Shown one piece after another: positions 1 through 64,000 of a stretch of DNA of 64,000 nucleotides. The translations under genes were made by a program, and so were the position numbers. Origin of the DNA: Leucothrix mucor DSM 2157 (GTDB lineage: Bacteria; Pseudomonadota; Gammaproteobacteria; Thiotrichales; Thiotrichaceae); NCBI RefSeq assembly GCF_000419525.1, contig NZ_ATTE01000001.1, positions 124,001-188,000 on the forward strand, in the 5' to 3' direction. Below the pieces are notes generated by a model, which saw only the letters and a program-made list of their open reading frames with translations, was not told the DNA's origin and searched no databases. How positions within the stretch are numbered: the stretch's first letter is position 1; every line of letters starts with the position of its first letter.

Positions 1-1104
1 GAAACTGGTATCAAAGCATTGGATGCGATGGTTCCGGTTGGTCGTGGTCAGCGTGAGTTGATCATCGGTGACCGTCAGACTGGTAAGACTGCAATCGCTA
101 TCGATGCAATCATCAACCAGAAAGGCAAAGGCGTTAAGTGTATTTATGTTGCTGTTGGCCAAAAGGCTTCATCAGTAGCAGGTATCGTCCGTAAGCTTGA
201 AGAATACGGCGCGATGGATTACACAATCGTTGTTGCGGCCAACGCTTCTGACCCTGCGTCTATGCAGTATCTTGCGCCATACGCCGGTTGTGCGATGGGT
301 GAGTACTTCCGTGACCGTGGTGAAGATGCGCTGATCATCTACGATGATTTGACTAAGCAAGCATGGGCTTACCGTCAGGTATCTTTGTTGCTACGTCGTC
401 CGCCAGGTCGTGAAGCATATCCTGGAGACGTTTTCTATCTTCACTCCCGCCTACTTGAGCGTGCTGCTCGTGTTAACGCTGACTATGTTGAGCGTATGAC
501 AAATGGTGAAGTGAAAGGTAAGACAGGTTCTTTGACTGCTTATCCAATCATCGAGACACAAGAAGGTGACGTATCTGCATTCGTTGCAACCAACGTTATC
601 TCTATCACCGATGGTCAGATCTTCCTGGATACTGATTTGTTCAACTCAGGTAACCGCCCTGCGATTGATGCTGGTTTGTCAGTATCTCGTGTAGGTGGTG
701 CTGCTCAGACTAAGATCATCAAGAAATTGGGTGGTGGTGTTCGTCTTGACTTGGCTCAGTATCGTGAATTGGCAGCTTTCTCTCAGTTTGCTTCTGATCT
801 TGATGAAGGTACTCGTAAGCAGCTTGAGCGCGGTCAGCGTGTAACAGCTCTGATGAGTCAGCCTCAGTACTCTCCATTGAAAACGGGTGAGCTTGGTTTG
901 GTGCTTTTTGCAGCGAACGAAGGTTTCTTGGATGATATCGAAGTAGCTAAGGTTGGTGATTTTGAGTCTGCACTACGTGCTTATGCTAACTCTGAAAAAT
1001 CAGACTTTATGGACTCTATAAACAAGTCCGGTAGTTACAGCGATGAAATTGCTGGTGAAATGCGTAGTTTGATTGAAGATTTTAAATCCAAAAGTACTTG
1101 GTAA
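1..1104 (+). CDS. atpA: F1F0 ATP synthase subunit alpha (5' truncated by window edge)
   Basis: This is the nucleotide-binding, mostly non-catalytic alpha subunit of the F1 head of ATP synthase at the inner membrane. The reading frame is open from base 1 ([10 protein letters not shown]), so the gene starts upstream. 367 residues are present, and about 145 N-terminal residues are missing compared with the usual length of about 513. The Walker A loop GDRQTGKT lies at residues 23-30 of the fragment, followed by the conserved alpha-subunit core and the C-terminal helical domain. An internal ATG at base 19 is not the true start. atpG follows after 16 bases in the standard atp operon order. Confidence 0.97.
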
Positions 1105-1120
1105 CGGGAGGTAACGTCCC

Positions 1121-1984
1121 ATGGCAGGTCTAAAGGAAATACGCTCTCAGATTGGTAGTATTCAAAATACCAAGAAGATCACCAAAGCAATGGAAATGGT
1201 TGCTGCGTCTAAGATGCGTCGCGCTAAAGAGCGTATGGAAGAATCTCGTCCATACGCCGATAAAATGCGGCAAGTTGTAGGGCATTTAGCGAATGGCCAC
1301 CTCGAATACCGTCACCCTTACGTCGTTGATCGTGAGCAAGTGAAGCGGGTTGGTTACATTATTATCTCTACAGATCGTGGTTTGTGTGGTGGTTTGAACG
1401 GAAACTTGTTCAAAAAAGCCTTTCAAGATATTGCGAACTGGAAAGAGCAGAACGTTGAGGTTGATATTGCAGTCCTCGGCGGAAAAGCACTTTCGGCATT
1501 TCGTCGTTACGGCGTTGTGGCAGAAAGAACCCATATGGGTGATAAGCCTGCGCTTACCGATATTATCGGTACGATTAAGGTGATGCTTGATGCTTATGAA
1601 GACGGCAAGATCGATCGCCTGTTTTTGGTAGAGAATAAATTCGTTAACAGCATGACACAAACGCCACAGGTAACGCAGTTGGTTCCTGTTGTGGCTGCTA
1701 AGCTTGATAAGGAAACTCAGTCTCACTGGGATTACCTTTATGAGCCAGAGTCACAAGTGGTTATTGATCGTCTGATGACTCGTTATATTGAGTCTTTGGT
1801 CTATCAAGGTGTCGTCGAGAACATCGCCTGCGAAATGTCGGCGCGTATGATTGCTATGAAGAGTGCATCTGATAATGCAGGAAATATTATCAATGACCTT
1901 AAATTAGCTTACAACAAGGCGCGTCAGGCTGCGATTACTCAGGAAATTTCCGAGATCGTTTCAGGTGCTGCGGCGGTTGGATAA
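1121..1984 (+). CDS. atpG: F1F0 ATP synthase subunit gamma
   Basis: This is the central rotor shaft of the F1 motor, coupling proton flow through F0 to catalysis in the alpha3beta3 ring. The protein has 287 residues, the normal family length. The N-terminal helix ([20 protein letters not shown]) and the C-terminal helix with the [14 protein letters not shown] signature form the coiled shaft, and a Rossmann-like middle domain carries [18 protein letters not shown] ribosome binding site lies just before the ATG. It sits between atpA and atpD, so order and identity support each other. Confidence 0.98.
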
Positions 1985-2026
1985 ACCGCTGGCGACTGGC
2001 TGAGCAAAGTTTAATAAATTTTTTAG

Positions 2027-3418
<1,392 letters not shown>

Positions 3419-3433
3419 TAGCGGGGTATTATC

Positions 3434-3859
3434 ATGGCTACAACAATACGTTTGGACGTGGTGAGTGCTGAGGAAGCGATTTTCTCTGGTGATGTGTTAG
3501 AAGTAACCGCGCCAAGTGAAATGGGTGCAATGGGTATTCTGCCACGCCACAGCCAGTTGATTGCAACGCTGAAGCCTGGTGAACTCAACTATAAGACAAG
3601 TGAAGGTGTTTCAACTTTATTTGTGGCAGGTGGCATTATTGAGGTACAGCCAAATATCGTAACGATATTGGCCGATTCTGCGATTCGTGTAGAAGACCTT
3701 GATGAGCAAGCTGCTGCTGACTCAGTATCACGTGCACAGAATGCGCTGGCAGGTAAGGATCCGGAAGATTTGGATTATGCTGCTATTCAGGCTGAGCTGG
3801 ATGCTGCAAAAGCGCAAATAGAAATGATCCACCGAATTGGTAAAACTTTGAGGCATTAA
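3434..3859 (+). CDS. atpC: F1F0 ATP synthase subunit epsilon
   Basis: This small subunit sits on the gamma shaft, helps couple F1 to F0 and can inhibit ATP hydrolysis. The 141 residues show the N-terminal beta-sandwich (MATTIRLDVVSAEEAIFSGD, GAMGILPRHSQLIATLKPG) and the two-helix C-terminal hairpin rich in Ala, Glu and Gln. It is the last gene of the atp operon, and a rho-independent terminator follows 29 bases after the stop. Confidence 0.97.
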   Translation: MATTIRLDVVSAEEAIFSGDVLEVTAPSEMGAMGILPRHSQLIATLKPGELNYKTSEGVSTLFVAGGIIEVQPNIVTILADSAIRVEDLDEQAAADSVSRAQNALAGKDPEDLDYAAIQAELDAAKAQIEMIHRIGKTLRH

Positions 3860-3888
3860 AGCCTGATCGTTTGATCAAGCAAGACCGG

Positions 3889-3922
3889 GAAGGCAGCCAG
3901 TTTGGTTGCCTTCTTTTGTTTT
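3889..3922 (+). terminator. Rho-independent terminator of the atp operon
   Basis: Inverted repeat GAAGGCAGCC (3889-3898) and GGTTGCCTTC (3904-3913) with one G-T pair and a 5-base loop, followed by TTTTGTTTT. It lies just after atpC on the coding strand. Confidence 0.9.
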
Positions 3923-4010
3923 AAGTGTGTAAAAAAACCTAATTATTGGTACGTTGATCAGATTTTTAGGCATTTAAACAAAAAAACCGTATGTTTATCG
4001 CACCTTTTTT

Positions 4011-4039
4011 TTGAATGTAGCATGATTTAATACTATACT
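4011..4039 (+). promoter_or_regulatory. Predicted sigma-70 promoter of the repeat lipoprotein gene
   Basis: TTGAAT (4011-4016), a 17-base spacer and TATACT (4034-4039). It lies about 80 bases before the lipoprotein start and after the atp terminator, so the gene appears to have its own transcription. Found by consensus only. Confidence 0.6.
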
Positions 4040-4118
4040 TGGGCTGCGGATAAACAATAATATATAGATCGTTTGTTCAATCTAAATCTACGCAGTTAAC
4101 TAGTTAAAGGATGTATTC

Positions 4119-4775
4119 ATGAAAATTAAACATCAACTCTCGATTGCAACGTTAGTGATGGCTGGTGTCTTCGCTACCGGTTGTTCTCAGCAGTCAGTGA
4201 TGGGTGAAGGTGCTTCACAAGTAGCAGGTGGTCAGCAAGTTTCTGGTGGTCAGCAGGTTGCTGGCGGCGAGCAAATGGCTGGTGGTCAGCAAGTAGCTGG
4301 CGGACAGCAAGCAGCCGGTGGTCAGCAAGTAGCTGGCGGACAGCAGGCAGCTGGTGGTCAGCAAGTAGCTGGCGGACAGCAAGGTATGGACTCTCAGATT
4401 CCTGCTACTGTTCCTGTTGCAGAAGTTCCGATGGCACAGCCTAAGCCTCCAGTAGTTGCGCCTAAGCCAATGCCTAAGCCAGTAAACAAGTGGTGTCACA
4501 GCCATGCTGCAAATAGCATGACTAAGAGCGTAAGCCACTGCCATAAGTACAACCAGCGTAACCACAGCCATTCTTATGGCCAGAAGAAGGTTGCCCCGAC
4601 TCGTCCGTACGTAGCTCCAAAAGTACCAACTATGGCGCCTAAAGCACCACCAGTTGATGTATTTGCTCTACAGACTAAGTTGAAAGCTAAAGGTTACTAC
4701 AGAGGCCCGATCGATGGGGTTGTAGGAAGCGGTACTCGTGCAGCACTTCAGCAGTTCATGCAAAACCAGCGTTAA
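4119..4775 (+). CDS. Repeat-containing lipoprotein with C-terminal peptidoglycan-binding domain
   Basis: A predicted lipoprotein of 218 residues, probably attached to the outer membrane. The signal peptide ends in the lipobox FATGC, with Cys22 as the acylated residue. Residues 34-89 are a run of six-residue repeats of the type GGQQVA. Residues 104-122 are Pro/Lys/Val rich, and residues 127-152 are rich in His and Cys (CHSHAA, SHCHKYNQRNHSHS), a possible metal-binding stretch. Residues 179-218 (LQTKLKAKGYYRGPIDGVVG) match the family 1 peptidoglycan-binding fold. AAAGGA precedes the ATG. The likely role is linking the outer membrane to the cell wall; no specific function is recognised. It lies between the atp and glm genes beside another secreted protein. 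Confidence 0.8.
   Translation: MKIKHQLSIATLVMAGVFATGCSQQSVMGEGASQVAGGQQVSGGQQVAGGEQMAGGQQVAGGQQAAGGQQVAGGQQAAGGQQVAGGQQGMDSQIPATVPVAEVPMAQPKPPVVAPKPMPKPVNKWCHSHAANSMTKSVSHCHKYNQRNHSHSYGQKKVAPTRPYVAPKVPTMAPKAPPVDVFALQTKLKAKGYYRGPIDGVVGSGTRAALQQFMQNQR
4218..4385 (+). repeat. In-frame 18-bp tandem repeats in the lipoprotein gene
   Basis: About nine copies of an 18-base unit encode GGQQ plus two residues. Several neighbouring copies are almost identical at the DNA level (GGTCAGCAAGTAGCTGGC alternating with GGACAGCAGGCAGCTGGT). The unit is a multiple of three, so changes in copy number would lengthen or shorten the stalk without a frameshift. Confidence 0.9.
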
Positions 4776-4826
4776 TTGATGTAGTACACTTTTATAGTGT
4801 ATCTACTCTGATTGCTGAGAGTACAG

Positions 4827-4861
4827 ATGGGATTGGAGGCAACTTCAATCCCATTTTTTTT
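4827..4861 (+). terminator. Rho-independent terminator after the lipoprotein gene
   Basis: ATGGGATTG (4827-4835) and CAATCCCAT (4846-4854) form a perfect 9-bp stem, followed by a run of T to 4861. Confidence 0.9.
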
Positions 4862-4960
4862 GTCACCCATGTTATTGTAAATGAATGAGAACCTTTTCTA
4901 GTAATTGTTCTCAGAGTTAAGCAGAGACATACTTAGAATAAAATTGGAAATATGTAACTT

Positions 4961-6208
4961 ATGGATAAGAAAACAAAAGGTTTCATAATTAAAGGTATTC
5001 TGCTGTTGGCAGTGCTGTTTGGTTCAACGGCCAATGCTGCAGTGTGGAAGGCCAAAAATACCTGGGATGAACGCTGGGAAAATAACTACCGTGCTTGGGT
5101 CACGCGTTATTGGAATGAAGAGTTTTTCATGGATGAGAAAAAACCTTTATATTATAAATTTGAGCATGATTGTGCTGATGCAGTTTATGCGATGCGCATA
5201 ATCTTTGCATACGAGCATCGTTTGCCTTTTGTCATCAATGATCCACTTAAGAAAGGAAAATTCTTAAGTAATGAGTCAAATAAGTGGAACAAGACACCAG
5301 AACATTTACGGATCAGAAAATTCCTTGATTATGTTGCGAATGTTGGCAGTACAACATCACTAAAAAAAGATACTTATCCAATTGCGATGAATGCGATTAA
5401 GCCAGGTGACATTTATGTAGCTCCAGGCGTGCACTCTTATACAATTGTGAATATTACAGATGCTGGTGTGGCTGAGGTTGTATATTCTACAACTCCGAAA
5501 GCCGCTCGTTTTATGGATCGCATTGAGTCGTTTCCTTTTTATGTGCCAGAAGATATGAAGAACTATAGCGATGGCTATCGTCGATTCATTCAGCCTCAGA
5601 ATATTGCAAAACCTCTGACGCAGCAGCCCGGTTATAGTATTGAGCAGTTCCAGATTGCAAAGTCCATTAATCAGAACTATGTAAGATTTACGGATATTTT
5701 GTCGAGTGCTTTGGGTAAGCGAAAAGAAACGGTCTCGGAAAAAACACTACGTTTGATGATTGCGCTATGTCAGTATGCGAATGATCGTAGTGTCTATGTC
5801 TATGATGCGTTGTGGCATTTGCAGAAAATTCGAAAGGGTGGTCGTCAATGTATGAATCGCTCTGAGTATGATAGCTACTCTACCCCTTCACGCGATGGTC
5901 GACTAAAAGCATTTTTCAATGCTGTTGGTGAACATCATGCGAGCACCCACAAAACGGCTCCGAATACGCTGCAGCAGCAGTGGACTAATACTTTGTTTTC
6001 CAAAACAGAGCCAAATGCTTATCAGCAAAAGCAGCTAAATGACTTCTGTATGGTTCAAATGAGTTTAGGTGAGGATTACTTCCTACCGCTTCGAGATCTA
6101 CGGAAAAACTTATATTCTGGGTTTGTTTCATCAAATCCTAATGCGCCTTTAGAGTATCGTTGGGGGGTTGTTCCCAAGAAGTATAGTTCTTCCTGTAAGA
6201 CATACTAA
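4961..6208 (+). CDS. Secreted protein of unknown function, possible NlpC/P60-like cysteine peptidase fold
   Basis: The 415 residues begin with a signal peptide (hydrophobic core GILLLAVLFG, probable cleavage after STANA). I do not recognise a named family. A Cys in the segment HDCADAVYAMR (Cys71) and a later PGDIYVAPGVHSYTIVNI segment (His158) have the spacing and local pattern of papain-like NlpC/P60 enzymes: Cys at a helix start, then PGD, then a His-containing strand. The rest (residues 170-415) is a long charged region without visible repeats. The Shine-Dalgarno signal is weak. It sits beside a peptidoglycan-binding lipoprotein and before glmU, which suits an envelope role. The peptidase idea is inference. 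Confidence 0.6.
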   Translation: MDKKTKGFIIKGILLLAVLFGSTANAAVWKAKNTWDERWENNYRAWVTRYWNEEFFMDEKKPLYYKFEHDCADAVYAMRIIFAYEHRLPFVINDPLKKGKFLSNESNKWNKTPEHLRIRKFLDYVANVGSTTSLKKDTYPIAMNAIKPGDIYVAPGVHSYTIVNITDAGVAEVVYSTTPKAARFMDRIESFPFYVPEDMKNYSDGYRRFIQPQNIAKPLTQQPGYSIEQFQIAKSINQNYVRFTDILSSALGKRKETVSEKTLRLMIALCQYANDRSVYVYDALWHLQKIRKGGRQCMNRSEYDSYSTPSRDGRLKAFFNAVGEHHASTHKTAPNTLQQQWTNTLFSKTEPNAYQQKQLNDFCMVQMSLGEDYFLPLRDLRKNLYSGFVSSNPNAPLEYRWGVVPKKYSSSCKTY

Positions 6209-6227
6209 TTAGTGATTGAGCTTGACC

Positions 6228-6259
6228 AAGAATGACCGCATTGCCGGTCATTCTTGTTT
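6228..6259 (+). terminator. Rho-independent terminator before glmU
   Basis: AAGAATGACCG (6228-6238) and CGGTCATTCTT (6245-6255) form a perfect 11-bp stem followed by a short T-rich tail. It separates the unknown secreted protein from glmU. Confidence 0.75.
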
Positions 6260-6351
6260 GTCGTGAGTTTTGAGTGTTCGATCAGGAATTATTCGTAGAG
6301 TGCTATTCAGTGCTGTAGTTTTCTAACCTAATTAAAAAATAATTCAAACTT

Positions 6352-7719
6352 ATGAAAATCAAATCCATTATTCTTGCTGCTGGTAAAGGAACACGCATGC
6401 GTTCCGAAACGCCGAAAGTGATGCACCAAATCGGCGGCAAAGCGATGCTTCGCCATGTCATTGATACCTGTCAAAGTTTGGGCGATGGCCCCATTATCAC
6501 TGTTGTTGGTCATCGTGCCGAGCTGGTTGAGTCCAGTATAGAAGACAACTCTATTATCTGGGTTAGTCAGCTTGAGCAGAAAGGTACAGGTCATGCTGTC
6601 ATGCAGGCAGTGGACCATATTAATGATGATGACATTGTAATGATTGCCTATGGCGACGTGCCATTAGTACGCAATGAAACTCTGAAGCCGCTTTGTGACT
6701 CAATTGGCGAATATGACTTCTCTTTGCTGACAACGAATCTGGATAATCCTTTTGGTTATGGTCGTATTGTTCGTGATGAGCAGGGTCAGATCTTAAGAGT
6801 TGTGGAAGAGAAAGATGCGACGGATGAAATCCGTGCATTGACTGAAATTAATACTGGGATTATTGCAGCAAAGGGCAAACTGTTAAAACAGTGCTTGGCG
6901 ATGTTGAGTCCTGAAAATGCTCAGAAAGAATATTACCTTACTGACTGTGTTGGGCATGCTGTTACTCTCGGGGCCTCGATTACTTCGGTAAATTGTGATG
7001 ATCCTGACGAAATTCAAGGTGTTAACAATCGATTACAGCAGGCCATGCTGGAGCGTAGCTATCAGCAGCGTCAAGCAGAAGCTTTGATGGAATCAGGGGT
7101 AACTTTAATGGACCCTAGCCGGTTAGATATTCGAGGCAAGGTAACGGTTGGGCGTGATGTGGTGATCGATATCAACGCGGTATTTATCGGTGACGTTGTT
7201 CTTGGTGATAATGTCACTATAGAAGCGAACTGTGTCATTACAGATAGTCAAATTGCTGCTAATACAACGATCAAATCCCACTCCATTATAGAGCAAGCAT
7301 CAATTGCAGAGCATTGTGATGTTGGACCCTTTGCGCGAATTCGCCCCGGTGCTGTCTTGAATTCTTCGGCAAAAGTGGGTAATTTTGTTGAAATTAAGAA
7401 AAGTATCATCGGTGAGGGCAGTAAAATCAGTCACCTCAGTTATATTGGTGATACGGAAATGGGTGCTAATGTGAACATTGGCGCCGGAACGATTACTTGC
7501 AATTATGATGGTGTGAATAAGTTTAAAACAATCATCGGTGACGATGTGTTTGTTGGCTCAGATTCGCAACTTGTTGCGCCAGTGAATATTGCTAACGGCT
7601 CTACAATTGGTGCCGGATCTACGATTACTAAAGATACACCTGAAAACCAGCTGTCGTTATCAAGGGCGAAGCAAGTGAGCTTTTCCCACTGGGTACGTCC
7701 AATAAAGAAAAATAAGTGA
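6352..7719 (+). CDS. glmU: Bifunctional GlmU: glucosamine-1-phosphate acetyltransferase / N-acetylglucosamine-1-phosphate uridyltransferase
   Basis: This enzyme makes UDP-N-acetylglucosamine, the precursor of peptidoglycan and LPS, in two steps in the cytoplasm. The N-terminal uridyltransferase domain starts with LAAGKGTRM, the nucleotide-binding loop, and carries YGDVPL. From about residue 250 there is a left-handed beta-helix of hexapeptide repeats with the acetyltransferase signature (FARIRPGA, GNFVEIKKS, NIGAGTITCNYDG). Its length of 455 matches the E. coli enzyme. No clear Shine-Dalgarno sequence precedes the ATG. glmS follows after 10 bases and supplies the pathway's first step. Confidence 0.98.
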   Translation: MKIKSIILAAGKGTRMRSETPKVMHQIGGKAMLRHVIDTCQSLGDGPIITVVGHRAELVESSIEDNSIIWVSQLEQKGTGHAVMQAVDHINDDDIVMIAYGDVPLVRNETLKPLCDSIGEYDFSLLTTNLDNPFGYGRIVRDEQGQILRVVEEKDATDEIRALTEINTGIIAAKGKLLKQCLAMLSPENAQKEYYLTDCVGHAVTLGASITSVNCDDPDEIQGVNNRLQQAMLERSYQQRQAEALMESGVTLMDPSRLDIRGKVTVGRDVVIDINAVFIGDVVLGDNVTIEANCVITDSQIAANTTIKSHSIIEQASIAEHCDVGPFARIRPGAVLNSSAKVGNFVEIKKSIIGEGSKISHLSYIGDTEMGANVNIGAGTITCNYDGVNKFKTIIGDDVFVGSDSQLVAPVNIANGSTIGAGSTITKDTPENQLSLSRAKQVSFSHWVRPIKKNK

Positions 7720-7729
7720 GGGTATAGGA

Positions 7730-9568
7730 ATGTGTGGAATAGTTGGAGCAGTTGCTCAGCGTCAGGTTACTGAAATATTAGTAGAAGGTTTACGCCGTCT
7801 TGAGTATCGCGGATATGACTCGGCGGGTGTTGCTGTCATTGATCGCGATTTTAGATTGCAGCGTACGCGCTCATTGGGAAAAGTAGCCGAGCTTAGCGAT
7901 AAGCTCATTAACTCGCCAGCCAATGGTACGATTGGTATCGCACACACTCGTTGGGCGACCCACGGGGAGCCAGCTGAGAGAAATGCACATCCTCATATCA
8001 GTAATGCACGTATTGCAGTCGTTCATAATGGCATCATTGAGAACTACGAAGCTCTACGCACAGCATTAAAAGATAAAGGCTATGTGTTTGAATCTGAGAC
8101 AGATACTGAGGTAGTTGTTCATCTTATTGAGTCTTATTTAACGCCTGGTGTCAGTCTGTTGGATGCTGTTCGAAAGGCAACAACGGAGTTAACTGGGGCT
8201 TATGCCTTAGGCGTCATTGCACAGGATGACCCGGACCACTTGATTGCGGTGCGTCAGGGTAGCCCACTAGTTCTAGGTCTTGGAATTGGTGAGCACTTTA
8301 TTGGTTCTGATATTCAGGCATTGCTGCCGGTTACTAATCGCTTTATTTACCTTGAAAATGGCGATAGCGTTGAGATGGGGCGTGGCGGTTTTAAAATTTT
8401 TGATGCTGCCGGGCATGTTGTTCAGCGGGATATCAAAGAGTCATCCGCCAGTTCAATGGATGCTGAATTAGGTGAGTATCGGCACTTCATGCTCAAAGAA
8501 ATTTATGAGCAACCCACTGCTGTACAAAATACTTTGCTTGGACGTCTGGATAATTCCAGCATGCGTAATTGTGTAATTGGCGATCAAGAGCACTTTGCGA
8601 AGGTTTTAGCCTCGGTTAAAGAGATTCAAATTATTGCTTGTGGTACCAGTTACCACTCCGGTTTGGTTGCTCGTTACTGGCTTGAGAGCCTGACAGATAT
8701 CCCTTGTCAGGTCGAAGTGGCAAGTGAATACCGTTACCGTCGGCAGCCAAAGCGCGAAGGTGTATTAGTTATCACCATTTCTCAATCTGGTGAAACAGCT
8801 GATACTCTAGCTGCTTTAGAAAAAGTTAAATTAGAAGGTTGTTTAGCAACACTCACAGTGTGTAATGTGCCAGAGAGTTCGCTGACGCGTGAGTCAGATT
8901 TTGCATTGATGACAGTGGCAGGGCCCGAAATTGGGGTAGCGTCGACTAAAGCATTTACTACACAGCTAGTTGCTTTACAGATGCTAGTCATCTCACTGAT
9001 GCAACAAGACCCAGCTAACGCTTCCAAAGTTGCTGAAATGGTGAATAACTTGAAGTTATTGCCTGCTCTAATGGATAAAGTCCTTCAGCAAGATGATGAT
9101 ATTAAGCTGATGGCAGAAGCTTTTATCGATAAGCATAATGCTTTGTTCTTAGGCCGTGGTGATCTATACCCGATTGCAATGGAAGGTGCTCTAAAGCTTA
9201 AAGAGATTTCCTATATTCACGCAGAAGCTTACCCTGCAGGTGAACTCAAGCACGGTCCTTTGGCGTTGGTCGATAGTGAGATGCCAATTGTGGCAACAGC
9301 ACCGAATACGCAGCTATTGGAAAAGCTTAAATCAAACCTTGAGGAAGTACGCTCGCGTGGCGGTGTTTTGTACCTCTTTGCGGATGAAAATGCCGATATT
9401 ACAGCGCAGGATAATATTCATATTATTCGAGTACCTGAAGTGCCTGAGAGTCTACTTCCCATTATTTATACGATTCCATTACAATTACTGTCTTACCATG
9501 TCGCAGTATTTAAAGGAACAGATGTTGATAAGCCTCGAAATCTTGCTAAATCAGTTACGGTTGAGTAA
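7730..9568 (+). CDS. glmS: Glutamine--fructose-6-phosphate aminotransferase (isomerizing)
   Basis: It converts fructose-6-phosphate and glutamine to glucosamine-6-phosphate, the entry to amino-sugar synthesis. The 612 residues start with MCGIVGAV, where Cys2 becomes the N-terminal nucleophile of the glutaminase domain. HTRWATHG and the GNGIIEN-like block follow. The C-terminal half holds two SIS sugar isomerase domains (CGTSYHSG, ISQSGETADTLAAL, GRGDLYPIAMEGALKLKEISYIHAE). It ends in the conserved KPRNLAKSVTVE. It is cotranscribed with glmU. No glmS ribozyme is seen, as expected outside Firmicutes. Confidence 0.98.
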   Translation: MCGIVGAVAQRQVTEILVEGLRRLEYRGYDSAGVAVIDRDFRLQRTRSLGKVAELSDKLINSPANGTIGIAHTRWATHGEPAERNAHPHISNARIAVVHNGIIENYEALRTALKDKGYVFESETDTEVVVHLIESYLTPGVSLLDAVRKATTELTGAYALGVIAQDDPDHLIAVRQGSPLVLGLGIGEHFIGSDIQALLPVTNRFIYLENGDSVEMGRGGFKIFDAAGHVVQRDIKESSASSMDAELGEYRHFMLKEIYEQPTAVQNTLLGRLDNSSMRNCVIGDQEHFAKVLASVKEIQIIACGTSYHSGLVARYWLESLTDIPCQVEVASEYRYRRQPKREGVLVITISQSGETADTLAALEKVKLEGCLATLTVCNVPESSLTRESDFALMTVAGPEIGVASTKAFTTQLVALQMLVISLMQQDPANASKVAEMVNNLKLLPALMDKVLQQDDDIKLMAEAFIDKHNALFLGRGDLYPIAMEGALKLKEISYIHAEAYPAGELKHGPLALVDSEMPIVATAPNTQLLEKLKSNLEEVRSRGGVLYLFADENADITAQDNIHIIRVPEVPESLLPIIYTIPLQLLSYHVAVFKGTDVDKPRNLAKSVTVE

Positions 9569-9583
9569 CGGAGCGAAAACACG

Positions 9584-9817
9584 ATGACAGTCAAAGTATT
9601 ATATTTTGCCAGTCTTCGTGAGCTGGTTGGTCATCCCTCGACAACAATTGCACTAGAGAGCCCACAGACTGTGGAGTCTCTCTGGTCGCAAGTGAATCCT
9701 GATATTGAGCGACCGGAAGCCTGCTTGGTTGCGGTCAATCAGGAGTATGCTGATTTACAAACCCTGATTAATGATGGTGATGAGGTTGCTTTTTTTCCTC
9801 AGGTTACTGGGGGATAG
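9584..9817 (+). CDS. moaD: Molybdopterin synthase small (sulfur carrier) subunit
   Basis: MoaD carries the thiocarboxylate sulfur that molybdopterin synthase uses to convert precursor Z (cPMP) to molybdopterin. The 77-residue ubiquitin-like protein ends in the required Gly-Gly tail (PQVTGG). moaE begins 3 bases later, which is the usual arrangement of the two synthase subunits. No other moa gene is in the window. Confidence 0.93.
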   Translation: MTVKVLYFASLRELVGHPSTTIALESPQTVESLWSQVNPDIERPEACLVAVNQEYADLQTLINDGDEVAFFPQVTGG

Positions 9818-9820
9818 GGT

Positions 9821-10276
9821 ATGCGACAGATTTTAATCCAAGAGCAATCCTTTGACCCATGGCAGCAAATTAGCGAGTTTCATAATCAGAAACTTCAAGG
9901 CTTGACTAACTATGGTGCTACCGCAACCTTTGTAGGCACGATGCGGGATATGAATGAGGGTGATGACGTTTCAGAGATGGTTCTGGAGCATTATCCTGCG
10001 ATGACAGAAAAGCAGTTGCAGGCCATTGTGGATGAAGCGGAGTCTCGCTGGCCAATCCAGCATACTTTGCTAACACACCGTGTTGGCGTTATTCGCCCGT
10101 CGGACTCAATTGTCTTAGTCGCCGTTTGGTCAGCACATCGTGCAGCGGCGTTTGAAGCCTGTCGCTTTTTAATGGAAGACCTAAAGCATAAAGCGCCATT
10201 TTGGAAGCAAGAGAAGCTACTGAATGGTGAGTCAAGATGGGTATCCGGAAATACGCCCGGAACGATTGAAGACTAA
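9821..10276 (+). CDS. moaE: Molybdopterin synthase catalytic subunit
   Basis: The catalytic partner of MoaD in molybdenum cofactor synthesis, 151 residues, close to the family norm. Recognisable blocks are GATATFVGTMRDMNEGD, LEHYPAMTEK, HRVGVIRPSDSIVLVAVWSAHRAAAFEACRFLMEDLKHKAPFWK and the ESRWV end, including the conserved Lys residues of the active site. It is tightly linked to moaD. No terminator is visible between its stop and the convergent lipoprotein gene. Confidence 0.95.
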   Translation: MRQILIQEQSFDPWQQISEFHNQKLQGLTNYGATATFVGTMRDMNEGDDVSEMVLEHYPAMTEKQLQAIVDEAESRWPIQHTLLTHRVGVIRPSDSIVLVAVWSAHRAAAFEACRFLMEDLKHKAPFWKQEKLLNGESRWVSGNTPGTIED

Positions 10277-10343
10277 TTAAAAGCTGTAAGAACCGGGCTT
10301 AGTACAAAGAACCAAACCCAGTATCTGATATAAATATCAAGAA

Positions 10344-10823
10344 TTAGCTAGCATTTACCCACTGGCCATTCACAAGGCAAGCACGGCCTTGTACGTTCTG
10401 TGGAGCACCATCCATCATCACACGCATTGTGTAATCACGGCAGCGTGCAGGTTGTTGATTAACCTGGCCCTGATAAGTGTTCGTTGGAATGAATGTGTAG
10501 TTAGCACCTGTATTCTGGTTATTCCAGTTAACTGGACGATTATCCGGAGTATTGGATAAGCTTGTGTTGATGTTGTTTTGGTCATAGCTATCCAAGTTGC
10601 GGCCTAGATTTGCACCTAAATAGCCACCTAAACCAGCACCCACGATCGTCGCTAGTGTTTTGCCGTTTCCTTTGCCTAGCTGATGACCCGCTACCGCACC
10701 AGCAATCGTACCGATAACTGCTGTGGTCTCGCTGTTACTCATTGTAGACCCTGCGCAGCCCGCAATTGCAGTTGCTGAAGCCAATGTCGCAACTAACATG
10801 ATTTTTGTTATGCCGTTATTCAT
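10344..10823 (-). CDS. Glycine-zipper lipoprotein (17 kDa surface antigen-like)
   Basis: The 159-residue protein has a lipoprotein signal ending in AIAGC (lipid attachment at Cys22). Next comes a glycine-zipper membrane segment (GTIAGAVAGHQLGKG, GAGLGGYLGANLG) of the type in 17 kDa antigen/SlyB-like outer-membrane lipoproteins. A polar Asn-rich linker follows, and then a C-terminal beta-type domain (YTMRVMMDGAPQNVQGRACLVNGQW) typical of this group. AAGGAAAAACT stands before the ATG. The likely role is in outer-membrane integrity; the exact function is unknown. Confidence 0.8.
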   Translation of the reverse strand: MNNGITKIMLVATLASATAIAGCAGSTMSNSETTAVIGTIAGAVAGHQLGKGNGKTLATIVGAGLGGYLGANLGRNLDSYDQNNINTSLSNTPDNRPVNWNNQNTGANYTFIPTNTYQGQVNQQPARCRDYTMRVMMDGAPQNVQGRACLVNGQWVNAS

Positions 10824-10947
10824 AGTTTTTCCTTGTGTTAACTAAATGAAAACATTCTGGTATTAATAGACTAAATCCCAGTGAAATAGTTTCTAATGAA
10901 TGCCGATGTAATCATAATTAAATAGTTTTTATTTCGCGGTTTTAGTC

Positions 10948-12309
10948 TTAGTAGCTTGGAACATATACATCCGGTGCAAAATTATCAAAGCGTGTATATT
11001 TACCGTGGAACGTTAGGCGAACGGTACCAATTGGGCCGTTACGTTGCTTACCGATAATGATTTCAGCTTGGCCTTTTTCCGGCGAATTTTCATCATACAC
11101 TTCATCGCGGTAAACAAAAATAATGATATCCGCATCCTGCTCGATCGCACCGGATTCACGCAAATCCGACATGATGGGGCGCTTGTTCGGGCGTTGCTCC
11201 AAGCTTCGATTAAGCTGCGATAATGCAATGACAGGGCACTTAAGCTCTTTAGCTAAACTTTTCAGTGACCGGGATATTTCAGAGATCTCACTGGCGCGAT
11301 TATCGGCTTTGTTGCCCGTCTGCATTAGCTGCAAGTAGTCGATTACGATTACGCCTAACTGACCGTGCTCGCGTGCCAAGCGACGTGTTTTAGCTCGAAT
11401 TTCGGTAGGTGACTGTCCACCCGTGTCATCAATAAATAGCTTGGTTTTAGAAAAGGCTTTAACCGCCATAGCAACCCGAGGCCAGTCTTCTTCGCGGATT
11501 TTACCCGTACGAATATCACTCAATGGCACGCGACCATTTGACGCGAACATACGAAGTACTAGCTGCTCAGCAGGCATTTCCATACTGAAAATCACAACCG
11601 GCTTTCCTTCCAGTGCAACATGCTCAGCGATATTCATTGAGAAAGTGGTTTTACCCATCGCAGGTCGTCCTGCAACGATCACCAAATCTCCGGCGTTAAG
11701 GCCAGAGGTTTTCTCATCAAGTTCACTATAGCCGGTTGGCGTACCGGTGATACTACCGTCTGTTTCAGCAAGTCGCTGAATCTGGTCCAAACTATCTTTC
11801 AGAAGTTGTTTGATCGGCTTAAAGGTTTGCTGGCGGCTACCTTGTTCTGCAATCTTAAAAACGCGCTGTTCTGCTTCATCAAGTAAGGCTTTACTGTCGC
11901 GGTCACCCGTATTGAACGCCATATCAGAAATGTCGGTACCAACACTAATTAGCTGTCTCAGAACCGATTTTTCACGCACGATATCGGCGTAAGCACGAAT
12001 GTTCGCCGCACTAGGAGTGTCTTTAGCCAGTGTACCCAAATACGCCGTACCACCCGCATTATCCAGCTCCATACGCTGCTTGAGCCACTCAGATAGCGTA
12101 ATCCAATCAAGCGGTTTATTTTCTTCGGCCAGCTCAGCAATCGAGCGAAAAATCAGTCGGTGATCTTGTCGATAAAAGTCTTCCTCAGATACCTTGTCTG
12201 CAATAAGGTCCCAAGCACGATTGTCCAGCATCAGGCCGCCTAAAACGGACTGTTCTGCTTCAATTGAGTGAGGGGGGATACGAAGTGATTCAAAGCTTTC
12301 ATTTTCCAT
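10948..12309 (-). CDS. dnaB: Replicative DNA helicase
   Basis: Hexameric 5'-3' helicase that unwinds DNA at the replication fork and recruits primase. It has 453 residues. The N-terminal helical domain begins at IPPHSIEAEQSVLGGLMLD. The RecA-like C-terminal domain holds Walker A GRPAMGKTT (about residues 212-220), Walker B VIDYLQLM, and the DnaB signature SRSLKSLAKELKCPVIALSQLNR with RESGAIEQDADII. In many gammaproteobacteria dnaB follows rplI; here rplI is about 26 kb away and dnaB follows a SPOR-domain gene on the same strand. Confidence 0.97.
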   Translation of the reverse strand: MENESFESLRIPPHSIEAEQSVLGGLMLDNRAWDLIADKVSEEDFYRQDHRLIFRSIAELAEENKPLDWITLSEWLKQRMELDNAGGTAYLGTLAKDTPSAANIRAYADIVREKSVLRQLISVGTDISDMAFNTGDRDSKALLDEAEQRVFKIAEQGSRQQTFKPIKQLLKDSLDQIQRLAETDGSITGTPTGYSELDEKTSGLNAGDLVIVAGRPAMGKTTFSMNIAEHVALEGKPVVIFSMEMPAEQLVLRMFASNGRVPLSDIRTGKIREEDWPRVAMAVKAFSKTKLFIDDTGGQSPTEIRAKTRRLAREHGQLGVIVIDYLQLMQTGNKADNRASEISEISRSLKSLAKELKCPVIALSQLNRSLEQRPNKRPIMSDLRESGAIEQDADIIIFVYRDEVYDENSPEKGQAEIIIGKQRNGPIGTVRLTFHGKYTRFDNFAPDVYVPSY

Positions 12310-12330
12310 GGGCGCTAGTGTAAACCGAAA

Positions 12331-12777
12331 TTACTCGTCGCGATAGGCAACAAAACTATCTCGAACGTATGGACTTTTTTGATAGCGCCGCTTGATTTTA
12401 TCATTGACAGCAATCGCCTCGGCACGCGTATATGGGCCTAAGCGAACTAAGTATAAAGGGCTGCCGCGACGAGAAGTTTCAATGATAAATGCGGAGTAAC
12501 CATCTTGTGCAAACTTGTTCATTACCCGCTTGCCTTCGGCCAGACTGGTGGTCGCAATCACCTGCACTCCATAGCCACCAAAGTCATCTTTGAATGGGTT
12601 GATTTTTTTAATCGGATTCATAATTGAACTGGTGGAGAAGTTCAGCTGATCGTTCTTCTGTAAATACTTATATCCTACGATGAGAGCCACAATCGTGATC
12701 AGCATCAGCAATAAATTGATGACGGCTTTACCTGATTGACGGCCGGCGGAGTGACGACTGGGTGAGAAATAGGCCAT
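12331..12777 (-). CDS. SPOR-domain membrane protein
   Basis: 148 residues with a short cytoplasmic tail, one transmembrane helix at about residues 18-38 (AVINLLLMLITIVALIVGYK) and a periplasmic C-terminal SPOR domain (YGVQVIATTSLAEGKRVMNKF to PLYLVRLGPYTRAEAIAVNDKIK). SPOR domains bind septal peptidoglycan lacking stem peptides, so the protein probably localises to the division site, as FtsN does, but it lacks FtsN's long linker. It lies 21 bases upstream of dnaB and may be cotranscribed. Confidence 0.85.
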   Translation of the reverse strand: MAYFSPSRHSAGRQSGKAVINLLLMLITIVALIVGYKYLQKNDQLNFSTSSIMNPIKKINPFKDDFGGYGVQVIATTSLAEGKRVMNKFAQDGYSAFIIETSRRGSPLYLVRLGPYTRAEAIAVNDKIKRRYQKSPYVRDSFVAYRDE

Positions 12778-12903
12778 TAAGCACTTTCCGTTTTATTTGT
12801 TTTACCCGGAGCATCCGGTGTGGGCTAATTGCTTCCTATCATAGTACATGGCCTGATAAACGTATACCGCTGGTCTGAGGCCAGTAGTCTAAAATTCAAG
12901 CAG

Positions 12904-15699
12904 TTAGCGTATTCCACGCTCCTCGATAACCTCTGCGACAGATGGTGTTTTGAACACTTCCTGCCATATCTCACGAACCTGTTCACTATAAGTCAGGTAT
13001 TCAGTATCTTGAGTCTGAGAGTTGCCATTCTGCAAGATCTGTTGGTGTAGCTTATCGCGAAATCCGCAATAAATAACCGTTAGCTCCTGAGCTGTCTCTT
13101 GGCTGATTATTTGGTGCTGACTCAGGCATTCCAGCAGTCGGACATTGTCGGAGTAAGTGCTCAATGACGGATATTGATGGGCGTGTGCCAATATCAAGTA
13201 CTGAACGATAAACTCAATGTCGGTAATGCCGCCGGGGTCTTTTTTCAAGTGAAGACCATTTGCTTGAGAGTGGGTGTAGCTAGACCACATTTTCTCACGC
13301 ATCAATAATACCGCTTCCATCAAAGCCTCAGGCTCGCGTGGTCGCTGAATAATGCGATGCCTCAGTGCTTCAAAGTCGCTTATCAGCTCTTCATCACCAG
13401 CAACCGCACGGGCTCTTAGTAACGCTTGATGCTCCCATGGCCAGGCACTTTCTTGCTGATATTGCTCAAAAGATTCAATACTACTCACTAACAATCCAGA
13501 GTGACCGTTAGGTCGGAGGCGGGTATCAATTTCATACAAGCGACCGCTAGGTGTAAAGGTAGAGAGTATGTGCACGATGCGTTGGGCTAGTCGTGCAAAG
13601 AATACTTCATTTGAGATCGGCTTTTTGCCATCAGTTTGTTGCTGCTTACCGTGACTATCATGCAGGAAGACGATATCCAGGTCAGAGCCATAACTCAGCT
13701 CTAGGCCACCCAGCTTCCCATAGGCTACGATGCAGAATTTGGCTATCTGTCGATCACCATTTTCGGCTTGGTAACCGGGTTCACCATGTTTGTCCACCAG
13801 CATGTGCCAAGCCACTTGAAAGCTGCATTCCAGAATACTTTCCGCAATCCAGCTGAGCTGATCGGAGACTTTCATCAAGGGCAGAACTTTCATCACATCC
13901 ACTGCCGCAACTCGCAATACCTGAGCTTGTTTAAAGTAGCGCAGGCGTTCCATGACAGACTCAATGTCCAAGCTATCTACGCGCTTAAGTTCGTTACTAA
14001 GTTCCGCTTGCAGGGCATCGCGGTACAGTGGTTTATACAGTTCTTCCGGAGTTAATAGCTCATCAAGCAGTGATGGCTGTTGGGATAGTTGTGTTGCAAT
14101 CCAGTGGCTGCCATGCAGTAGCTTAATCAGCTGGTCCAATGCTTGGGGCTGAGAGCTAAGCATGCTGAGATAGCCTGAGCGACCAGCAATTATTTGTACA
14201 AAGTCGAGCGCCCGTTCCAGAGCCACATTCGGCGATTCAACTTGTTGGCAGGCATCAATCAAACGAGGGACTAAGCGGTTAAGTCGCTGTTGGGAGAGTT
14301 CAGTGAGCTTGCTATAAAGTCTACTCGCTCGCAGGGCTTGTAGTTGCTCAATCGCAGTTTTTACATCCGTAAAGCCAAGGCTCTCAAGATGGCTGTGTGC
14401 TTCAGTATCATCGGCAATACCTTGCCAAATTTGAGCACTAACTTCCGCAGGTACAGAGTCTTCCTGACCTTGAAATATCTCCGAAAACTGTTGTCGAACT
14501 GCTTGCTGGTGCCGATTGAGTTCGGTTAAGAAGTCTGGCCAGTTATCAAATTGCATGGATTTGGCAAGTTGCAGCTGCTGCTCACTGTCTTGGGGTAGGG
14601 TGTGAGTCTGTTGGTCTTTCCACATCTGAATTCGATTTTCAGTTCGACGCAAAAATACATAGGCTGATTGAAGTGTCTGCGTATCATCAGCGCTGAGTAG
14701 CTCAAGGCTGGCGAGCTTTTCCAGGGTGGGTTGTAGCGAGCGTTGTTGTAATGCGGGAATGTGTCCTCCACGCATCAACTGAAAAACCTGTGCACAAAAC
14801 TCAATCTCCCGAATGCCGCCAGGCCCTAACTTAACATCACCTACGCTGTGTTTACGGCGTGCCTCGGCGTCAATCATGGCTTTCATGTCGCGCAACTGTT
14901 CAATTGCGCCATAGTCCAGATAGCGTCGGTAAATAAAAGGTCGTAACTCGCGGAGTAGGGCTTCGCCTTGCTCAATATTACCGGCAACGGGGCGTGCTTT
15001 AATGAGTGCATAACGCTCCCATTCCCGGCCATGAGCTTGGTAATAATATTCAATCGCGCCAAAGCTCAGGGCTAAGGCACCAGAGTCTCCAAACGGGCGC
15101 AATCGCATATCCACACGGTAAGCGATACCATCTACTGTGGTTTCATGTAAGGCAGCAATCAGTTTTTGTCCGAGGCGAATAAAAAAGGTTTGGTGATCGA
15201 GCTTACGGGGGCCGGGGGTTTCACCATCTTCAGAAAATGCAAAAATAAGGTCGATATCAGAAGAGAAGTTTAATTCGCCACCACCTAGCTTACCCATGCC
15301 AATAACAGAGAGTTGAACGGGATTGCCAGCTTTATCGAGCGGTGTTCCATGGCGTTTGCTGAGTTCGGCATACCACCAGCCCAAAGCAGCATCGATCAAG
15401 CCACCGGCTAGCTCACTGGTATCATCAAAGGTTTCGTTCAGAGGGGCAATATTATTCAGATCACGCCAGGCAATCCGGCACATTTCCTGATTTCTAATCA
15501 GGCGTATCTGCTGTAGCAACTCAGGTTCGGTGCTTAGGTCTTGGGTTTTGGCGAGAATATTGGCGCGTAGCTCACCTGCGGCATAAGGCTGGCTATTGCG
15601 AATTGCCTCAAGCCAGTCTGGGTGGCGTTCTAGTTGCGCCGCAAAATAGGGGCTCTGCGATAAGATATCATTGCTAGAAGATTTTTGTTGTTGCATCAC
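12904..15699 (-). CDS. glnE: Bifunctional glutamine synthetase adenylyltransferase/adenylyl-removing enzyme
   Basis: GlnE adds or removes AMP on a tyrosine of glutamine synthetase, turning it down or up with nitrogen status. The 931 residues are close to the E. coli length of 946. Two nucleotidyltransferase cores are visible: GKLGGGELNFSSDIDLIFAF near residue 135 and GKLGGLELSYGSDLDIVFLHD near residue 660, each followed by an RLRP motif (MRLRPFGDSG, TRLRPNGHSG). Its substrate gene glnA is about 1 kb further along on the same strand. Confidence 0.97.
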   Translation of the reverse strand: MMQQQKSSSNDILSQSPYFAAQLERHPDWLEAIRNSQPYAAGELRANILAKTQDLSTEPELLQQIRLIRNQEMCRIAWRDLNNIAPLNETFDDTSELAGGLIDAALGWWYAELSKRHGTPLDKAGNPVQLSVIGMGKLGGGELNFSSDIDLIFAFSEDGETPGPRKLDHQTFFIRLGQKLIAALHETTVDGIAYRVDMRLRPFGDSGALALSFGAIEYYYQAHGREWERYALIKARPVAGNIEQGEALLRELRPFIYRRYLDYGAIEQLRDMKAMIDAEARRKHSVGDVKLGPGGIREIEFCAQVFQLMRGGHIPALQQRSLQPTLEKLASLELLSADDTQTLQSAYVFLRRTENRIQMWKDQQTHTLPQDSEQQLQLAKSMQFDNWPDFLTELNRHQQAVRQQFSEIFQGQEDSVPAEVSAQIWQGIADDTEAHSHLESLGFTDVKTAIEQLQALRASRLYSKLTELSQQRLNRLVPRLIDACQQVESPNVALERALDFVQIIAGRSGYLSMLSSQPQALDQLIKLLHGSHWIATQLSQQPSLLDELLTPEELYKPLYRDALQAELSNELKRVDSLDIESVMERLRYFKQAQVLRVAAVDVMKVLPLMKVSDQLSWIAESILECSFQVAWHMLVDKHGEPGYQAENGDRQIAKFCIVAYGKLGGLELSYGSDLDIVFLHDSHGKQQQTDGKKPISNEVFFARLAQRIVHILSTFTPSGRLYEIDTRLRPNGHSGLLVSSIESFEQYQQESAWPWEHQALLRARAVAGDEELISDFEALRHRIIQRPREPEALMEAVLLMREKMWSSYTHSQANGLHLKKDPGGITDIEFIVQYLILAHAHQYPSLSTYSDNVRLLECLSQHQIISQETAQELTVIYCGFRDKLHQQILQNGNSQTQDTEYLTYSEQVREIWQEVFKTPSVAEVIEERGIR

Positions 15700-15775
15700 T
15701 GACTTCCTCTGTAAAGCTGAGTGCTTTGAGGGGTATTTTAGCGCAGCTTGTCAGAGATAGTAATCTACTTTGCGG

Positions 15776-16195
15776 TTAACCCAGATTCATTATCAGCATA
15801 AAGATGCCAAACAACATGAGTGCCAGACCGGAGGCAATGATCATTATCCGTGCCAGCATCGGGCTTTCCTCAGGCTCGTGACTCATCATCATCACGTTCT
15901 CGTAAGCTTCCTGATTAATGGTTTTGTTGGTTTCGCGATTGAAGTATTTATTGTAAGCACTAAAGTCGAGGCTGAAGCGCTCTTGCTCTTTCAGGTGCGA
16001 CAAGGTGTCAATCAACGGTAATTCACGCTTATGAATCGGATTGATCGATTTAATATTTTGATTTACATCCAATAATGTCATGCCCGAGACGGTACGCGAA
16101 TAGCCCGTTTCATCCGTAATATGGTAGGTCAACATGCCTTTTTTGGGTGAAATGATTTGTTGTTCGATTTTATCGACAGTAAAAGTCTTGATCAT
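15776..16195 (-). CDS. Small membrane protein of unknown function
   Basis: 139 residues, family not recognised. The first 110 residues are polar, with short strand-like segments (MLTYHITDETGYSRTVSGMTL). One hydrophobic helix lies near the C-terminus (ARIMIIASGLALMLFGIFMLIMN, about residues 115-137). The protein therefore looks tail-anchored with a cytoplasmic domain. It lies alone between glnE and a 57-residue membrane protein on the same strand. No strong ribosome binding site is visible, so the start is tentative. Confidence 0.6.
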   Translation of the reverse strand: MIKTFTVDKIEQQIISPKKGMLTYHITDETGYSRTVSGMTLLDVNQNIKSINPIHKRELPLIDTLSHLKEQERFSLDFSAYNKYFNRETNKTINQEAYENVMMMSHEPEESPMLARIMIIASGLALMLFGIFMLIMNLG

Positions 16196-16372
16196 CTCAG
16201 AAACATCCAGTTTATGTTTATTATTGATTGGAGCGGAATATCCGGTAGTTGCTTATCAGATTCTAGAGGTCGTTACTGGTTTTTGGAATGATCATCCGAC
16301 AGGCGTGTGGATGTAAGCTTGCCGAAACAGAGGAATCCGACAATTGGTAGTTTAGGTGGTGTGAGGACTGGC

Positions 16373-16546
16373 TCAGTTGAGCAAGTAATTGCCGATCAGG
16401 AAAGTGAATACAGCAGGGTAGGTGTAGTAAGCCAGAACTGACTTGCGGTCTTTTTGCATCACAATACTGGGGCGAATGAGTCCCACCACCGTGAGTAATG
16501 CCAGCGCGATACTGACGATCAGTAAAACAGAGCCAAAACTTTTCAT
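16373..16546 (-). CDS. 57-residue membrane protein downstream of glnA
   Basis: Two predicted transmembrane helices (SVLLIVSIALALLTVVGLI and YYTYPAVFTFLIGNYLL) are joined by a short charged loop (MQKDRKSVLA). An upstream GTG at 16573 would add nine residues. The ATG at 16546 is preferred because GGA sits five bases before it. The gene follows glnA, from which it is separated by a strong hairpin. The family is not recognised. Confidence 0.55.
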   Translation of the reverse strand: MKSFGSVLLIVSIALALLTVVGLIRPSIVMQKDRKSVLAYYTYPAVFTFLIGNYLLN

Positions 16547-16567
16547 AGTGTTCCAGTAAGTTAGAGC

Positions 16568-16592
16568 CGGCACGCCGTGATCTGGCGTGCCG
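16568..16592 (-). terminator. Hairpin after glnA (terminator or attenuator without U-tract)
   Basis: CGGCACGCC (16568-16576) and GGCGTGCCG (16584-16592) form a perfect 9-bp GC-rich stem with a 7-base loop. It lies 24 bases past the glnA stop. Neither strand has a proper T-run after the stem, so termination would be partial at best. It may instead protect the glnA mRNA 3' end. Confidence 0.5.
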
Positions 16593-16615
16593 ACTGAGTC
16601 GATCAGGTTCTGCGA

Positions 16616-18025
16616 TTAGCAGCTGTAGTACATGTCAAACTCAACAGGGTGTACAGCCATACGTGAGCGAGTTACATCTTCCATTTTCAGTTTGATGTAA
16701 GCATCGATCATGTCATCAGTGAACACGCCACCTTCAGTCAGGAAGGCACGGTCAGCATCCAATGCATCCAGCGCCATATCCAGAGAGTGAGCAACTGTTG
16801 GGATTGCTTTTGCTTCTTCTGCTGGCAGATCGTACAGATCCTTATCCATTGCTTCGCCTGGGTGGATCTTGTTCTTGATACCATCAAGACCAGCCATCAG
16901 GTAAGAAGCAAACATCAGGTAGGAGTTCGCTGTTGGATCACCAAAACGGACTTCGATACGGCGACCTTTAGGGTTGCTAACGAATGGAATACGGATTGAT
17001 GCAGAGCGGTTACGTGCTGAGTAAGCCAACATAACGGGTGCTTCGAAGCCTGGAACCAAACGCTTGTAGCTATTAGTTGACGCATTAGCAAAGGCATTCA
17101 ATGCACGAGCGTGCTTGATGATACCGCCAATGTAGTACAGCGCCATTTCACTCAGTCCGCCGTATTCGTTACCGGTGAACAAGTTCTCGCCGTCTTTCGC
17201 TAAAGACATGTGAACGTGCATACCGCTACCGTTGTCACCAACGATTGGCTTAGGCATGAATGTCGCTGTTTTGCCGTACTGGTGAGCAACGTTATGAACC
17301 ACGTATTTCAGTGCTTGGTTTTGGTCAGCACGCTTTACCAGCGTATCAAAACGCGTTCCAATCTCACATTGGCCTGCAGTTCCTACTTCGTGGTGATGTA
17401 CTTCAACCGCTACGCCCATTTCTTCCATGACTTCACACATGGTAGAACGCATATCTTGCAGTGAATCCACTGGAGGTACTGGGAAATAACCACCTTTAAC
17501 GCCCGGACGGTGACCAGTGTTGCCGCCATCCATTTTCTTGCCTGAGTTCCAAGCCGCTTCTTCAGAGTCAATTTCGTAGAAGCAACCTTTAGTGCTGTCT
17601 TCCCAGCGAATGTCATCAAATACGAAGAACTCTGGCTCAGGGCCAAAGAATGCAGTATCCGCAATGCCGGTTGAAATCAGGAATGCTTCGGCGCGCTTAG
17701 CCACAGAGCGTGGGTCGCGAGCATAGCCTTGCATGGTGTCCGGCTCGATAATATCGCAGCGGATGATAATTGTAGGGTCTTGGAAGAAAGGGTCCATTAC
17801 CGCGGTGCTGGCATCCGGCATCAGGATCATGTCGGACTCATTAATGCCTTTCCAGCCTTCAATGGACGAGCCATCAAACATTTTGCCTTCTTCGAAAATA
17901 TCTTCATCAACTTCGCTAACAGGCATGGTGACGTGCTGTTCTTTACCTTTTGTATCAGTGAAACGAAGGTCAACGTATTTAGCTCCGTTGTCTTCGATCA
18001 TTTGCATTACATCTTGTGCAGACAT
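16616..18025 (-). CDS. glnA: Type I glutamine synthetase
   Basis: It condenses glutamate and ammonia to glutamine with ATP, the main ammonia assimilation step. It forms dodecamers and is controlled by GlnE-type adenylylation. Conserved blocks are [51 protein letters not shown] and the adenylylation region [13 protein letters not shown]. The start is the second ATG (18025): AAAGGAG lies 7 bases before it but only 1 base before the ATG at 18031. This gives 469 residues, the same as E. coli. The 5' leader holds a 15-bp tandem repeat. Confidence 0.97.
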
Positions 18026-18039
18026 GAACATACTCCTTT

Positions 18040-18069
18040 AAGGGTTAAACGAATAAGGGTTGAACGAAT
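18040..18069 (-). repeat. 15-bp tandem repeat in the glnA leader
   Basis: Two adjacent copies, AAGGGTTAAACGAAT (18040-18054) and AAGGGTTGAACGAAT (18055-18069), differ at one base. They fill the gap between the upstream gene's stop codon and the glnA ribosome binding site. Confidence 0.9.
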
Positions 18070-19218
18070 TTAATTCTCGATTGTTAGGCATTGCTTGGCT
18101 TGAACAGTGCGAATACCCTCTATTGCCGTGCATTGCTGCGTCAGCTGAATTAGGGTTGACTGGTCGATGGGCTTGGTCAGATCCAGTTCCACTTCAATCT
18201 GACCGTCCAGATAGTGAAGTACTATATTATTGATCGCGCCCTCAAGTCCACACTCATCAAGCACAGGCTGAATCTGTTTCATAATATTGTTACGGTCGGG
18301 CAAAAAGCGTGACGGTGCGGCGGTTTCATCATCTTCAGGGTCAATGTGAACCATGATATCGCTGACTTCATCATAGGCCTTTTTAAGTTTAGCCATTACC
18401 CGCTCAGCAATATGATGACCTTCGGAAACACTGATATGCGGCGATACTTCGATATGAACATCGACTAACACATTGGCACTCATCTTTCGGGTGCGGAGCA
18501 TGTGAGCGCTTTGCACGCCGGAAATACCACGAATCAAAGTCAGCATTTCCTCAACCTTGTCGCTTTCCCATGCGGTATCCACTAATTCCATGGCGCTATC
18601 CAGAATTAGCTTAGCGCCCATATAGAAGATCATGACCGCAACTGCGATAGCAGCCAGTGCATCTAACCAAGGAATTGAGAAAATCACGCTGGCAGAAACA
18701 CCAATAGCCACCATCACGGATGAAATAGCATCGCTGCGATGGTGAATGGCATTAGCTTTTAGCAGGCTTGAGTTGTATTTTTTACCAAGCTTGTAGGTGT
18801 AACGGTACAGGCCTTCTTTACAGACGACACCAAGTACCGCTAGCGCGATCGCCCAAACACCGGGTTGCAATAAGCGTTCCGGGTTTTGCAGTCGATCAAC
18901 GGCATTGAGCGCAATGCCAATACCAACACCACCCAAAGCCAGCCCAAGTACTACGGTAGCAATGGTTTCAATCCGCTCATGGCCGTAAGGGTGGTCATCA
19001 TCAGGGTCTTTGCTGGCCATTTTGGCGGCGATTAATACGACAAAGTCAGTGACCAGATCGGACAGCGTGTGAAAACCATCCGCTACCAAGGCCTGCGATT
19101 GGGTAATGAAGCCCCCAATCAGCTGGGAGAGTGCCAGTATGATATTAACGCCAACGCCAACCAGCGTCGCTTTTTGAGTGGCTTGGTAGCGTTGGTCTAT
19201 ACGTGACTCCTGACTCAA
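18070..19218 (-). CDS. Cation diffusion facilitator family divalent metal transporter
   Basis: A proton-coupled exporter of divalent metals (Zn, Fe, Co, Mn or Cd) in the inner membrane. About six transmembrane helices are visible, with the metal-site motifs ADGFHTLSDLVTD and AIHHRSDAIS and the DDDHPYGHERIETIA loop. The cytoplasmic domain (about residues 205-290) is followed by a second, ferredoxin-like segment (about residues 300-380), making it 382 residues against about 300 for FieF. The specificity cannot be read from the sequence. It overlaps ibaG by 4 bases and precedes glnA closely. Confidence 0.9.
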   Translation of the reverse strand: MSQESRIDQRYQATQKATLVGVGVNIILALSQLIGGFITQSQALVADGFHTLSDLVTDFVVLIAAKMASKDPDDDHPYGHERIETIATVVLGLALGGVGIGIALNAVDRLQNPERLLQPGVWAIALAVLGVVCKEGLYRYTYKLGKKYNSSLLKANAIHHRSDAISSVMVAIGVSASVIFSIPWLDALAAIAVAVMIFYMGAKLILDSAMELVDTAWESDKVEEMLTLIRGISGVQSAHMLRTRKMSANVLVDVHIEVSPHISVSEGHHIAERVMAKLKKAYDEVSDIMVHIDPEDDETAAPSRFLPDRNNIMKQIQPVLDECGLEGAINNIVLHYLDGQIEVELDLTKPIDQSTLIQLTQQCTAIEGIRTVQAKQCLTIEN

Positions 19219-19451
19219 GCGACTTCCTCTGGGGTCAATGCAGTAATGGTTAAGGCGTGCAGCTCACCGGAAGTGATCGCCTCATTAACCGAGGAATACA
19301 CCAGCTGATGGCGCTTTACTTTGCTCAGGTTGGCAAAAGCATTACTAATTACAGTGGTTTCATACTTATAACCATCACCGGTGACGGTCACAGAAGCATC
19401 TTCAATTCCTTTCAGGATTAGGGCTTCAACGGCTTCGTTACTGATACTCAT
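19215..19451 (-). CDS. ibaG: BolA family protein (IbaG-like)
   Basis: A 78-residue BolA-fold protein. The family works with monothiol glutaredoxins in iron-sulfur cluster handling. Visible motifs are MSISNEAVEALILKGIEDASV, then YETTVIS, and then the KVKRHQLVYSSVNEAI signature with the conserved His ligand. The open frame continues upstream to 19598, but family length and similarity put the start at 19451. That also leaves a 112-base divergent region to the cNMP-domain gene. The stop overlaps the start of the metal transporter. Confidence 0.85.
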   Translation of the reverse strand: MSISNEAVEALILKGIEDASVTVTGDGYKYETTVISNAFANLSKVKRHQLVYSSVNEAITSGELHALTITALTPEEVA

Positions 19452-19563
19452 TCTAAAATTACCTGTTATTTTCGCCCGCAACCGGGAAATAAACGCTGCA
19501 TTATAGCTTTTTTGCTGATGACGTATAATACTAATCACCAATGCAGTTAATCGGATATCTCCT

Positions 19564-20052
19564 ATGGGGCCTAATAAACAAGAACTCGCGAACACCATCA
19601 GCGCGACTAGCCCAAAGTTCTGTGAAGCACTAACACGTGATGAAATTGAAATATTTGTCGCCTTTACCCGCTATCGGGAAATTGAGGCAGAAGCCATACT
19701 GTGTGAAGTCGGTACGATTAGTGATGAGTTTTTCTTAATCACCAGCGGTGAGATCGTTTTATTTCGGGATGAGATGGGTAAAGAGATTGAAATTGGGCGC
19801 TTAGGGGCCGGAACATTCACTGGGCATATGTCATTTTTTGATCGCGAACCTCGTACTATTCGCTTGCGTGGCTCGGCGAATGGCGCTACTTTGCTGGGCA
19901 TTACCCGCCCGATGTACAAGCGCTTGTGTATTGAGCACCCCTTTGTTGGTGCCAATTTGCTGGAGAGTATCGTCTTGAGTATCGATAGCTTATTGCGATC
20001 AACCAGTCGTGAAGTGTCCACCTTGTATCAAAAACTTAATTCTCCGGACTGA
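19564..20052 (+). CDS. Cyclic nucleotide-binding-domain protein without DNA-binding domain
   Basis: 162 residues. Residues 25-130 match the Crp/cNMP-binding beta-roll (IFVAFTRYREIEAEAILCEVG, FFLITSGEIVLFRD, IGRLGAGTFTGHMSFFDREPRT). The usual R-S/T phosphate-binding cassette is only partly kept (DREPRTIRL). The C-terminus is a short helix, and there is no helix-turn-helix. It is probably a ligand-sensing or dimerising protein rather than a transcription factor. It begins a plus-strand run, divergent from ibaG and 58 bases before the coiled-coil/YbjQ/M48 cluster. Confidence 0.75.
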   Translation: MGPNKQELANTISATSPKFCEALTRDEIEIFVAFTRYREIEAEAILCEVGTISDEFFLITSGEIVLFRDEMGKEIEIGRLGAGTFTGHMSFFDREPRTIRLRGSANGATLLGITRPMYKRLCIEHPFVGANLLESIVLSIDSLLRSTSREVSTLYQKLNSPD

Positions 20053-20110
20053 ACAAAGCGACTCGCTACCGGTCAGATTTTATAGTTCTAATCCCAGTTA
20101 AGGTTTTGAT

Positions 20111-21190
20111 ATGTTAGGCGACTTTTTGTACGGTTTATTGCTGGTGACAACCGTACGGGTCGTATTGGGTATTTTTCGCCTGATGCGCAGCATTCGGCGC
20201 AGTACTGATATCCCATCCGAGCGCTTATTCATCCTTACTTTTGTACTGTTATTCCTGACAGCCATGCTGTTTGTATTTTTTAATGGCTGGATTGGGGAGT
20301 ATCGAGCGCCCGGTGAGCGTTCCAAAAGCAATGAAGAATTATTTGTTGAGCGTATTTATCCGCCATTGGCTACTGCACAGCAACGCCTAGAGCATCAAGT
20401 GGTCCAGCTCAATAAGCTACAAGAGCAAATCGTGAATATGCGCAGCCTGCATCCACAGCAAGCAGGGCGCTTACAGCGTGCCTATAAAGCGTGGCAGCAA
20501 GAGCGACGAGACTTATCGCAGCTTAAAATAAAAATAGATCGCGAAGTGCGTTTAGCCAGAATTCAGCATGAAACTGCTGATAAAGATTACATTACTGATG
20601 AGTTTAATCGTGTGGCGGTTGATTATGAAAAAATCATCAGCGATCGCTTGAGTCTGTATGAAGATAGCCAGCTTAAGGTGAATGCCACCATGCTGGATAA
20701 TGTTCGTTACCAGTTAAAAAATCTCAGTCGCTTACGGCGCGGTAAAAATGCCAGCATGGCCTCCGGCGGCAAAGTAGTGCGCTCTGTGTTTTCGGTGAAG
20801 ACGACCGAAGTACTCAGCGATTACCTGCGAAAAACCGATTCGGCCTTGGCGGATACCTTTGATGGCATTGATCGGCAAATTGTAGTGGCGGCTCAGCGCC
20901 GACGCGAAGTCAGAAACTTTTCACTGGAAAATGTCGACCTGCAACCAACGCTTAATAAAATCATGCAAGATTGGCTACAATTTGAGAATCAGGGTATTTA
21001 TTATCGGGATCAGTTATTGCATGCCATCCAAGCGGAGTATTTAGCGGTGATTATGGGCGTGAATAAGCACGATAATCAGATTGTTCGATTAAATCAGATG
21101 ATTAAAAATAAACTGCCAGAGCTCTATCAGGATCTTAATCAAGCGCGAGCAGGGCTGGAGAAAAGCTACAAAACCTCATCACAACGTTAA
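20111..21190 (+). CDS. Membrane-anchored coiled-coil protein of unknown function
   Basis: 359 residues, family not recognised. Two hydrophobic helices lie near the N-terminus (about 6-20, LYGLLLVTTVRVVLG, and about 41-60, LFILTFVLLFLTAMLFVFF), separated by a basic loop. The rest is charged and helical with heptad-like Gln/Glu/Leu patterns (LEHQVVQLNKLQEQIVNMRSL, WQQERRDLSQLKIKIDREV), predicting a long coiled coil in one compartment. The last codons overlap the first possible start of the next gene (TAATG at 21188). It is the first gene of the four-gene unit with two YbjQ proteins and an M48 protease. Confidence 0.65.
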   Translation: MLGDFLYGLLLVTTVRVVLGIFRLMRSIRRSTDIPSERLFILTFVLLFLTAMLFVFFNGWIGEYRAPGERSKSNEELFVERIYPPLATAQQRLEHQVVQLNKLQEQIVNMRSLHPQQAGRLQRAYKAWQQERRDLSQLKIKIDREVRLARIQHETADKDYITDEFNRVAVDYEKIISDRLSLYEDSQLKVNATMLDNVRYQLKNLSRLRRGKNASMASGGKVVRSVFSVKTTEVLSDYLRKTDSALADTFDGIDRQIVVAAQRRREVRNFSLENVDLQPTLNKIMQDWLQFENQGIYYRDQLLHAIQAEYLAVIMGVNKHDNQIVRLNQMIKNKLPELYQDLNQARAGLEKSYKTSSQR

Positions 21191-21216
21191 TGGCCAAGCG
21201 GCCGGGAAGTGAGTTC

Positions 21217-21531
21217 ATGTTGATATCTAATCTAGAAGTGATTCCGGATCGTCGGGTGGTTAAACATCTGGGGCTGGTGCAGGGGAGCTCGGTGCGTGCT
21301 AAGCATGTGGGGCGCGATATTATGGCCAGCATTAAAAACCTGTTTGGTGGTGAGCTGGTTGGCTATACCGAATTACTGTCTGAATCGCGTGAAGAGGCAA
21401 TGGAGCGTTTAACGGCCCAAGCGACTGCGGTGGGTGCGAATGCAGTGTTGAATGTACGCTTTTCGACCTCAAGCGTGGCACAAGGTGCCGCAGAAATCTA
21501 CGTCTACGGGACGGCTGTCATTCTGGAGTAA
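21217..21531 (+). CDS. YbjQ/UPF0145 family protein
   Basis: 104 residues, nearly all covered by the YbjQ fold: GLVQGSSVRAKHVGRDIMASIKN, GGELVGYTELLSESREEAMERL and ATAVGANAVLNVRFSTS ending in YVYGTAVIL. The function of the family is unsettled; some members are annotated as heavy-metal-binding. A start at 21190 overlaps the previous stop. The ATG at 21217 has GGAAG about 8 bases upstream and matches the family N-terminus better. It is a paralogue of the next gene. Confidence 0.8.
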   Translation: MLISNLEVIPDRRVVKHLGLVQGSSVRAKHVGRDIMASIKNLFGGELVGYTELLSESREEAMERLTAQATAVGANAVLNVRFSTSSVAQGAAEIYVYGTAVILE

Positions 21532-21536
21532 GCGCC

Positions 21537-22004
21537 ATGATTTTTCAGATTATTATTTTTCTGGTACTCATGGTCGCAGGCTATTTAATTGGTAGCTACC
21601 TTGAGCGGCGGCATTATCGTTCGATTATCCAGCGAGAAGCGCAGTATCGAAATGTGGTTGCGGTGGCGAGTCGTCAATTGCCGGATGATGGCGCGGAGTA
21701 TACGCAACGCTTGGTGACGGGCAATGTCACCGTATCGGTAGATTATTTCAAACGATTCTTGGCAACCCTGCATAATATTTTTGGCGGTCGTATTACTTCT
21801 TATGAGAGTTTGTTGGATCGGGCTCGACGTGAAGCTATTCTAAGAATGAAAGCTGAAGCGGCGGCGCTGAAGTCTCCTTTAGTACTCAATGTGAAGTATG
21901 AAACAGCTTCTATTTATAAAGGTAGCGGCAATGGAATTGGCTCGGTTGAGGTGTTGGCTTATGGCACTGCAATGATTCCGAAGGCTAGTAACCATGGAGT
22001 ATGA
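21537..22004 (+). CDS. YbjQ-like protein with N-terminal membrane anchor
   Basis: 155 residues. The N-terminal helix (MIFQIIIFLVLMVAGYLIGSYL) anchors it. From about residue 58 it resembles the preceding gene's product: LVTGNVTVSVDYFKRFLATLHNIFGGRITSYESLLDRARREAILRM, then LVLNVKYETAS and VEVLAYGTAMI. It begins 5 bases after its paralogue and its end overlaps the M48 protease gene by 11 bases, which suggests translational coupling. One soluble and one membrane-bound YbjQ copy side by side could form mixed oligomers. Confidence 0.75.
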   Translation: MIFQIIIFLVLMVAGYLIGSYLERRHYRSIIQREAQYRNVVAVASRQLPDDGAEYTQRLVTGNVTVSVDYFKRFLATLHNIFGGRITSYESLLDRARREAILRMKAEAAALKSPLVLNVKYETASIYKGSGNGIGSVEVLAYGTAMIPKASNHGV

Positions 22005-22827
22005 AAACCCGGAAATTCCAGAGGGAATCAATACCACCTCAACGCATCCGCTGAAAAATCTTGCGGTGCTGTTGGGTGGTTTATTGGTGTTGTTGGTATT
22101 AGGCGCTTGGTTGATGGGAATGACGGGGGCATATCTGGCCGCTAAAATCCCTTATTCACAAGAGTTACGGTTGGCTGAGCAATATGCAGAGCCGGTGGCT
22201 GCGTTTACTCCAATAGAGCGCTATTTGCAGCAATTAGCGGATCAGGTCGGGCGCTCGATGGAGTTACCGTCCGGTATGAAAATTACAGTTCATTATGTCG
22301 ATGAGGGTGTTGATAATGCCTTTGCGACCTTGGGTGGTAATGTGTTTTTATACCGTGGCCTGCTTGAAAAGCTACTCAATGAAAATGCTCTGGCGATGTT
22401 GATTGCTCATGAGGCCGCTCATGTTCTGCACCGTGACCCGATTGTGTCTGTCGGTCAGAACGCAGCAATATCTGTGGGCTTGATGGTGGTGCTCGGTGAT
22501 ACGGGGGCTTCGGGAATATTGGGTAGCGCAGGCTTACTCACACAGCTCCAGTTTAGCCGCAGCATGGAAAACAAGGCCGATGAAGCAGGCTTGCTCGCTG
22601 TGCAGCGCATTTATGGCCACCTTGGTGGTGCTCTGGACTTGTATCGGGTATTGGAATCAATTAGTGATGCTAATCCCGTAAATCCTCCCGCTTTTTTCTC
22701 CACTCATCCGGTTAGCGAGGCGCGATTTAGTCATTTGTCTGAATTAATTGCTGAAAATGGTTGGAGCGCTAATGGTGATGTTCAGGCCTTGCCTGAGTCA
22801 TTTTCTGTATGGATGACAGATAGATAG
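21994..22827 (+). CDS. M48 family membrane metalloprotease
   Basis: 277 residues. One N-terminal transmembrane helix (about 21-44) is followed by a zinc protease domain with the HEAAH motif (residues 139-143) and a downstream ENKADEAG segment giving the third ligand (Glu192). FSTHPVSEARFSHL is the usual C-terminal block. M48 proteases of the HtpX/BepA/LoiP type degrade misfolded membrane or envelope proteins; this one is shorter than BepA and has no TPR repeats. It is last in a unit with a coiled-coil membrane protein and two YbjQ-family proteins, which are candidate partners or substrates. Confidence 0.88.
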   Translation: MEYENPEIPEGINTTSTHPLKNLAVLLGGLLVLLVLGAWLMGMTGAYLAAKIPYSQELRLAEQYAEPVAAFTPIERYLQQLADQVGRSMELPSGMKITVHYVDEGVDNAFATLGGNVFLYRGLLEKLLNENALAMLIAHEAAHVLHRDPIVSVGQNAAISVGLMVVLGDTGASGILGSAGLLTQLQFSRSMENKADEAGLLAVQRIYGHLGGALDLYRVLESISDANPVNPPAFFSTHPVSEARFSHLSELIAENGWSANGDVQALPESFSVWMTDR

Positions 22828-22990
22828 CGTTTTTTTAGTAGGTAGCTTATAAAAAAGCCTTTGTTAAGCTCTGATAACTGCCACTAGTCGAATTTATGAT
22901 CGTTTTATCGTTTTCGAATATTAATAGCGCAGAGAGTGTGGGATAGTTACCTAACTGGCCCGATGGAAAAAGTTCAAACCACTGGTCGGA

Positions 22991-23238
22991 TATAATAAAA
23001 AATACTAAATAACGAGAATGAACTAATGATTAGCGCTTCCCCCTAGCGTATTTAACCCGTATTCAATTGATGAACTTAATTTCTACACACTAGCAAAATG
23101 GCACTGTGAGAACCATTGTTTGTCGATAAGCTGTTTTTTTGTTGTTAGCCCCGAGAGCTCACAGAGCTCATTTCACATCAAGGTGCCCCCCTTGATGTGA
23201 GACCTTGAGCCAGACCCATTTTAGGTCTGGCTTTTTTT
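22991..23238 (+). ncRNA. Candidate small RNA with C-rich loops in a 523-bp gene-free region
   Basis: No gene is visible between 22828 and 23350. A TATAAT stands at 22991-22996, though with no convincing -35 box. Downstream lie a small hairpin with loop TCCCCCT (stem CGCT/AGCG, 23034-23048), a perfect 11-bp hairpin with loop TGCCCC (23173-23200), and a strong rho-independent terminator (23208-23238). C-rich loops facing single strands are typical of small RNAs that pair with Shine-Dalgarno sequences. The 5' end and the transcript itself are inferred. The hairpins could instead be the 3' end of the M48 operon transcript. Confidence 0.4.
23208..23238 (+). terminator. Strong rho-independent terminator upstream of rnd
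   Basis: AGCCAGACC (23208-23216) and GGTCTGGCT (23224-23232) form a perfect 9-bp stem followed by seven T, preceded 7 bases upstream by another perfect hairpin (23173-23200). Confidence 0.92.
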
Positions 23239-23350
23239 ATGCCTGTAATACGTTCAGTGAATGTCAGTATTCACGTAAGTCTCAGCACCTGTGTTAATAT
23301 TCTCAGCCTATCGGCAATGTTGCCACCCATATTTAAATGGTGAGGTCTGA

Positions 23351-24499
23351 GTGTATCAATATATAGACAATCCACAGGCTCTGACTGAGTTTGTTTCCCG
23401 TATCCGTAATCAGCCTTGGATTGTGATCGACACTGAGTTTATTCGTGAGCGTACTTATTATCCGCAGCTGTGCCTGATTCAAATTGCAGCTGGCGATGAT
23501 ATGGCGTGCATCGACCCGATTGCCTTGACCGATTTATCAGAGCTGTACGAAGTATTTCACGATCCTAATGTGATCAAGGTATTTCATGCCGCACAGCAGG
23601 ATCTGGAGATTCTGTATTATGGCAGCGGGCAAGTACCATCCCCAATTTTTGATACGCAGCCTGCCGCGTCTATTTTAGGCATTGGCGATCAGATTGGTTA
23701 TGCAGGGTTGGTGGAGCAAGTGCTTGGTGTGAGTTTGGCTAAAGCCGAGTCGCGCACCGATTGGTCGCGTCGACCTTTGAGTCAGGCGCAGCTCGAATAT
23801 GCGATTGATGATGTGCGCTATTTGCAGCAACTCTACCCAACGATTCTCTCAATGCTTGAAAAAGGTGGTCGTCTGAAATGGCCAAAGCGTGATTTTGATC
23901 GCCTGACTAATTCTGAAACCTATCAACTTAATGCCCGCACCCGTTGGCAGAAAGTGAAAGGACTGCAGAATTTAAACCGTCGTCAACTGTCTGTATTACG
24001 TGAACTAGCGGCTTGGCGTGAAGAAGAAGCCGCCAAGCGTAATCGTCCGCGCCGTTGGATTATTGGTGATGAAGTCTTAGTTGATTTAGCGCGTATTCAA
24101 CCTTCTGATGTGGATGGTATTCAAGCCATTAGAGGCGTTAATGCGGATCAGGCTAAAAAGTATGCCCAGCCTTGGTTTGATTGCATGGCAGCAGGCTTAG
24201 AATTGCCGGAAGCAGAATGGCCTCAGATGAAGCGCCGTAAGAAACCAACGCCAGAGAACGATGCATTGGCTGAACTATTGATGCTGGTGATTCGTTTAGA
24301 AGCCGAGCGTCACGATATTACGCCATCAGCCATTACCAGTAAAAAACAAGTTGTCGATATGCTGGAAGAAGGGCGGACTACTTTATCTGAAGATTGGCGT
24401 GGCGAGCTGGTGAATGATGCCATTGTTAAAGTACTGGAAAAGCAAACGGTATTAGGCGTCGAGAGTGGTAAAGCTCAGCTGCTAGATTGGCCGGAATAG
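23351..24499 (+). CDS. rnd: Ribonuclease D
   Basis: A 3'-5' exoribonuclease that trims tRNA precursors and other structured RNAs. The 382 residues contain the DEDDy nuclease domain (Exo I VIDTEFIRERTYYPQLCLIQ, Exo II FHAAQQDLEIL, Exo III YAIDDVRYLQQLYP) followed by two HRDC domains (from about residue 208, LSVLRELAAWREEEAAKRNRPRRWI). The start is GTG at 23351 with TGAGGT just before it. It is transcribed alone or with aroC, which starts 45 bases after its stop. Confidence 0.96.
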   Translation: MYQYIDNPQALTEFVSRIRNQPWIVIDTEFIRERTYYPQLCLIQIAAGDDMACIDPIALTDLSELYEVFHDPNVIKVFHAAQQDLEILYYGSGQVPSPIFDTQPAASILGIGDQIGYAGLVEQVLGVSLAKAESRTDWSRRPLSQAQLEYAIDDVRYLQQLYPTILSMLEKGGRLKWPKRDFDRLTNSETYQLNARTRWQKVKGLQNLNRRQLSVLRELAAWREEEAAKRNRPRRWIIGDEVLVDLARIQPSDVDGIQAIRGVNADQAKKYAQPWFDCMAAGLELPEAEWPQMKRRKKPTPENDALAELLMLVIRLEAERHDITPSAITSKKQVVDMLEEGRTTLSEDWRGELVNDAIVKVLEKQTVLGVESGKAQLLDWPE

Positions 24500-24544
24500 T
24501 AGGCAATAGCCCTCACATTATTTAATTTATAACTCAGAGTTTTT

Positions 24545-25642
24545 ATGTCTGGAAATAGCTTCGGAAAATTATTCACAGTGACCTCGTTCGGAGAGAGTCA
24601 TGGTTTGGCCATTGGTTGTATTGTTGATGGTTGCCCGCCGGGAATGGCGTTGACAGAGTCGGATATTCAGGGGGACTTAGATCGTCGTCGTCCGGGTACT
24701 AGCCGTCACACTACGCAGCGACGCGAACCGGATGAGGTGCAGATCTTATCGGGTGTGTTTGAGGGGAAAACCACCGGTGCACCGATTGCGTTGGTTATTC
24801 AAAATGTGGATCAGCGCTCTAAAGATTACTCCGAACTTATGGACCGCTTTCGTCCTGGCCATGCGGATTATACGTATTACCGTAAATATGGCTTCCGTGA
24901 TTATCGCGGTGGCGGCCGCTCTTCTGCGCGTGAAACCGCAGTGCGTGTTGCGGCAGGTAGTATAGCCAAAAAATACCTTCTGGAGCGTCATGGAGTAAAG
25001 ATTCGTGGCTACCTTTCTCAACTCGGCCCGATAAAAGCAGAAGCCTTTGACTGGAATGAAGTTGAGCAGAATCCATTTTTCTGTCCGGATGCCAGTAAAG
25101 TACCAGAAATGGAAAGTTTTATGGATGCCTTGCGTAAAGAAGGCAATTCCATTGGGGCAAAAATTTCAGTGATTGCCAGTGGCGTGCCTGTTGGCTTAGG
25201 TGAGCCTGTTTTTGATCGTTTGGATGCAGACTTAGCTTTGGCCATGATGAGTATTAATGCAGCTAAAGGCGTTGAGATTGGTGCGGGTTTTGACTGTGTG
25301 ACTCAAAAAGGGACCGAGCACCGTGATGAGATTACGATGGATGGGTTTTTGAGTAATCATGCTGGTGGTATTTTGGGTGGTATTTCTTCTGGGCAGGATG
25401 TGATCGTACATACTGCATTTAAACCAACAGCCAGTATGCGCTTACCCGGCAGAACAGTTGGGCTGGATGGAGAGCCAAAGGAAGTAATTACCAAAGGGCG
25501 TCATGACCCTTGCGTTGGAATTCGTGCCACACCAATTTGTGAGGCAATGATGGCTTTGACCTTGATGGATCATTTGCTTAGGCATCGTGCGCAGAATGCT
25601 GATGTGACGACTAGCTTGCCAGAGATTCCTGCTCAGGCGTGA
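24545..25642 (+). CDS. aroC: Chorismate synthase
   Basis: It catalyses the last shikimate step, EPSP to chorismate, with reduced FMN. At 365 residues it has the normal family length. Signatures are GESHG near the start, [17 protein letters not shown] (phosphate and FMN contacts), [27 protein letters not shown] and the C-terminal [18 protein letters not shown]. It is followed by a bidirectional terminator shared with pilD. Confidence 0.98.
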
Positions 25643-25678
25643 TTTTATTTGGTTAGTCGTCAGTTAAAGATAAGTACG

Positions 25679-25715
25679 AAAAAGGCTGGATCATTATTTA
25701 TGATCCGGCCTTTTT
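25679..25715. terminator. Bidirectional terminator between aroC and pilD
   Basis: A run of A, then a 16-base arm (25679-25694) and its near-perfect complement (25700-25715) ending in T. Either strand gives a stem with a U-tract, so it can end both aroC and the convergent pilDCB unit. Confidence 0.9.
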
Positions 25716-25747
25716 ATTAGTTCACGGTTTATTATTGCCGTAATGCT

Positions 25748-26629
25748 CTACAGCCTGAAGTAAGCAACCATTGCCCGAATAATTTCGTCGCGCCAGATTA
25801 ATCCGATCATTCCAGCTAGCGCTAACCAAGGGCCGTACGGAATAGGGTGACTGTTTTTCTTGCGTTGCATTTTCAGTGCAATCGTTCCAATTACCGCGCC
25901 AAGTAGGGCAGATGCGAAGATCGTGAAGGGTAGGATTTGCCAACCGCCCCAAGCACCAATCGCCGCTAGAATCTTAAAGTCTCCATAGCCCATACCGTCT
26001 TTGCCGGTGATGAGGCGAAATAACTGAAAAACTCCCCATAGCGATAAGTAGCCAGCCATAGCGCCTAGTACGGCACTGTGTAGGTCAACGATAATACCGT
26101 TATAGTTGACTACCAGTCCGAGCCACATTAGCGGCAGAGTTAGACTGTCAGGCAAAAGCATGGTTTTAGCGTCAATCATGGCTAGTGCGATCAATGTCCA
26201 GCTAAATACCAGAATACTCATCATTTGCCAGCCATAACCGAATTTCCAAGCTATTCCTACGGATAGCAATGCGGTTAATATTTCGATTATTGGGTACTGT
26301 GCTGAGATTGCTGTTTTGCAGCCTTTACACTTACCACGAAGCATCAGATAGCTAATGACTGGAATGTTTTCTAGTGCAGAAATCTGATGATTGCACGTTG
26401 GGCAGGCGGAGCGAGGCACGAAGAGATTAAATCGCTCAGTTTGTGCTGGTACGTAATCAGGATTGTCTTCATTCACGTGTGCGAGACATTCAGCATCCCA
26501 TTCGCGTTGTAGCATGATAGGGATTCTATGAATAGCAGCATTTAGAAAGCTGCCGACCAGTAGCGAAAATATCCCAACAACCAGCATCAGAAAAACTGGG
26601 CTATGTTGTAAGAGTGTAAGTAATTGCAT
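25748..26629 (-). CDS. pilD: Type IV prepilin peptidase / N-methyltransferase
   Basis: Membrane aspartic protease that cleaves prepilin leader peptides and methylates the new N-terminus, serving type IV pili and type II secretion. It has an N-terminal LLVGSFLNAAIHRIP segment, then a zinc-type loop with two CxxC pairs (CPTCN, CKGC), and the aspartate motifs AMIDAKTMLLPDSLT and GYGDFK. The open frame extends to 26671, but family alignment and a GGGG upstream favour ATG 26629, giving 293 residues. It is last of the pilB-pilC-pilD unit. Confidence 0.95.
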   Translation of the reverse strand: MQLLTLLQHSPVFLMLVVGIFSLLVGSFLNAAIHRIPIMLQREWDAECLAHVNEDNPDYVPAQTERFNLFVPRSACPTCNHQISALENIPVISYLMLRGKCKGCKTAISAQYPIIEILTALLSVGIAWKFGYGWQMMSILVFSWTLIALAMIDAKTMLLPDSLTLPLMWLGLVVNYNGIIVDLHSAVLGAMAGYLSLWGVFQLFRLITGKDGMGYGDFKILAAIGAWGGWQILPFTIFASALLGAVIGTIALKMQRKKNSHPIPYGPWLALAGMIGLIWRDEIIRAMVAYFRL

Positions 26630-26732
26630 GTGCTTGCCCCGTAATGACGCGCCCTGCGCCAGATGAATCATTTAAAATGGCGGCATATTAAAGCGTGCCG
26701 CCAGTATTTTTAGTTAGTAATTCTATGCTTAG

Positions 26733-27965
26733 TTAGCCGACTACTGCGCCCAGTTTGAAGATTGGCAGGTACATAGCGATTACCAAACCACCCACTAGTA
26801 CACCTAGCACTGCCATAACTAGTGGCTCAATCTGTTTGGAGAGTGTGTCGACCAGATCATCAACTTGTTCTTCGAAATAATCAGCTACTTTATTCAACAT
26901 TTCTTCTAGTCGACCAGATTCTTCACCGATTTTAGCCATTTGTACAACCATACTTGGGAAGCGCTGAGTGGTGAGCATTGCTGTATTGAGCTGTACACCT
27001 TTCGATATATCATCTTTTATCTGCAGAGTTGCTTGTTCAAATAGACGATTGCCGGTACTGCCAGCCACAGAGTCCATTGACTCAACCATCGGTACACCGG
27101 CAGAGAACATGGTCGATAGTGTCCTTGAAAAGCGAGCTACTGCAGATTTTTCGATAATGACGCCCATTACTGGAAGCTTGAGTACGACAGTATCAACAAA
27201 TATATTAAACTTCTCGGAGCGTTGCTTAGCTTGAGTAAAGGCAACGCCTATCACAATGATTATCAATACTGGTTGCCACCAAGATGCCTGTAGCCACTCA
27301 GACATTCCAATGACCATCAGAGTGAAGGCTGGTAGGTCCGCGCCAAAACTTGAGAAAATATCTTTAAACTGAGGAATAACCCAAATCAACATGATGGTAG
27401 AAACCACTACCGCCATAATCAAAACCATCAATGGATACATCATGGCCTTTTTAACTTTGGCCTTCATCGATTCGGTTTTTTCTTTGTAGGTCGCTATTTT
27501 TTCCAGCATATCTTCCAGTGAACCGGAGTGTTCTCCCGCCTTCACTAGGCTGACAAATAAGTCATCAAAGTGTTTAGGGTGGTTGGATAGAGCGGTCCCT
27601 AAGTCCGCTCCACTTTCGATATCTTCACGAATTTTTTTGATCAGAGCCTGCATGCCCGCTTTTTCATGCCCACTTCCGATCAACTCCAGCGACTGCATCA
27701 GAGGTACACCTGAGCGCATCATGGCGGTAAGCTGACGAGCAAAGTAAGCGATGTCAGCAGGACTAATGCTAGCTCCCATCAGTGGCTTACGCTTAGTCTT
27801 AATTACCTTGGGCTGAATACCACGACGGCGCAAAGTAGCTCGGAGCATATTGCTATTTGCAGCTTGCTCTTCTCCGCGGATTTTAACACCTGCTTTATTC
27901 TTACCTTCCCAGATAAAGGTCGGCTGCTCTTTGGCATTATTTTTTCTTGCGACTGATGTTGCCAT
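26733..27965 (-). CDS. pilC: Type IV pilus inner-membrane platform protein
   Basis: A polytopic platform that links the PilB motor to pilus assembly. The 410 residues contain two repeated T2SSF domains: AYFARQLTAMMRSGVPLMQSLEL at about residue 70 and ARFSRTLSTMFSAGVPMVESMDS at about residue 280. Three transmembrane helices are visible (VLIMAVVVSTIMLIWVIP among them). It starts 2 bases after pilB ends, so the pair is tightly coupled. Confidence 0.96.
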   Translation of the reverse strand: MATSVARKNNAKEQPTFIWEGKNKAGVKIRGEEQAANSNMLRATLRRRGIQPKVIKTKRKPLMGASISPADIAYFARQLTAMMRSGVPLMQSLELIGSGHEKAGMQALIKKIREDIESGADLGTALSNHPKHFDDLFVSLVKAGEHSGSLEDMLEKIATYKEKTESMKAKVKKAMMYPLMVLIMAVVVSTIMLIWVIPQFKDIFSSFGADLPAFTLMVIGMSEWLQASWWQPVLIIIVIGVAFTQAKQRSEKFNIFVDTVVLKLPVMGVIIEKSAVARFSRTLSTMFSAGVPMVESMDSVAGSTGNRLFEQATLQIKDDISKGVQLNTAMLTTQRFPSMVVQMAKIGEESGRLEEMLNKVADYFEEQVDDLVDTLSKQIEPLVMAVLGVLVGGLVIAMYLPIFKLGAVVG

Positions 27966-27967
27966 AA

Positions 27968-29677
27968 TTAATCCTTAGTAACTCGTTCTACTTCCGCTAC
28001 GGTAGTAATACCTTGCCGAACTTTATCTAGTGCCGATTGGCGTAAGTCATTGATGCCTTCTTGCGAAGCCAGCTCTGCCAGCTGTATGGCATTACCATTC
28101 TCCATAACTAGTTTTTCCATCGCTGGAGAAATAGGCATTACCTGATAAATACCCACTCGCCCTTTGTAACCACCAGAGCACTCACCACAGCCCGCGGCCT
28201 CAAATATTTTTAGAGATTCCAGCTCTTCTTCTTCAAAACCTATTTGAGTAAGTACCTCATTAGGAATGTCTGCTGGTGTCTTACAGTGCTTGCATAAGCG
28301 GCGAGCCAAACGCTGGGCAACAATCAAATGGACTGTCGATGCAATATTAAACGGCGGAATACCCATATTGAGCAATCGTGTCAGTGTCTCAGGCGCGCTG
28401 TTGGTATGCAGTGTGGATAAAACCAAGTGGCCGGTTTGAGCGGCTTTGATCGAGATCTCTGCAGTCTCAAGGTCACGAATCTCACCGACCATGATGATGT
28501 CAGGATCTTGACGCAGAAAGGCTCTCAAGGCGCTGGAGAAAGTAAGTCCAACCTTGTCATTTACGTTCACCTGATTAATGCCAGGTACTTGAATTTCCGC
28601 CGGATCTTCTGCGGTTGAGATATTCTTTTCTGAGGTGTTGAGTAAGTTTAAACAAGCATAGAGCGTTACTGTCTTACCACTACCGGTAGGACCAGTAACC
28701 AACATCATGCCATCTGGTTTCGCAACGGCTGCTAGCAAATCGGCCTTCTGTTTTGGGTCAAAACCAAGATTGTCGATACCCAAAGCAGCTGTATCTGAAT
28801 CGAGGATACGCATAACGATTTTCTCGCCGTACAGCGTTGGTAGCGTATTAACACGAAAATCGATGAATTTGTCTTTATTGACCTGTAAGTGAATGCGTCC
28901 ATCTTGTGGTACTCGGCGCTCTGATGAATTCAGCTCGGCCATGACCTTAATACGAGAGGTCATTTTTCGGGCGATGCCTTTAGGTGGCATGCTCACCACC
29001 TGCAAAATGCCATCAATTCGAAAGCGTACTCTTAGAATTTTTTCATAAGGCTCAATGTGAATATCGGACACGCCTTTTTTAATCGCGTGAATCAGCAGGT
29101 CGTTAACGAACTTGATAACGTCAACGCCTTCATTGTCCTCTTCATCTTCTTTCTTTTCTAAGGCCTTGGTTTCGATAACCAAGTCCTGACTATGTGCTTG
29201 CGAGGTGATCGCCATGCCCGACGTCATGGCATCGCCAGAGTCAGAGCCGTAAATAATTTTTTGTAATTTAGAGTATTCAACCAACACTGGCTCAGGAACC
29301 AGTTTGGTGGTGACTTTGATATCACCGAGCTCAAAACTGTAATGCGGATCTGCCACCGCAATAATCAGTGCGCTACCAATCGTGAATAACGGTATCGCCT
29401 GCAGTTTGCGCATCATATCTTCAGGAATAAGCTCCTTCATCTGGATACTGATATTAATCGCATCCAGGTCGACAAGGCTCATACCAAACTGATTACTACA
29501 CGCGATGGCCATATCCATTGGGTCAACCAGCTGGCGCTCCAGCAAGTGACTAACAATGGGTTTTTTACGATCAGACGCGTCGCGCATCGCCTTAATAGCG
29601 GCGTCACGCTTCAGTTTGCCATCGCTGACAAACGTCTGAAGTATTGTCGGTAGTGTAATTTCAGTGCTTACAGACAT
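27968..29677 (-). CDS. pilB: Type IV pilus assembly ATPase
   Basis: The hexameric ATPase that drives pilus extension. The 569 residues have the N-terminal MshE/GspE-N-type domain, then the secretion ATPase core: Walker A GPTGSGKT (about residues 326-333), Asp box region, Walker B DPDIIMVGEIRD, His box TGHLVLSTLHTNSA, and a zinc-binding tetracysteine site (CKHCK, CGECSGGYKGRVGIYQ). It is divergent from ruvC across a 272-base region. No pilin gene lies next to it in this window. Confidence 0.97.
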   Translation of the reverse strand: MSVSTEITLPTILQTFVSDGKLKRDAAIKAMRDASDRKKPIVSHLLERQLVDPMDMAIACSNQFGMSLVDLDAINISIQMKELIPEDMMRKLQAIPLFTIGSALIIAVADPHYSFELGDIKVTTKLVPEPVLVEYSKLQKIIYGSDSGDAMTSGMAITSQAHSQDLVIETKALEKKEDEEDNEGVDVIKFVNDLLIHAIKKGVSDIHIEPYEKILRVRFRIDGILQVVSMPPKGIARKMTSRIKVMAELNSSERRVPQDGRIHLQVNKDKFIDFRVNTLPTLYGEKIVMRILDSDTAALGIDNLGFDPKQKADLLAAVAKPDGMMLVTGPTGSGKTVTLYACLNLLNTSEKNISTAEDPAEIQVPGINQVNVNDKVGLTFSSALRAFLRQDPDIIMVGEIRDLETAEISIKAAQTGHLVLSTLHTNSAPETLTRLLNMGIPPFNIASTVHLIVAQRLARRLCKHCKTPADIPNEVLTQIGFEEEELESLKIFEAAGCGECSGGYKGRVGIYQVMPISPAMEKLVMENGNAIQLAELASQEGINDLRQSALDKVRQGITTVAEVERVTKD

Positions 29678-29902
29678 GATTTTATAAGGTCATTTTATAG
29701 TTATTTTTTAAGACTCTCAGCAGACATGCTACGACGATTTATTGAATGCACAAAGGCTCGTCGGACAGTCGGTTGTGTGTTGATTGATCATCTTGTAAGT
29801 GGTCATTATGCTAATTGCCAAGGATACGTAAACTGAACGGAGCGTAATCGGATCCATCAGAATTAGCAGTGGCGACGTAAAATAACGGTCTTCTCTCAGC
29901 TA

Positions 29903-29911
29903 TGTTATGAT
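29903..29911 (+). promoter_or_regulatory. Possible extended -10 promoter of ruvC
   Basis: TGTTATGAT, an extended -10 element (TGn-TATGAT), lies 38 bases before the ruvC start. No convincing -35 box is present, as is often so with extended -10 promoters. The remaining pilB-ruvC gap (29678-29902) shows nothing else I can support. Confidence 0.4.
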
Positions 29912-29949
29912 CTCGAAAACAGCATAAAACAGAGATCTAAACTATAATA

Positions 29950-30456
29950 ATGAGCACGATACGCATCATCGGGATTGACCCCGGTTCACGCATTACCGGC
30001 ATTGGGGTGATTGATAGCGATGGCCGACACAGCAAGCACGTCTACAGCACGTGTGTGCGCATGGGGAAGCAGACGTTTCCTGAACGGCTGGGGATGATTT
30101 ACCAAGCTATTACTGAAGTGATTCAATGCTACCAGCCTCAACAAATGTCGATTGAGGATGTGTTCTTATCCAACAACCCTTCCTCTGCACTTAAACTCGG
30201 TCAGGCACGTGGCGCGGCAATCTGCGCTGGCGTGGTTAATGGCTTGGTAGTGCATGAATATAGCGCTCGCGAAGTGAAGCAATCAGTCGTTGGGCGGGGT
30301 AATGCAGATAAAGAACAGGTACAGCATATGGTTAAAATCCTACTAAACCTATCTGGGCGATTACAAATTGATACTTCCGATGCCTTGGCAGTTGCCATCA
30401 GTCATGCGCACATCGGTCCTTACAAAAGCAAGATTGCACAGGCTGCCATAAAATGA
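29950..30456 (+). CDS. ruvC: Holliday junction endonuclease RuvC
   Basis: It resolves Holliday junctions after RuvAB branch migration. The 168 residues begin MSTIRIIGIDPGSRITG with the first catalytic Asp in GIDPG. IEDVFLSNNPSSALKLGQARG supplies Glu, and DTSDALAVAISHAH the C-terminal acidic pair. It is first in a ruvC-ruvA-ruvB run, as in many gammaproteobacteria. Confidence 0.97.
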   Translation: MSTIRIIGIDPGSRITGIGVIDSDGRHSKHVYSTCVRMGKQTFPERLGMIYQAITEVIQCYQPQQMSIEDVFLSNNPSSALKLGQARGAAICAGVVNGLVVHEYSAREVKQSVVGRGNADKEQVQHMVKILLNLSGRLQIDTSDALAVAISHAHIGPYKSKIAQAAIK

Positions 30457-30496
30457 TACCTATGCAGTTTACAATCAAAAATAACGAGATACCTGC

Positions 30497-31102
30497 ATGA
30501 TTGGAATGCTCCGCGGTAAGTTGATTTATCGGCAAGCGCCGGATTTAATGGTTGATGTGCATGGTGTTGGCTATGAGGTGCAAGCCTCAATGACGACATT
30601 TTATGATCTGCCGGAATTGAATCAGGAAGTCACGCTGCACACGCATTTTATCGTGCGCGAAGACGCCCAAATTTTGTATGCATTCAGTTCGGTAGTAGAA
30701 CGTGAATTGTTCCGCACTCTATTAAAAGTCAACGGTGTTGGCCCTAAGATGGCTTTGGCAATTGTTTCCGGTATGACCGTAAATGAATTTGCTGAGCGAG
30801 TGCGCGCTGGTGATGTGGCTGGTCTGACGCGCTTACCGGGCGTTGGCAAGAAAACAGCAGAACGCCTGATTATCGAAATGCGTGACCGTTTACCAAAAGC
30901 CGATGCGAATGCAGCTGCAGACTCTAAACCAATGACCGAGCGCTTGCCGTTACCGGTTGATTTGGAAGAAGAGGCAGAGAATGCTTTATTGGCGCTCGGT
31001 TATAAACCCACAGAAGCGAGCCGAATGATTAGTCGTCAAGCGGGGCAGGGCTTGAGTGTCGAAGTAATGATTCGTAATGCCTTGAAGGATTCCTTGTCGT
31101 GA
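30497..31102 (+). CDS. ruvA: Holliday junction helicase subunit RuvA
   Basis: A tetramer that binds four-way junctions and loads RuvB. The 201 residues show the N-terminal OB fold ([28 protein letters not shown]), two helix-hairpin-helix motifs ([42 protein letters not shown]) and the C-terminal RuvB-binding domain ([19 protein letters not shown]). It overlaps ruvB. Confidence 0.97.
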
Positions 31103-32112
31103 TGGATGACGATCGCGTCATATCGCCGGTTGCCGGACTGGATGAGCTAATAACGGAAGAAAAAATCCGTCCGCAGCGCCTATCTGACTACATTGGTCAG
31201 CCAGTCGTGCGTGAGCAAATGGAAATCTTTATTCCTGCGGCCAGAGCACGCGGTGAAGCGCTTGATCATGTACTGATTTTCGGTCCGCCAGGTTTAGGGA
31301 AAACAACCTTATCTCATATTATTGCCAACGAATTAGGTGCTAATTTACGCTCAACCTCCGGCCCTGTCTTGGAAAAAGCAGGTGATTTAGCGGCGTTGCT
31401 AACCAACCTTGAGCCGCATGATGTGCTGTTCGTTGATGAGATTCACCGTTTAAGTCCGGTGGTTGAAGAAATTCTCTATCCAGCCATGGAAGATTTTCAG
31501 TTGGATATCATGATTGGTGAGGGGCCAGCTGCACGTTCAATCAAACTGGACTTACCACCATTCACGTTGATCGGAGCGACTACGCGCGCTGGTCTGTTAA
31601 CCTCGCCATTACGTGACCGGTTTGGTATTGTACAACGGCTGGAATTCTACAATGTGCCAGACCTTCAATACATCGTGTCACGCGCCGCAGGCATCTTGGG
31701 TGTGGATATTGATGAAGGTGGGGCTTATGAAGTGGCTCGGCGCGCGCGTGGAACACCGCGAATCGCCAATCGCTTGCTTAGGCGTGTGCGGGACTATGCC
31801 CAAGTTAAAGCGGATGGACGGATTACCGCAGAGATTGCCGATTTGGCGTTGAATATGTTAAACGTCGATCAGCAGGGCTTCGATCATATGGATCGGCGAC
31901 TGCTATTGGCTGTGTTAGAAAAGTTTGAAGGTGGGCCGGTTGGTATTGATAATATTGCCGCTGCCATCGGAGAGGAGCGGGGAACTATTGAGGACGTTTT
32001 AGAGCCTTACCTCATCCAGCAGGGCTACTTAATGCGTACTCCACGTGGGCGAATGGCAACCCGGATGGCATGGGATCATTTTTCATTGGCTATGCCGGAT
32101 AGTAAAGCGTAA
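31099..32112 (+). CDS. ruvB: Holliday junction helicase motor RuvB
   Basis: A AAA+ motor that drives branch migration with RuvA. The 337 residues have [11 protein letters not shown], Walker A GPPGLGKT, Walker [12 protein letters not shown], sensor 1 IGATTRAG and the arginine finger region [14 protein letters not shown]. The C-terminal winged helix ends with PRGRMAT. The start may be GTG 31099 or ATG 31102; both overlap the ruvA stop. Confidence 0.97.
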
Positions 32113-32167
32113 ACGAGTGTAAATCTGCTGTGTGATCCCCACTAAACGATGATAATCTGGAGATGTT

Positions 32168-32614
32168 GTGCCACAAACTAAGATAAATTCCGAACTATTT
32201 GTTCTGCCCGTCCGTGTTTATTATGAAGATACCGACGCCGGCGGCGTGGTTTATCACGCAAATTACCTGAATTTTTTTGAGCGTTGCCGTACCGAATGGT
32301 TGCGTCATTTAGGCTATGAGCAAGATGAGTTGCGGGTTGAGTCTCAAACCTTGTTTGTGGTGCGCTCGGTAAATGTAGAATATTTGAAGCCAGCGCTGTT
32401 TAACCAGCAACTTATGGTAACGGCTGAGGTCATAGATCTGGGCGGAAGTAGTGTGACAATGAAACAGAAAGTGTTGCATGGCCGCAGTTCCGGTGAGGTA
32501 GATTTACTCGCACAAGCTAGTGTCGGCTTGGTGTGTATTGATACGGACAAATTTAAACCAAAACGAATTCCTGATGTCATCAGGGAGTCTTTATTATCCA
32601 CAGACGCTAACTAA
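32168..32614 (+). CDS. ybgC: Tol-Pal-associated acyl-CoA thioesterase YbgC
   Basis: A hot-dog-fold thioesterase of 148 residues. The motif RVYYEDTDAGGVVYHANYLNFFERCRTEWLR includes the catalytic Asp. It starts with GTG. It is the first gene of the tol-pal operon, as in E. coli. The physiological substrate is thought to be acyl-CoA or acyl-ACP in phospholipid metabolism. Confidence 0.95.
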   Translation: MPQTKINSELFVLPVRVYYEDTDAGGVVYHANYLNFFERCRTEWLRHLGYEQDELRVESQTLFVVRSVNVEYLKPALFNQQLMVTAEVIDLGGSSVTMKQKVLHGRSSGEVDLLAQASVGLVCIDTDKFKPKRIPDVIRESLLSTDAN

Positions 32615-32650
32615 CATCAGCGCTCAAAAAATACCAAGGGGAAACTTTGA

Positions 32651-33325
32651 ATGTCATTTGATCATTCAATTCTGTCATTAATTTTAGAAGCCAGCATCAT
32701 CGTGCAAGTGGTGATGGGGCTATTGCTATTGGTCTCGCTGATCTCGTGGATGATTATCTTCGTAAAAACCAGTCAGATTAGTCGGGCGAGACGCGAGCAG
32801 GAGCGCTTTGAAAAGCGGTTCTGGAGCGGTATCTCACTGGATAAGCTGTATGACGATCTGTCTGCCAAGGCGGCCAAGAGCGGTTTAGAGTCGATGTTCT
32901 TTGGTGGCTACCACGAATATCAACGTGCGCATCGTGCTAACAGTGCCATGCCTCAGGTGGTTGGTGCGCAGCGTGCGATGCGAGTTGCTGAATCACGTGA
33001 GTTGGAAAAGTTAGAAAAGAATCTTTCATTTCTGGCAACGGTAGGCTCAACCAGCCCTTATGTAGGTCTGTTTGGAACGGTTTGGGGGATCATGAATTCC
33101 TTCTTATCCCTAGGTCAGATGCAGCAAGCATCATTAGCGGTTGTTGCTCCTGGTATTGCTGAAGCCTTGATTGCAACGGCAATGGGTTTGTTTGCGGCAA
33201 TTCCTGCGGTAATCGCTTACAACCGCTTTAGTGATGGCGTTGATCGTGTTGCAGCTAACTATGAAAACTTCCGTGAAGAGTTCACGACCTTGCTTGAGCG
33301 CCATGGCAAGCAGGCTGGAGTCTAA
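32651..33325 (+). CDS. tolQ: Tol-Pal system protein TolQ
   Basis: A proton-channel inner-membrane protein of the Tol-Pal envelope constriction system, paralogous to ExbB and MotA. The 224 residues carry three transmembrane helices. The conserved block LSFLATVGSTSPYVGLFGTVWGIMNSFLSLG and the helix AEALIATAMGLFAAIPAVIAYN are visible. AAGGGG precedes the ATG. tolR follows after 2 bases. Confidence 0.97.
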   Translation: MSFDHSILSLILEASIIVQVVMGLLLLVSLISWMIIFVKTSQISRARREQERFEKRFWSGISLDKLYDDLSAKAAKSGLESMFFGGYHEYQRAHRANSAMPQVVGAQRAMRVAESRELEKLEKNLSFLATVGSTSPYVGLFGTVWGIMNSFLSLGQMQQASLAVVAPGIAEALIATAMGLFAAIPAVIAYNRFSDGVDRVAANYENFREEFTTLLERHGKQAGV

Positions 33326-33327
33326 GT

Positions 33328-33756
33328 ATGTCTCGTCGTAGCCAGCGTGGTCGTCGCTCTATGGCCGATATGAATGTTGTCCCGTATATCGACGTTATGT
33401 TGGTATTGCTGGTGATATTTATGGTGACAGCTCCCATGATGCAAACGGGTGTTGAATTAAATCTGCCGAATGCAGAAACCACGCCTTTGGTGAATAACTC
33501 GGGAAATGCTGCACTGATTATTTCAGTCGATGCGTCTGGTCAATATTTTGTTGATGACAGTGACGGCATGAATCTTGAGGTGTTGACCGAGCGATTAGGC
33601 ACAGAGCTGCAAAATCAGGCTAACCGTCCCGTTTATTTGCGTGCTGATCGTGAAGTGGCTTATGGCTTCCTGATGCAGGCGATGGCTGTGGCACAGCAAG
33701 CGGGTGCGAAGAATATCGGCCTGATGGCTGATCCGGACGCTTTAGAAAGCAAATGA
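33328..33756 (+). CDS. tolR: Tol-Pal system protein TolR
   Basis: An inner-membrane partner of TolQ. The single transmembrane helix carries the essential Asp in VVPYIDVMLVLLVIFMVTAP, followed by a periplasmic domain (142 residues in all). The stop overlaps the tolA start by 4 bases, the usual coupling in this operon. Confidence 0.97.
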   Translation: MSRRSQRGRRSMADMNVVPYIDVMLVLLVIFMVTAPMMQTGVELNLPNAETTPLVNNSGNAALIISVDASGQYFVDDSDGMNLEVLTERLGTELQNQANRPVYLRADREVAYGFLMQAMAVAQQAGAKNIGLMADPDALESK

Positions 33757-35246
33757 TGAATGCGTTGATCCGTCATCCTATTGCATTTTTTCTGGCCGTG
33801 CTGCTGCACGTGCTGGTCGCCTTGCTATTTGTGGTTAGTTTTGACTGGCACCAGATTGGCGCTAGCTCAAATGAAAAAACGCCGGTAAATGTGTTGTTTA
33901 TTCAGCCTGAAAGTTTGCCCGCTGTCGTGGAGCCGGTTGAGCAGTCAACAGATGCCGAAACACCGGTTGAAGCTGCTGAGCAGGGGGTAACCGCGGAAGC
34001 TGAATCCAAGCAGCTTGCAGAAGAAGCTCAGGCTGCGGCGGAGCAAGCTGAAGCGGAGGCTCGCCAAGAGCAGGAGCAGGCAGAACAAGCGGCGGAGGTG
34101 CTTAGGCAAGAGCAGGCTGACAAAGCAGAAGCTGCTGAGCAGGAAGCCGCACAAGCACGTCAGGAGCAAGAACAAGCAGCGCAAGCCGCAGAGGCAAAGC
34201 GCCAAGAACAAATTGAAAAAGCAGCGGCAGCGAAGGCGCTCGTTGAGGCCAAGCAAAAAGCAGAGGCTGAGGCTGAACAGCAACGTTTAGCCGAACAACG
34301 TGCAGAAGCGGCGGCGGAAGCAAGGCGTCAGCAAGAGCTAGCGGCTGCCAAAGCACGTGCTGAGGCCATTAAAAAGCGCGAAGAGGAAGCAGCAGCCGCT
34401 AAATTAGCGCAAGAAAAAGCCGAAGCTGAACGTCAGGCTGAAGCCGCTCGTGCTAAACAACAGCGTGAAGAGCAGGCGAGAATTGCGGAGCAGAAAGCCG
34501 CTGAAGCGCGTCGTATTGCTGAGGAAGAGCGCAAGCAAGCGGAAGCAGAGCGTGCACGCCAGCAGCGGGCTGCCGAGCTTGAGCGTCAGCGCTTAGAAAA
34601 GGAAAAAGCAGATCAGGCATTGATCGCTAAGCGACGTGCTGAGTTTGAAGCTAAAAAAGCAGAAGAAGCTCGTCAGAAGCAAGAGGCTGAGCGTCGGGCG
34701 AAAGCAGAACAAGCTAGGCAGCTTGCTGAAAAGAAGCGCCAACAAGAGGAAGCTAAGCGAGCAGCCGAAGCGCGTAAAGCACAAGCATTAGCTGAAAAGC
34801 GTCGTCAAGAAGCTGAAGCGAAGCGGGCAGAGGCGGCATTGAAGCAGGCTGAAGCCAATCGTGTTGCTAAAGCCGAGGCTGAGCGAAAGCGGGTTGAAGC
34901 GGTTCAACGTCAGGCAGAAGAGCGTAGACGTGCTGAAGCGGCTGCAAGACAGCAACAAGAGCAAGCACAAGCTCAGGCGCGCCGGGTTGCAGCTAGCCAA
35001 TGGGGCTCACAGATCGAGCAGCATGTTAAACGCAACTGGAATCCGCCACCTGGCTCTCGGGGCCAGCAGGCAAAAATTCGGGTAGAGATTAGCTATAGCG
35101 GCTTCGTGAAAGGGCGCATCCAGTTTATTCAATGCTCCGACCCGGGCTTTTGTGCTTCAATCGAAGATGCCTTCAGACGTGCGGAGCCTTTGCCGGCACC
35201 AAGCCGCAATGATCTGGATAGAACACTATTGATTACGATGGATTAA
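33753..35246 (+). CDS. tolA: Tol-Pal system protein TolA
   Basis: TolA spans the periplasm and links TolQR to Pal and TolB. Residues 12-29 form the membrane anchor (FFLAVLLHVLVALLFVV). Residues 70 to about 410 are an extreme Ala/Glu/Gln/Arg/Lys-rich helical rod. The C-terminal globular domain (WGSQIEQHVKRNWNPPPG to AFRRAEPLPAP) is the TonB-like fold. The length of 497 is longer than E. coli's 421, the difference being in the rod. Many long antisense frames here are artefacts of the repetitive codon use. Confidence 0.96.
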   Translation: MMNALIRHPIAFFLAVLLHVLVALLFVVSFDWHQIGASSNEKTPVNVLFIQPESLPAVVEPVEQSTDAETPVEAAEQGVTAEAESKQLAEEAQAAAEQAEAEARQEQEQAEQAAEVLRQEQADKAEAAEQEAAQARQEQEQAAQAAEAKRQEQIEKAAAAKALVEAKQKAEAEAEQQRLAEQRAEAAAEARRQQELAAAKARAEAIKKREEEAAAAKLAQEKAEAERQAEAARAKQQREEQARIAEQKAAEARRIAEEERKQAEAERARQQRAAELERQRLEKEKADQALIAKRRAEFEAKKAEEARQKQEAERRAKAEQARQLAEKKRQQEEAKRAAEARKAQALAEKRRQEAEAKRAEAALKQAEANRVAKAEAERKRVEAVQRQAEERRRAEAAARQQQEQAQAQARRVAASQWGSQIEQHVKRNWNPPPGSRGQQAKIRVEISYSGFVKGRIQFIQCSDPGFCASIEDAFRRAEPLPAPSRNDLDRTLLITMD

Positions 35247-35249
35247 CTT

Positions 35250-36506
35250 ATGAAAATTAATAACCTGATTCGTAGCTTTGTTTTGCTGTTAACGCTAGCC
35301 TTCGCAGGTTCGGCATGGGCAGATTTAGAGTTGAGAATTTCAAAAACCAGCGATCGGGGAATCCCCATCGTAATTGCGCCGATGCCGGGTGGCGCGCATG
35401 CCATTATTGAGGCGGATTTAAACCGCAGCGGGCGGTTTCAGATTGTTAGCTCCAGTCGTGCCACGAATATGGCAACATTTGGAGCCGCTGTTGAGCCTGC
35501 GCGCTTAAAGATGTTGGGCGCGGCGTTTTTAGTCCGTGGTCGACGCACTGAGGCAGGTTTGGATATTGAGATTATCTCTACAGTGACTGGTCAACGAGAC
35601 TCCAGTTATCGGATAGGTAATTTGGCTAATCAGCGTAGACTTGCGCACAAGGCTGCCGATAAGATATTTGAGTACCTAGTTAAATTGAAAGGTGCGTTTG
35701 ATACGCGCTTGGTGTACGTCACGGTTGAAGGTCGAGCAGTTGAGCAGCGAGTTTATCGACTCTATGTGGCGGATGCCGATGGCTATAATCCGAAAGTCGT
35801 ATTAACATCGCGCAAACCCGTGATGTCGCCAAGTTGGTCTTACGATGGCAGTCAAATTGCTTATGTGTCATTTGAGCGTGGGACGCCAGCAATCTATACA
35901 CAAAATATTTTTACCGGTGAGAAGCGTATGGTCTCATCGCGGCGTGGTATTAACGGTGCTCCGTCTTGGTCGCCAAATGGTCAGCAACTTGCTTTGAGTT
36001 TATCTGTCGATGGTAACCCTGAGCTATACGTGCTGACCTTGGCTAATGGCGCTTTTAAGCGTTTGACCAATTCACGTGCAATTGATACTGAGCCAAATTG
36101 GACGCAGGACGGGCGTTCGATTATATTTACATCTGACCGTGGTGGTCGCCCTCAGCTGTATGAAATGCCAGCAACGGGTGGTTCACCAAAGCGGGTGACC
36201 TATGATGGTACTTACAATTCAGCGGCTGACGTGGTGGACAACAAAATTGCTTTTGTGCGTCGCGTTTCCGGTGCATTTCGTATAGCCATTATGGAAAGAG
36301 GACGGCAGGGAGCCAGTGTTGTGTCGGATGGGCGTTTTGACGAGTCGCCTTCTCTGGCACCAAATGGAACAATGGTAGTATATGCGACGCAAAACGGTGG
36401 TCGGGGAACACTCTCCGTCGTCAGTGACAACGGTTATGCTAAGCAAGAATTATTTTCTCCTGGCGGGGATGTGAGAGAGCCCGCCTGGTCACCTTATTTA
36501 AGATAA
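35250..36506 (+). CDS. tolB: Tol-Pal system translocation protein TolB
   Basis: A periplasmic protein binding Pal and TolA. The 418 residues have a signal peptide (cleavage near GSAWA), an N-terminal alpha/beta domain (DLELRISKTSDRGIPIVI) and a six-bladed beta-propeller made of WD40-like repeats with the motif PSWSYDGSQIAYVS / PSWSPNGQQLALS / PNWTQDGRSIIFTSDRGG. It lies 3 bases after tolA. Confidence 0.97.
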   Translation: MKINNLIRSFVLLLTLAFAGSAWADLELRISKTSDRGIPIVIAPMPGGAHAIIEADLNRSGRFQIVSSSRATNMATFGAAVEPARLKMLGAAFLVRGRRTEAGLDIEIISTVTGQRDSSYRIGNLANQRRLAHKAADKIFEYLVKLKGAFDTRLVYVTVEGRAVEQRVYRLYVADADGYNPKVVLTSRKPVMSPSWSYDGSQIAYVSFERGTPAIYTQNIFTGEKRMVSSRRGINGAPSWSPNGQQLALSLSVDGNPELYVLTLANGAFKRLTNSRAIDTEPNWTQDGRSIIFTSDRGGRPQLYEMPATGGSPKRVTYDGTYNSAADVVDNKIAFVRRVSGAFRIAIMERGRQGASVVSDGRFDESPSLAPNGTMVVYATQNGGRGTLSVVSDNGYAKQELFSPGGDVREPAWSPYLR

Positions 36507-36520
36507 AAGGAACAATTTAA

Positions 36521-37288
36521 ATGAAATCAATGAAGTGGATGGTCCCGTTAGTTGCCAGTGTGTTAGTTATCAGTGGTTGCTCACAAATGCAGCAGTCTGC
36601 ATCAGGTTCAGGCGCGACGGCAGGTGGGCAGCAAACCTACGGCCAGCAAGCAGCTGACCCAGCAACAACGGGTAACCGTTTAGCAACCGGTTCTGCTGTT
36701 GGCGTTAACACGGGTGGTGCAGGCACAGCAGCTCGCTCGACCTCAAGCTTTGGTGGTGCTACGGGCTCTTTTGGCGATGGTCGTGGTAACTTAGTTGGCG
36801 GAATTGGTGGTTCATCAACAAGCACTATCGGTCGCGATGGTGTTGGTGATGGCTTTGGTTCAGCTGGCGATAGTGGTTTGTCTGGTACTGATAACCGCTT
36901 GGGCGGCCCAGGTAATTACAAAGTAACGGATCTGAATGATCCAGCGAGCATTTTGTCTCGCCGTGTGATCTATTTTGCTTACGATCAGTCAACGATTGAG
37001 CCAGAGTATTTTGAAATTCTGGATGCTCACTCTGAACTTTTGGCAAGCAACCCTAATCTGACTATCAGACTAGAAGGTCATGCTGATGAGCGTGGTTCAC
37101 GTGAATACAACGTTGCTTTGTCAGAGCGTCGTGCCCAATCAGTTAAGCAGTTCATGGACCTGAAAGGTGTGGGTAGTGAACAGTCACAAACAGTCGCATA
37201 CGGTGAAGAGCTTCCACTTGATCCAGGTCATGATGAAGCAGCTTGGAGTAAGAATCGCCGTGTGGAGATCAAATACATAGGACGATAA
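36521..37288 (+). CDS. pal: Peptidoglycan-associated lipoprotein Pal
   Basis: An outer-membrane lipoprotein that anchors the outer membrane to peptidoglycan. The lipobox VISGC sets the lipidated Cys at residue 20. The C-terminal OmpA-like domain shows IYFAYDQSTIEP, LEGHADERGSREYNVALSERRAQSV and NRRVEIKY. The 255 residues are much longer than the E. coli protein (173). The excess is a Gly/Ser/Thr-rich linker between residues 25 and 130 that contains GGQQTYGQQ, reminiscent of the repeats in the lipoprotein at 4119. Confidence 0.96.
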   Translation: MKSMKWMVPLVASVLVISGCSQMQQSASGSGATAGGQQTYGQQAADPATTGNRLATGSAVGVNTGGAGTAARSTSSFGGATGSFGDGRGNLVGGIGGSSTSTIGRDGVGDGFGSAGDSGLSGTDNRLGGPGNYKVTDLNDPASILSRRVIYFAYDQSTIEPEYFEILDAHSELLASNPNLTIRLEGHADERGSREYNVALSERRAQSVKQFMDLKGVGSEQSQTVAYGEELPLDPGHDEAAWSKNRRVEIKYIGR

Positions 37289-37292
37289 TAAT

Positions 37293-38147
37293 ATGCTATA
37301 TGCCTTGCGCAAATCATTGATTGCAGCAGGTATCCTGACTGCACTGGCTATTCCGTCAGTGCAGGCGGTGACGCCGGATGAGTTGTTTGAAGTGTTACAA
37401 CGTGTGGAATCACTTGAGAATGAAGTGCGGTTTCTGCGTGGTGAAAACGAACAACTTCGCTACGACATGGAAGATATGAATAAAACGCAACGATCAACCT
37501 TTATCCGTATCGATGATCGGATGGATGAGTTGTTTCGTGCCATTAATTCAAGAGTGTCCAGTTCGTCAGTTCCAGCTTTAGATGCTGCACCGGTTTCGGT
37601 GACGTCTAGTGCGGTATCCGTAGCGCCAGTCGCAGCTAAGCCCGTTGTGGCAGAGAAGAAGGTAGCGCCAGTTGCTAAGCCTGTCGTAGCAAAAGCTGCG
37701 CCTGCAGTTGTTCAGCAGCCGGTTAAGTTACCAGTCGTTGCAGCAGCAGGGCGTGTTCCTGCTCAGGAGCAGAGTGCTTACGATGCGGCGTTTGCCAAAG
37801 TCAAAACGCAGCCAGCTGTGTCTATTGCCTTATTTCGGGACTTCCTGAAAACGTATCCAAGTAGTTCATTAGCCGCTAATGCGCAATATTGGTTGGGTGA
37901 GGTAATGTATGGCAGTCGTAACTATCAGGGTGCAATTGATGAGTTTGTAGCAGTGCTACAAAGCTATCAGAATAGTCCAAAAGCGCCAGATGCGGCGATC
38001 AAGCTAGGCTTTAGTTTTTATGAAATGAAAAACTGGGTCTATGCACGACGCACATTTGAAGATGTTATTCGTAACTTCCCTTCGACCAATGCAGCGGTGT
38101 TGGCAGAAGCGCGTTTAGATAAAATGAAGTCAGCAAATTTGTATTAA
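37293..38147 (+). CDS. cpoB: Cell division coordinator CpoB (YbgF)
   Basis: A periplasmic protein that coordinates peptidoglycan synthesis with outer-membrane constriction through Tol. The 284 residues have a signal peptide (cleavage near VQAV), an N-terminal trimerising coiled coil (LFEVLQRVESLENEVRFLRGENEQL), an Ala/Val/Pro/Lys-rich linker, and C-terminal TPR repeats from about residue 160 (AYDAAFAKVKTQ). It is the last tol-pal gene and is followed by a terminator. Confidence 0.95.
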   Translation: MLYALRKSLIAAGILTALAIPSVQAVTPDELFEVLQRVESLENEVRFLRGENEQLRYDMEDMNKTQRSTFIRIDDRMDELFRAINSRVSSSSVPALDAAPVSVTSSAVSVAPVAAKPVVAEKKVAPVAKPVVAKAAPAVVQQPVKLPVVAAAGRVPAQEQSAYDAAFAKVKTQPAVSIALFRDFLKTYPSSSLAANAQYWLGEVMYGSRNYQGAIDEFVAVLQSYQNSPKAPDAAIKLGFSFYEMKNWVYARRTFEDVIRNFPSTNAAVLAEARLDKMKSANLY

Positions 38148-38193
38148 TCGTTCTGTTTAAAGTAGATTCGTTTTTTACATTGTTGATAGATAC

Positions 38194-38226
38194 AAAAAAG
38201 CCTGATCATTGATCAGGCTTTTTTTA
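38194..38226. terminator. Bidirectional terminator between cpoB and rplI
   Basis: A palindrome AAGCCTGATCA-T-TGATCAGGCTT flanked by A6 and T7 gives a stem with a U-tract on both strands, ending the tol-pal operon and the convergent ribosomal protein unit. Confidence 0.92.
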
Positions 38227-38258
38227 TGCTACCGCTTGAAGCGTTGAAAACTAATTGC

Positions 38259-38762
38259 TTAGTAATCAAACTCAGAAGTAGAAATTGGCTCTTTCTCTTC
38301 TACTACTTCAACAACGTTATCAGAGAAGATGGTAACTTTGATCGTTGCATCAACATCTGTGTGCAGGTGAACACCAACTTCGTGCTCGCCAACGTTGCGG
38401 ATTGGGCCTTCTGGCATGCGAATGTTGCGACGCTCAACTTCAAAGCCAAGAGCTTGAAGTGCATCAGCAATTTCGTGGTTCGTAACAGAACCGAACAGCT
38501 TGCCTTCCTGGCCAGCGTTAGCTTCGATAGTGATTTCAGTACCATCTAGCTTAGCGCGGATTACTTCAGCAGCAGCAGCCGCTTCAGCAGCAACTTTTTC
38601 CAACTCAGCACGAATTTCTTCGAATGCTTCGATGTTAGCAGGAGTAGCCACTTTCGCTTTACGACGTGGAACTAAAAAGTTACGAGCATAACCAGCGCGT
38701 ACAGAGACGATCTCGCCCAAAGAGCCGAGATTATCAATCTTTTCCATTAAAATAACTTGCAT
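38259..38762 (-). CDS. rplI: 50S ribosomal protein L9
   Basis: A large-subunit protein with two globular domains joined by a long helix. The 167 residues start MQVILMEKIDNLGSLGEIVSVRAGYARNFLVPRRKA, the L9 signature. The family is usually about 150 residues, and the extra length is an acidic C-terminal tail (VVEVVEEKEPIS). AGGTGA precedes the start. It is the third gene after rpsF and rpsR. Confidence 0.97.
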   Translation of the reverse strand: MQVILMEKIDNLGSLGEIVSVRAGYARNFLVPRRKAKVATPANIEAFEEIRAELEKVAAEAAAAAEVIRAKLDGTEITIEANAGQEGKLFGSVTNHEIADALQALGFEVERRNIRMPEGPIRNVGEHEVGVHLHTDVDATIKVTIFSDNVVEVVEEKEPISTSEFDY

Positions 38763-38787
38763 GATAATTCACCTATGTGAGCAGGTT

Positions 38788-39015
38788 TTACTTGTGCTGA
38801 TCCGTGTAAGGGATAAGAGCCAGGAAGCGAGCGCGTTTAATTGCTGTAGCAAGCTGACGCTGGTATCTGGTGTTTGTGCCAGTTACACGACTAGGTACAA
38901 TTTTACCAGTCTCAGTGATGTAGGCTTTCAGGGTTTCAAGATCTTTGTAATCGATCTCAACCGTTTTTTCTGCTGTAAAGCGGCAGAACTTCTGACGACG
39001 AAAATAACGTGACAT
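38788..39015 (-). CDS. rpsR: 30S ribosomal protein S18
   Basis: A small-subunit protein that pairs with S6 on 16S rRNA. The 75 residues match the family ([37 protein letters not shown]). CGGAG precedes the ATG. It follows rpsF after 17 bases; priB, which sits between them in E. coli, is absent. Confidence 0.97.
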
Positions 39016-39032
39016 TGTGAACTCCGGAGAAA

Positions 39033-39398
39033 TTAAGCGTTAGCTTGGTTTGACTGACGGCGAGCTGGTCTTTCTTCAGCTTTTTCTTTGCTCAGCAAAG
39101 AAGCTTCAGTGTCAGCGCTGTCGCGACGGATTGTCAGGTTACGCAGAACGGCGTCATTAAAGCGGAACAGGTCTTCCAGTTCAGCCAATGTGCTGCTCTC
39201 ACATTCAATGTTCATCAGAACATAGTGTGCTTTGTGCAACTTAGCGATAGGGTAAGCCAAAGGGCGACGGCCCCAGTCTTCCAAGCGGTGAACAGCGCCA
39301 CCGTTATCTGTCATTAGCTTGCTATAACGCTCGATCATAGCAGGAACTTGCTCGCTTTGGTCCGGATGAACCAAGAACACGATTTCATAATGTCTCAT
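39033..39398 (-). CDS. rpsF: 30S ribosomal protein S6
   Basis: A small-subunit protein of 121 residues ([46 protein letters not shown]). It is first of the rpsF-rpsR-rplI operon and is transcribed from a near-consensus promoter about 85 bases upstream. Confidence 0.97.
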
Positions 39399-39480
39399 AG
39401 AGATTCCTTATGGATTAAACAGCCCTCTGATTTTTTGTAGGCAGAGAGCAAGGAAGGGCCGAGGCCCAGTAAGGGTCGCG

Positions 39481-39509
39481 ATTATCAGTGATGACAAGGT
39501 GATTGTCAA
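39481..39509 (-). promoter_or_regulatory. Near-consensus sigma-70 promoter of rpsF-rpsR-rplI
   Basis: Read on the minus strand: TTGACA (39504-39509), a 17-base spacer and GATAAT (39481-39486). The resulting leader before rpsF is about 75 bases long and GC-rich, so it could hold a regulatory structure. Confidence 0.8.
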
Positions 39510-39542
39510 TCAGCTTTCGTGATGTGGGAGTCCGCAGAGGGA

Positions 39543-39848
39543 TTAAGGAGTGATCTTATCCAGCGAGTCATTAATTTTTGACTGCAAGGTATCAAGCCGG
39601 GTAATCACATCCTCGTCAATGCTTTGCACCTGACTTTGTGATTTCAGCATTTCATGGGCGACATTGATGGCAGCCATAACCGCAATACGCTCCGAGCCAA
39701 CCACTTTACCGGTGGAGCGGATCTCGCGCATTTTAGCGTCGATATATTTAACTGAGGCCGTCAGCGCATCTTCCTCGCCCGGTGGGCAGGCAATGCTGTA
39801 TTCCTTTTCAAGAATTTTAGCCGAAACTACAATTGGTTTATTCGCCAT
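39543..39848 (-). CDS. zapA: Cell division protein ZapA
   Basis: A Z-ring-associated protein that crosslinks FtsZ filaments. The 101 residues start with VSAKILEKEYSIACPPGEEDALTASVKYIDAKM, with the usual N-terminal globular head and C-terminal coiled coil (ERIAVMAAINVAHEMLKSQSQ). The next gene upstream is a ZapB-like coiled-coil protein. This head-on neighbourhood with ygfB, pepP and ubiH is conserved in Pseudomonas. Confidence 0.93.
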   Translation of the reverse strand: MANKPIVVSAKILEKEYSIACPPGEEDALTASVKYIDAKMREIRSTGKVVGSERIAVMAAINVAHEMLKSQSQVQSIDEDVITRLDTLQSKINDSLDKITP

Positions 39849-39861
39849 GATCGATAGTGTC

Positions 39862-40092
39862 CTAAGCGTTTTCCATTGCTTTTAAACGCATAATCATCGC
39901 TTCCACCTGGTTGCGGATTTTGTCATTTTTGGCAAGGAGTTCGGCGCGCTCTTTAATTAGCTGAGTTTCCTTGGTTTTCAAGGATTGATTTTCATCGAAC
40001 AAGGCATCGCTGATCGCAAGGAGCTGCGCCAGTGTTTGTTCTAATTCAAGCACTTGCTCTTTGAGGCGTGCGTCTGTGTTGTTTGTATTCAT
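39862..40092 (-). CDS. Short coiled-coil protein, TIGR02449/ZapB-like
   Basis: 76 residues, almost all coiled coil (LKEQVLELEQTLAQLLAISDALFDENQSLKTKE). It resembles the small family found next to zapA in pseudomonads and probably supports Z-ring assembly. The open frame runs to 40134, but the ATG at 40092 has GGGA upstream and gives the normal family start (MNTNNTDARLKEQV). It lies 13 bases before zapA. Confidence 0.8.
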   Translation of the reverse strand: MNTNNTDARLKEQVLELEQTLAQLLAISDALFDENQSLKTKETQLIKERAELLAKNDKIRNQVEAMIMRLKAMENA

Positions 40093-40182
40093 AAAGTCCC
40101 ATGTTAGTCCAGAGCGGAAAGTCGGGTCAAACAATTTGCATGATGATACTATAGACGACCTTTTAATGTTCAGAATAATGTT

Positions 40183-40740
40183 ATGGATAAAGAGATCAAT
40201 TATTCCGATATGGCTAGCTACCTGGAACGTGCAGGCGTCGATCTGCTAGCGTCGGAAATCCATGGTATCGCCTGTGGAATGCTTGCGGGCAACAATGCAG
40301 CTGATAAACTTAAATGGGTGCGTGAAATGATTCCGGCCATTGACCCGGTGGATGTTCTCCAAAAAGAAGCCATCCGTTATATGGGTGACTTATTTGATGA
40401 CAGTCAGCGCGCACTGCAAGATAGCAATCTACGTTTCGAACTGTTCTTGCCGGATGACGAGTCGCCTTTGGCTGGTCGTTTAGAAGCTCTGCAAGATTGG
40501 TGCTCTGGGTTCATTCTGGGAATGACGCTGGAAGGCATTACTGACTACAGTAAATTACCCGAAGATACTGCCGACTTGCTGAAAGACTTCACCGATATTG
40601 GTACATCAGGAGAGTTTGATTTTGATGATGATCAGGAATCCGAAGTGGCGTACACCGAGATTTCGCAATACGTAAGAATTGGCGTACTGCTCATCAATGA
40701 AGAGTTGCAGCCAATGAAGCAGAGCGCGACCATTCATTAA
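40183..40740 (+). CDS. ygfB: UPF0149 family protein YgfB
   Basis: 185 residues, all-helical UPF0149 fold (SEIHGIACGMLAGN, LPDDESPLAGRLEALQDWCSGFILGM, EVAYTEISQYVRIGVLLINEEL). The molecular function is not settled; in Pseudomonas the homologue affects antibiotic resistance regulation. It is first of a run with pepP, ubiH and ubiI, and divergent from zapA. Confidence 0.92.
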   Translation: MDKEINYSDMASYLERAGVDLLASEIHGIACGMLAGNNAADKLKWVREMIPAIDPVDVLQKEAIRYMGDLFDDSQRALQDSNLRFELFLPDDESPLAGRLEALQDWCSGFILGMTLEGITDYSKLPEDTADLLKDFTDIGTSGEFDFDDDQESEVAYTEISQYVRIGVLLINEELQPMKQSATIH

Positions 40741-40782
40741 AGTACAACCATCAATAACTAATAAGCATCAGCGCGGGATTTA

Positions 40783-42129
40783 ATGATGAAAAAAAATAGC
40801 CCAGTTTTACCTGCTAAAGAATTTGCCGATCGCCGTGCGCAGCTGATGAGCATGGTCGGGCCGGATGCCATTGTCATCGTGCCGTCGGCTTCCTTGCTGC
40901 ACCGTAATCGGGATGCAGAGCATATCTTTCGCCAAGATAGCGACTTTCAGTACCTGACTAATTTTAATGAGCCTGAAGCCGTTGCGGTTTTGCTTCCGGA
41001 GCGTAAAGAAGGTGAGTTCATCCTGTTTTGTCGGGAAAAGAATCCAGTGACTGAACGTTGGACGGGCCGCATGGCTGGCTTGGAAGGCGCACGTGAGTTG
41101 TATGGCGCGGATGATGCCTTTCCGATTGATGATATCGATGAAATCCTGCCGGGTTTGATGGATCGCCGTGAAGCTGTGCATTACAGCATGGGTACTAATA
41201 CCGACTTTGATCGTCGCGTTATGGCGTGGGTGAATACGCTGCGTGCCAATGTGCGCTCAGGACAACACCCGCCCCATGAGTTTGTGTCATTGGATTTGCT
41301 ACTGCACGATATGCGTTTGTATAAGACGCGTGCTGAAATCAAAATGATGCGTCATGCCGCTAAAACTTCTATTAAAGCGCATGAGCGGGCAATGACTATT
41401 TGCAAGCCGGGCTTAAATGAAGGGCAGCTCGAAGCTGAGTTTTTACATCAGTTTAAGTGGGATGGCATGGTGCCGGCGTATACCACAATCGTTGGTGGTG
41501 GCGAGAATGCCTGCGTGCTTCATTATATTGAGAATAACCAAGCACTGAATGATGGTGACTTGGTGCTGATTGATGCCGGTGCAGAATACGGTTGTTATGC
41601 CAGTGACATCACACGTACTTTCCCAGTGAATGGCAAATTTACTAAACCGCAACGTCAGATCTATCAACTAGTTCTTGATGCTTACCATGCCGCTGTTGCA
41701 GTTTCTCAGCCGGGTAATACCTGGAATGACCCGCATGATGCCGCAGTCGAAGTCATTAGTCAGGGCTTAATCGACTTAGGCCTGCTAGAAGGTGATCTGG
41801 AAAGTGTGCTGGAAAGTGGCAGTTATCGTGAGTTCTTTATGCATAAAACCGGTCATTGGCTAGGTTTGGATGTGCATGATGTGGGTGACTACAAAGTGGA
41901 TGACGAATGGCGTTTGCTGGAAAACGGCATGGTGCTGACGATTGAGCCGGGTATTTACATTTCGCCCAGCAAAACGGTGGATGAGAAGTGGTGGAATATC
42001 GGCGTGCGCATTGAAGATGACGTGCTGATTACCCGCGAAGGGAATGAAGTACTGACTGGTGCATTGGTTAAAGAAGTCGATGAGATCGAAGCGTTGATGG
42101 CGAAAGGTAAGTCCAAGAAAAAAGGATAA
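40783..42129 (+). CDS. pepP: Xaa-Pro aminopeptidase P
   Basis: A metallopeptidase removing N-terminal residues before proline. The 448 residues have the N-terminal creatinase-like domain (FADRRAQLMSMVGPDAIVIVPSA) and the pita-bread catalytic domain with metal ligands in LIDAGAEYGCYASDITRTFPVNG (two Asp), HKTGHWLGLDVHDVGDY (His), LTIEPGIYI (Glu) and GVRIEDDVLIT (Glu). It is conserved next to ygfB and ubiH. Confidence 0.97.
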   Translation: MMKKNSPVLPAKEFADRRAQLMSMVGPDAIVIVPSASLLHRNRDAEHIFRQDSDFQYLTNFNEPEAVAVLLPERKEGEFILFCREKNPVTERWTGRMAGLEGARELYGADDAFPIDDIDEILPGLMDRREAVHYSMGTNTDFDRRVMAWVNTLRANVRSGQHPPHEFVSLDLLLHDMRLYKTRAEIKMMRHAAKTSIKAHERAMTICKPGLNEGQLEAEFLHQFKWDGMVPAYTTIVGGGENACVLHYIENNQALNDGDLVLIDAGAEYGCYASDITRTFPVNGKFTKPQRQIYQLVLDAYHAAVAVSQPGNTWNDPHDAAVEVISQGLIDLGLLEGDLESVLESGSYREFFMHKTGHWLGLDVHDVGDYKVDDEWRLLENGMVLTIEPGIYISPSKTVDEKWWNIGVRIEDDVLITREGNEVLTGALVKEVDEIEALMAKGKSKKKG

Positions 42130-42135
42130 TCGAGC

Positions 42136-43365
42136 ATGCAAACTCAGGCCTTTGATGTAGTGATTGCCGGTGGCGGAATGGTCGGTGCCAGTCTGGCGGT
42201 TGCCTTAAGTAAATTACCGCTGCGGATTGGTTTAATCGAAGCATTCCCGTTTGAAGCCTGTGAGCAGCCTGCTTACGATGATCGAGCCATTGCTTTGTCT
42301 TATGGCTCGGCGCAGATTTTAAAAGGCATGGGAATTTGGCCTGAGGTTGAGCCGGTAACCACTGCGATCAAGTCGATTCATGTCTCTGATCGCGGTCATT
42401 TTGGTGCAACCCGTTTGAATGCCACACAGCAGAAAGTAGCTGCTTTGGGGTATTTAATTCAAAGTCGTGACTATGGTGCGGTACTGCAGGCCGCGATGTC
42501 GGCCAGCCAAGTTAAAGTCATTCAACCTGCGCAGCTAATATCCATTACCGAAGCACCTGACGCAATGCGCTTGAGTGTGCAGGCCGATGGGCAATCTCAA
42601 GCGTTTGATACACGTTTGCTAGTGGCTTGTGATGGTGCTGGTTCTGCCGTGCGTGAAATGGCAGGTATTTCAGCGACAACTCATGATTATCAGCAATATG
42701 CGATCGTTGCGAATATCAGCACTGAAAAACCACATCAGCATCAGGCATTTGAGCGCTTTACCGAACAAGGCCCGATTGCTTTGTTGCCTATGTCAGAAAA
42801 TCGTTGCTCGCTGGTTTGGACCTTAAACGCTGAGAATTATGAATCGATTTTGGCATTGGATGATGCGGCCTTTTTAAAAGCGCTGGGACAAGCCTTTGGC
42901 TATCGACTCGGGCGCTTCACACGAACAGGCAAGCGCAGTGCTTTTGCTTTGAAATTAACCGAAGCCAATAGCGTGATCGCTAACCGTGTAGCAGTGATTG
43001 GTAATGCGGCTCATGCATTGCACCCCGTTGCAGGGCAGGGCTTAAACCTCGCTTTGCGGGATATTGCCGACTTAGCTGAATGCTTGGCTGAAGCCTCCCG
43101 CACAGAGCAAGATGTTGGCTCCGCTTCCGTGCTGAATCAATATGCCAGCTTGCGCAAAGCCGATACTTCCCGAACGATTCGCTACACCGACTCGCTAGTT
43201 AAGGTTTTTTCTAATGATCAATTTGCACTGGGCCATGCTCGCGCCGCAGGTTTGATGATGGTTGATCGCTTACCGCCATTACGTCAGTTGCTGGCTCGCC
43301 AAAGTATGGGCATGGCGCATCGCGTGTCTCGTTTAGGGCGTGGTCTGCCACTTCTGAAGGATTAA
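42136..43365 (+). CDS. ubiH: 2-octaprenyl-6-methoxyphenol hydroxylase
   Basis: An FAD-dependent aromatic hydroxylase of ubiquinone synthesis. The 409 residues begin with the dinucleotide-binding motif VIAGGGMVGASLAVALS. LLVACDGAGSAVREMAG is the DG motif, and VIGNAAHALHPVAGQGLNLALRDIADL is the second FAD signature typical of UbiH. It starts 6 bases after pepP and is followed by a related hydroxylase. Confidence 0.94.
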   Translation: MQTQAFDVVIAGGGMVGASLAVALSKLPLRIGLIEAFPFEACEQPAYDDRAIALSYGSAQILKGMGIWPEVEPVTTAIKSIHVSDRGHFGATRLNATQQKVAALGYLIQSRDYGAVLQAAMSASQVKVIQPAQLISITEAPDAMRLSVQADGQSQAFDTRLLVACDGAGSAVREMAGISATTHDYQQYAIVANISTEKPHQHQAFERFTEQGPIALLPMSENRCSLVWTLNAENYESILALDDAAFLKALGQAFGYRLGRFTRTGKRSAFALKLTEANSVIANRVAVIGNAAHALHPVAGQGLNLALRDIADLAECLAEASRTEQDVGSASVLNQYASLRKADTSRTIRYTDSLVKVFSNDQFALGHARAAGLMMVDRLPPLRQLLARQSMGMAHRVSRLGRGLPLLKD

Positions 43366-43368
43366 TTG

Positions 43369-44550
43369 ATGACACAACAATACAATGATTTTGATGTAGT
43401 GATTATCGGTGCCGGTATTGTCGGTGCGACTTTGGCGGCTTTGATGGCTAAGTCCGGACGTCGTATTGCCGTTGTAGAGTCTCGTTTGCCACCTGAGTTT
43501 TCTGCCGATGCACCATTTGAGTTGCGAGTATCGGCGATTAGTCGTGCCTCACAGCGAGCATTAGAGGCCGCAGGTGCTTGGGATAGCATTCAACAAAAAC
43601 GTGCTCATGCGTATGAAGTCATGCAAGTGTGGGATGAGGGCGGTAATGGTGAAATTCGTTTTGAGGCGGCCACCGCTGGTGAGCCTGACTTAGGTCATAT
43701 CATCGAAAATACCGTTATCCAAAGCAGCTTGATTGAGCAGCTTAAAAACAATGACGCAGTGCAGTTATTTCATCCTTCAAAAATTGTTGGGTTGAGCGTT
43801 GTCGATGGTTTGCAGTGTGCTGAGCTTGATAGTGGCGAATATTTACGAGCGCCTCTAGTGGTTGGAGCAGATGGACCATCCTCTGCAGTACGCCAATTGG
43901 CAGGCCTGTCGGTTGAGGTTGAAGACTACGGTCAGAAAGGTTTAGTTAGCGTCGTTAAAACGGAATATGGCCATCAAGACACCGCATGGCAGCGCTTTTT
44001 GCCAGGCGGCCCGTTAGCCTTTTTGCCGTTAGATAATGGCTACAGCTCAATCGTTTGGACATTACCGGCTGATCAAGCCGATCGCTATTTGCGAATGAGC
44101 GATGACGATTTCCGTCGTGCATTGGCCGATGCCTTTGATCATAAGCTAGGTGCAATTGTAGAATCCGGTCCGCGCGCCGCTTTTGCGTTGAAAGGCTCGC
44201 AAGCTTCTGCTTATATTGTGCCAGGTGTCGCCTTAGTGGGTGATGCCGCTCACACGATTCACCCATTAGCGGGGCAGGGTGTAAACCTTGGTATTAAAGA
44301 TGCCATCGTACTTGCGGATATTTTAGCGTCGGTGCCGCCGAAAAGCTGGGGCAGTTTTAAACGCTTACGCCAATATGAGCGCGCCCGTAAGGGTGATAAT
44401 GTGCTCACTATGCGAGCAATGGAAGGTTTCAAAATCCTGTTCGGACACGATACTGGCGTCGTCAAAATCGCTCGTAATATGGGGCTGAATGGAGTGAATA
44501 GCTTGCCATGGCTCAAACAACAGATCATGCGCCATGCAATGGGCCTTTAG
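43369..44550 (+). CDS. ubiI: UbiI/VisC-like FAD-dependent ubiquinone hydroxylase
   Basis: A paralogue of UbiH likely acting at C5 of the ubiquinone ring. 393 residues: VIIGAGIVGATLAALMAKSG, LVVGADGPSSAVRQLAGL, and VALVGDAAHTIHPLAGQGVNLGIKDAIVLADIL. The start is the ATG at 43369, not the TTG three bases earlier. The assignment to UbiI rather than UbiF or UbiM rests on the conserved position after ubiH. Confidence 0.85.
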   Translation: MTQQYNDFDVVIIGAGIVGATLAALMAKSGRRIAVVESRLPPEFSADAPFELRVSAISRASQRALEAAGAWDSIQQKRAHAYEVMQVWDEGGNGEIRFEAATAGEPDLGHIIENTVIQSSLIEQLKNNDAVQLFHPSKIVGLSVVDGLQCAELDSGEYLRAPLVVGADGPSSAVRQLAGLSVEVEDYGQKGLVSVVKTEYGHQDTAWQRFLPGGPLAFLPLDNGYSSIVWTLPADQADRYLRMSDDDFRRALADAFDHKLGAIVESGPRAAFALKGSQASAYIVPGVALVGDAAHTIHPLAGQGVNLGIKDAIVLADILASVPPKSWGSFKRLRQYERARKGDNVLTMRAMEGFKILFGHDTGVVKIARNMGLNGVNSLPWLKQQIMRHAMGL

Positions 44551-44614
44551 AAAGTGGCCACACTCAACAAACAATTAAACAAACACAATCATAAATAGTA
44601 TTTAAGGGTATCTC

Positions 44615-45850
44615 ATGGATCTTATCCAGACTTTTGCGACGCTAATTAGCCTGGCCGCATTGTTTAGTTACATCAATCATCGCTTTATAAAGCTCCCCAC
44701 CACCATCGGTTTATTGATCATTTCCTTGCTGTTGTCGATGGCATTGATCGCTTTAGGTAAATTTGGAATTCCTTTAGGCGATGAAGCCAAAGTGCTACTG
44801 GAGCAAATTGACTTCAACAAAGCGCTAATGGAAGGCATGCTGAGCGCCTTGCTATTTGCCGGTGCCTTGCATGTCAATTTATATGACCTGAGAGAGCAAC
44901 GCTGGATTGTCGCCATACTGGCCAGCGTCGGTATGCTTGCTTCAACCTTTATGGTTGGGTTTTCGTCGTTTTATATCTTCCAGCTGTTTGGTCTAGAGAT
45001 CCCGCTGATCTATTGCCTGCTGTTTGGCTCGCTGATTTCACCAACTGATCCGATTGCCGTGTTAGGCATTCTGAAACACCTTGGTGCACCAAAATCACTG
45101 GAAACCAAAATCGCGGGCGAGTCATTATTCAACGATGGCTTCGCGGTTGTTGTATTTATCGTGCTGCTGGGAATTGCCGGAGCAGGGCATGGCGACGAGG
45201 CAGTTAGTGTCTCCAGTGTGTTGATTCTGTTTTTGCAGGAAGCCGTGGGTGGTGTTGGCTTTGGTTTGATTGCGGGTTACGTTGTATTCCGTATGTTGGC
45301 GAGTATTGATAACTACCAAGTTGAAATCCTACTGACCTTAGGATTGGTGTTCGGTGGCTATGCACTAGCTAGCGCGATTCACTTGTCCGGTCCGATTTTC
45401 GTAGTGGTTGCCGGTTTGCTGATCGGTAATGGTGGTCGTAAATATGCGATGTCTGATCGCACCCGTGAGCATCTGGATGACTTCTGGGAGTTGATTGATG
45501 AGATCCTGAATGCCGTATTGTTTGTATTAATCGGTCTGGAAGTATTGGTGCTGAGCTTTGATGTGAACTACCTGTATGCAGGCTTGGTGATGATTCCTGT
45601 GACCTTGCTGGCGCGCTTTATCAGTGTTGGTGTTCCCATCTCGCTGATGAAATTACGCCAAAGCTTCACACCTAATATCGTTCGTATTATGACTTGGGGT
45701 GGTTTGCGTGGTGGTATCTCCATTGCGCTAGCGCTGACCTTGCCAGCCGGCGAGAGTCGTGAAGCACTATTGGTCGTGACCTACATTGTGGTGATCTTCT
45801 CGATAATTGTGCAAGGACTGACCGTGGGTAAGCTGATTAAGCCAGAATAA
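44615..45850 (+). CDS. Na+/H+ antiporter of the CPA1 family (NhaP-like)
   Basis: An inner-membrane sodium/proton antiporter with about 12 transmembrane helices in 411 residues. The ion-site motifs of the CPA1 group are clear: SLISPTDPIAVLGILKHLG and AGESLFNDGFAVVVF (the ND pair), and the later RIMTWGGLRGGISIALALTLP arginine helix. There is no long C-terminal cytoplasmic tail. It is transcribed after ubiI with a 64-base gap. Confidence 0.92.
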   Translation: MDLIQTFATLISLAALFSYINHRFIKLPTTIGLLIISLLLSMALIALGKFGIPLGDEAKVLLEQIDFNKALMEGMLSALLFAGALHVNLYDLREQRWIVAILASVGMLASTFMVGFSSFYIFQLFGLEIPLIYCLLFGSLISPTDPIAVLGILKHLGAPKSLETKIAGESLFNDGFAVVVFIVLLGIAGAGHGDEAVSVSSVLILFLQEAVGGVGFGLIAGYVVFRMLASIDNYQVEILLTLGLVFGGYALASAIHLSGPIFVVVAGLLIGNGGRKYAMSDRTREHLDDFWELIDEILNAVLFVLIGLEVLVLSFDVNYLYAGLVMIPVTLLARFISVGVPISLMKLRQSFTPNIVRIMTWGGLRGGISIALALTLPAGESREALLVVTYIVVIFSIIVQGLTVGKLIKPE

Positions 45851-46021
45851 TGTGCTGGCTTTACTTTTATGACACTTTGTTGAATACTGAATTTTAATAA
45901 AAGTGTCTGCTTATTCATCGAATTAGATGAAAATTAACGGCAGAAGTATTAGTAAAGTGCTGGTGGCGGCAATGCATATGGATATGTTTGCTGCCTTAGC
46001 CATATCTGGAGGTCATAACGA

Positions 46022-46249
46022 ATGCAGGAAATCCTTTTGCCGGTGGTTGCTGGTATTTTTATCGGATTAGCCATTGCCCTAGTGTGTTTCAAACTCGCGA
46101 CCCGCGCACAGATCAAGCACGCCACGGAACAGGGTATGCACGCGATCTACAAAGAAATCGTCACTAAGCGAAAATATGATGATTATCAATACAGCGATGA
46201 AGCTAAGCGGGTCATGGAGAAGGTACATCTCTCCCAGATTTTAGAATAG
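46022..46249 (+). CDS. 75-residue single-pass membrane protein of unknown function
   Basis: One N-terminal transmembrane helix (LLPVVAGIFIGLAIALVCFK) followed by a charged cytoplasmic tail (YKEIVTKRKYDDYQYSDEAKRVMEKVHL). GGAGG stands 9 bases before the ATG, giving strong support for translation. A hairpin (45965-45995) lies just upstream. The family is not recognised. Confidence 0.6.
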   Translation: MQEILLPVVAGIFIGLAIALVCFKLATRAQIKHATEQGMHAIYKEIVTKRKYDDYQYSDEAKRVMEKVHLSQILE

Positions 46250-46257
46250 TCGCTACC

Positions 46258-46285
46258 GGGAGCACTCGTGTTAAGTGCTCCCTTT
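46258..46285. terminator. Hairpin between the 75-residue gene and yajD
   Basis: GGGAGCACT (46258-46266) and AGTGCTCCC (46274-46282), a perfect 9-bp stem with a 7-base loop. The T-tract is weak (CCCTTTC), so it may be a poor terminator on either strand. Confidence 0.6.
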
Positions 46286-46297
46286 CAAGCAGTGATG

Positions 46298-46621
46298 TTA
46301 CTTTTTCATCATACTTTTTAAGTCAGCAAACGGATTATGTGTCGCTGGCTTTATCTCTTTTTCCTGCATTGAGCCATACTGCACAAACTCACCATATTTT
46401 GAATGCTCATGATCGTGGCAATAAATGCAGAGTAACTCCCAGTTGCTGCCATCTTCCGGATTGTTATCGTGGTCGTGGTCTTTATGGTGAACCGTCAGCT
46501 CTTTTAGGTTGGAGTAGACAAACTCACGCGCGCAACGTCCGCATACCCAAGGGTACATTTTAAGCGCTTTATCGCGGTAGCCTGCTTCTGATTTTTTATA
46601 AATGGGTGTATCGGTGGCCAT
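46298..46621 (-). CDS. yajD: HNH nuclease family protein YajD
   Basis: 107 residues with two CxxC zinc knuckles (CGRCAREF, CIYCHDHEH) framing the HNH-type motif LTVHHKDHDHDNNPEDGSNWELLC. The protein is conserved in gammaproteobacteria and called YajD in E. coli; its biological role is not known. Confidence 0.9.
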   Translation of the reverse strand: MATDTPIYKKSEAGYRDKALKMYPWVCGRCAREFVYSNLKELTVHHKDHDHDNNPEDGSNWELLCIYCHDHEHSKYGEFVQYGSMQEKEIKPATHNPFADLKSMMKK

Positions 46622-46834
46622 GAAAAATCCTGATTAAATACGTCTGTAAGTGTATTGCTACTGTACACGAAGCGGTGGAATTTTCCCAAGTGCATTGTCG
46701 TAAGCTTTCTTCTGACTTTAGAGGAATAGAGTGGTATGTTTCACCCCAAATTTCAGCGGCTGGCTTCTACGAGCCTCAGGCCTTGATCTAAGTGATTGAC
46801 GCCTGATGCCTCAAAAAGTGGAGTGAGGACTCCG

Positions 46835-47515
46835 TCAGATACTCTTTGGTGTTTCCAGTAACAAAACAGGCAGCTGATTAGCCCGTGCCGCCAGCATTTT
46901 TGCGGGTAATTCGCCGCTACTGTGCTTGCTGACAATAACCTCAATTTTATGTTGTCGGAGGAGACTTTGCTCCGATTCCAGTGAGAAAGGGCCGATGTCT
47001 TTTACCCATGTCATCCAATCGGGAATGCGATGTTTGGGCTCAATGGCTGTTCGGTGTACAAAGTGCTGGCCGTGTTTGCGATGCATTTTTAGCGCCGCTA
47101 ACATGGGTTCGCTGAGTTGACCTTGGGTGAGTAGTACCGATTTATAAGGTGCAAGCTGGCGCAATAACTCACTCCAATCTTTAAAGAATGTCCACTGATC
47201 ATCCGCTTGTGGCTGCCAGGCTGGGCGCTCATAGCGGGTGATGGGAATGCCTGCTTGCTTGGCGACAGCTTGTGCCGTGGCACTCATGGTGGTGGCGAAT
47301 GGATGCGTGGCGTCCAGAATTTCAGTGATTTGATTCTCTTGGATATAGCGCAGCAAGCCGCCACGCTTTGAAAAGCCACCGCTAATGACTTCGCAGGGGA
47401 GGTCAGGTTGACGTACTAGTCCAGCGATACTGTAAATCACGGTGACGCCTTTAGCATGGAACTCACGTGCTAAGCGCTTGCCATCGCTCGTGCCGCCGAG
47501 GAGTAAGAGTTTCAT
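46835..47515 (-). CDS. cobK: Precorrin-6A / cobalt-precorrin-6A reductase
   Basis: An NAD(P)H-dependent reductase of the corrin ring in cobalamin synthesis. The 226 residues show [16 protein letters not shown] at the start, then [36 protein letters not shown] and the C-terminal [33 protein letters not shown]. Its ATG overlaps the cbiD stop by 4 bases, so the two are cotranscribed. The 213-base region between it and yajD holds nothing I can identify. Confidence 0.92.
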
Positions 47516-48786
47516 GTCTTAGCAAAATCACTGGCTAAGCCAACGGGCTCACCGGCACGATTAACCGCCCAAACTTCCATCGGAATATCACGCTTCACCG
47601 TTTTCTTAGCGACGGCTAAGGCATCCGCACAGATTTTTGAGGCCAGATCAATGCCTTGTGCCTGACATAAGTTCAGCGCTTCGATGCTGGTATTCGCTCC
47701 TTTAATTTGCTGCTGTAAAGCCTCATCGGCACCACAGGCTTTGGCACTCTCCGCCAGAAAATCAAAGTCGATTTCAGAAACACGACTATGTAAATCCAGA
47801 TGTCCCATCGCTAATTTACTGAGCTTGCCAAAGCCGCCGCAAATACTGAGCTTGCCGACCGGATTATGGCGAATATATTTCAAGACTGCGCCTGCGAAAT
47901 CCCCCATTTCTATCAAGGCCATTTCGGGTAGTTGGTATTGGCCTGCAATAAACGTTTCACTGCTGTTGCCGGTGCAAGCTGCGAGGTGTTCAGCAGCATT
48001 GGCGCGACACACATCGATGCCTTGGTGGATGGAGGCGATATACGCCGCACAAGAAAATGGCCGCACAATGCCGGTCGTACCTAGAATGGAAATGCCACCA
48101 ACGATACCGAGGCGTCCGTTCATGGTTTTCAGAGCGATTTTCTCGCCATCTTCCACGCCGACGGTGACTTCAAAGCCGCCGTTGTAATGGTAGAGTGCAG
48201 CCAGCTCCTGTAAGTGCTCGCGAATCATTTTACGTGGAACGGGGTTGATTGCTGGCTGGCCGACGGGAATGACTATGCCGGTGCGAGTGGCTGTGCCAAC
48301 GCCTTCGCCCGCTTTAAACACCACGGGGCAGGGGGCGATATCATGAGTTGCAGTTGCAGTTGCAGTTGCAGTTGCAGTTGCAGTTGCAGTTGCAGTGTTT
48401 GTGTTGGCTTGGGATAGTGGTCTTGCCGATGCTGGCCCGACATGTCTGCTGGCGACATTGCCGGTTAACAAATCCGCTTGCGCCAAGTGTGTTGCTGTCT
48501 CCAAATCCAGTAAGCGCAATTGCACATAAACCCTCGCACCATGTGTCGCATCGGGGTCATCGCCGCCATCTTTAATGGTAGATGCGGTGGCGCTGTCAGC
48601 ATCGCGCTCCAACCGAGTGATCGGCATGGAAACCAGTTTGCCCTTGGGGAGGGTAATATCAACCGACTCTAGCTGCTCGTTAGCAAACAGATAGCGCGCC
48701 GCAGCTACCGTACAGGCAGTCGCGCAGCTGCCGGTGGTTAAGCCGGTGCGAAGTGGTCGAGCGTGTTCGTCGGTTTCGGGTTTCAT
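47512..48786 (-). CDS. cbiD: Cobalt-precorrin-5B C1-methyltransferase with a repeat insertion
   Basis: CbiD methylates C1 of the corrin ring. The signatures [32 protein letters not shown] and [29 protein letters not shown] are present, as are the later blocks [10 protein letters not shown] and [25 protein letters not shown]. At 424 residues it is longer than the usual 360-380. The extra part is a variable loop of about 50 residues before FKAGEG that ends in eight Ala-Thr pairs encoded by a hexanucleotide repeat. CbiD is typical of anaerobic pathways but also occurs with cobK in Pseudomonas. Confidence 0.93.
48346..48393 (-). repeat. Hexanucleotide microsatellite inside cbiD
   Basis: Eight perfect tandem copies of AGTTGC on the plus strand (GCAACT on the coding strand), encoding (Ala-Thr)8. 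The unit is a multiple of three, so slippage would change loop length but not the frame. This also creates a spurious antisense Cys-Ser repeat frame. Confidence 0.95.
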
Positions 48787-49094
48787 GGGTCTATGATAAG
48801 CAATTGCAGAAAGATTGCTACAAATCCTGAATGCTGCTGCTCACTATTTTCTATTAACCCAAGCGTTAAGTAACAATCGATGAGTAATGTGGGGATAATC
48901 ACGTTGCAGGTAAGTCGAGCGCTTCCAAAAGCAAAAATACCAATGAAACGCTAGAGCCTGTAATAAAGCCTGTAGAAGCTTCATTATTAACCTCATACGA
49001 TGACCGAATCAGTCCCAATCTCGTCCCCTCGTGTCATGTCAGTTACACTCAGTAGTGGTTATAGTGATTACACATTCACTGAGGAACTACCGAC
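48787..49094. other. 308-base divergent intergenic region
   Basis: Lies between cbiD (minus) and the isochorismatase-family gene (plus). I see no gene, no cobalamin riboswitch on the cbiD side and no clear promoter or terminator. Confidence 0.6.
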
Positions 49095-49643
49095 ATGAGC
49101 AAAACAGCCTTACTAGTCATCGACGTTCAGGACTCTTTCCTACAAAGAGATTACTGGACAGATACCGAATTCAAACCCTACGCGGAAAAGCAAACCCGCC
49201 TAATCAACCATGCCAGAGCGAATGATTGGCAAGTCGTTTATGTCCTACATAACGAATCAGCAGGTGTGTTTTCTCCTGAGTCCGGTTTTGTCCGTTTGAT
49301 GAGTTTTCTGGAGCCTAAGGCCAATGAGCCAATCTTCAATAAACATGTTCACAATGCCTTATTGGAAAGCGGCTTGCACGAATGGCTACAAGCGCAGGGT
49401 ATCAATAAATTAGTCATCAGCGGCATTCGCACCGAGCAATGCTGCGAAACAACGACCCGAGTTGGCAGCGATATGGGTTATGAGGTGGATTACGTATTAG
49501 ACACCACGCTGACTTTCCCAATGAAGCACCCATTAACCGGCGAAATGGTGAGCGCAGAGGCGATTAAATCACACACGGCCTTAGTCTTGAGCGGACGCTT
49601 TGCCACCATTCGCATGGTCGATGACTATGATCAAGCCGCGTAA
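49095..49643 (+). CDS. Isochorismatase-family cysteine hydrolase
   Basis: 182 residues of the cysteine hydrolase superfamily. The catalytic triad positions are visible: Asp in LLVIDVQDSF, Lys in FNKHVHNALLESGL and Cys in ISGIRTEQCCETTTRVG. Family members hydrolyse isochorismate, nicotinamide, biuret or similar amides; the substrate cannot be read here. It overlaps the next gene, a GlxA-type regulator, which probably controls this locus. Confidence 0.88.
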   Translation: MSKTALLVIDVQDSFLQRDYWTDTEFKPYAEKQTRLINHARANDWQVVYVLHNESAGVFSPESGFVRLMSFLEPKANEPIFNKHVHNALLESGLHEWLQAQGINKLVISGIRTEQCCETTTRVGSDMGYEVDYVLDTTLTFPMKHPLTGEMVSAEAIKSHTALVLSGRFATIRMVDDYDQAA

Positions 49644-50595
49644 TATTTACCTGCTGGTACTACCTCGGGTGCATCTGCTGGACTTGGCTGCACCCGCGCA
49701 GATTTTTGCGCATGAAGCATTTGCCGGTGAGGTGGCGATACATTACATCGCGCCTGAGCCGGAAGTGAATTCCCATCAAGGCTTGCACCTCAGCCAGCTC
49801 TCGCCACTGCCAGAATATATTGATGCGAATGATTGGGTGCTGATTATCGGCAGCGGATTTTTGTATAAGTATTTGGATGAGCCAGCTTCTCAAGCGGCCA
49901 CGCATTGGCTAAAACAGGTGGTTACACAATGCGGCCTGATGGCAGGTATTTGTTCCGGTACTTTACTCGCGGCACAGGCTGGTTTATTGAATGGAAAACG
50001 CTGCACCACGCATCACGATTTAATTCCTCATCTCAAAACCATCGCGCCAAAAGCCAGAGTGCAGGAGGACTGTATTTTTGTTTCCGATGGCGATATCTGG
50101 ACCAGTGCCGGCATTACCACGGGGATGGACTTGTGTTTGCACTTGGTCTCTGAGTGCTGGGGCCAAGAACTTGCGACCTCGATTGCTCGAGATTTGGTGT
50201 TGTATCAGCGTCGTTCCGGCCATGAAGTGCAGCTGAGCTTTTGGTTGCAGCATCGCAATCACATGCAGTCGCGGGTGCATTGTTTACAGGATTTGGTAAT
50301 GGCGTCGCCAGGGCATCCGTGGACGGTGACTGAGCTTGCTGAGAGAGTGCATTTAAGCGAGCGCCAGTTGCGCCGAGTATTTCAAAGCGCAACCGGCCAT
50401 AGCTTGCAGGATTACTTGCAGCTGGCGAAATTAGAACTCGCACAGCGCTTATTGGAGCAAACGAGCTTGTCGCTGGATGACATTGCCGAGCGTTGTGGCT
50501 TTAGTGCCGAAAGAAGCTTGCGACGCACTTGGGGGCGTTGGCGTCCGCAAACACCGAGTGAATACCGACACCAAAACCACCAACGACTCGCTTAA
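49627..50595 (+). CDS. GlxA-family AraC-type transcriptional regulator (DJ-1/PfpI + HTH)
   Basis: About 322 residues. The N-terminal DJ-1/PfpI-like domain (NIYLLVLPRVHLLDLAAPAQIF) keeps the nucleophile-elbow Cys (AGICSGTLLAAQAGLLNGKRCTTHH). The C-terminal AraC domain has two helix-turn-helix units (WTVTELAERVHLSERQLRRVFQSATGHSLQDYL, then SLDDIAERCGFSAERSLRRTW). The ATG at 49627 is preferred over the one at 49600, leaving a 17-base overlap with the hydrolase gene. The pair is probably translationally coupled; the ligand is unknown. Confidence 0.85.
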   Translation: MIKPRNIYLLVLPRVHLLDLAAPAQIFAHEAFAGEVAIHYIAPEPEVNSHQGLHLSQLSPLPEYIDANDWVLIIGSGFLYKYLDEPASQAATHWLKQVVTQCGLMAGICSGTLLAAQAGLLNGKRCTTHHDLIPHLKTIAPKARVQEDCIFVSDGDIWTSAGITTGMDLCLHLVSECWGQELATSIARDLVLYQRRSGHEVQLSFWLQHRNHMQSRVHCLQDLVMASPGHPWTVTELAERVHLSERQLRRVFQSATGHSLQDYLQLAKLELAQRLLEQTSLSLDDIAERCGFSAERSLRRTWGRWRPQTPSEYRHQNHQRLA

Positions 50596-50597
50596 AT

Positions 50598-51560
50598 TTA
50601 TTCGATCACAGTCCGCAGCAATACCAAGTTATCCAACACCAAATTTGAAGACCAAATAAACTCGGCATCGGCGTCTTTCGCATCAAATAATTCAACAAAG
50701 TTGGTATATGACTTTTTATTATCCACGCCCACGGTGTTGTTGGTATATGTCACGGCAGCAGGCCAGCTACTGTCATCAAAGCTTGGTTGCATCCAATCTT
50801 CAGGCAGGGCCCAATGCGCGGCTGAAGTGCTGGCGGCATCTTTGATGGTTTGCTTATCGCAGGCCGAACTATCACGCACTGCGCCATCAATCACTAAGCA
50901 GCTGCGATCCACAATCGGTGCGGTATAAAAGGTTTGCGCTTTCCAGTTGGCATCGGTGATCGCAATGGTTTTGCCACTGGCATCCTGAAACTGTGCCACA
51001 AGGCCACCATCACCCGCGTGAAGCTTGGTGCCTCGATTGTTCTCCATACCCAATCCCAAGGTTTCTTCCCAGTCGATCATTTTGACTGCAATCGACAACG
51101 GGCGCTCGGCTTTAAAGCGCACTACATTTGAGTTAAATGGCGTAAACGGAACCGGATCAACTGCGATCAATTTGCCATTCACATACAGCTCAAAATAGTT
51201 ATCGGCAAATAGGTAAGCCGTAAAGACTTCCTCGCCGCCCGCATCCGCGACGGGTACATCCTGTAGCTTCAAATCGGCAACGGAATCCAGTTCTTGCCCA
51301 CCACATTCATTGAACAGATCGGTGGCTTTGGGTGCGGTTTGAAAGTTGTTTGCAGCCGGTACGGTCCAGACTTTGCCATCTTCTGAGGTGATTTCACCCA
51401 TGGCGCTGATTCGTGAGCGAGCACCACAATCCAGTAGTCCCGCATTGGTGACTTTGGTGGCTGCACCTTTTGTAAAACTAGTCTCGTCGGCAAGGGCCGT
51501 GGCGCTTAACAATAATGTGCCGAAAATGAGTGAACATCCTTTTAACGCGTGCTGGTTCAT
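50598..51560 (-). CDS. Secreted protein of unknown function
   Basis: 320 residues with a signal peptide (GCSLIFGTLLLSATALA, cleavage before DETS). No family is recognised. The segment NYFELYVNGKLIAVDPVPFTPFNSNVVRFKAERPLSIAVKMIDWE resembles jelly-roll, galactose-binding-like domains seen in secreted or cell-surface proteins. Several Cys residues (CGARS, CGGQ, CLVID, ACDK) could form disulfides in the periplasm. AGGAGC precedes the ATG. It converges on the GlxA-type regulator, with stops 3 bases apart. Confidence 0.6.
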   Translation of the reverse strand: MNQHALKGCSLIFGTLLLSATALADETSFTKGAATKVTNAGLLDCGARSRISAMGEITSEDGKVWTVPAANNFQTAPKATDLFNECGGQELDSVADLKLQDVPVADAGGEEVFTAYLFADNYFELYVNGKLIAVDPVPFTPFNSNVVRFKAERPLSIAVKMIDWEETLGLGMENNRGTKLHAGDGGLVAQFQDASGKTIAITDANWKAQTFYTAPIVDRSCLVIDGAVRDSSACDKQTIKDAASTSAAHWALPEDWMQPSFDDSSWPAAVTYTNNTVGVDNKKSYTNFVELFDAKDADAEFIWSSNLVLDNLVLLRTVIE

Positions 51561-51785
51561 GAGTATTGCTCCTACTGTGGGTGCCTATGATTTGACTCAG
51601 TTTATCGAATCAATATGGGGGAATTATGTAGCCTTTGTAAAGAGTCGGCATTGTTTGCCTTACGTGCCACCCAATTTCGCGAAATTAGCCTAGTTAAAGA
51701 GGCTTAGCCAAAGTAGGCCGGTGGCTGAAATAAAACTGTCATTTTAGCCCGTTACACTCCAGCCACTTATTTTTTGGAATTCATT

Positions 51786-52955
51786 ATGACAAACGTATCG
51801 CAAACTATGGATGGCGCGGATCAGCAGCAGAGCGCTCACTGGCTAAAGTGGGTGATGGTGGCCGGGCTGGTTTATCTTTTGTTAGTGGCCGTCTCCATGA
51901 TCGGCTCGGGTTTTAAAGCGGCAGCGGGCGATCAGGCAAAAACGCTCTTCGACTTTGCCTCCAACCCATTCGCTGGCTTAGTGATTGGTACGGTGGCAAC
52001 CGCATTAATTCAATCCTCCAGTACCGTAACCTCGATTATCGTGGGTTTAGTGGCAGGTGGTTTGCCGGTTGCAGTCGCCGTGCCAATGATTATGGGGGCA
52101 AATATCGGCACCAGTATTACCAACACGCTGGTGAGCTTGGGCCATGTGCGCAGCAAAAAAGAATTCCGTCAGGCATTCGCTGCAGCCACGGTGCATGACT
52201 TTTTCAATTTGCTGAGTGTGGTCATCTTCCTACCTTTGGAAATTGCCTTTGGCTTGTTGGAAAAAGCCGGCGATGTGATGGCGCATTTGTTTGTCAGCGA
52301 TGCCTCGGTCAGTATGAGTGGGCTGAACTTTATCAAGCCGCTCACTGCGCCAGTTGTAAATCTATCTAAAGATGTCGCTTACGGCGTACAAGCCACTTTA
52401 GGCTTGCCGGAATGGACCTCTGGTGTGCTGGTTATCTTGGGCGGTATTGCGCTGATTTTCATCTCGATTACCTACATCGGTAAGTTGATGAAACTGCTGA
52501 TGGTTGGCCGCGCTAAACAAATTCTGCATAACGCAATTGGTCGCGGTCCTGTCAGTGGTATTGCTTCTGGCACCGTGGTGACAGTGCTGGTTCAATCGTC
52601 ATCAACCACCACGAGTTTGATGGTGCCATTGGTGGGCTCTGGCGTATTTACCGTGCGGGATATTTATCCGTTTACCTTGGGCGCGAATATCGGAACCTGC
52701 ATAACTGCGCTACTGGCTGCAACAGCGGTGAGTGGCGATAACAGTGTGTTTGCGCTGCAAATTGCCTTTGTGCATTTGGTTTACAACGTGCTGGGCGTGC
52801 TGGTGATTTACGGCTTGCCATTCCTGCGAGGGATACCGCCTTATCTTGCTGAAAAGCTGGCCGAGGTCGCGGCGGAGCGCAAGAGTATTGCTTTAGGCTA
52901 TATACTCGGCGTGTTTTTCTTGGCACCGGGTATGCTGATTTTTGCAACGAATTGA
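51786..52955 (+). CDS. Na/Pi cotransporter family protein (NptA-like)
   Basis: A sodium-dependent phosphate transporter of the PF02690 type, with about nine transmembrane helices in 389 residues. The two inverted-repeat QSSS motifs are clear (ALIQSSSTVTSIIVGL and VLVQSSSTTTSLMVPLV), each followed by a GANIGT motif. The ATG at 51786 is chosen over a TTG 12 bases upstream. It is followed by a small coiled-coil gene. Confidence 0.9.
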   Translation: MTNVSQTMDGADQQQSAHWLKWVMVAGLVYLLLVAVSMIGSGFKAAAGDQAKTLFDFASNPFAGLVIGTVATALIQSSSTVTSIIVGLVAGGLPVAVAVPMIMGANIGTSITNTLVSLGHVRSKKEFRQAFAAATVHDFFNLLSVVIFLPLEIAFGLLEKAGDVMAHLFVSDASVSMSGLNFIKPLTAPVVNLSKDVAYGVQATLGLPEWTSGVLVILGGIALIFISITYIGKLMKLLMVGRAKQILHNAIGRGPVSGIASGTVVTVLVQSSSTTTSLMVPLVGSGVFTVRDIYPFTLGANIGTCITALLAATAVSGDNSVFALQIAFVHLVYNVLGVLVIYGLPFLRGIPPYLAEKLAEVAAERKSIALGYILGVFFLAPGMLIFATN

Positions 52956-52976
52956 TAAGAATTAAGGGGTGGCAGC

Positions 52977-53219
52977 ATGATGATTACTCAGGATAAATTG
53001 GCACAATTAGAAGCCAAGATAGTCGAAACTCGCGGGGTGTTGGATGAGTTGGAGTCAGCGGCGCGGGCTGTGCGGGAAAAGCGCCAGCACGAGATGGTTG
53101 AGCATTTGGATGAGTTGTTTCCGGAGGCGGAGCTAACGCCGGGAAAGCTGGGGCCATTTAAAGAAGAAGTCATGGCTGAATGGCGCGAGTTTATTGTTCG
53201 TTTGAAGCAGTATGTTTAG
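52977..53219 (+). CDS. 80-residue helical protein of unknown function
   Basis: A charged, probably coiled-coil protein (LAQLEAKIVETRGVLDELESAARAVREKRQHEMVEHLDELF) with a C-terminal PFKEEVMAEWREFIVRLKQYV. It starts 21 bases after the phosphate transporter gene with GGGGTGG upstream, so it may be an accessory of that transporter. The family is not recognised. Confidence 0.55.
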   Translation: MMITQDKLAQLEAKIVETRGVLDELESAARAVREKRQHEMVEHLDELFPEAELTPGKLGPFKEEVMAEWREFIVRLKQYV

Positions 53220-53246
53220 CGTGATTTAGCGAGGTAGAGAACATGG

Positions 53247-53271
53247 CAATGCACTCCGATGGGGTGCATTG
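53247..53271. terminator. Hairpin after the phosphate-transporter pair
   Basis: CAATGCACTCC (53247-53257) and GGGGTGCATTG (53261-53271), an 11-bp stem with one G-T pair and a GAT loop. No U-tract follows, so its role as a terminator is uncertain. Confidence 0.5.
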
Positions 53272-53396
53272 TTATATGTAACGTTAAGATGAAATACCTG
53301 TTTCGTGTGTTTCGGGTTTCACACAAATACAGGTAAGCAATTGAGAAAATATTGTGATCGGTTGTAGTTGTTATGTTATGAGGGTTGATGCGTAAG

Positions 53397-54176
53397 CTAT
53401 CTAAGGCTAATGTCACTAGATTTAGGGGAGGCGTAGAAAGTAAAAACAAACTCTGTTTCAACAGAACCAGCCTTTTTAAATGAAAATACGTTGGGCAAGC
53501 TTTGACCAACCGAGAGCAATAGCTCACTTTCAAACTCAAACAAGCTTTCGTCACTAGCTAGGGTGGCTGTCACTGTAATTTGACAGAGAGTTGACCGACA
53601 TTGAGTGTCAATGGAGCCTACCTCTGTGTTTGGGAGTATCATATCGAATGAGTCTTTAATTTTACTCTCAGTTGACATTGCCCAATCTGTGTCAATGGGC
53701 TCGTACAACATACGATTCACAAATAGTTGTTCCTTTCTTTCAGTATTTTCTTTATTCATCAGTTGTTGTTGTTCTCTGCTGATTTTATCAGCAGAAGAGG
53801 CTTCGTTTGTGGTGGCTGATTCTTTGTAGGTGGCGAGTTTTTGGTTTTCTTGTAGCGCGATAACCTGTGCTTGAATTTCGCTTAACAACACTTCAATGGC
53901 AGATATTTTACTATCGTACTCGGCGCTTGGTTGGTGGCGGCTCGCACTCTCGGTTCGAGCCGCCAAGATGTCAGAAGTAGCTGGTGCAAAGTCTGTCGAT
54001 TGAACTATGCGGTTGCGGCTTTCAATATCATTGAGTTTTAGCAGTATTAACTGGCGATCCTTTTCCACAGCACGAATATGTGATTGCTGTTGCATCGCGA
54101 GCACAACTAAACCTAGCGATAGACATGCTGGGATGATCATTGCTTTTAAGCTGGTTGAGCATTGGATAACCGACAT
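53397..54176 (-). CDS. Membrane-anchored coiled-coil protein with C-terminal disulfide-type domain
   Basis: 259 residues, family not recognised. An N-terminal helix (MIIPACLSLGLVVLAMQQQ) probably anchors it. Residues 40-135 are a polar coiled coil (AVEKDRQLILLKLNDIESRN, IEVLLSEIQAQVIALQENQKL). The C-terminal part has IDTQCRSTLCQITVTATL, where two Cys six residues apart suggest a disulfide in a periplasmic domain. AGGAAG stands before the ATG at 54176. It follows a secreted protein gene by 18 bases. Confidence 0.6.
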   Translation of the reverse strand: MSVIQCSTSLKAMIIPACLSLGLVVLAMQQQSHIRAVEKDRQLILLKLNDIESRNRIVQSTDFAPATSDILAARTESASRHQPSAEYDSKISAIEVLLSEIQAQVIALQENQKLATYKESATTNEASSADKISREQQQLMNKENTERKEQLFVNRMLYEPIDTDWAMSTESKIKDSFDMILPNTEVGSIDTQCRSTLCQITVTATLASDESLFEFESELLLSVGQSLPNVFSFKKAGSVETEFVFTFYASPKSSDISLR

Positions 54177-54194
54177 CAAGACACTTCCTGTCGG

Positions 54195-54695
54195 TCATTC
54201 ATAAATGTCGAAACTATGAAGAGAAGTACCAGGTGGTAACTTGCAGCTCATGGTCCAATAGTTGTAGAGGCTGTCCGATAGCAAATCAGAGTCTATAGTA
54301 ACGCCTGTATAATCAGATGTGTCTGGCCCGGGGTTAGATGCAGTAATTATTTGAGTATATTCAACAGTCCCAAACTCATTGATATCACGGAAGTAACAGG
54401 CTAACTCGGGAGTATCATAGTCAGTCCGGCTTGAATAACGGTAGTTGATGTAGAGACTGAGGCCGTCGCTTGGAGTAGCTGATGCATTTCTGTGGATAGG
54501 GCACACAACCCATAGGCTATCTTTTGGGTGACGATTTGAAAGTCGAATACTGTCCCATTTCAGGTTAAAGGCTTGCTCTAGAAAAACGGCCTCGCATCCT
54601 AAGACAGAGGTGTTACTCTTATCATCGTAAGCGTGAGCATTAAAGGACATGAGTAGGAGGAGACCTAGTATTAGCTTCGATATCAATCTGTTCAT
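54195..54695 (-). CDS. Secreted protein of unknown function
   Basis: 166 residues with a signal peptide (LISKLILGLLLLMSFNAHA). The mature part has paired Cys residues (GCEAVF, VVCPIHRNASATPSDG, LACYFRDINEFG, MSCKLPPGTSLHSFDIYE) and a beta-rich look. AAGGAA precedes the start. It is the first gene of a probable two-gene unit with the coiled-coil protein downstream. The 176-base region upstream is AT-rich with nothing else identified. Confidence 0.6.
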   Translation of the reverse strand: MNRLISKLILGLLLLMSFNAHAYDDKSNTSVLGCEAVFLEQAFNLKWDSIRLSNRHPKDSLWVVCPIHRNASATPSDGLSLYINYRYSSRTDYDTPELACYFRDINEFGTVEYTQIITASNPGPDTSDYTGVTIDSDLLSDSLYNYWTMSCKLPPGTSLHSFDIYE

Positions 54696-54871
54696 TTTAG
54701 ATTCCTTGATGGTGGTTTATGGGGCTTTCAACTTAATATTAGCTTGTTTTGGCTTCTTTCACGTGTTATTTTTTTAATGAGAGTGCATAAATAAATTTAA
54801 TTAAATTAGGGATATACAAAAAGTGAAAGATAAATGACCTCTTTCTGAAGTGAATACCTTCGCTTTAAGGA

Positions 54872-56164
54872 CTAGGGCGCAAACACCCGAGCCACCACCT
54901 CAGCATTCGATGGAAAAAACAAATGCAAATACGTCGCCGTCAAACCCTGTTTCCGATAAATCGCCTCACCCGGTGCAGGGTGCCTTTGCCTGCGGCCATG
55001 CCCAACCGGCTCCGGTGTACCTTCACTGCGCGACCGATGATGCGCATGTGCCCGAACCTCTCCTTCTGGCAAAATAGCCGTCTGCATCCCCTGACAACCA
55101 CTGCGTCCACGCATTGCGCCATGGCCTTCTAAAATGCCGAGCATGGGGTAAACCGTGCCACCTAAATCGGTGAGTGTTTCCATGGCGTACAAAAAGCCAC
55201 CGCACTCCGCAAGGATTGGCTTATCCGCTTCAAAAAACTCTCGAATAGCCAAGGCCATCGAAGCATTTTCAGCAAGCTTAGCCGCGTGTAATTCGGGATA
55301 GCCACCGGGGAACCACAGCGCATCAACCTCGGGCAAACCAGTATCGTAAAGCGGCGAAAAGTAAAAACACTCCGCGCCCATATCTTCCAGCAATTTAACA
55401 TTGGCGGCGTAGATAAAGGAGAAAGCCTCATCCTTGGCAATACCAATTCTACGACCTTGTAATAGCTTCTCTGGAATGGCTATTTCAGCTGACTCAAAAG
55501 CAATAGGCTCTGGCAATGTGGTTAAGCCAGCCTCTTCAATCCACTGCGCGGCTCGCTCAATGCACAGCTCTAATTCATCACGAATTTCAGCGGCTTGTAC
55601 TAATCCTAAATGGCGCTCTGGCAGCGTGACTTCTGGATTACGAGGCAGTGCCGCAATCAGCGGTAGGCTCTCTGGCAGCGCATCACGAATGAGTTGTGAA
55701 TGGCGCTCGGAGCCGCAGTTATTGGCGATCAATCCTGCAACCATGTAGTCATCCCTAAAATTAGCCAAGCCAGAGGCTAAAGCGGCCGCCGTTTGCGCCA
55801 TGCCTTTTACATCCATCACAATCGCAATGGGAATACCAAAGGTGGCCGCTAAATCTGCGCTGGAAGGCTGGCCATCAAACATACCCATGGCCCCTTCGAT
55901 TAAGATTAAATCCGCTACTTCAGCGGCTTGATACAGCTTGTGTTTGCAGTCTGCTTCGCCTGCCATCCATAAATCCAATGGCTCTACGGGCTGGCCGGAA
56001 GCTTGCTCTAAAATTTGCGGGTCGAGGTAGTCCGGGCCGGTTTTAAACACGCGCACCGTTTTGCCCTGATTGCGAAAATAGCGCGAGAGGCCAGCGGTAA
56101 TCGTGGTTTTGCCTTGGCCGGAAGCCGGAGCAGTTAGAAATAGAGCAGGGCAATAAGCTGTCAT
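54872..56164 (-). CDS. cobB: Cobyrinate a,c-diamide synthase
   Basis: A glutamine-dependent amidase that adds amides to the a and c side chains of cobyrinate (called CbiA in anaerobic pathways). The 430 residues start with the dethiobiotin-synthetase-like ATP-binding domain (LTAPASGQGKTTITAGLSR) and end with a type I glutamine amidotransferase domain with the active Cys in ILAECGGFLYAMETL. The late MRGRSGCQGMQTA and HAHHRSRSEGTPEPVG blocks are typical. It precedes cobO by gene order on the same strand, in the reverse of transcription. Confidence 0.95.
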   Translation of the reverse strand: MTAYCPALFLTAPASGQGKTTITAGLSRYFRNQGKTVRVFKTGPDYLDPQILEQASGQPVEPLDLWMAGEADCKHKLYQAAEVADLILIEGAMGMFDGQPSSADLAATFGIPIAIVMDVKGMAQTAAALASGLANFRDDYMVAGLIANNCGSERHSQLIRDALPESLPLIAALPRNPEVTLPERHLGLVQAAEIRDELELCIERAAQWIEEAGLTTLPEPIAFESAEIAIPEKLLQGRRIGIAKDEAFSFIYAANVKLLEDMGAECFYFSPLYDTGLPEVDALWFPGGYPELHAAKLAENASMALAIREFFEADKPILAECGGFLYAMETLTDLGGTVYPMLGILEGHGAMRGRSGCQGMQTAILPEGEVRAHAHHRSRSEGTPEPVGHGRRQRHPAPGEAIYRKQGLTATYLHLFFPSNAEVVARVFAP

Positions 56165-56242
56165 TTTAGAATTTCCGTGGTGTTGCTGTATTTGATAGTT
56201 TGCTATTGAGCCTGACTGGGACGTCTGGGTCTTGAAGCAATC

Positions 56243-56848
56243 TCAGTATTCAATCCCTGCCTGTGCTTTTACGCCTAAACGAAAGGCGTGGCGCTCGTCT
56301 TTTACATCGCTAATGGTGTCGGCGATTTCAATGAGTTCATCCGGCATGGTGCGGCCGGTGATAATTACATTTTGCATTTCAGGGCGTGCCAGCAGCGCTT
56401 CAACCACAGGCTCGACCGCTAAGTTTTTATACTTTAAGGGATAGCTCATTTCATCAAAGACGATCAGGCCATATTCTGGATTATTGAGCATTTCCACGGC
56501 AATCGCCCAGGCTTTTTCAGCGGCTTGGGTGTCTTCATTGTGGTCTTGTGTTTCCCAAGTGAAACCATGCCCCATCACATGCCAGTCGATCATTGGGTGG
56601 TCTTTAAAAAACAGGTATTCGCCGGTCACATCGCGGCCTTTAATGAACTGAATCACGCCGCATTTTTTGCCATGCCCCACGCTGCGCGCCATGGTGCCAA
56701 GTGCTGAGCTGCTTTTGCCTTTGCCGTTGCCTTTTAGCAAAATCAACACGCCACGCTCTTCGGTGGCTTTGGCGATGCGCTCATCCACAATGGCTTTTTT
56801 GCGCTTCATGCGGGCTTGATAACGTTCGTTTTGTTCAGGGCTTAACAT
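56243..56848 (-). CDS. cobO: Cob(I)yrinic acid a,c-diamide adenosyltransferase
   Basis: It transfers the adenosyl group of ATP to the cobalt, giving adenosyl-cobyrinate diamide. 201 residues of the CobA/CobO/BtuR family: P-loop LLKGNGKGKSSSALG near residue 40, then VIQFIKGRDVTGEY, VMGHGFTWETQDHNEDTQAA and LIVFDEMSYPLKYK. It is transcribed before cobB, with 78 bases between them, and follows the chelatase unit. Confidence 0.95.
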   Translation of the reverse strand: MLSPEQNERYQARMKRKKAIVDERIAKATEERGVLILLKGNGKGKSSSALGTMARSVGHGKKCGVIQFIKGRDVTGEYLFFKDHPMIDWHVMGHGFTWETQDHNEDTQAAEKAWAIAVEMLNNPEYGLIVFDEMSYPLKYKNLAVEPVVEALLARPEMQNVIITGRTMPDELIEIADTISDVKDERHAFRLGVKAQAGIEY

Positions 56849-56903
56849 GCTGTATTCCTAAAGGTTCGGTAGTGGAGGCAGGCGTTTTAACCAAGCGTAA
56901 GGC

Positions 56904-57068
56904 TTAGGTCAGATCGCGAAAAATTGCCCATAAGCTGTAAATAATGCTCCACACAATCAGTAAGATAATCAATATTCCCACCAGATAAGCCACCTTCTGG
57001 ATGATTTTAGCGAGCGGGGATTTTGCTTGTTCTGGCTGTTCAGTCTGTTTAGATTCTTCAGGTGCCAT
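56904..57068 (-). CDS. 54-residue single-pass membrane protein coupled to the chelatase gene
   Basis: The frame reads MAPEESKQTEQPEQAKSPLA, then a strong hydrophobic helix from about residue 24 to 50 (VAYLVGILIILLIVWSIIYS), and ends in RDLT. The ATG overlaps the TGA of the upstream ChlI-ChlD gene by one base (TGATG), so it is probably translated by coupling. It is not a fragment of a larger recognised protein. Position between the chelatase ATPase and cobO suggests a membrane role in cobalt delivery or chelation, which is inference. Confidence 0.6.
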   Translation of the reverse strand: MAPEESKQTEQPEQAKSPLAKIIQKVAYLVGILIILLIVWSIIYSLWAIFRDLT

Positions 57069-58924
57069 CAGGCGACTCCGGCGATATTTAAGGGTAGATA
57101 ATCTGCGCCCAAGCTACGGGCCATTTCACGGCCACGGCCACGTTTTACGGCGGCTTGCTCGGTATCAATCAGCGTGCAATGTCCGGCCAAGTGAATCCCG
57201 TCAATGGATTGGGTGGTGCGGCCATCGGTGAGCAGATAGGTTTGTATATTCAAGTCTGGCGCTTGGCGCAATAAACCTTGCAGATAGTGCTGGGCATTGA
57301 GTAGCACTTCGCGAATTGGCGTACCACCACCGGCTGGGGTTTGATTAAGTAGCGGGCTTAATTGTTTGGGCGCACGTACCTGCGGCAATAAAAACTGCAC
57401 TTGCTGATTTCCAAAGCCTAAAATCGCCAGCCGCTCACGCACTAAATAGGCTTGTTGAGCGATGTGTAATACCACCGATTTAGCTTTAGCAAAGGCTTGA
57501 TTCGCCAGCGTTGAGCCGGAGGTATCCAGCAAAATAAAGTGTAATACGGCTTTACCGCCGCGTGCTTTTTGATAGCGCCACTGCCAATCAGAATGGTGGG
57601 CGCTGCTGGCGATGGAAGCAAACCAGTTGATGCGTTTCGAGGCCGCTTGAGTGTGATGTGAGCCACCGGTGGCTTGTCCGCGTTGCTTGCCAGCGGCGAT
57701 ATTGCCTCGCTTACTCGCTAAGGCTTGCAGTGCGGGTGGCAATTCAATGGCTAATGGCACGTTGGATTGCTGCTGTTGCGGTTCTAAACTGCCCCAGTCG
57801 CCCGCTTGTGGATTGTCCTGTGAGTCATCATTGGGGCTCGTTTCGCTGCCGTTATTATCCGGTGGGTTATCATCAGCGTTTCCTGAGTCGCCATTGTTTG
57901 AAGGCGCATCGGTATTGGATGGCGGCTGTTTAGAATCCGACTCAGGCGGCTTGGTGCTCGGTGGTGTTTCCGGCGGCTTACTTGGAGCGCTTGGCGATGG
58001 CTTACGCTCTGGTGGGCGCGAATAGGGTGGTGGTGTAGGCGGTGCAGGGGTGTTTGCTTCACGCCGGCGATGCTGTAATACTAATGGCTCCACCGCATCT
58101 AAATCGGCAACTGTAATCACATCCCGACCTTGCCAAGCCGCATGGGCCAATGCCGCGCGATACCACACAATATCCGCTCGCATCCCATCCACATTCGCCC
58201 GATGGCTACGCTCGGCAATTGCGTGGCGTATGGCGTCGGGGCAATCAATTTGTTTAAGGCGCTGGGTAGCATGCTTGATTTGATCAATCAGTTGCTGCTG
58301 AGCTTCGGCATACTGCGCACAAAATTCAGCAGGGTTCTGATCAAAGGCCTCACGCAGTTTTACAATTTCAATGCGCTCGTCAATGCGGTATTGATTGCTC
58401 AATTCAACTGATAAACCAAAGCGATCTTGTAGCTGCGGGCGCAATTCACCTTCATCAGGGTTCATGGTGCCGATCAGTAAAAAGTCAGCAGGGTGGCGGT
58501 GGCTAATGCCATCACGTTCGATAATATTCACTTTGCTGGCGGACACGTCGAGTAGCAAATCCACCAGCGCATCCGGCAGTAAATTCACCTCATCCACGTA
58601 CAGCACGCCATGGTGTGCTTTGGCCAATAAGCCGGGGTTAAAGTTGACCTGCTTATCGCTGAGCGCTTGTTGCAAATTGAGTGTGCCGATCAGCATTTCT
58701 TCGCTGGCACCCAGTGGCAGGGTGGTGAAACTACCGGGTGTTGGCAGGAGGGCAGCCAAGCCGCGCGCCAAGGTCGTTTTTGCAGAACCACGCGGGCCAC
58801 TAATCAATACGCCACCAATCGACGGATTAATGGCCGTGAGGGTGAGCGCAAGTTTGAGCAGTGCCTGACCGGTCACGGCGACAAAGGGAAAGGCAGGGGT
58901 ATCCGACATCAGCAGGCTTCGCAT
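57068..58924 (-). CDS. ChlI-ChlD fusion AAA+/VWA protein, probable metal chelatase ATPase
   Basis: 618 residues. The N-terminal AAA+ domain has Walker A SGPRGSAKTTLARG (residues 42-55), Walker B GVLYVDEVNLLPDALVD, and the LIGTMNPDEGELRPQLQDRFGL block of magnesium/cobalt chelatase I subunits. A disordered linker rich in Pro, Ser, Asn and Asp runs from about residue 290 to 378. The C-terminal VWA domain starts near residue 440 with the MIDAS motif LLDTSGST. Such fusions act as the ATPase for large chelatase subunits like CobN. No cobN or bch/chl genes are seen here, and the cobalamin context points to cobalt. Confidence 0.82.
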   Translation of the reverse strand: MRSLLMSDTPAFPFVAVTGQALLKLALTLTAINPSIGGVLISGPRGSAKTTLARGLAALLPTPGSFTTLPLGASEEMLIGTLNLQQALSDKQVNFNPGLLAKAHHGVLYVDEVNLLPDALVDLLLDVSASKVNIIERDGISHRHPADFLLIGTMNPDEGELRPQLQDRFGLSVELSNQYRIDERIEIVKLREAFDQNPAEFCAQYAEAQQQLIDQIKHATQRLKQIDCPDAIRHAIAERSHRANVDGMRADIVWYRAALAHAAWQGRDVITVADLDAVEPLVLQHRRREANTPAPPTPPPYSRPPERKPSPSAPSKPPETPPSTKPPESDSKQPPSNTDAPSNNGDSGNADDNPPDNNGSETSPNDDSQDNPQAGDWGSLEPQQQQSNVPLAIELPPALQALASKRGNIAAGKQRGQATGGSHHTQAASKRINWFASIASSAHHSDWQWRYQKARGGKAVLHFILLDTSGSTLANQAFAKAKSVVLHIAQQAYLVRERLAILGFGNQQVQFLLPQVRAPKQLSPLLNQTPAGGGTPIREVLLNAQHYLQGLLRQAPDLNIQTYLLTDGRTTQSIDGIHLAGHCTLIDTEQAAVKRGRGREMARSLGADYLPLNIAGVA

Positions 58925-58999
58925 GGTTAAAGCTGCATAATGTAGGCAATGTGCGGGGGAATTGCAAAACTATCTCTTTCGCATTTAACGATGATTCGA

Positions 59000-59029
59000 T
59001 TGACACTCGGGAAGCCCGTCTACCATAAT
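59000..59029 (+). promoter_or_regulatory. Predicted sigma-70 promoter of the cobalamin-riboswitch operon
   Basis: TTGACA (59000-59005), an 18-base spacer and CATAAT (59024-59029). Transcription would start at about 59036, just before the riboswitch aptamer. The chelatase gene diverges on the other side. Confidence 0.7.
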
Positions 59030-59039
59030 CGGGGCGATC

Positions 59040-59216
59040 TGATGGTGCTGACAGGCGCATTGCGTTGTGTCAGATAAATGGGAAGTTGGTGCGTTTTTAA
59101 CAATGCCGACACTGCCCCCGCAACGGTAGACGAGCGTGCTCGTGAGTCCGGAACCAGCCTTAGATGACCGAACAGGTGTTGCGGAGGGCCACACCGTTGC
59201 GAGTTACCGCTTTTTT
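59040..59216 (+). promoter_or_regulatory. Cobalamin (B12) riboswitch
   Basis: The conserved blocks are in order: GGGAAGTTGGTGC (59080-59092), GCCGACACTGCCCCCGCAACGGTA (59105-59128) and the B12 box GAGTCCGGAACCAGCC (59144-59159). Downstream, GGTGT/ACACC (59175-59195) and TACCG followed by six T (59205-59216) may form the expression platform; TACCG is complementary to CGGTA in the aptamer core (59124-59128). Binding of adenosylcobalamin is expected to turn off the transporter operon that follows. Confidence 0.92.
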
Positions 59217-59311
59217 AGTACCCCGCAGTATTCCCCTCTTCACTCACCTTCTTGATGAATGTGTCCGGCGCCAACGTGTGCGCCTGAAGGACCTACAAGG
59301 AGATTATTAAC

Positions 59312-60127
59312 GTGAACATTCGACCGCAGTTATTTGCCAGTTGCTTAGCCCTAAGTGTGTTAGCCAGCTCAAGTGCTTCAGCCCATTTCCAGTTATTGCA
59401 AATTGATGACTACATGCAAGAAAAGGGCGGGACTGTCACCGTGAATATGCCATTTACCCACCCCTCGCACGGTGGCCCCATGATGGATATGCAACCACCA
59501 GAGTCACTCACCGTGACGCATCGCGGCAGAACCACTGACCTCACTTCCTCACTGACTTCACTAAAATGGCATGGCCCCGAAAGCGATGCGATTGCTTATC
59601 AGGCACCAGCAAAGCTTAGAAGCATGGGCGATTACACGTTTAATTTCGTACCTGCGCCCTACCTGGAAACCAGTGAAGATTCCTATATTCAGCAGTTCAC
59701 CAAAACGGTGGTGAATGTGGGCGGCTTGCCAACAGGCTGGAGTGATGTGAGTAATGCACCTGCTGAGATCATTCCCGATCAAACACCGTATGCCGTGTAT
59801 GCCGGTGGTTTGTTCAGTGGTGTGGTGATGGCCAATGGCGAGCCACAAGCGGGAATTGATGTGGAAGTGGAACTAATCAATCACGAGGTGAATGCGGATA
59901 ATACCGGCTTTGTTGACAAGCCTTTGGTGGAATACCCGCGCGAGAATTTGAATATCATCACGCTGCGTACTGATGATAATGGTCGCTTCTTCTTCGGTGT
60001 GCCGGTTGCTGGTTACTGGGGCTTTGCGGCGCTGGGTGTTGGTAAGCAAAAGACTTACAAGGGCAAAGCCTTGTCGCAGGATGCCGTGCTGTGGATTCAG
60101 GCGCACGAACTAAAGAAGGTTAAGTGA
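59312..60127 (+). CDS. DUF4198 NikK-like periplasmic component of a cobalt/nickel ECF transporter
   Basis: 271 residues with a signal peptide (SCLALSVLASSSASA, mature start at HFQLLQIDDY). The DUF4198 pattern is visible: NMPFTHPSHGGPMMDMQPPESLTV, then YTFNFVPAPYLE and the C-terminal ITLRTDDNGRFFFGVPVAGYWGFAAL. It starts with GTG at 59312 with AAGGAG upstream, directly after the cobalamin riboswitch. Its relatives (NikK) accompany CbiM-type transporters, and the His-rich N-terminal part may bind metal. Confidence 0.85.
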   Translation: MNIRPQLFASCLALSVLASSSASAHFQLLQIDDYMQEKGGTVTVNMPFTHPSHGGPMMDMQPPESLTVTHRGRTTDLTSSLTSLKWHGPESDAIAYQAPAKLRSMGDYTFNFVPAPYLETSEDSYIQQFTKTVVNVGGLPTGWSDVSNAPAEIIPDQTPYAVYAGGLFSGVVMANGEPQAGIDVEVELINHEVNADNTGFVDKPLVEYPRENLNIITLRTDDNGRFFFGVPVAGYWGFAALGVGKQKTYKGKALSQDAVLWIQAHELKKVK

Positions 60128-60130
60128 TTT

Positions 60131-60739
60131 ATGCATATTGTTGATGGCGCATTATCCGACTCGGTCGTCATTGGCGGGGCTGTATTGGCCGTTGCGGGCA
60201 TTGCTTATGGCTTGCGGCGTATGGATTTGGACCGCATTCCGCAAACCGGTATTTTGAGTGCCACCTTTTTTATTGCCTCGCTAATTCATGTGCCGGTCGG
60301 GCCAAGCAGTCTGCATTTGATTTTAAATGGGCTAATTGGTTTGGCGCTCGGCTGGACGGCATTCCCCGCCTTGTTTATTGCCTTGCTATTGCAGGCGATT
60401 TTCTTTGGTTATGGCGGCCTGATTGTATTAGGTGTGAATACCCTGAATATCGCTTTGCCTGCAGTCATGGTGTGGCTGCTATTTCGGCATAAGCTCCAGA
60501 CTTGCCCGCCTAAGCAAGCGGCGATCTGGGGTGGTGCAGCGGGTGCTACCGCCATTGCCCTAACCGCGGTGATGGTGGCGATCTCGCTGGCCTTAAGTGG
60601 TGATGCCTTTATGCCGGCGGCGAAATTGGTGTTCTTTAGTCACATTCCGGTATTGGTGGTTGAGGCGTTGATCACTGCGGCAACCGTGTTGTTGTTAAAG
60701 CGGGTGAAGCCTGACTTTTTTGATCAGGCGCAGGGGTAG
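60131..60739 (+). CDS. cbiM: Cobalt ECF transporter substrate-binding subunit CbiM
   Basis: The substrate-specific membrane subunit, 202 residues with about six to seven helices. The N-terminal MHIVDGALS keeps the Met-His start whose free amino group and His2 bind the metal in known CbiM/NikM proteins. FIASLIHVPVGPSSLHLILNGLIGLALGW is the typical core. It follows the NikK-like gene after 3 bases and precedes the NikL-like gene after 6 bases. Confidence 0.93.
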   Translation: MHIVDGALSDSVVIGGAVLAVAGIAYGLRRMDLDRIPQTGILSATFFIASLIHVPVGPSSLHLILNGLIGLALGWTAFPALFIALLLQAIFFGYGGLIVLGVNTLNIALPAVMVWLLFRHKLQTCPPKQAAIWGGAAGATAIALTAVMVAISLALSGDAFMPAAKLVFFSHIPVLVVEALITAATVLLLKRVKPDFFDQAQG

Positions 60740-60745
60740 TTAACT

Positions 60746-61468
60746 ATGTTGAGATTAGTATTACTTGGGGCTTTGTTTAGCTTTAGCGCTGTCGCAGCGG
60801 CGCACAATGTGGTGTCGGGTGTGTATGCCGATGGTATGAATATCGAGGGCGAAATCGGCTTTTCGAGTGGATTGATGGCAGAGTCTGGTGTGGTGGTTGA
60901 GGTGTTTAATGAGGCCGGCGAGAAGCTGGGCGAAACGCAACTTGATGACAATGGTTTCTTTACATATACCGCTAAAACCGTGGCGAAACACATCTTTAAA
61001 GCAGATTTAAGCTCTGGGCATATTGCTGAAATGACACTGGAAGCTGATGAGTTATCGGATGCTGGGCTTAAGTTAGCTGCGAAAGGTGCAGCAACGAATA
61101 TTGCAACTGAGATTGTGTCAGCTAATGTAATGGCGGGCTCGAATGGCGTGAGTCAGGCAGCAAATGCTAGTGCTGGTGGATTTGCCAAGCAGTCTGCTGG
61201 AGCTGATACTCAGGCTGTCGCTGATAATGGGGTTGAGGCTGCTGCTGGCATTGTAGTCACTAATGCGGGCACGGCTATTTCAGCTGCTGAACTGCAAAGT
61301 CTGATCCGCAGTGCGGTGGCGCAACAAGTTCGACCCTTACAGAAAGAGCTTAGCGCGTATAAAGAGAAAGTGATGTTGCGGGATATTGCCGGTGGTTTGG
61401 GCTTTATCTTTGGTTTATTCGGGGTTGCAGCTTGGGCCTCGTCGCGACGTAAAACAGGGGCACAGTAA
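60746..61468 (+). CDS. NikL-like component of the cobalt/nickel ECF transporter
   Basis: 240 residues. A signal peptide is followed by a mature start at HNVVSGVYADG, a short beta-type domain (VVVEVFNEAGEKLGETQLDDNGFFTYT), a Gly/Ala/Ser-rich linker, and a C-terminal block LQSLIRSAVAQQVRPLQKELSAYKEK leading to one membrane helix (GLGFIFGLFGVAAWA). This is the pattern of the NikL/CbiL accessory protein in NikKMLQO-type transporters. It overlaps cbiQ by one base (TAATG). Confidence 0.8.
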   Translation: MLRLVLLGALFSFSAVAAAHNVVSGVYADGMNIEGEIGFSSGLMAESGVVVEVFNEAGEKLGETQLDDNGFFTYTAKTVAKHIFKADLSSGHIAEMTLEADELSDAGLKLAAKGAATNIATEIVSANVMAGSNGVSQAANASAGGFAKQSAGADTQAVADNGVEAAAGIVVTNAGTAISAAELQSLIRSAVAQQVRPLQKELSAYKEKVMLRDIAGGLGFIFGLFGVAAWASSRRKTGAQ

Positions 61469-62256
61469 TGCCGCAGTTTTTAGAGCACAGCATGACCTCC
61501 TGGAAAGGGCAGGAGGTCGAACATGCGCCGGGGCTAGTCGATCAGTTAGACCCGCGCGCACGAATACTGGCGGCATTGATCTTTGCACTGGCAGTGGTAT
61601 TTAGTAAGAACTTATTGCTGCCATTCTTGGGCCTGCTACTGGCTTTCGGCTTTGCGCTAATGGCTTCGCTCAACCTGCGCCGTACTCTGCGTCGGGTCAT
61701 TGCGATGGATATGTTTGTCTTGGTGATGGTGATTATGTTGCCATTCACCATGGCAGGCACGCCGCTGTTTTATGTGTTTGGCTTTGCAGCCAGCGAAGAA
61801 GGTTTTATCCATGCCATTGGAATTGCGCTAAAAGCCAATGCGGTGGTACTGGCGTTGTTGGCTTTGGTGGGTACACTGGAAGCCAGTAAGCTCGGCCATG
61901 CGTTAGGGCGCTTGCGGGTGCCGGAAAAACTGGTGCATCTGTTGCTATTTACTGTGCGTTATTTAGATGTGATCAGCCGTGAGTACAAACGCATGCGCAA
62001 AGCGATGAAAGCCCGTGCTTTTATGCCGCGCAATAGCTGGCACACTTGGCGTTCGTTTGGTTATCTGGTTGGCATGTTATTAGTGCGCAGTCTGGAGCGT
62101 TCGGAGCGTATTTATGCGGCCATGAAATGCCGTGGCTATTGTGGCAAACTTTACTTGTTCGATACCATGCAATGGCAAAAGCGCGATACCCAGCTGATGC
62201 TGTTTATGGCATTGTTTGCCAGCCTCGCACTCTTTATAGGATTGACGCTTAGATGA
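61468..62256 (+). CDS. cbiQ: Cobalt ECF transporter transmembrane subunit CbiQ
   Basis: The T (scaffold) subunit of the ECF transporter, 262 residues with about five to six helices. It begins with LDPRARILAALIFALAVVFSKN. The coupling helices carry the arginine motifs KARAFMPRNSWHTW and ERSERIYAAMKCRGYCG, of the A-R-G type that contact the ATPase. Its stop overlaps the cbiO start by 4 bases. Confidence 0.93.
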   Translation: MPQFLEHSMTSWKGQEVEHAPGLVDQLDPRARILAALIFALAVVFSKNLLLPFLGLLLAFGFALMASLNLRRTLRRVIAMDMFVLVMVIMLPFTMAGTPLFYVFGFAASEEGFIHAIGIALKANAVVLALLALVGTLEASKLGHALGRLRVPEKLVHLLLFTVRYLDVISREYKRMRKAMKARAFMPRNSWHTWRSFGYLVGMLLVRSLERSERIYAAMKCRGYCGKLYLFDTMQWQKRDTQLMLFMALFASLALFIGLTLR

Positions 62257-62906
62257 CCGCACTGATTCGCGCAGAAGGAATTTCATACAGCTATCCGGTT
62301 CGCGGAATGGTGTTAGATCAGGCTGATTTGAGTTTGTTTGCCGGAGAGCGCATGTCGCTAGAGGGCGGCAATGGCGCGGGGAAAACCACTTTATTAAATC
62401 TACTGGTGGGTTTGAATAAGCCCAAAGCCGGTCAGATTTTCGCATTTGGACGCGAGCGCAAAGTCGAAGCGGATTTCATCGAAGTGCGCAGTAAAGCAGG
62501 ATTTTTATTTCAAGACCCGGATGATCAGTTGTTTTGCCCCACCGTATTGGAAGACGTGGCATTTGGTCCGTTAAACCAAGGTAAGACACCCGCCGAAGCG
62601 CAGCGCCTTTCTTTGGAAGTGCTAGACTGTTTAGGGATGGCAGGCTTTGAGGATCGGGTCACGCATCAGTTATCGGGTGGGGAAAAACGCTTAATAACAT
62701 TGGCTTCGGTACTGGCCATGCAGCCGGAAGTTTTATTGCTGGATGAGCCATCGAATGCGCTGGATTCACGTGCCCGTAGTCGCTTAATTGAAGTGCTGCA
62801 GTCGCTGCCGCAGGCAATGATTATTATCTCGCATGAGCCAAGCTTTTTGGATGCGCTGGTTACTCGGCGTACTCGGCTGGAAGCGGGTAAGGTCATTCCA
62901 GCCTGA
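62253..62906 (+). CDS. cbiO: Cobalt ECF transporter ATPase CbiO
   Basis: The energising ATPase, 217 residues. Walker A GGNGAGKTTLLNLLVG near residue 40, Q-loop FLFQDPDDQLFCPTVLEDVAFGPLN, signature HQLSGGEKRLITLASVLAMQP and Walker B LLLDEPSNALD are all present. It completes a five-gene operon of riboswitch-NikK-CbiM-NikL-CbiQ-CbiO. Confidence 0.95.
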   Translation: MTALIRAEGISYSYPVRGMVLDQADLSLFAGERMSLEGGNGAGKTTLLNLLVGLNKPKAGQIFAFGRERKVEADFIEVRSKAGFLFQDPDDQLFCPTVLEDVAFGPLNQGKTPAEAQRLSLEVLDCLGMAGFEDRVTHQLSGGEKRLITLASVLAMQPEVLLLDEPSNALDSRARSRLIEVLQSLPQAMIIISHEPSFLDALVTRRTRLEAGKVIPA

Positions 62907-62988
62907 TTGCCAGTTTGAATGGATATCCTTTATTGGGCTTCTGAGGTTAGTAGGGAATAGCGTAAGTACAACCACCTTTCAGCGTGTC

Positions 62989-63130
62989 TGGTCAATGACC
63001 TGCACTTAAGAACAATTACCGTTTCAGAGGGCTTAGAGAATGTCCGATACTGAAGTGCAGTCATCGTTTTCATTTTCAGGGGGCTTAGTCAATGGTCAAC
63101 ACTGAAATACAATCACCGTTTCAGAATGCT
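62989..63130 (+). repeat. Imperfect tandem repeats in the MFS gene leader
   Basis: The region before and across the MFS start holds degenerate copies of one segment. CAATTACCGTTTCAGAGGGCTTAG (from 63013), CAGTCATCGTTTTC...TTTCAGGGGGCTTAG (from 63058) and CAATCACCGTTTCAG (from 63110) are three versions; two are preceded by ACTGAA plus GTG or ATA, and the first by a weaker match. A 21-codon frame from ATG 63040 (MSDTEVQSSFSFS) mimics the true gene start MVNTEIQSPFQN. Confidence 0.7.
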
Positions 63131-64000
63131 AGCTTTCGGCGCTTATTTGCTGCGCAAATCACCTCGTTAGTTGGGAGTGGCTTTACGCAAGTGGCATTGG
63201 CTTTGCTGGCATTTGACTTGATGGGCGTGGAGGCTGCTGCGGTGCTTGGCATTGTGTGGTCATCGCGGGTGTTGGCTTCAGTCATTTTTGCGCCGATTTT
63301 TGGTGGGCTGGTGCACTTGCTGCCGCGTAAAACATGGTTGATTGGTCTTGATCTTGGGCGTGCTTTATTGGTCTGCGGGTTGTTTTGGGTAGATCAGCCG
63401 CTCATTTTATACCTGCTTATTTTTCTGATTAATGTGCTCTCGGCAGGCTTTACGCCCGTATTTCAAGCGGTGCTGCCAGATGTATTTCCCGATGAATCCA
63501 CTTATACCCGTGCGCTTGCCTATTCCCGTTTAGCCTATGAAATGGAGCGTGTGCTAAGCCCTGCATTGGCGGGAGTGGCGCTGCTGCTAGTGACTTATCA
63601 TTCTCTGTTTTTATTGAATGCGCTGAGCTTTGTGGCCTCAGCATTACTGCTGTTATTAACGGCGTTTCCAAAAGCCGTGCAGGGCGAGCGGGCTGGCGGC
63701 ATTCTGCATAATATTACCTATGGCATTAATGGCTATCTACGCACGCCACGTTTGCAAGGGTTGTTGGCATTGCAGTTGGTCGTCGCTGCGACGGGTGCAG
63801 TGGTGATTGTAGATACCGTTGCCTATGTACAGGGTGATTTGGGTTTAAGCGAGCAAGCGACGGTTTGGGTCATGGTTGCTTCTGGCGCTGGTGCAATGTT
63901 GGCTGCACGACTGACGCCCTGGTTGCTGGAAAATCATTTTAGCGACCGTAAACTGATGTTGCTTGCCGGTGGCATGATGCTCCTAGCTTTAGCACCAATC
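63092..64000 (+). CDS. Major facilitator superfamily transporter (3' truncated by window edge)
   Basis: 303 residues are present with no stop before the window end. The N-terminal half shows the first helices (FRRLFAAQITSLVGSGFTQVALALLAFDL), a cytoplasmic loop (HLLPRKTWLIGLDLGRALLVC), and repeated hydrophobic segments (LLIFLINVLSAGFTPVFQAVLPD, LALQLVVAATGAVVIVD). The MFS motif A is weak. It may export a drug or metabolite; the substrate is unknown. The start is ATG 63092; an upstream degenerate copy of its start region has its own ATG at 63040. Confidence 0.82.
   Translation, partial: MVNTEIQSPFQNASFRRLFAAQITSLVGSGFTQVALALLAFDLMGVEAAAVLGIVWSSRVLASVIFAPIFGGLVHLLPRKTWLIGLDLGRALLVCGLFWVDQPLILYLLIFLINVLSAGFTPVFQAVLPDVFPDESTYTRALAYSRLAYEMERVLSPALAGVALLLVTYHSLFLLNALSFVASALLLLLTAFPKAVQGERAGGILHNITYGINGYLRTPRLQGLLALQLVVAATGAVVIVDTVAYVQGDLGLSEQATVWVMVASGAGAMLAARLTPWLLENHFSDRKLMLLAGGMMLLALAPI

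Follow-up and report, generated by a model that had tools for sequence, protein, structure and literature searches.

A locus in Leucothrix mucor DSM 2157, in which two YbjQ genes precede a metalloprotease gene, raises the question of which of its genes belong together and what YbjQ proteins, members of a widespread family for which we know of no function, might do beside a protease. The stretch of DNA analysed, 64,000 nucleotides in length, is called the window here. All five open reading frames of a preliminary description are present at the positions claimed, all on the forward strand. The first, cNMP (19564..20052), encodes a lone cyclic-nucleotide-binding-type domain (PF00027, cNMP_binding, 2e-11) without a DNA-binding domain, and the second, COIL (20111..21190), a fast-evolving membrane protein of 359 aa with two transmembrane helices, helical bundles and no family match. 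YQ1 (21217..21531) is a soluble YbjQ protein of 104 aa from its conserved start (PF01906, 3.5e-35), YQ2 (21537..22004) is a 155-aa protein in which a YbjQ domain (PF01906, 1.7e-20) is combined with one N-terminal membrane helix (residues 1-19), and the last gene (21994..22827) encodes an M48 metalloprotease of 277 aa (PF01435, Peptidase_M48, 2e-25). With Pfam scores for YbjQ_1 of 121 bits for YQ1 and 74 bits for YQ2 (cut-off 23), no hydrophobic segment in a sequence scan of YQ1, and a transmembrane helix in YQ2 alone, the proposed pair of paralogous YbjQ domains, one soluble and one membrane-anchored, was correctly recognized, as was the singly anchored HEAAH protease, in which HEAAH occupies residues 139-143 and the one anchor is N-terminal.

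The tight coupling proposed for the last four genes holds in part. The frames and their overlap are as described if YQ1, whose frame is also open from 21190, starts there, overlapping the COIL stop codon (TAATG). However, relatives of YQ1 are 75-90% identical and most share the same start Met, the beginning in most being MLISNLE, which corresponds to 21217 in the window. Judged from these alignments, 21217 is probably the true start, not 21190, which leaves a gap of 26 nt between COIL and YQ1 and no overlap. The locus lies in ordinary chromosome: a glutamine-synthetase-like gene (recognized by eye), a CDF-type cation efflux gene and bolA lie upstream on the opposite strand, and an rnd-like nuclease gene with an HRDC domain and aroC (by eye) lie downstream. 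The cNMP gene (19564-20052) is divergent from bolA, and this position is kept in all genomes of the genus that were checked. The most convincing candidate for a terminator, at 23207-23233, follows the M48 gene by about 380 nt, and promoter predictions are uninformative because they number 7 against 6.8 in shuffled sequence. Rfam gave no match to a structured RNA. A role in anti-phage defence was considered and rejected, since PADLOC assigns none of the five proteins to a family.

The extent of the natural unit is indicated by its distribution. When a YQ2 profile was searched class-wide, 49 of 274 genomes matched; 29 of these (that of the window and 28 others) encode a membrane-anchored YQ2, and the rest have ordinary YbjQ only. 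All 28 YQ2 genomes of this class sample that lie outside the family of the window have YQ1 immediately before YQ2 and M48 after it, all on one strand. Among named species, 487 relatives of YQ2 were confirmed, and in the best 80 of these 487, inspected as loci, YQ1 is present in 80, M48 in 77 and COIL in 4. The M48 gene was counted in 74 loci by a strict spacing rule or up to about 660 nt past it, the latter in a lineage with a small intervening gene, and one additional locus that stops at a contig edge was scored as not contradicting its presence. This small gene, encoding 115 aa with a hydrophobic segment, lies between YQ2 and M48 at L092:6460-6807, and the spacing is similar in L157, L175 and L182. 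In three loci (L118, L120 and L151) no M48 gene adjoins the YQ1-YQ2 pair, which may therefore work alone or with a protease encoded elsewhere.

Median gaps within the module are 3 and 5.5 nt, and the outer neighbours belong to about 76 and 80 families on the two flanks. With 28 of 28 genomes and 77 of 80 loci in agreement, conservation of the order is far beyond chance. A reverse search with an M48 profile gave 239-372 bits for the M48 proteins of the module, one divergent module (G259) scoring 125, and at best 151 bits for an M48 protein in genomes that lack the module; M48 proteins of this type occur almost only beside YQ1-YQ2. The hosts include Reinekea, Colwellia, Sedimenticola and Parendozoicomonas, as well as metagenome bins labelled Gallionella, Alphaproteobacteria and Desulfobulbaceae. 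Across the phylum, sampled evenly, the module marker is rare: at the strict cut-off it occurs in 10 of 397 other genomes. In two relatives of the window (G002 and G004) the flanks are kept, all three module genes are gone from the locus, and YQ2 is absent genome-wide. In two loci of the window's genus (L030 and L033), cNMP-COIL is followed directly by the rnd-like gene; there, too, the three module genes are gone and the genome has no YQ2, one of these genomes being only 69% complete. The natural unit is thus a three-gene module, YQ1-YQ2-M48 (21217-22827 in the window), in scattered bacteria, and not the four-gene operon first proposed. No description of it was found in the open-licence literature on YbjQ, UPF0145, DUF74, M48 and LemA.

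The protease of the module is BepA-like, its catalytic residues and plug being intact. H139, E140, H143 and E192, which make up HExxH and the third-ligand Glu, are invariant in 49 sequences, as are H238, P239 and R244 of the HPx4R active-site plug. This motif was defined in the periplasmic protease BepA, in which its His is a fourth zinc ligand and the plug must shift for activity (PMC7950410). The closest solved structures by sequence are 3c37 (4e-40) and BepA (2e-25), and a single-chain model (pLDDT 88.8) was matched by Foldseek to 3c37 (E 1.7e-8) and to BepA chains (1e-7 to 8e-6). The score against the BepA equivalog NF052400 is only 50.7 bits (cut-off 570), the protein stopping after the protease domain without the C-terminal TPR; HtpX equivalogs give 34 bits at most against cut-offs of at least 245, and the score also falls far under the NCBI cut-off for LoiP. 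Ahead of its one membrane helix, at about residues 6-24, the protease carries a conserved N-terminal tail, xNPxxPEGINTSxxHPLKEF, the pLDDT of which (53-75 in the single-chain model) fits a docking peptide but also plain disorder.

Physical association of YQ2 with M48 is indicated by a natural fusion. Of 29 species in a genus of another class, 17 carry the two as a single open frame of 441-459 aa, in which Pfam detects both the YbjQ and the M48 domain; these proteins are 62-100% identical to the query, and one copy is reported with an internal TAG. In the loci read, YQ1 remains a separate gene immediately upstream. On plasmids, no record matches the fused query over 80% of its length, and the hits listed are to the M48 half only. 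The architecture is TM-YbjQ-motif-TM-M48, with membrane helices at 4-22 and 167-185, and the motif LPDxGVNISHRNLL, just ahead of the second helix, is the counterpart of the PEGIN motif. Because a single helix parts YbjQ from M48 in the fusion, the two domains should lie on opposite faces of the membrane. In each of the 81 YQ2 sequences scored, more Lys and Arg follow the transmembrane helix than precede it, which, together with the opposite faces, places the YbjQ domain in the cytosol and the M48 domain in the periplasm. The flanks of the M48 helix itself are weakly biased (more Lys and Arg before than after in 46 sequences, the reverse in 23), so that the case for a periplasmic protease comes mainly from the fusion and YQ2. 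At one locus (L111:5732-7060), YQ2 has ahead of its membrane helix an exported-looking region of about 300 aa that belongs to no family and has, by eye, a signal-like start. This region agrees with a cytosolic YbjQ domain, and the sequence suggests that the module may occur here in a version with a periplasmic sensor.

The partnership of YbjQ and M48 is well supported by these comparisons, and the preliminary description was right to group the YbjQ proteins with the protease, a link that reaches further than it could show, as the near-invariant linkage and the YQ2-M48 fusion attest. Our main reading, to which we assign a probability of about 0.6, is that YQ1, YQ2 and M48 form one inner-membrane protease complex, in which a cytosolic YbjQ ring on the PEGIN tail would control or cluster a periplasmic BepA-like protease. 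YQ1 and the cytosolic domain of YQ2 would form the ring, by analogy with solved YbjQ structures (1VR4, 2GTC and 1Y2I), which have five chains per entry, and the membrane helix of YQ2 would tether it to the inner membrane. The ring may then bind the cytosolic N-terminal PEGIN tails of several M48 proteases, clustering them and relaying a signal or load from the cytosol to the catalytic domain in the periplasm. Until engaged, this domain would be kept inactive by the HPx4R plug, in the manner of BepA; it would then degrade damaged or misassembled envelope proteins. We infer the stoichiometry of the ring, the docking of the tail, the direction of control and the substrates. The earlier idea of a platform that presents substrates to the protease or restrains it is possible in its general sense, but direct contact between ring and active site is barred if the predicted topology is right, because the YbjQ domains would be cytosolic and the catalytic part periplasmic. 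Only tentatively do we suggest a new class of transmembrane-coupled protease, in which a heteromeric cytosolic YbjQ ring senses the state of the cytosol and both assembles and switches a set of periplasmic M48 proteases through their PEGIN tails and membrane helices.

A larger complex of four or five genes, with COIL as an essential part and cNMP as its sensor, was also considered, since the order COIL-YQ1-YQ2-M48 is kept in four genomes of the window's genus (preceded by cNMP in these four) and in related genera, and the gaps from COIL to M48 in the window are very short. However, COIL, matched in 26 of the 57 genomes searched, every one in the family of the window, adjoins the module in only 10 of these 26. 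The two lie apart in the same genome in at least five cases (G010, G016, G021, G032 and G029), COIL occurs without the module in four genomes (G002, G034, G031 and G008), and nearly everywhere else the module is without it, COIL being present in only 4 of 80 module loci. Within the genus, moreover, COIL is only 42-54% identical, against 85-90% for YQ1. On this distribution, COIL as a core subunit was rejected. When co-occurrence across genomes was counted, the result came close to the outcome named beforehand as speaking against a core role, COIL mostly alone or the gene order lost. Nor is the sensor role given to cNMP supported, the gene lying beside the module only in the window's genus and being absent next to it elsewhere. 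As a general rule, the reading with COIL as essential is largely refuted; it is unlikely overall, and COIL is probably a lineage-specific neighbour. COIL is indeed a large helical membrane protein with N-terminal helices, but antiparallel helical bundles are predicted and the coiled coil is not demonstrated: in its model (pLDDT 87.9), two membrane helices are joined by helical hairpins in two sets. Pfam and NCBIfam gave no match over cut-off, no solved relative was found by sequence, and the best Z in a fold search, 9.9, is in the range of generic helical bundles; COIL may still belong to LemA or another known family, but neither a profile match nor a clear fold match was obtained. Just upstream of COIL, other genera of the family encode a secreted-looking protein of 270-300 aa that Pfam does not confidently place in any family (L034:4059-4943, L120:1503-2321 and L047:2942-3778).

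The remaining alternatives retain the three genes and differ in what they do. An orientation opposite to that of the main reading, with the M48 domain in the cytosol beside the YbjQ ring as in HtpX-type membrane quality control, would fit the indecisive charges flanking the M48 helix; it is improbable given the single helix that parts the domains in the fusion, the positive-inside bias of every YQ2 scored, and relatives in sequence and fold that are of the BepA type, BepA being periplasmic (PMC7950410). That YbjQ binds metal, delivering zinc to the protease or sensing metal stress, is suggested by the family name 'putative heavy-metal-binding', by the zinc chemistry of M48 enzymes and by conserved His residues, of which there are two in YQ1 (94 and 96%) and one, invariant, in YQ2. 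Conserved Cys is absent from both proteins, however (15% at most in any column), the invariant His of YQ2 apparently adjoins the membrane helix, and YbjQ would lie across the membrane from the zinc site of the protease, all of which makes a metal-handling role quite doubtful. Least probable, and indeed very unlikely, is that the genes are merely transcribed together in a shared stress response and that their products make no contact. The three loci that lack M48 would suit such an arrangement, but near-perfect linkage across diverse flanks and a fusion conserved in 17 species argue against it.

The complex favoured here may be compared with known membrane proteases. Like the scaffolded membrane protease FtsH-HflKC, that of the module belongs to the inner membrane and probably has an oligomeric partner as its scaffold; the comparison implies no kinship in sequence between YbjQ and HflK or HflC. 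HtpX is also an inner-membrane M48 protease, but that of the module is closer to BepA, and the module differs from both HtpX and FtsH-HflKC in that its catalytic and scaffold domains are predicted on opposite faces of the membrane. Gene neighbourhoods of LemA and M48 likewise place a helical membrane protein near an M48 gene; here, in contrast, COIL has no match to LemA in Pfam or NCBIfam and lies outside the conserved unit. BepA, YcaL and LoiP, of the E. coli periplasm or outer membrane, and 3C37 of Geobacter share with the module protease the M48 fold, HExxH, the third-ligand Glu and HPx4R. They differ from it in that the module protease has an N-terminal transmembrane helix with a cytosolic PEGIN tail, lacks the TPR, and is nearly always encoded beside two YbjQ genes. 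The YbjQ domain is common to the module and the YbjQ/UPF0145 structures (1VR4, 2GTC and 1Y2I), over the full length in the case of YQ1, whereas at the three stand-alone YbjQ loci examined (L112-L114) neither a membrane-anchored paralogue nor a protease is adjacent.

A nearly inseparable and partly fused partnership with M48 gives one large branch of the YbjQ family a concrete, testable function: a protease is probably held or controlled by these YbjQ proteins from the other side of the inner membrane. It further points to control of some M48 proteases from the cytosol. If the tentative reading in which a YbjQ ring switches the protease is true, the YbjQ family would have a function for the first time, and envelope proteolysis a route of control that runs from the inside to the outside.
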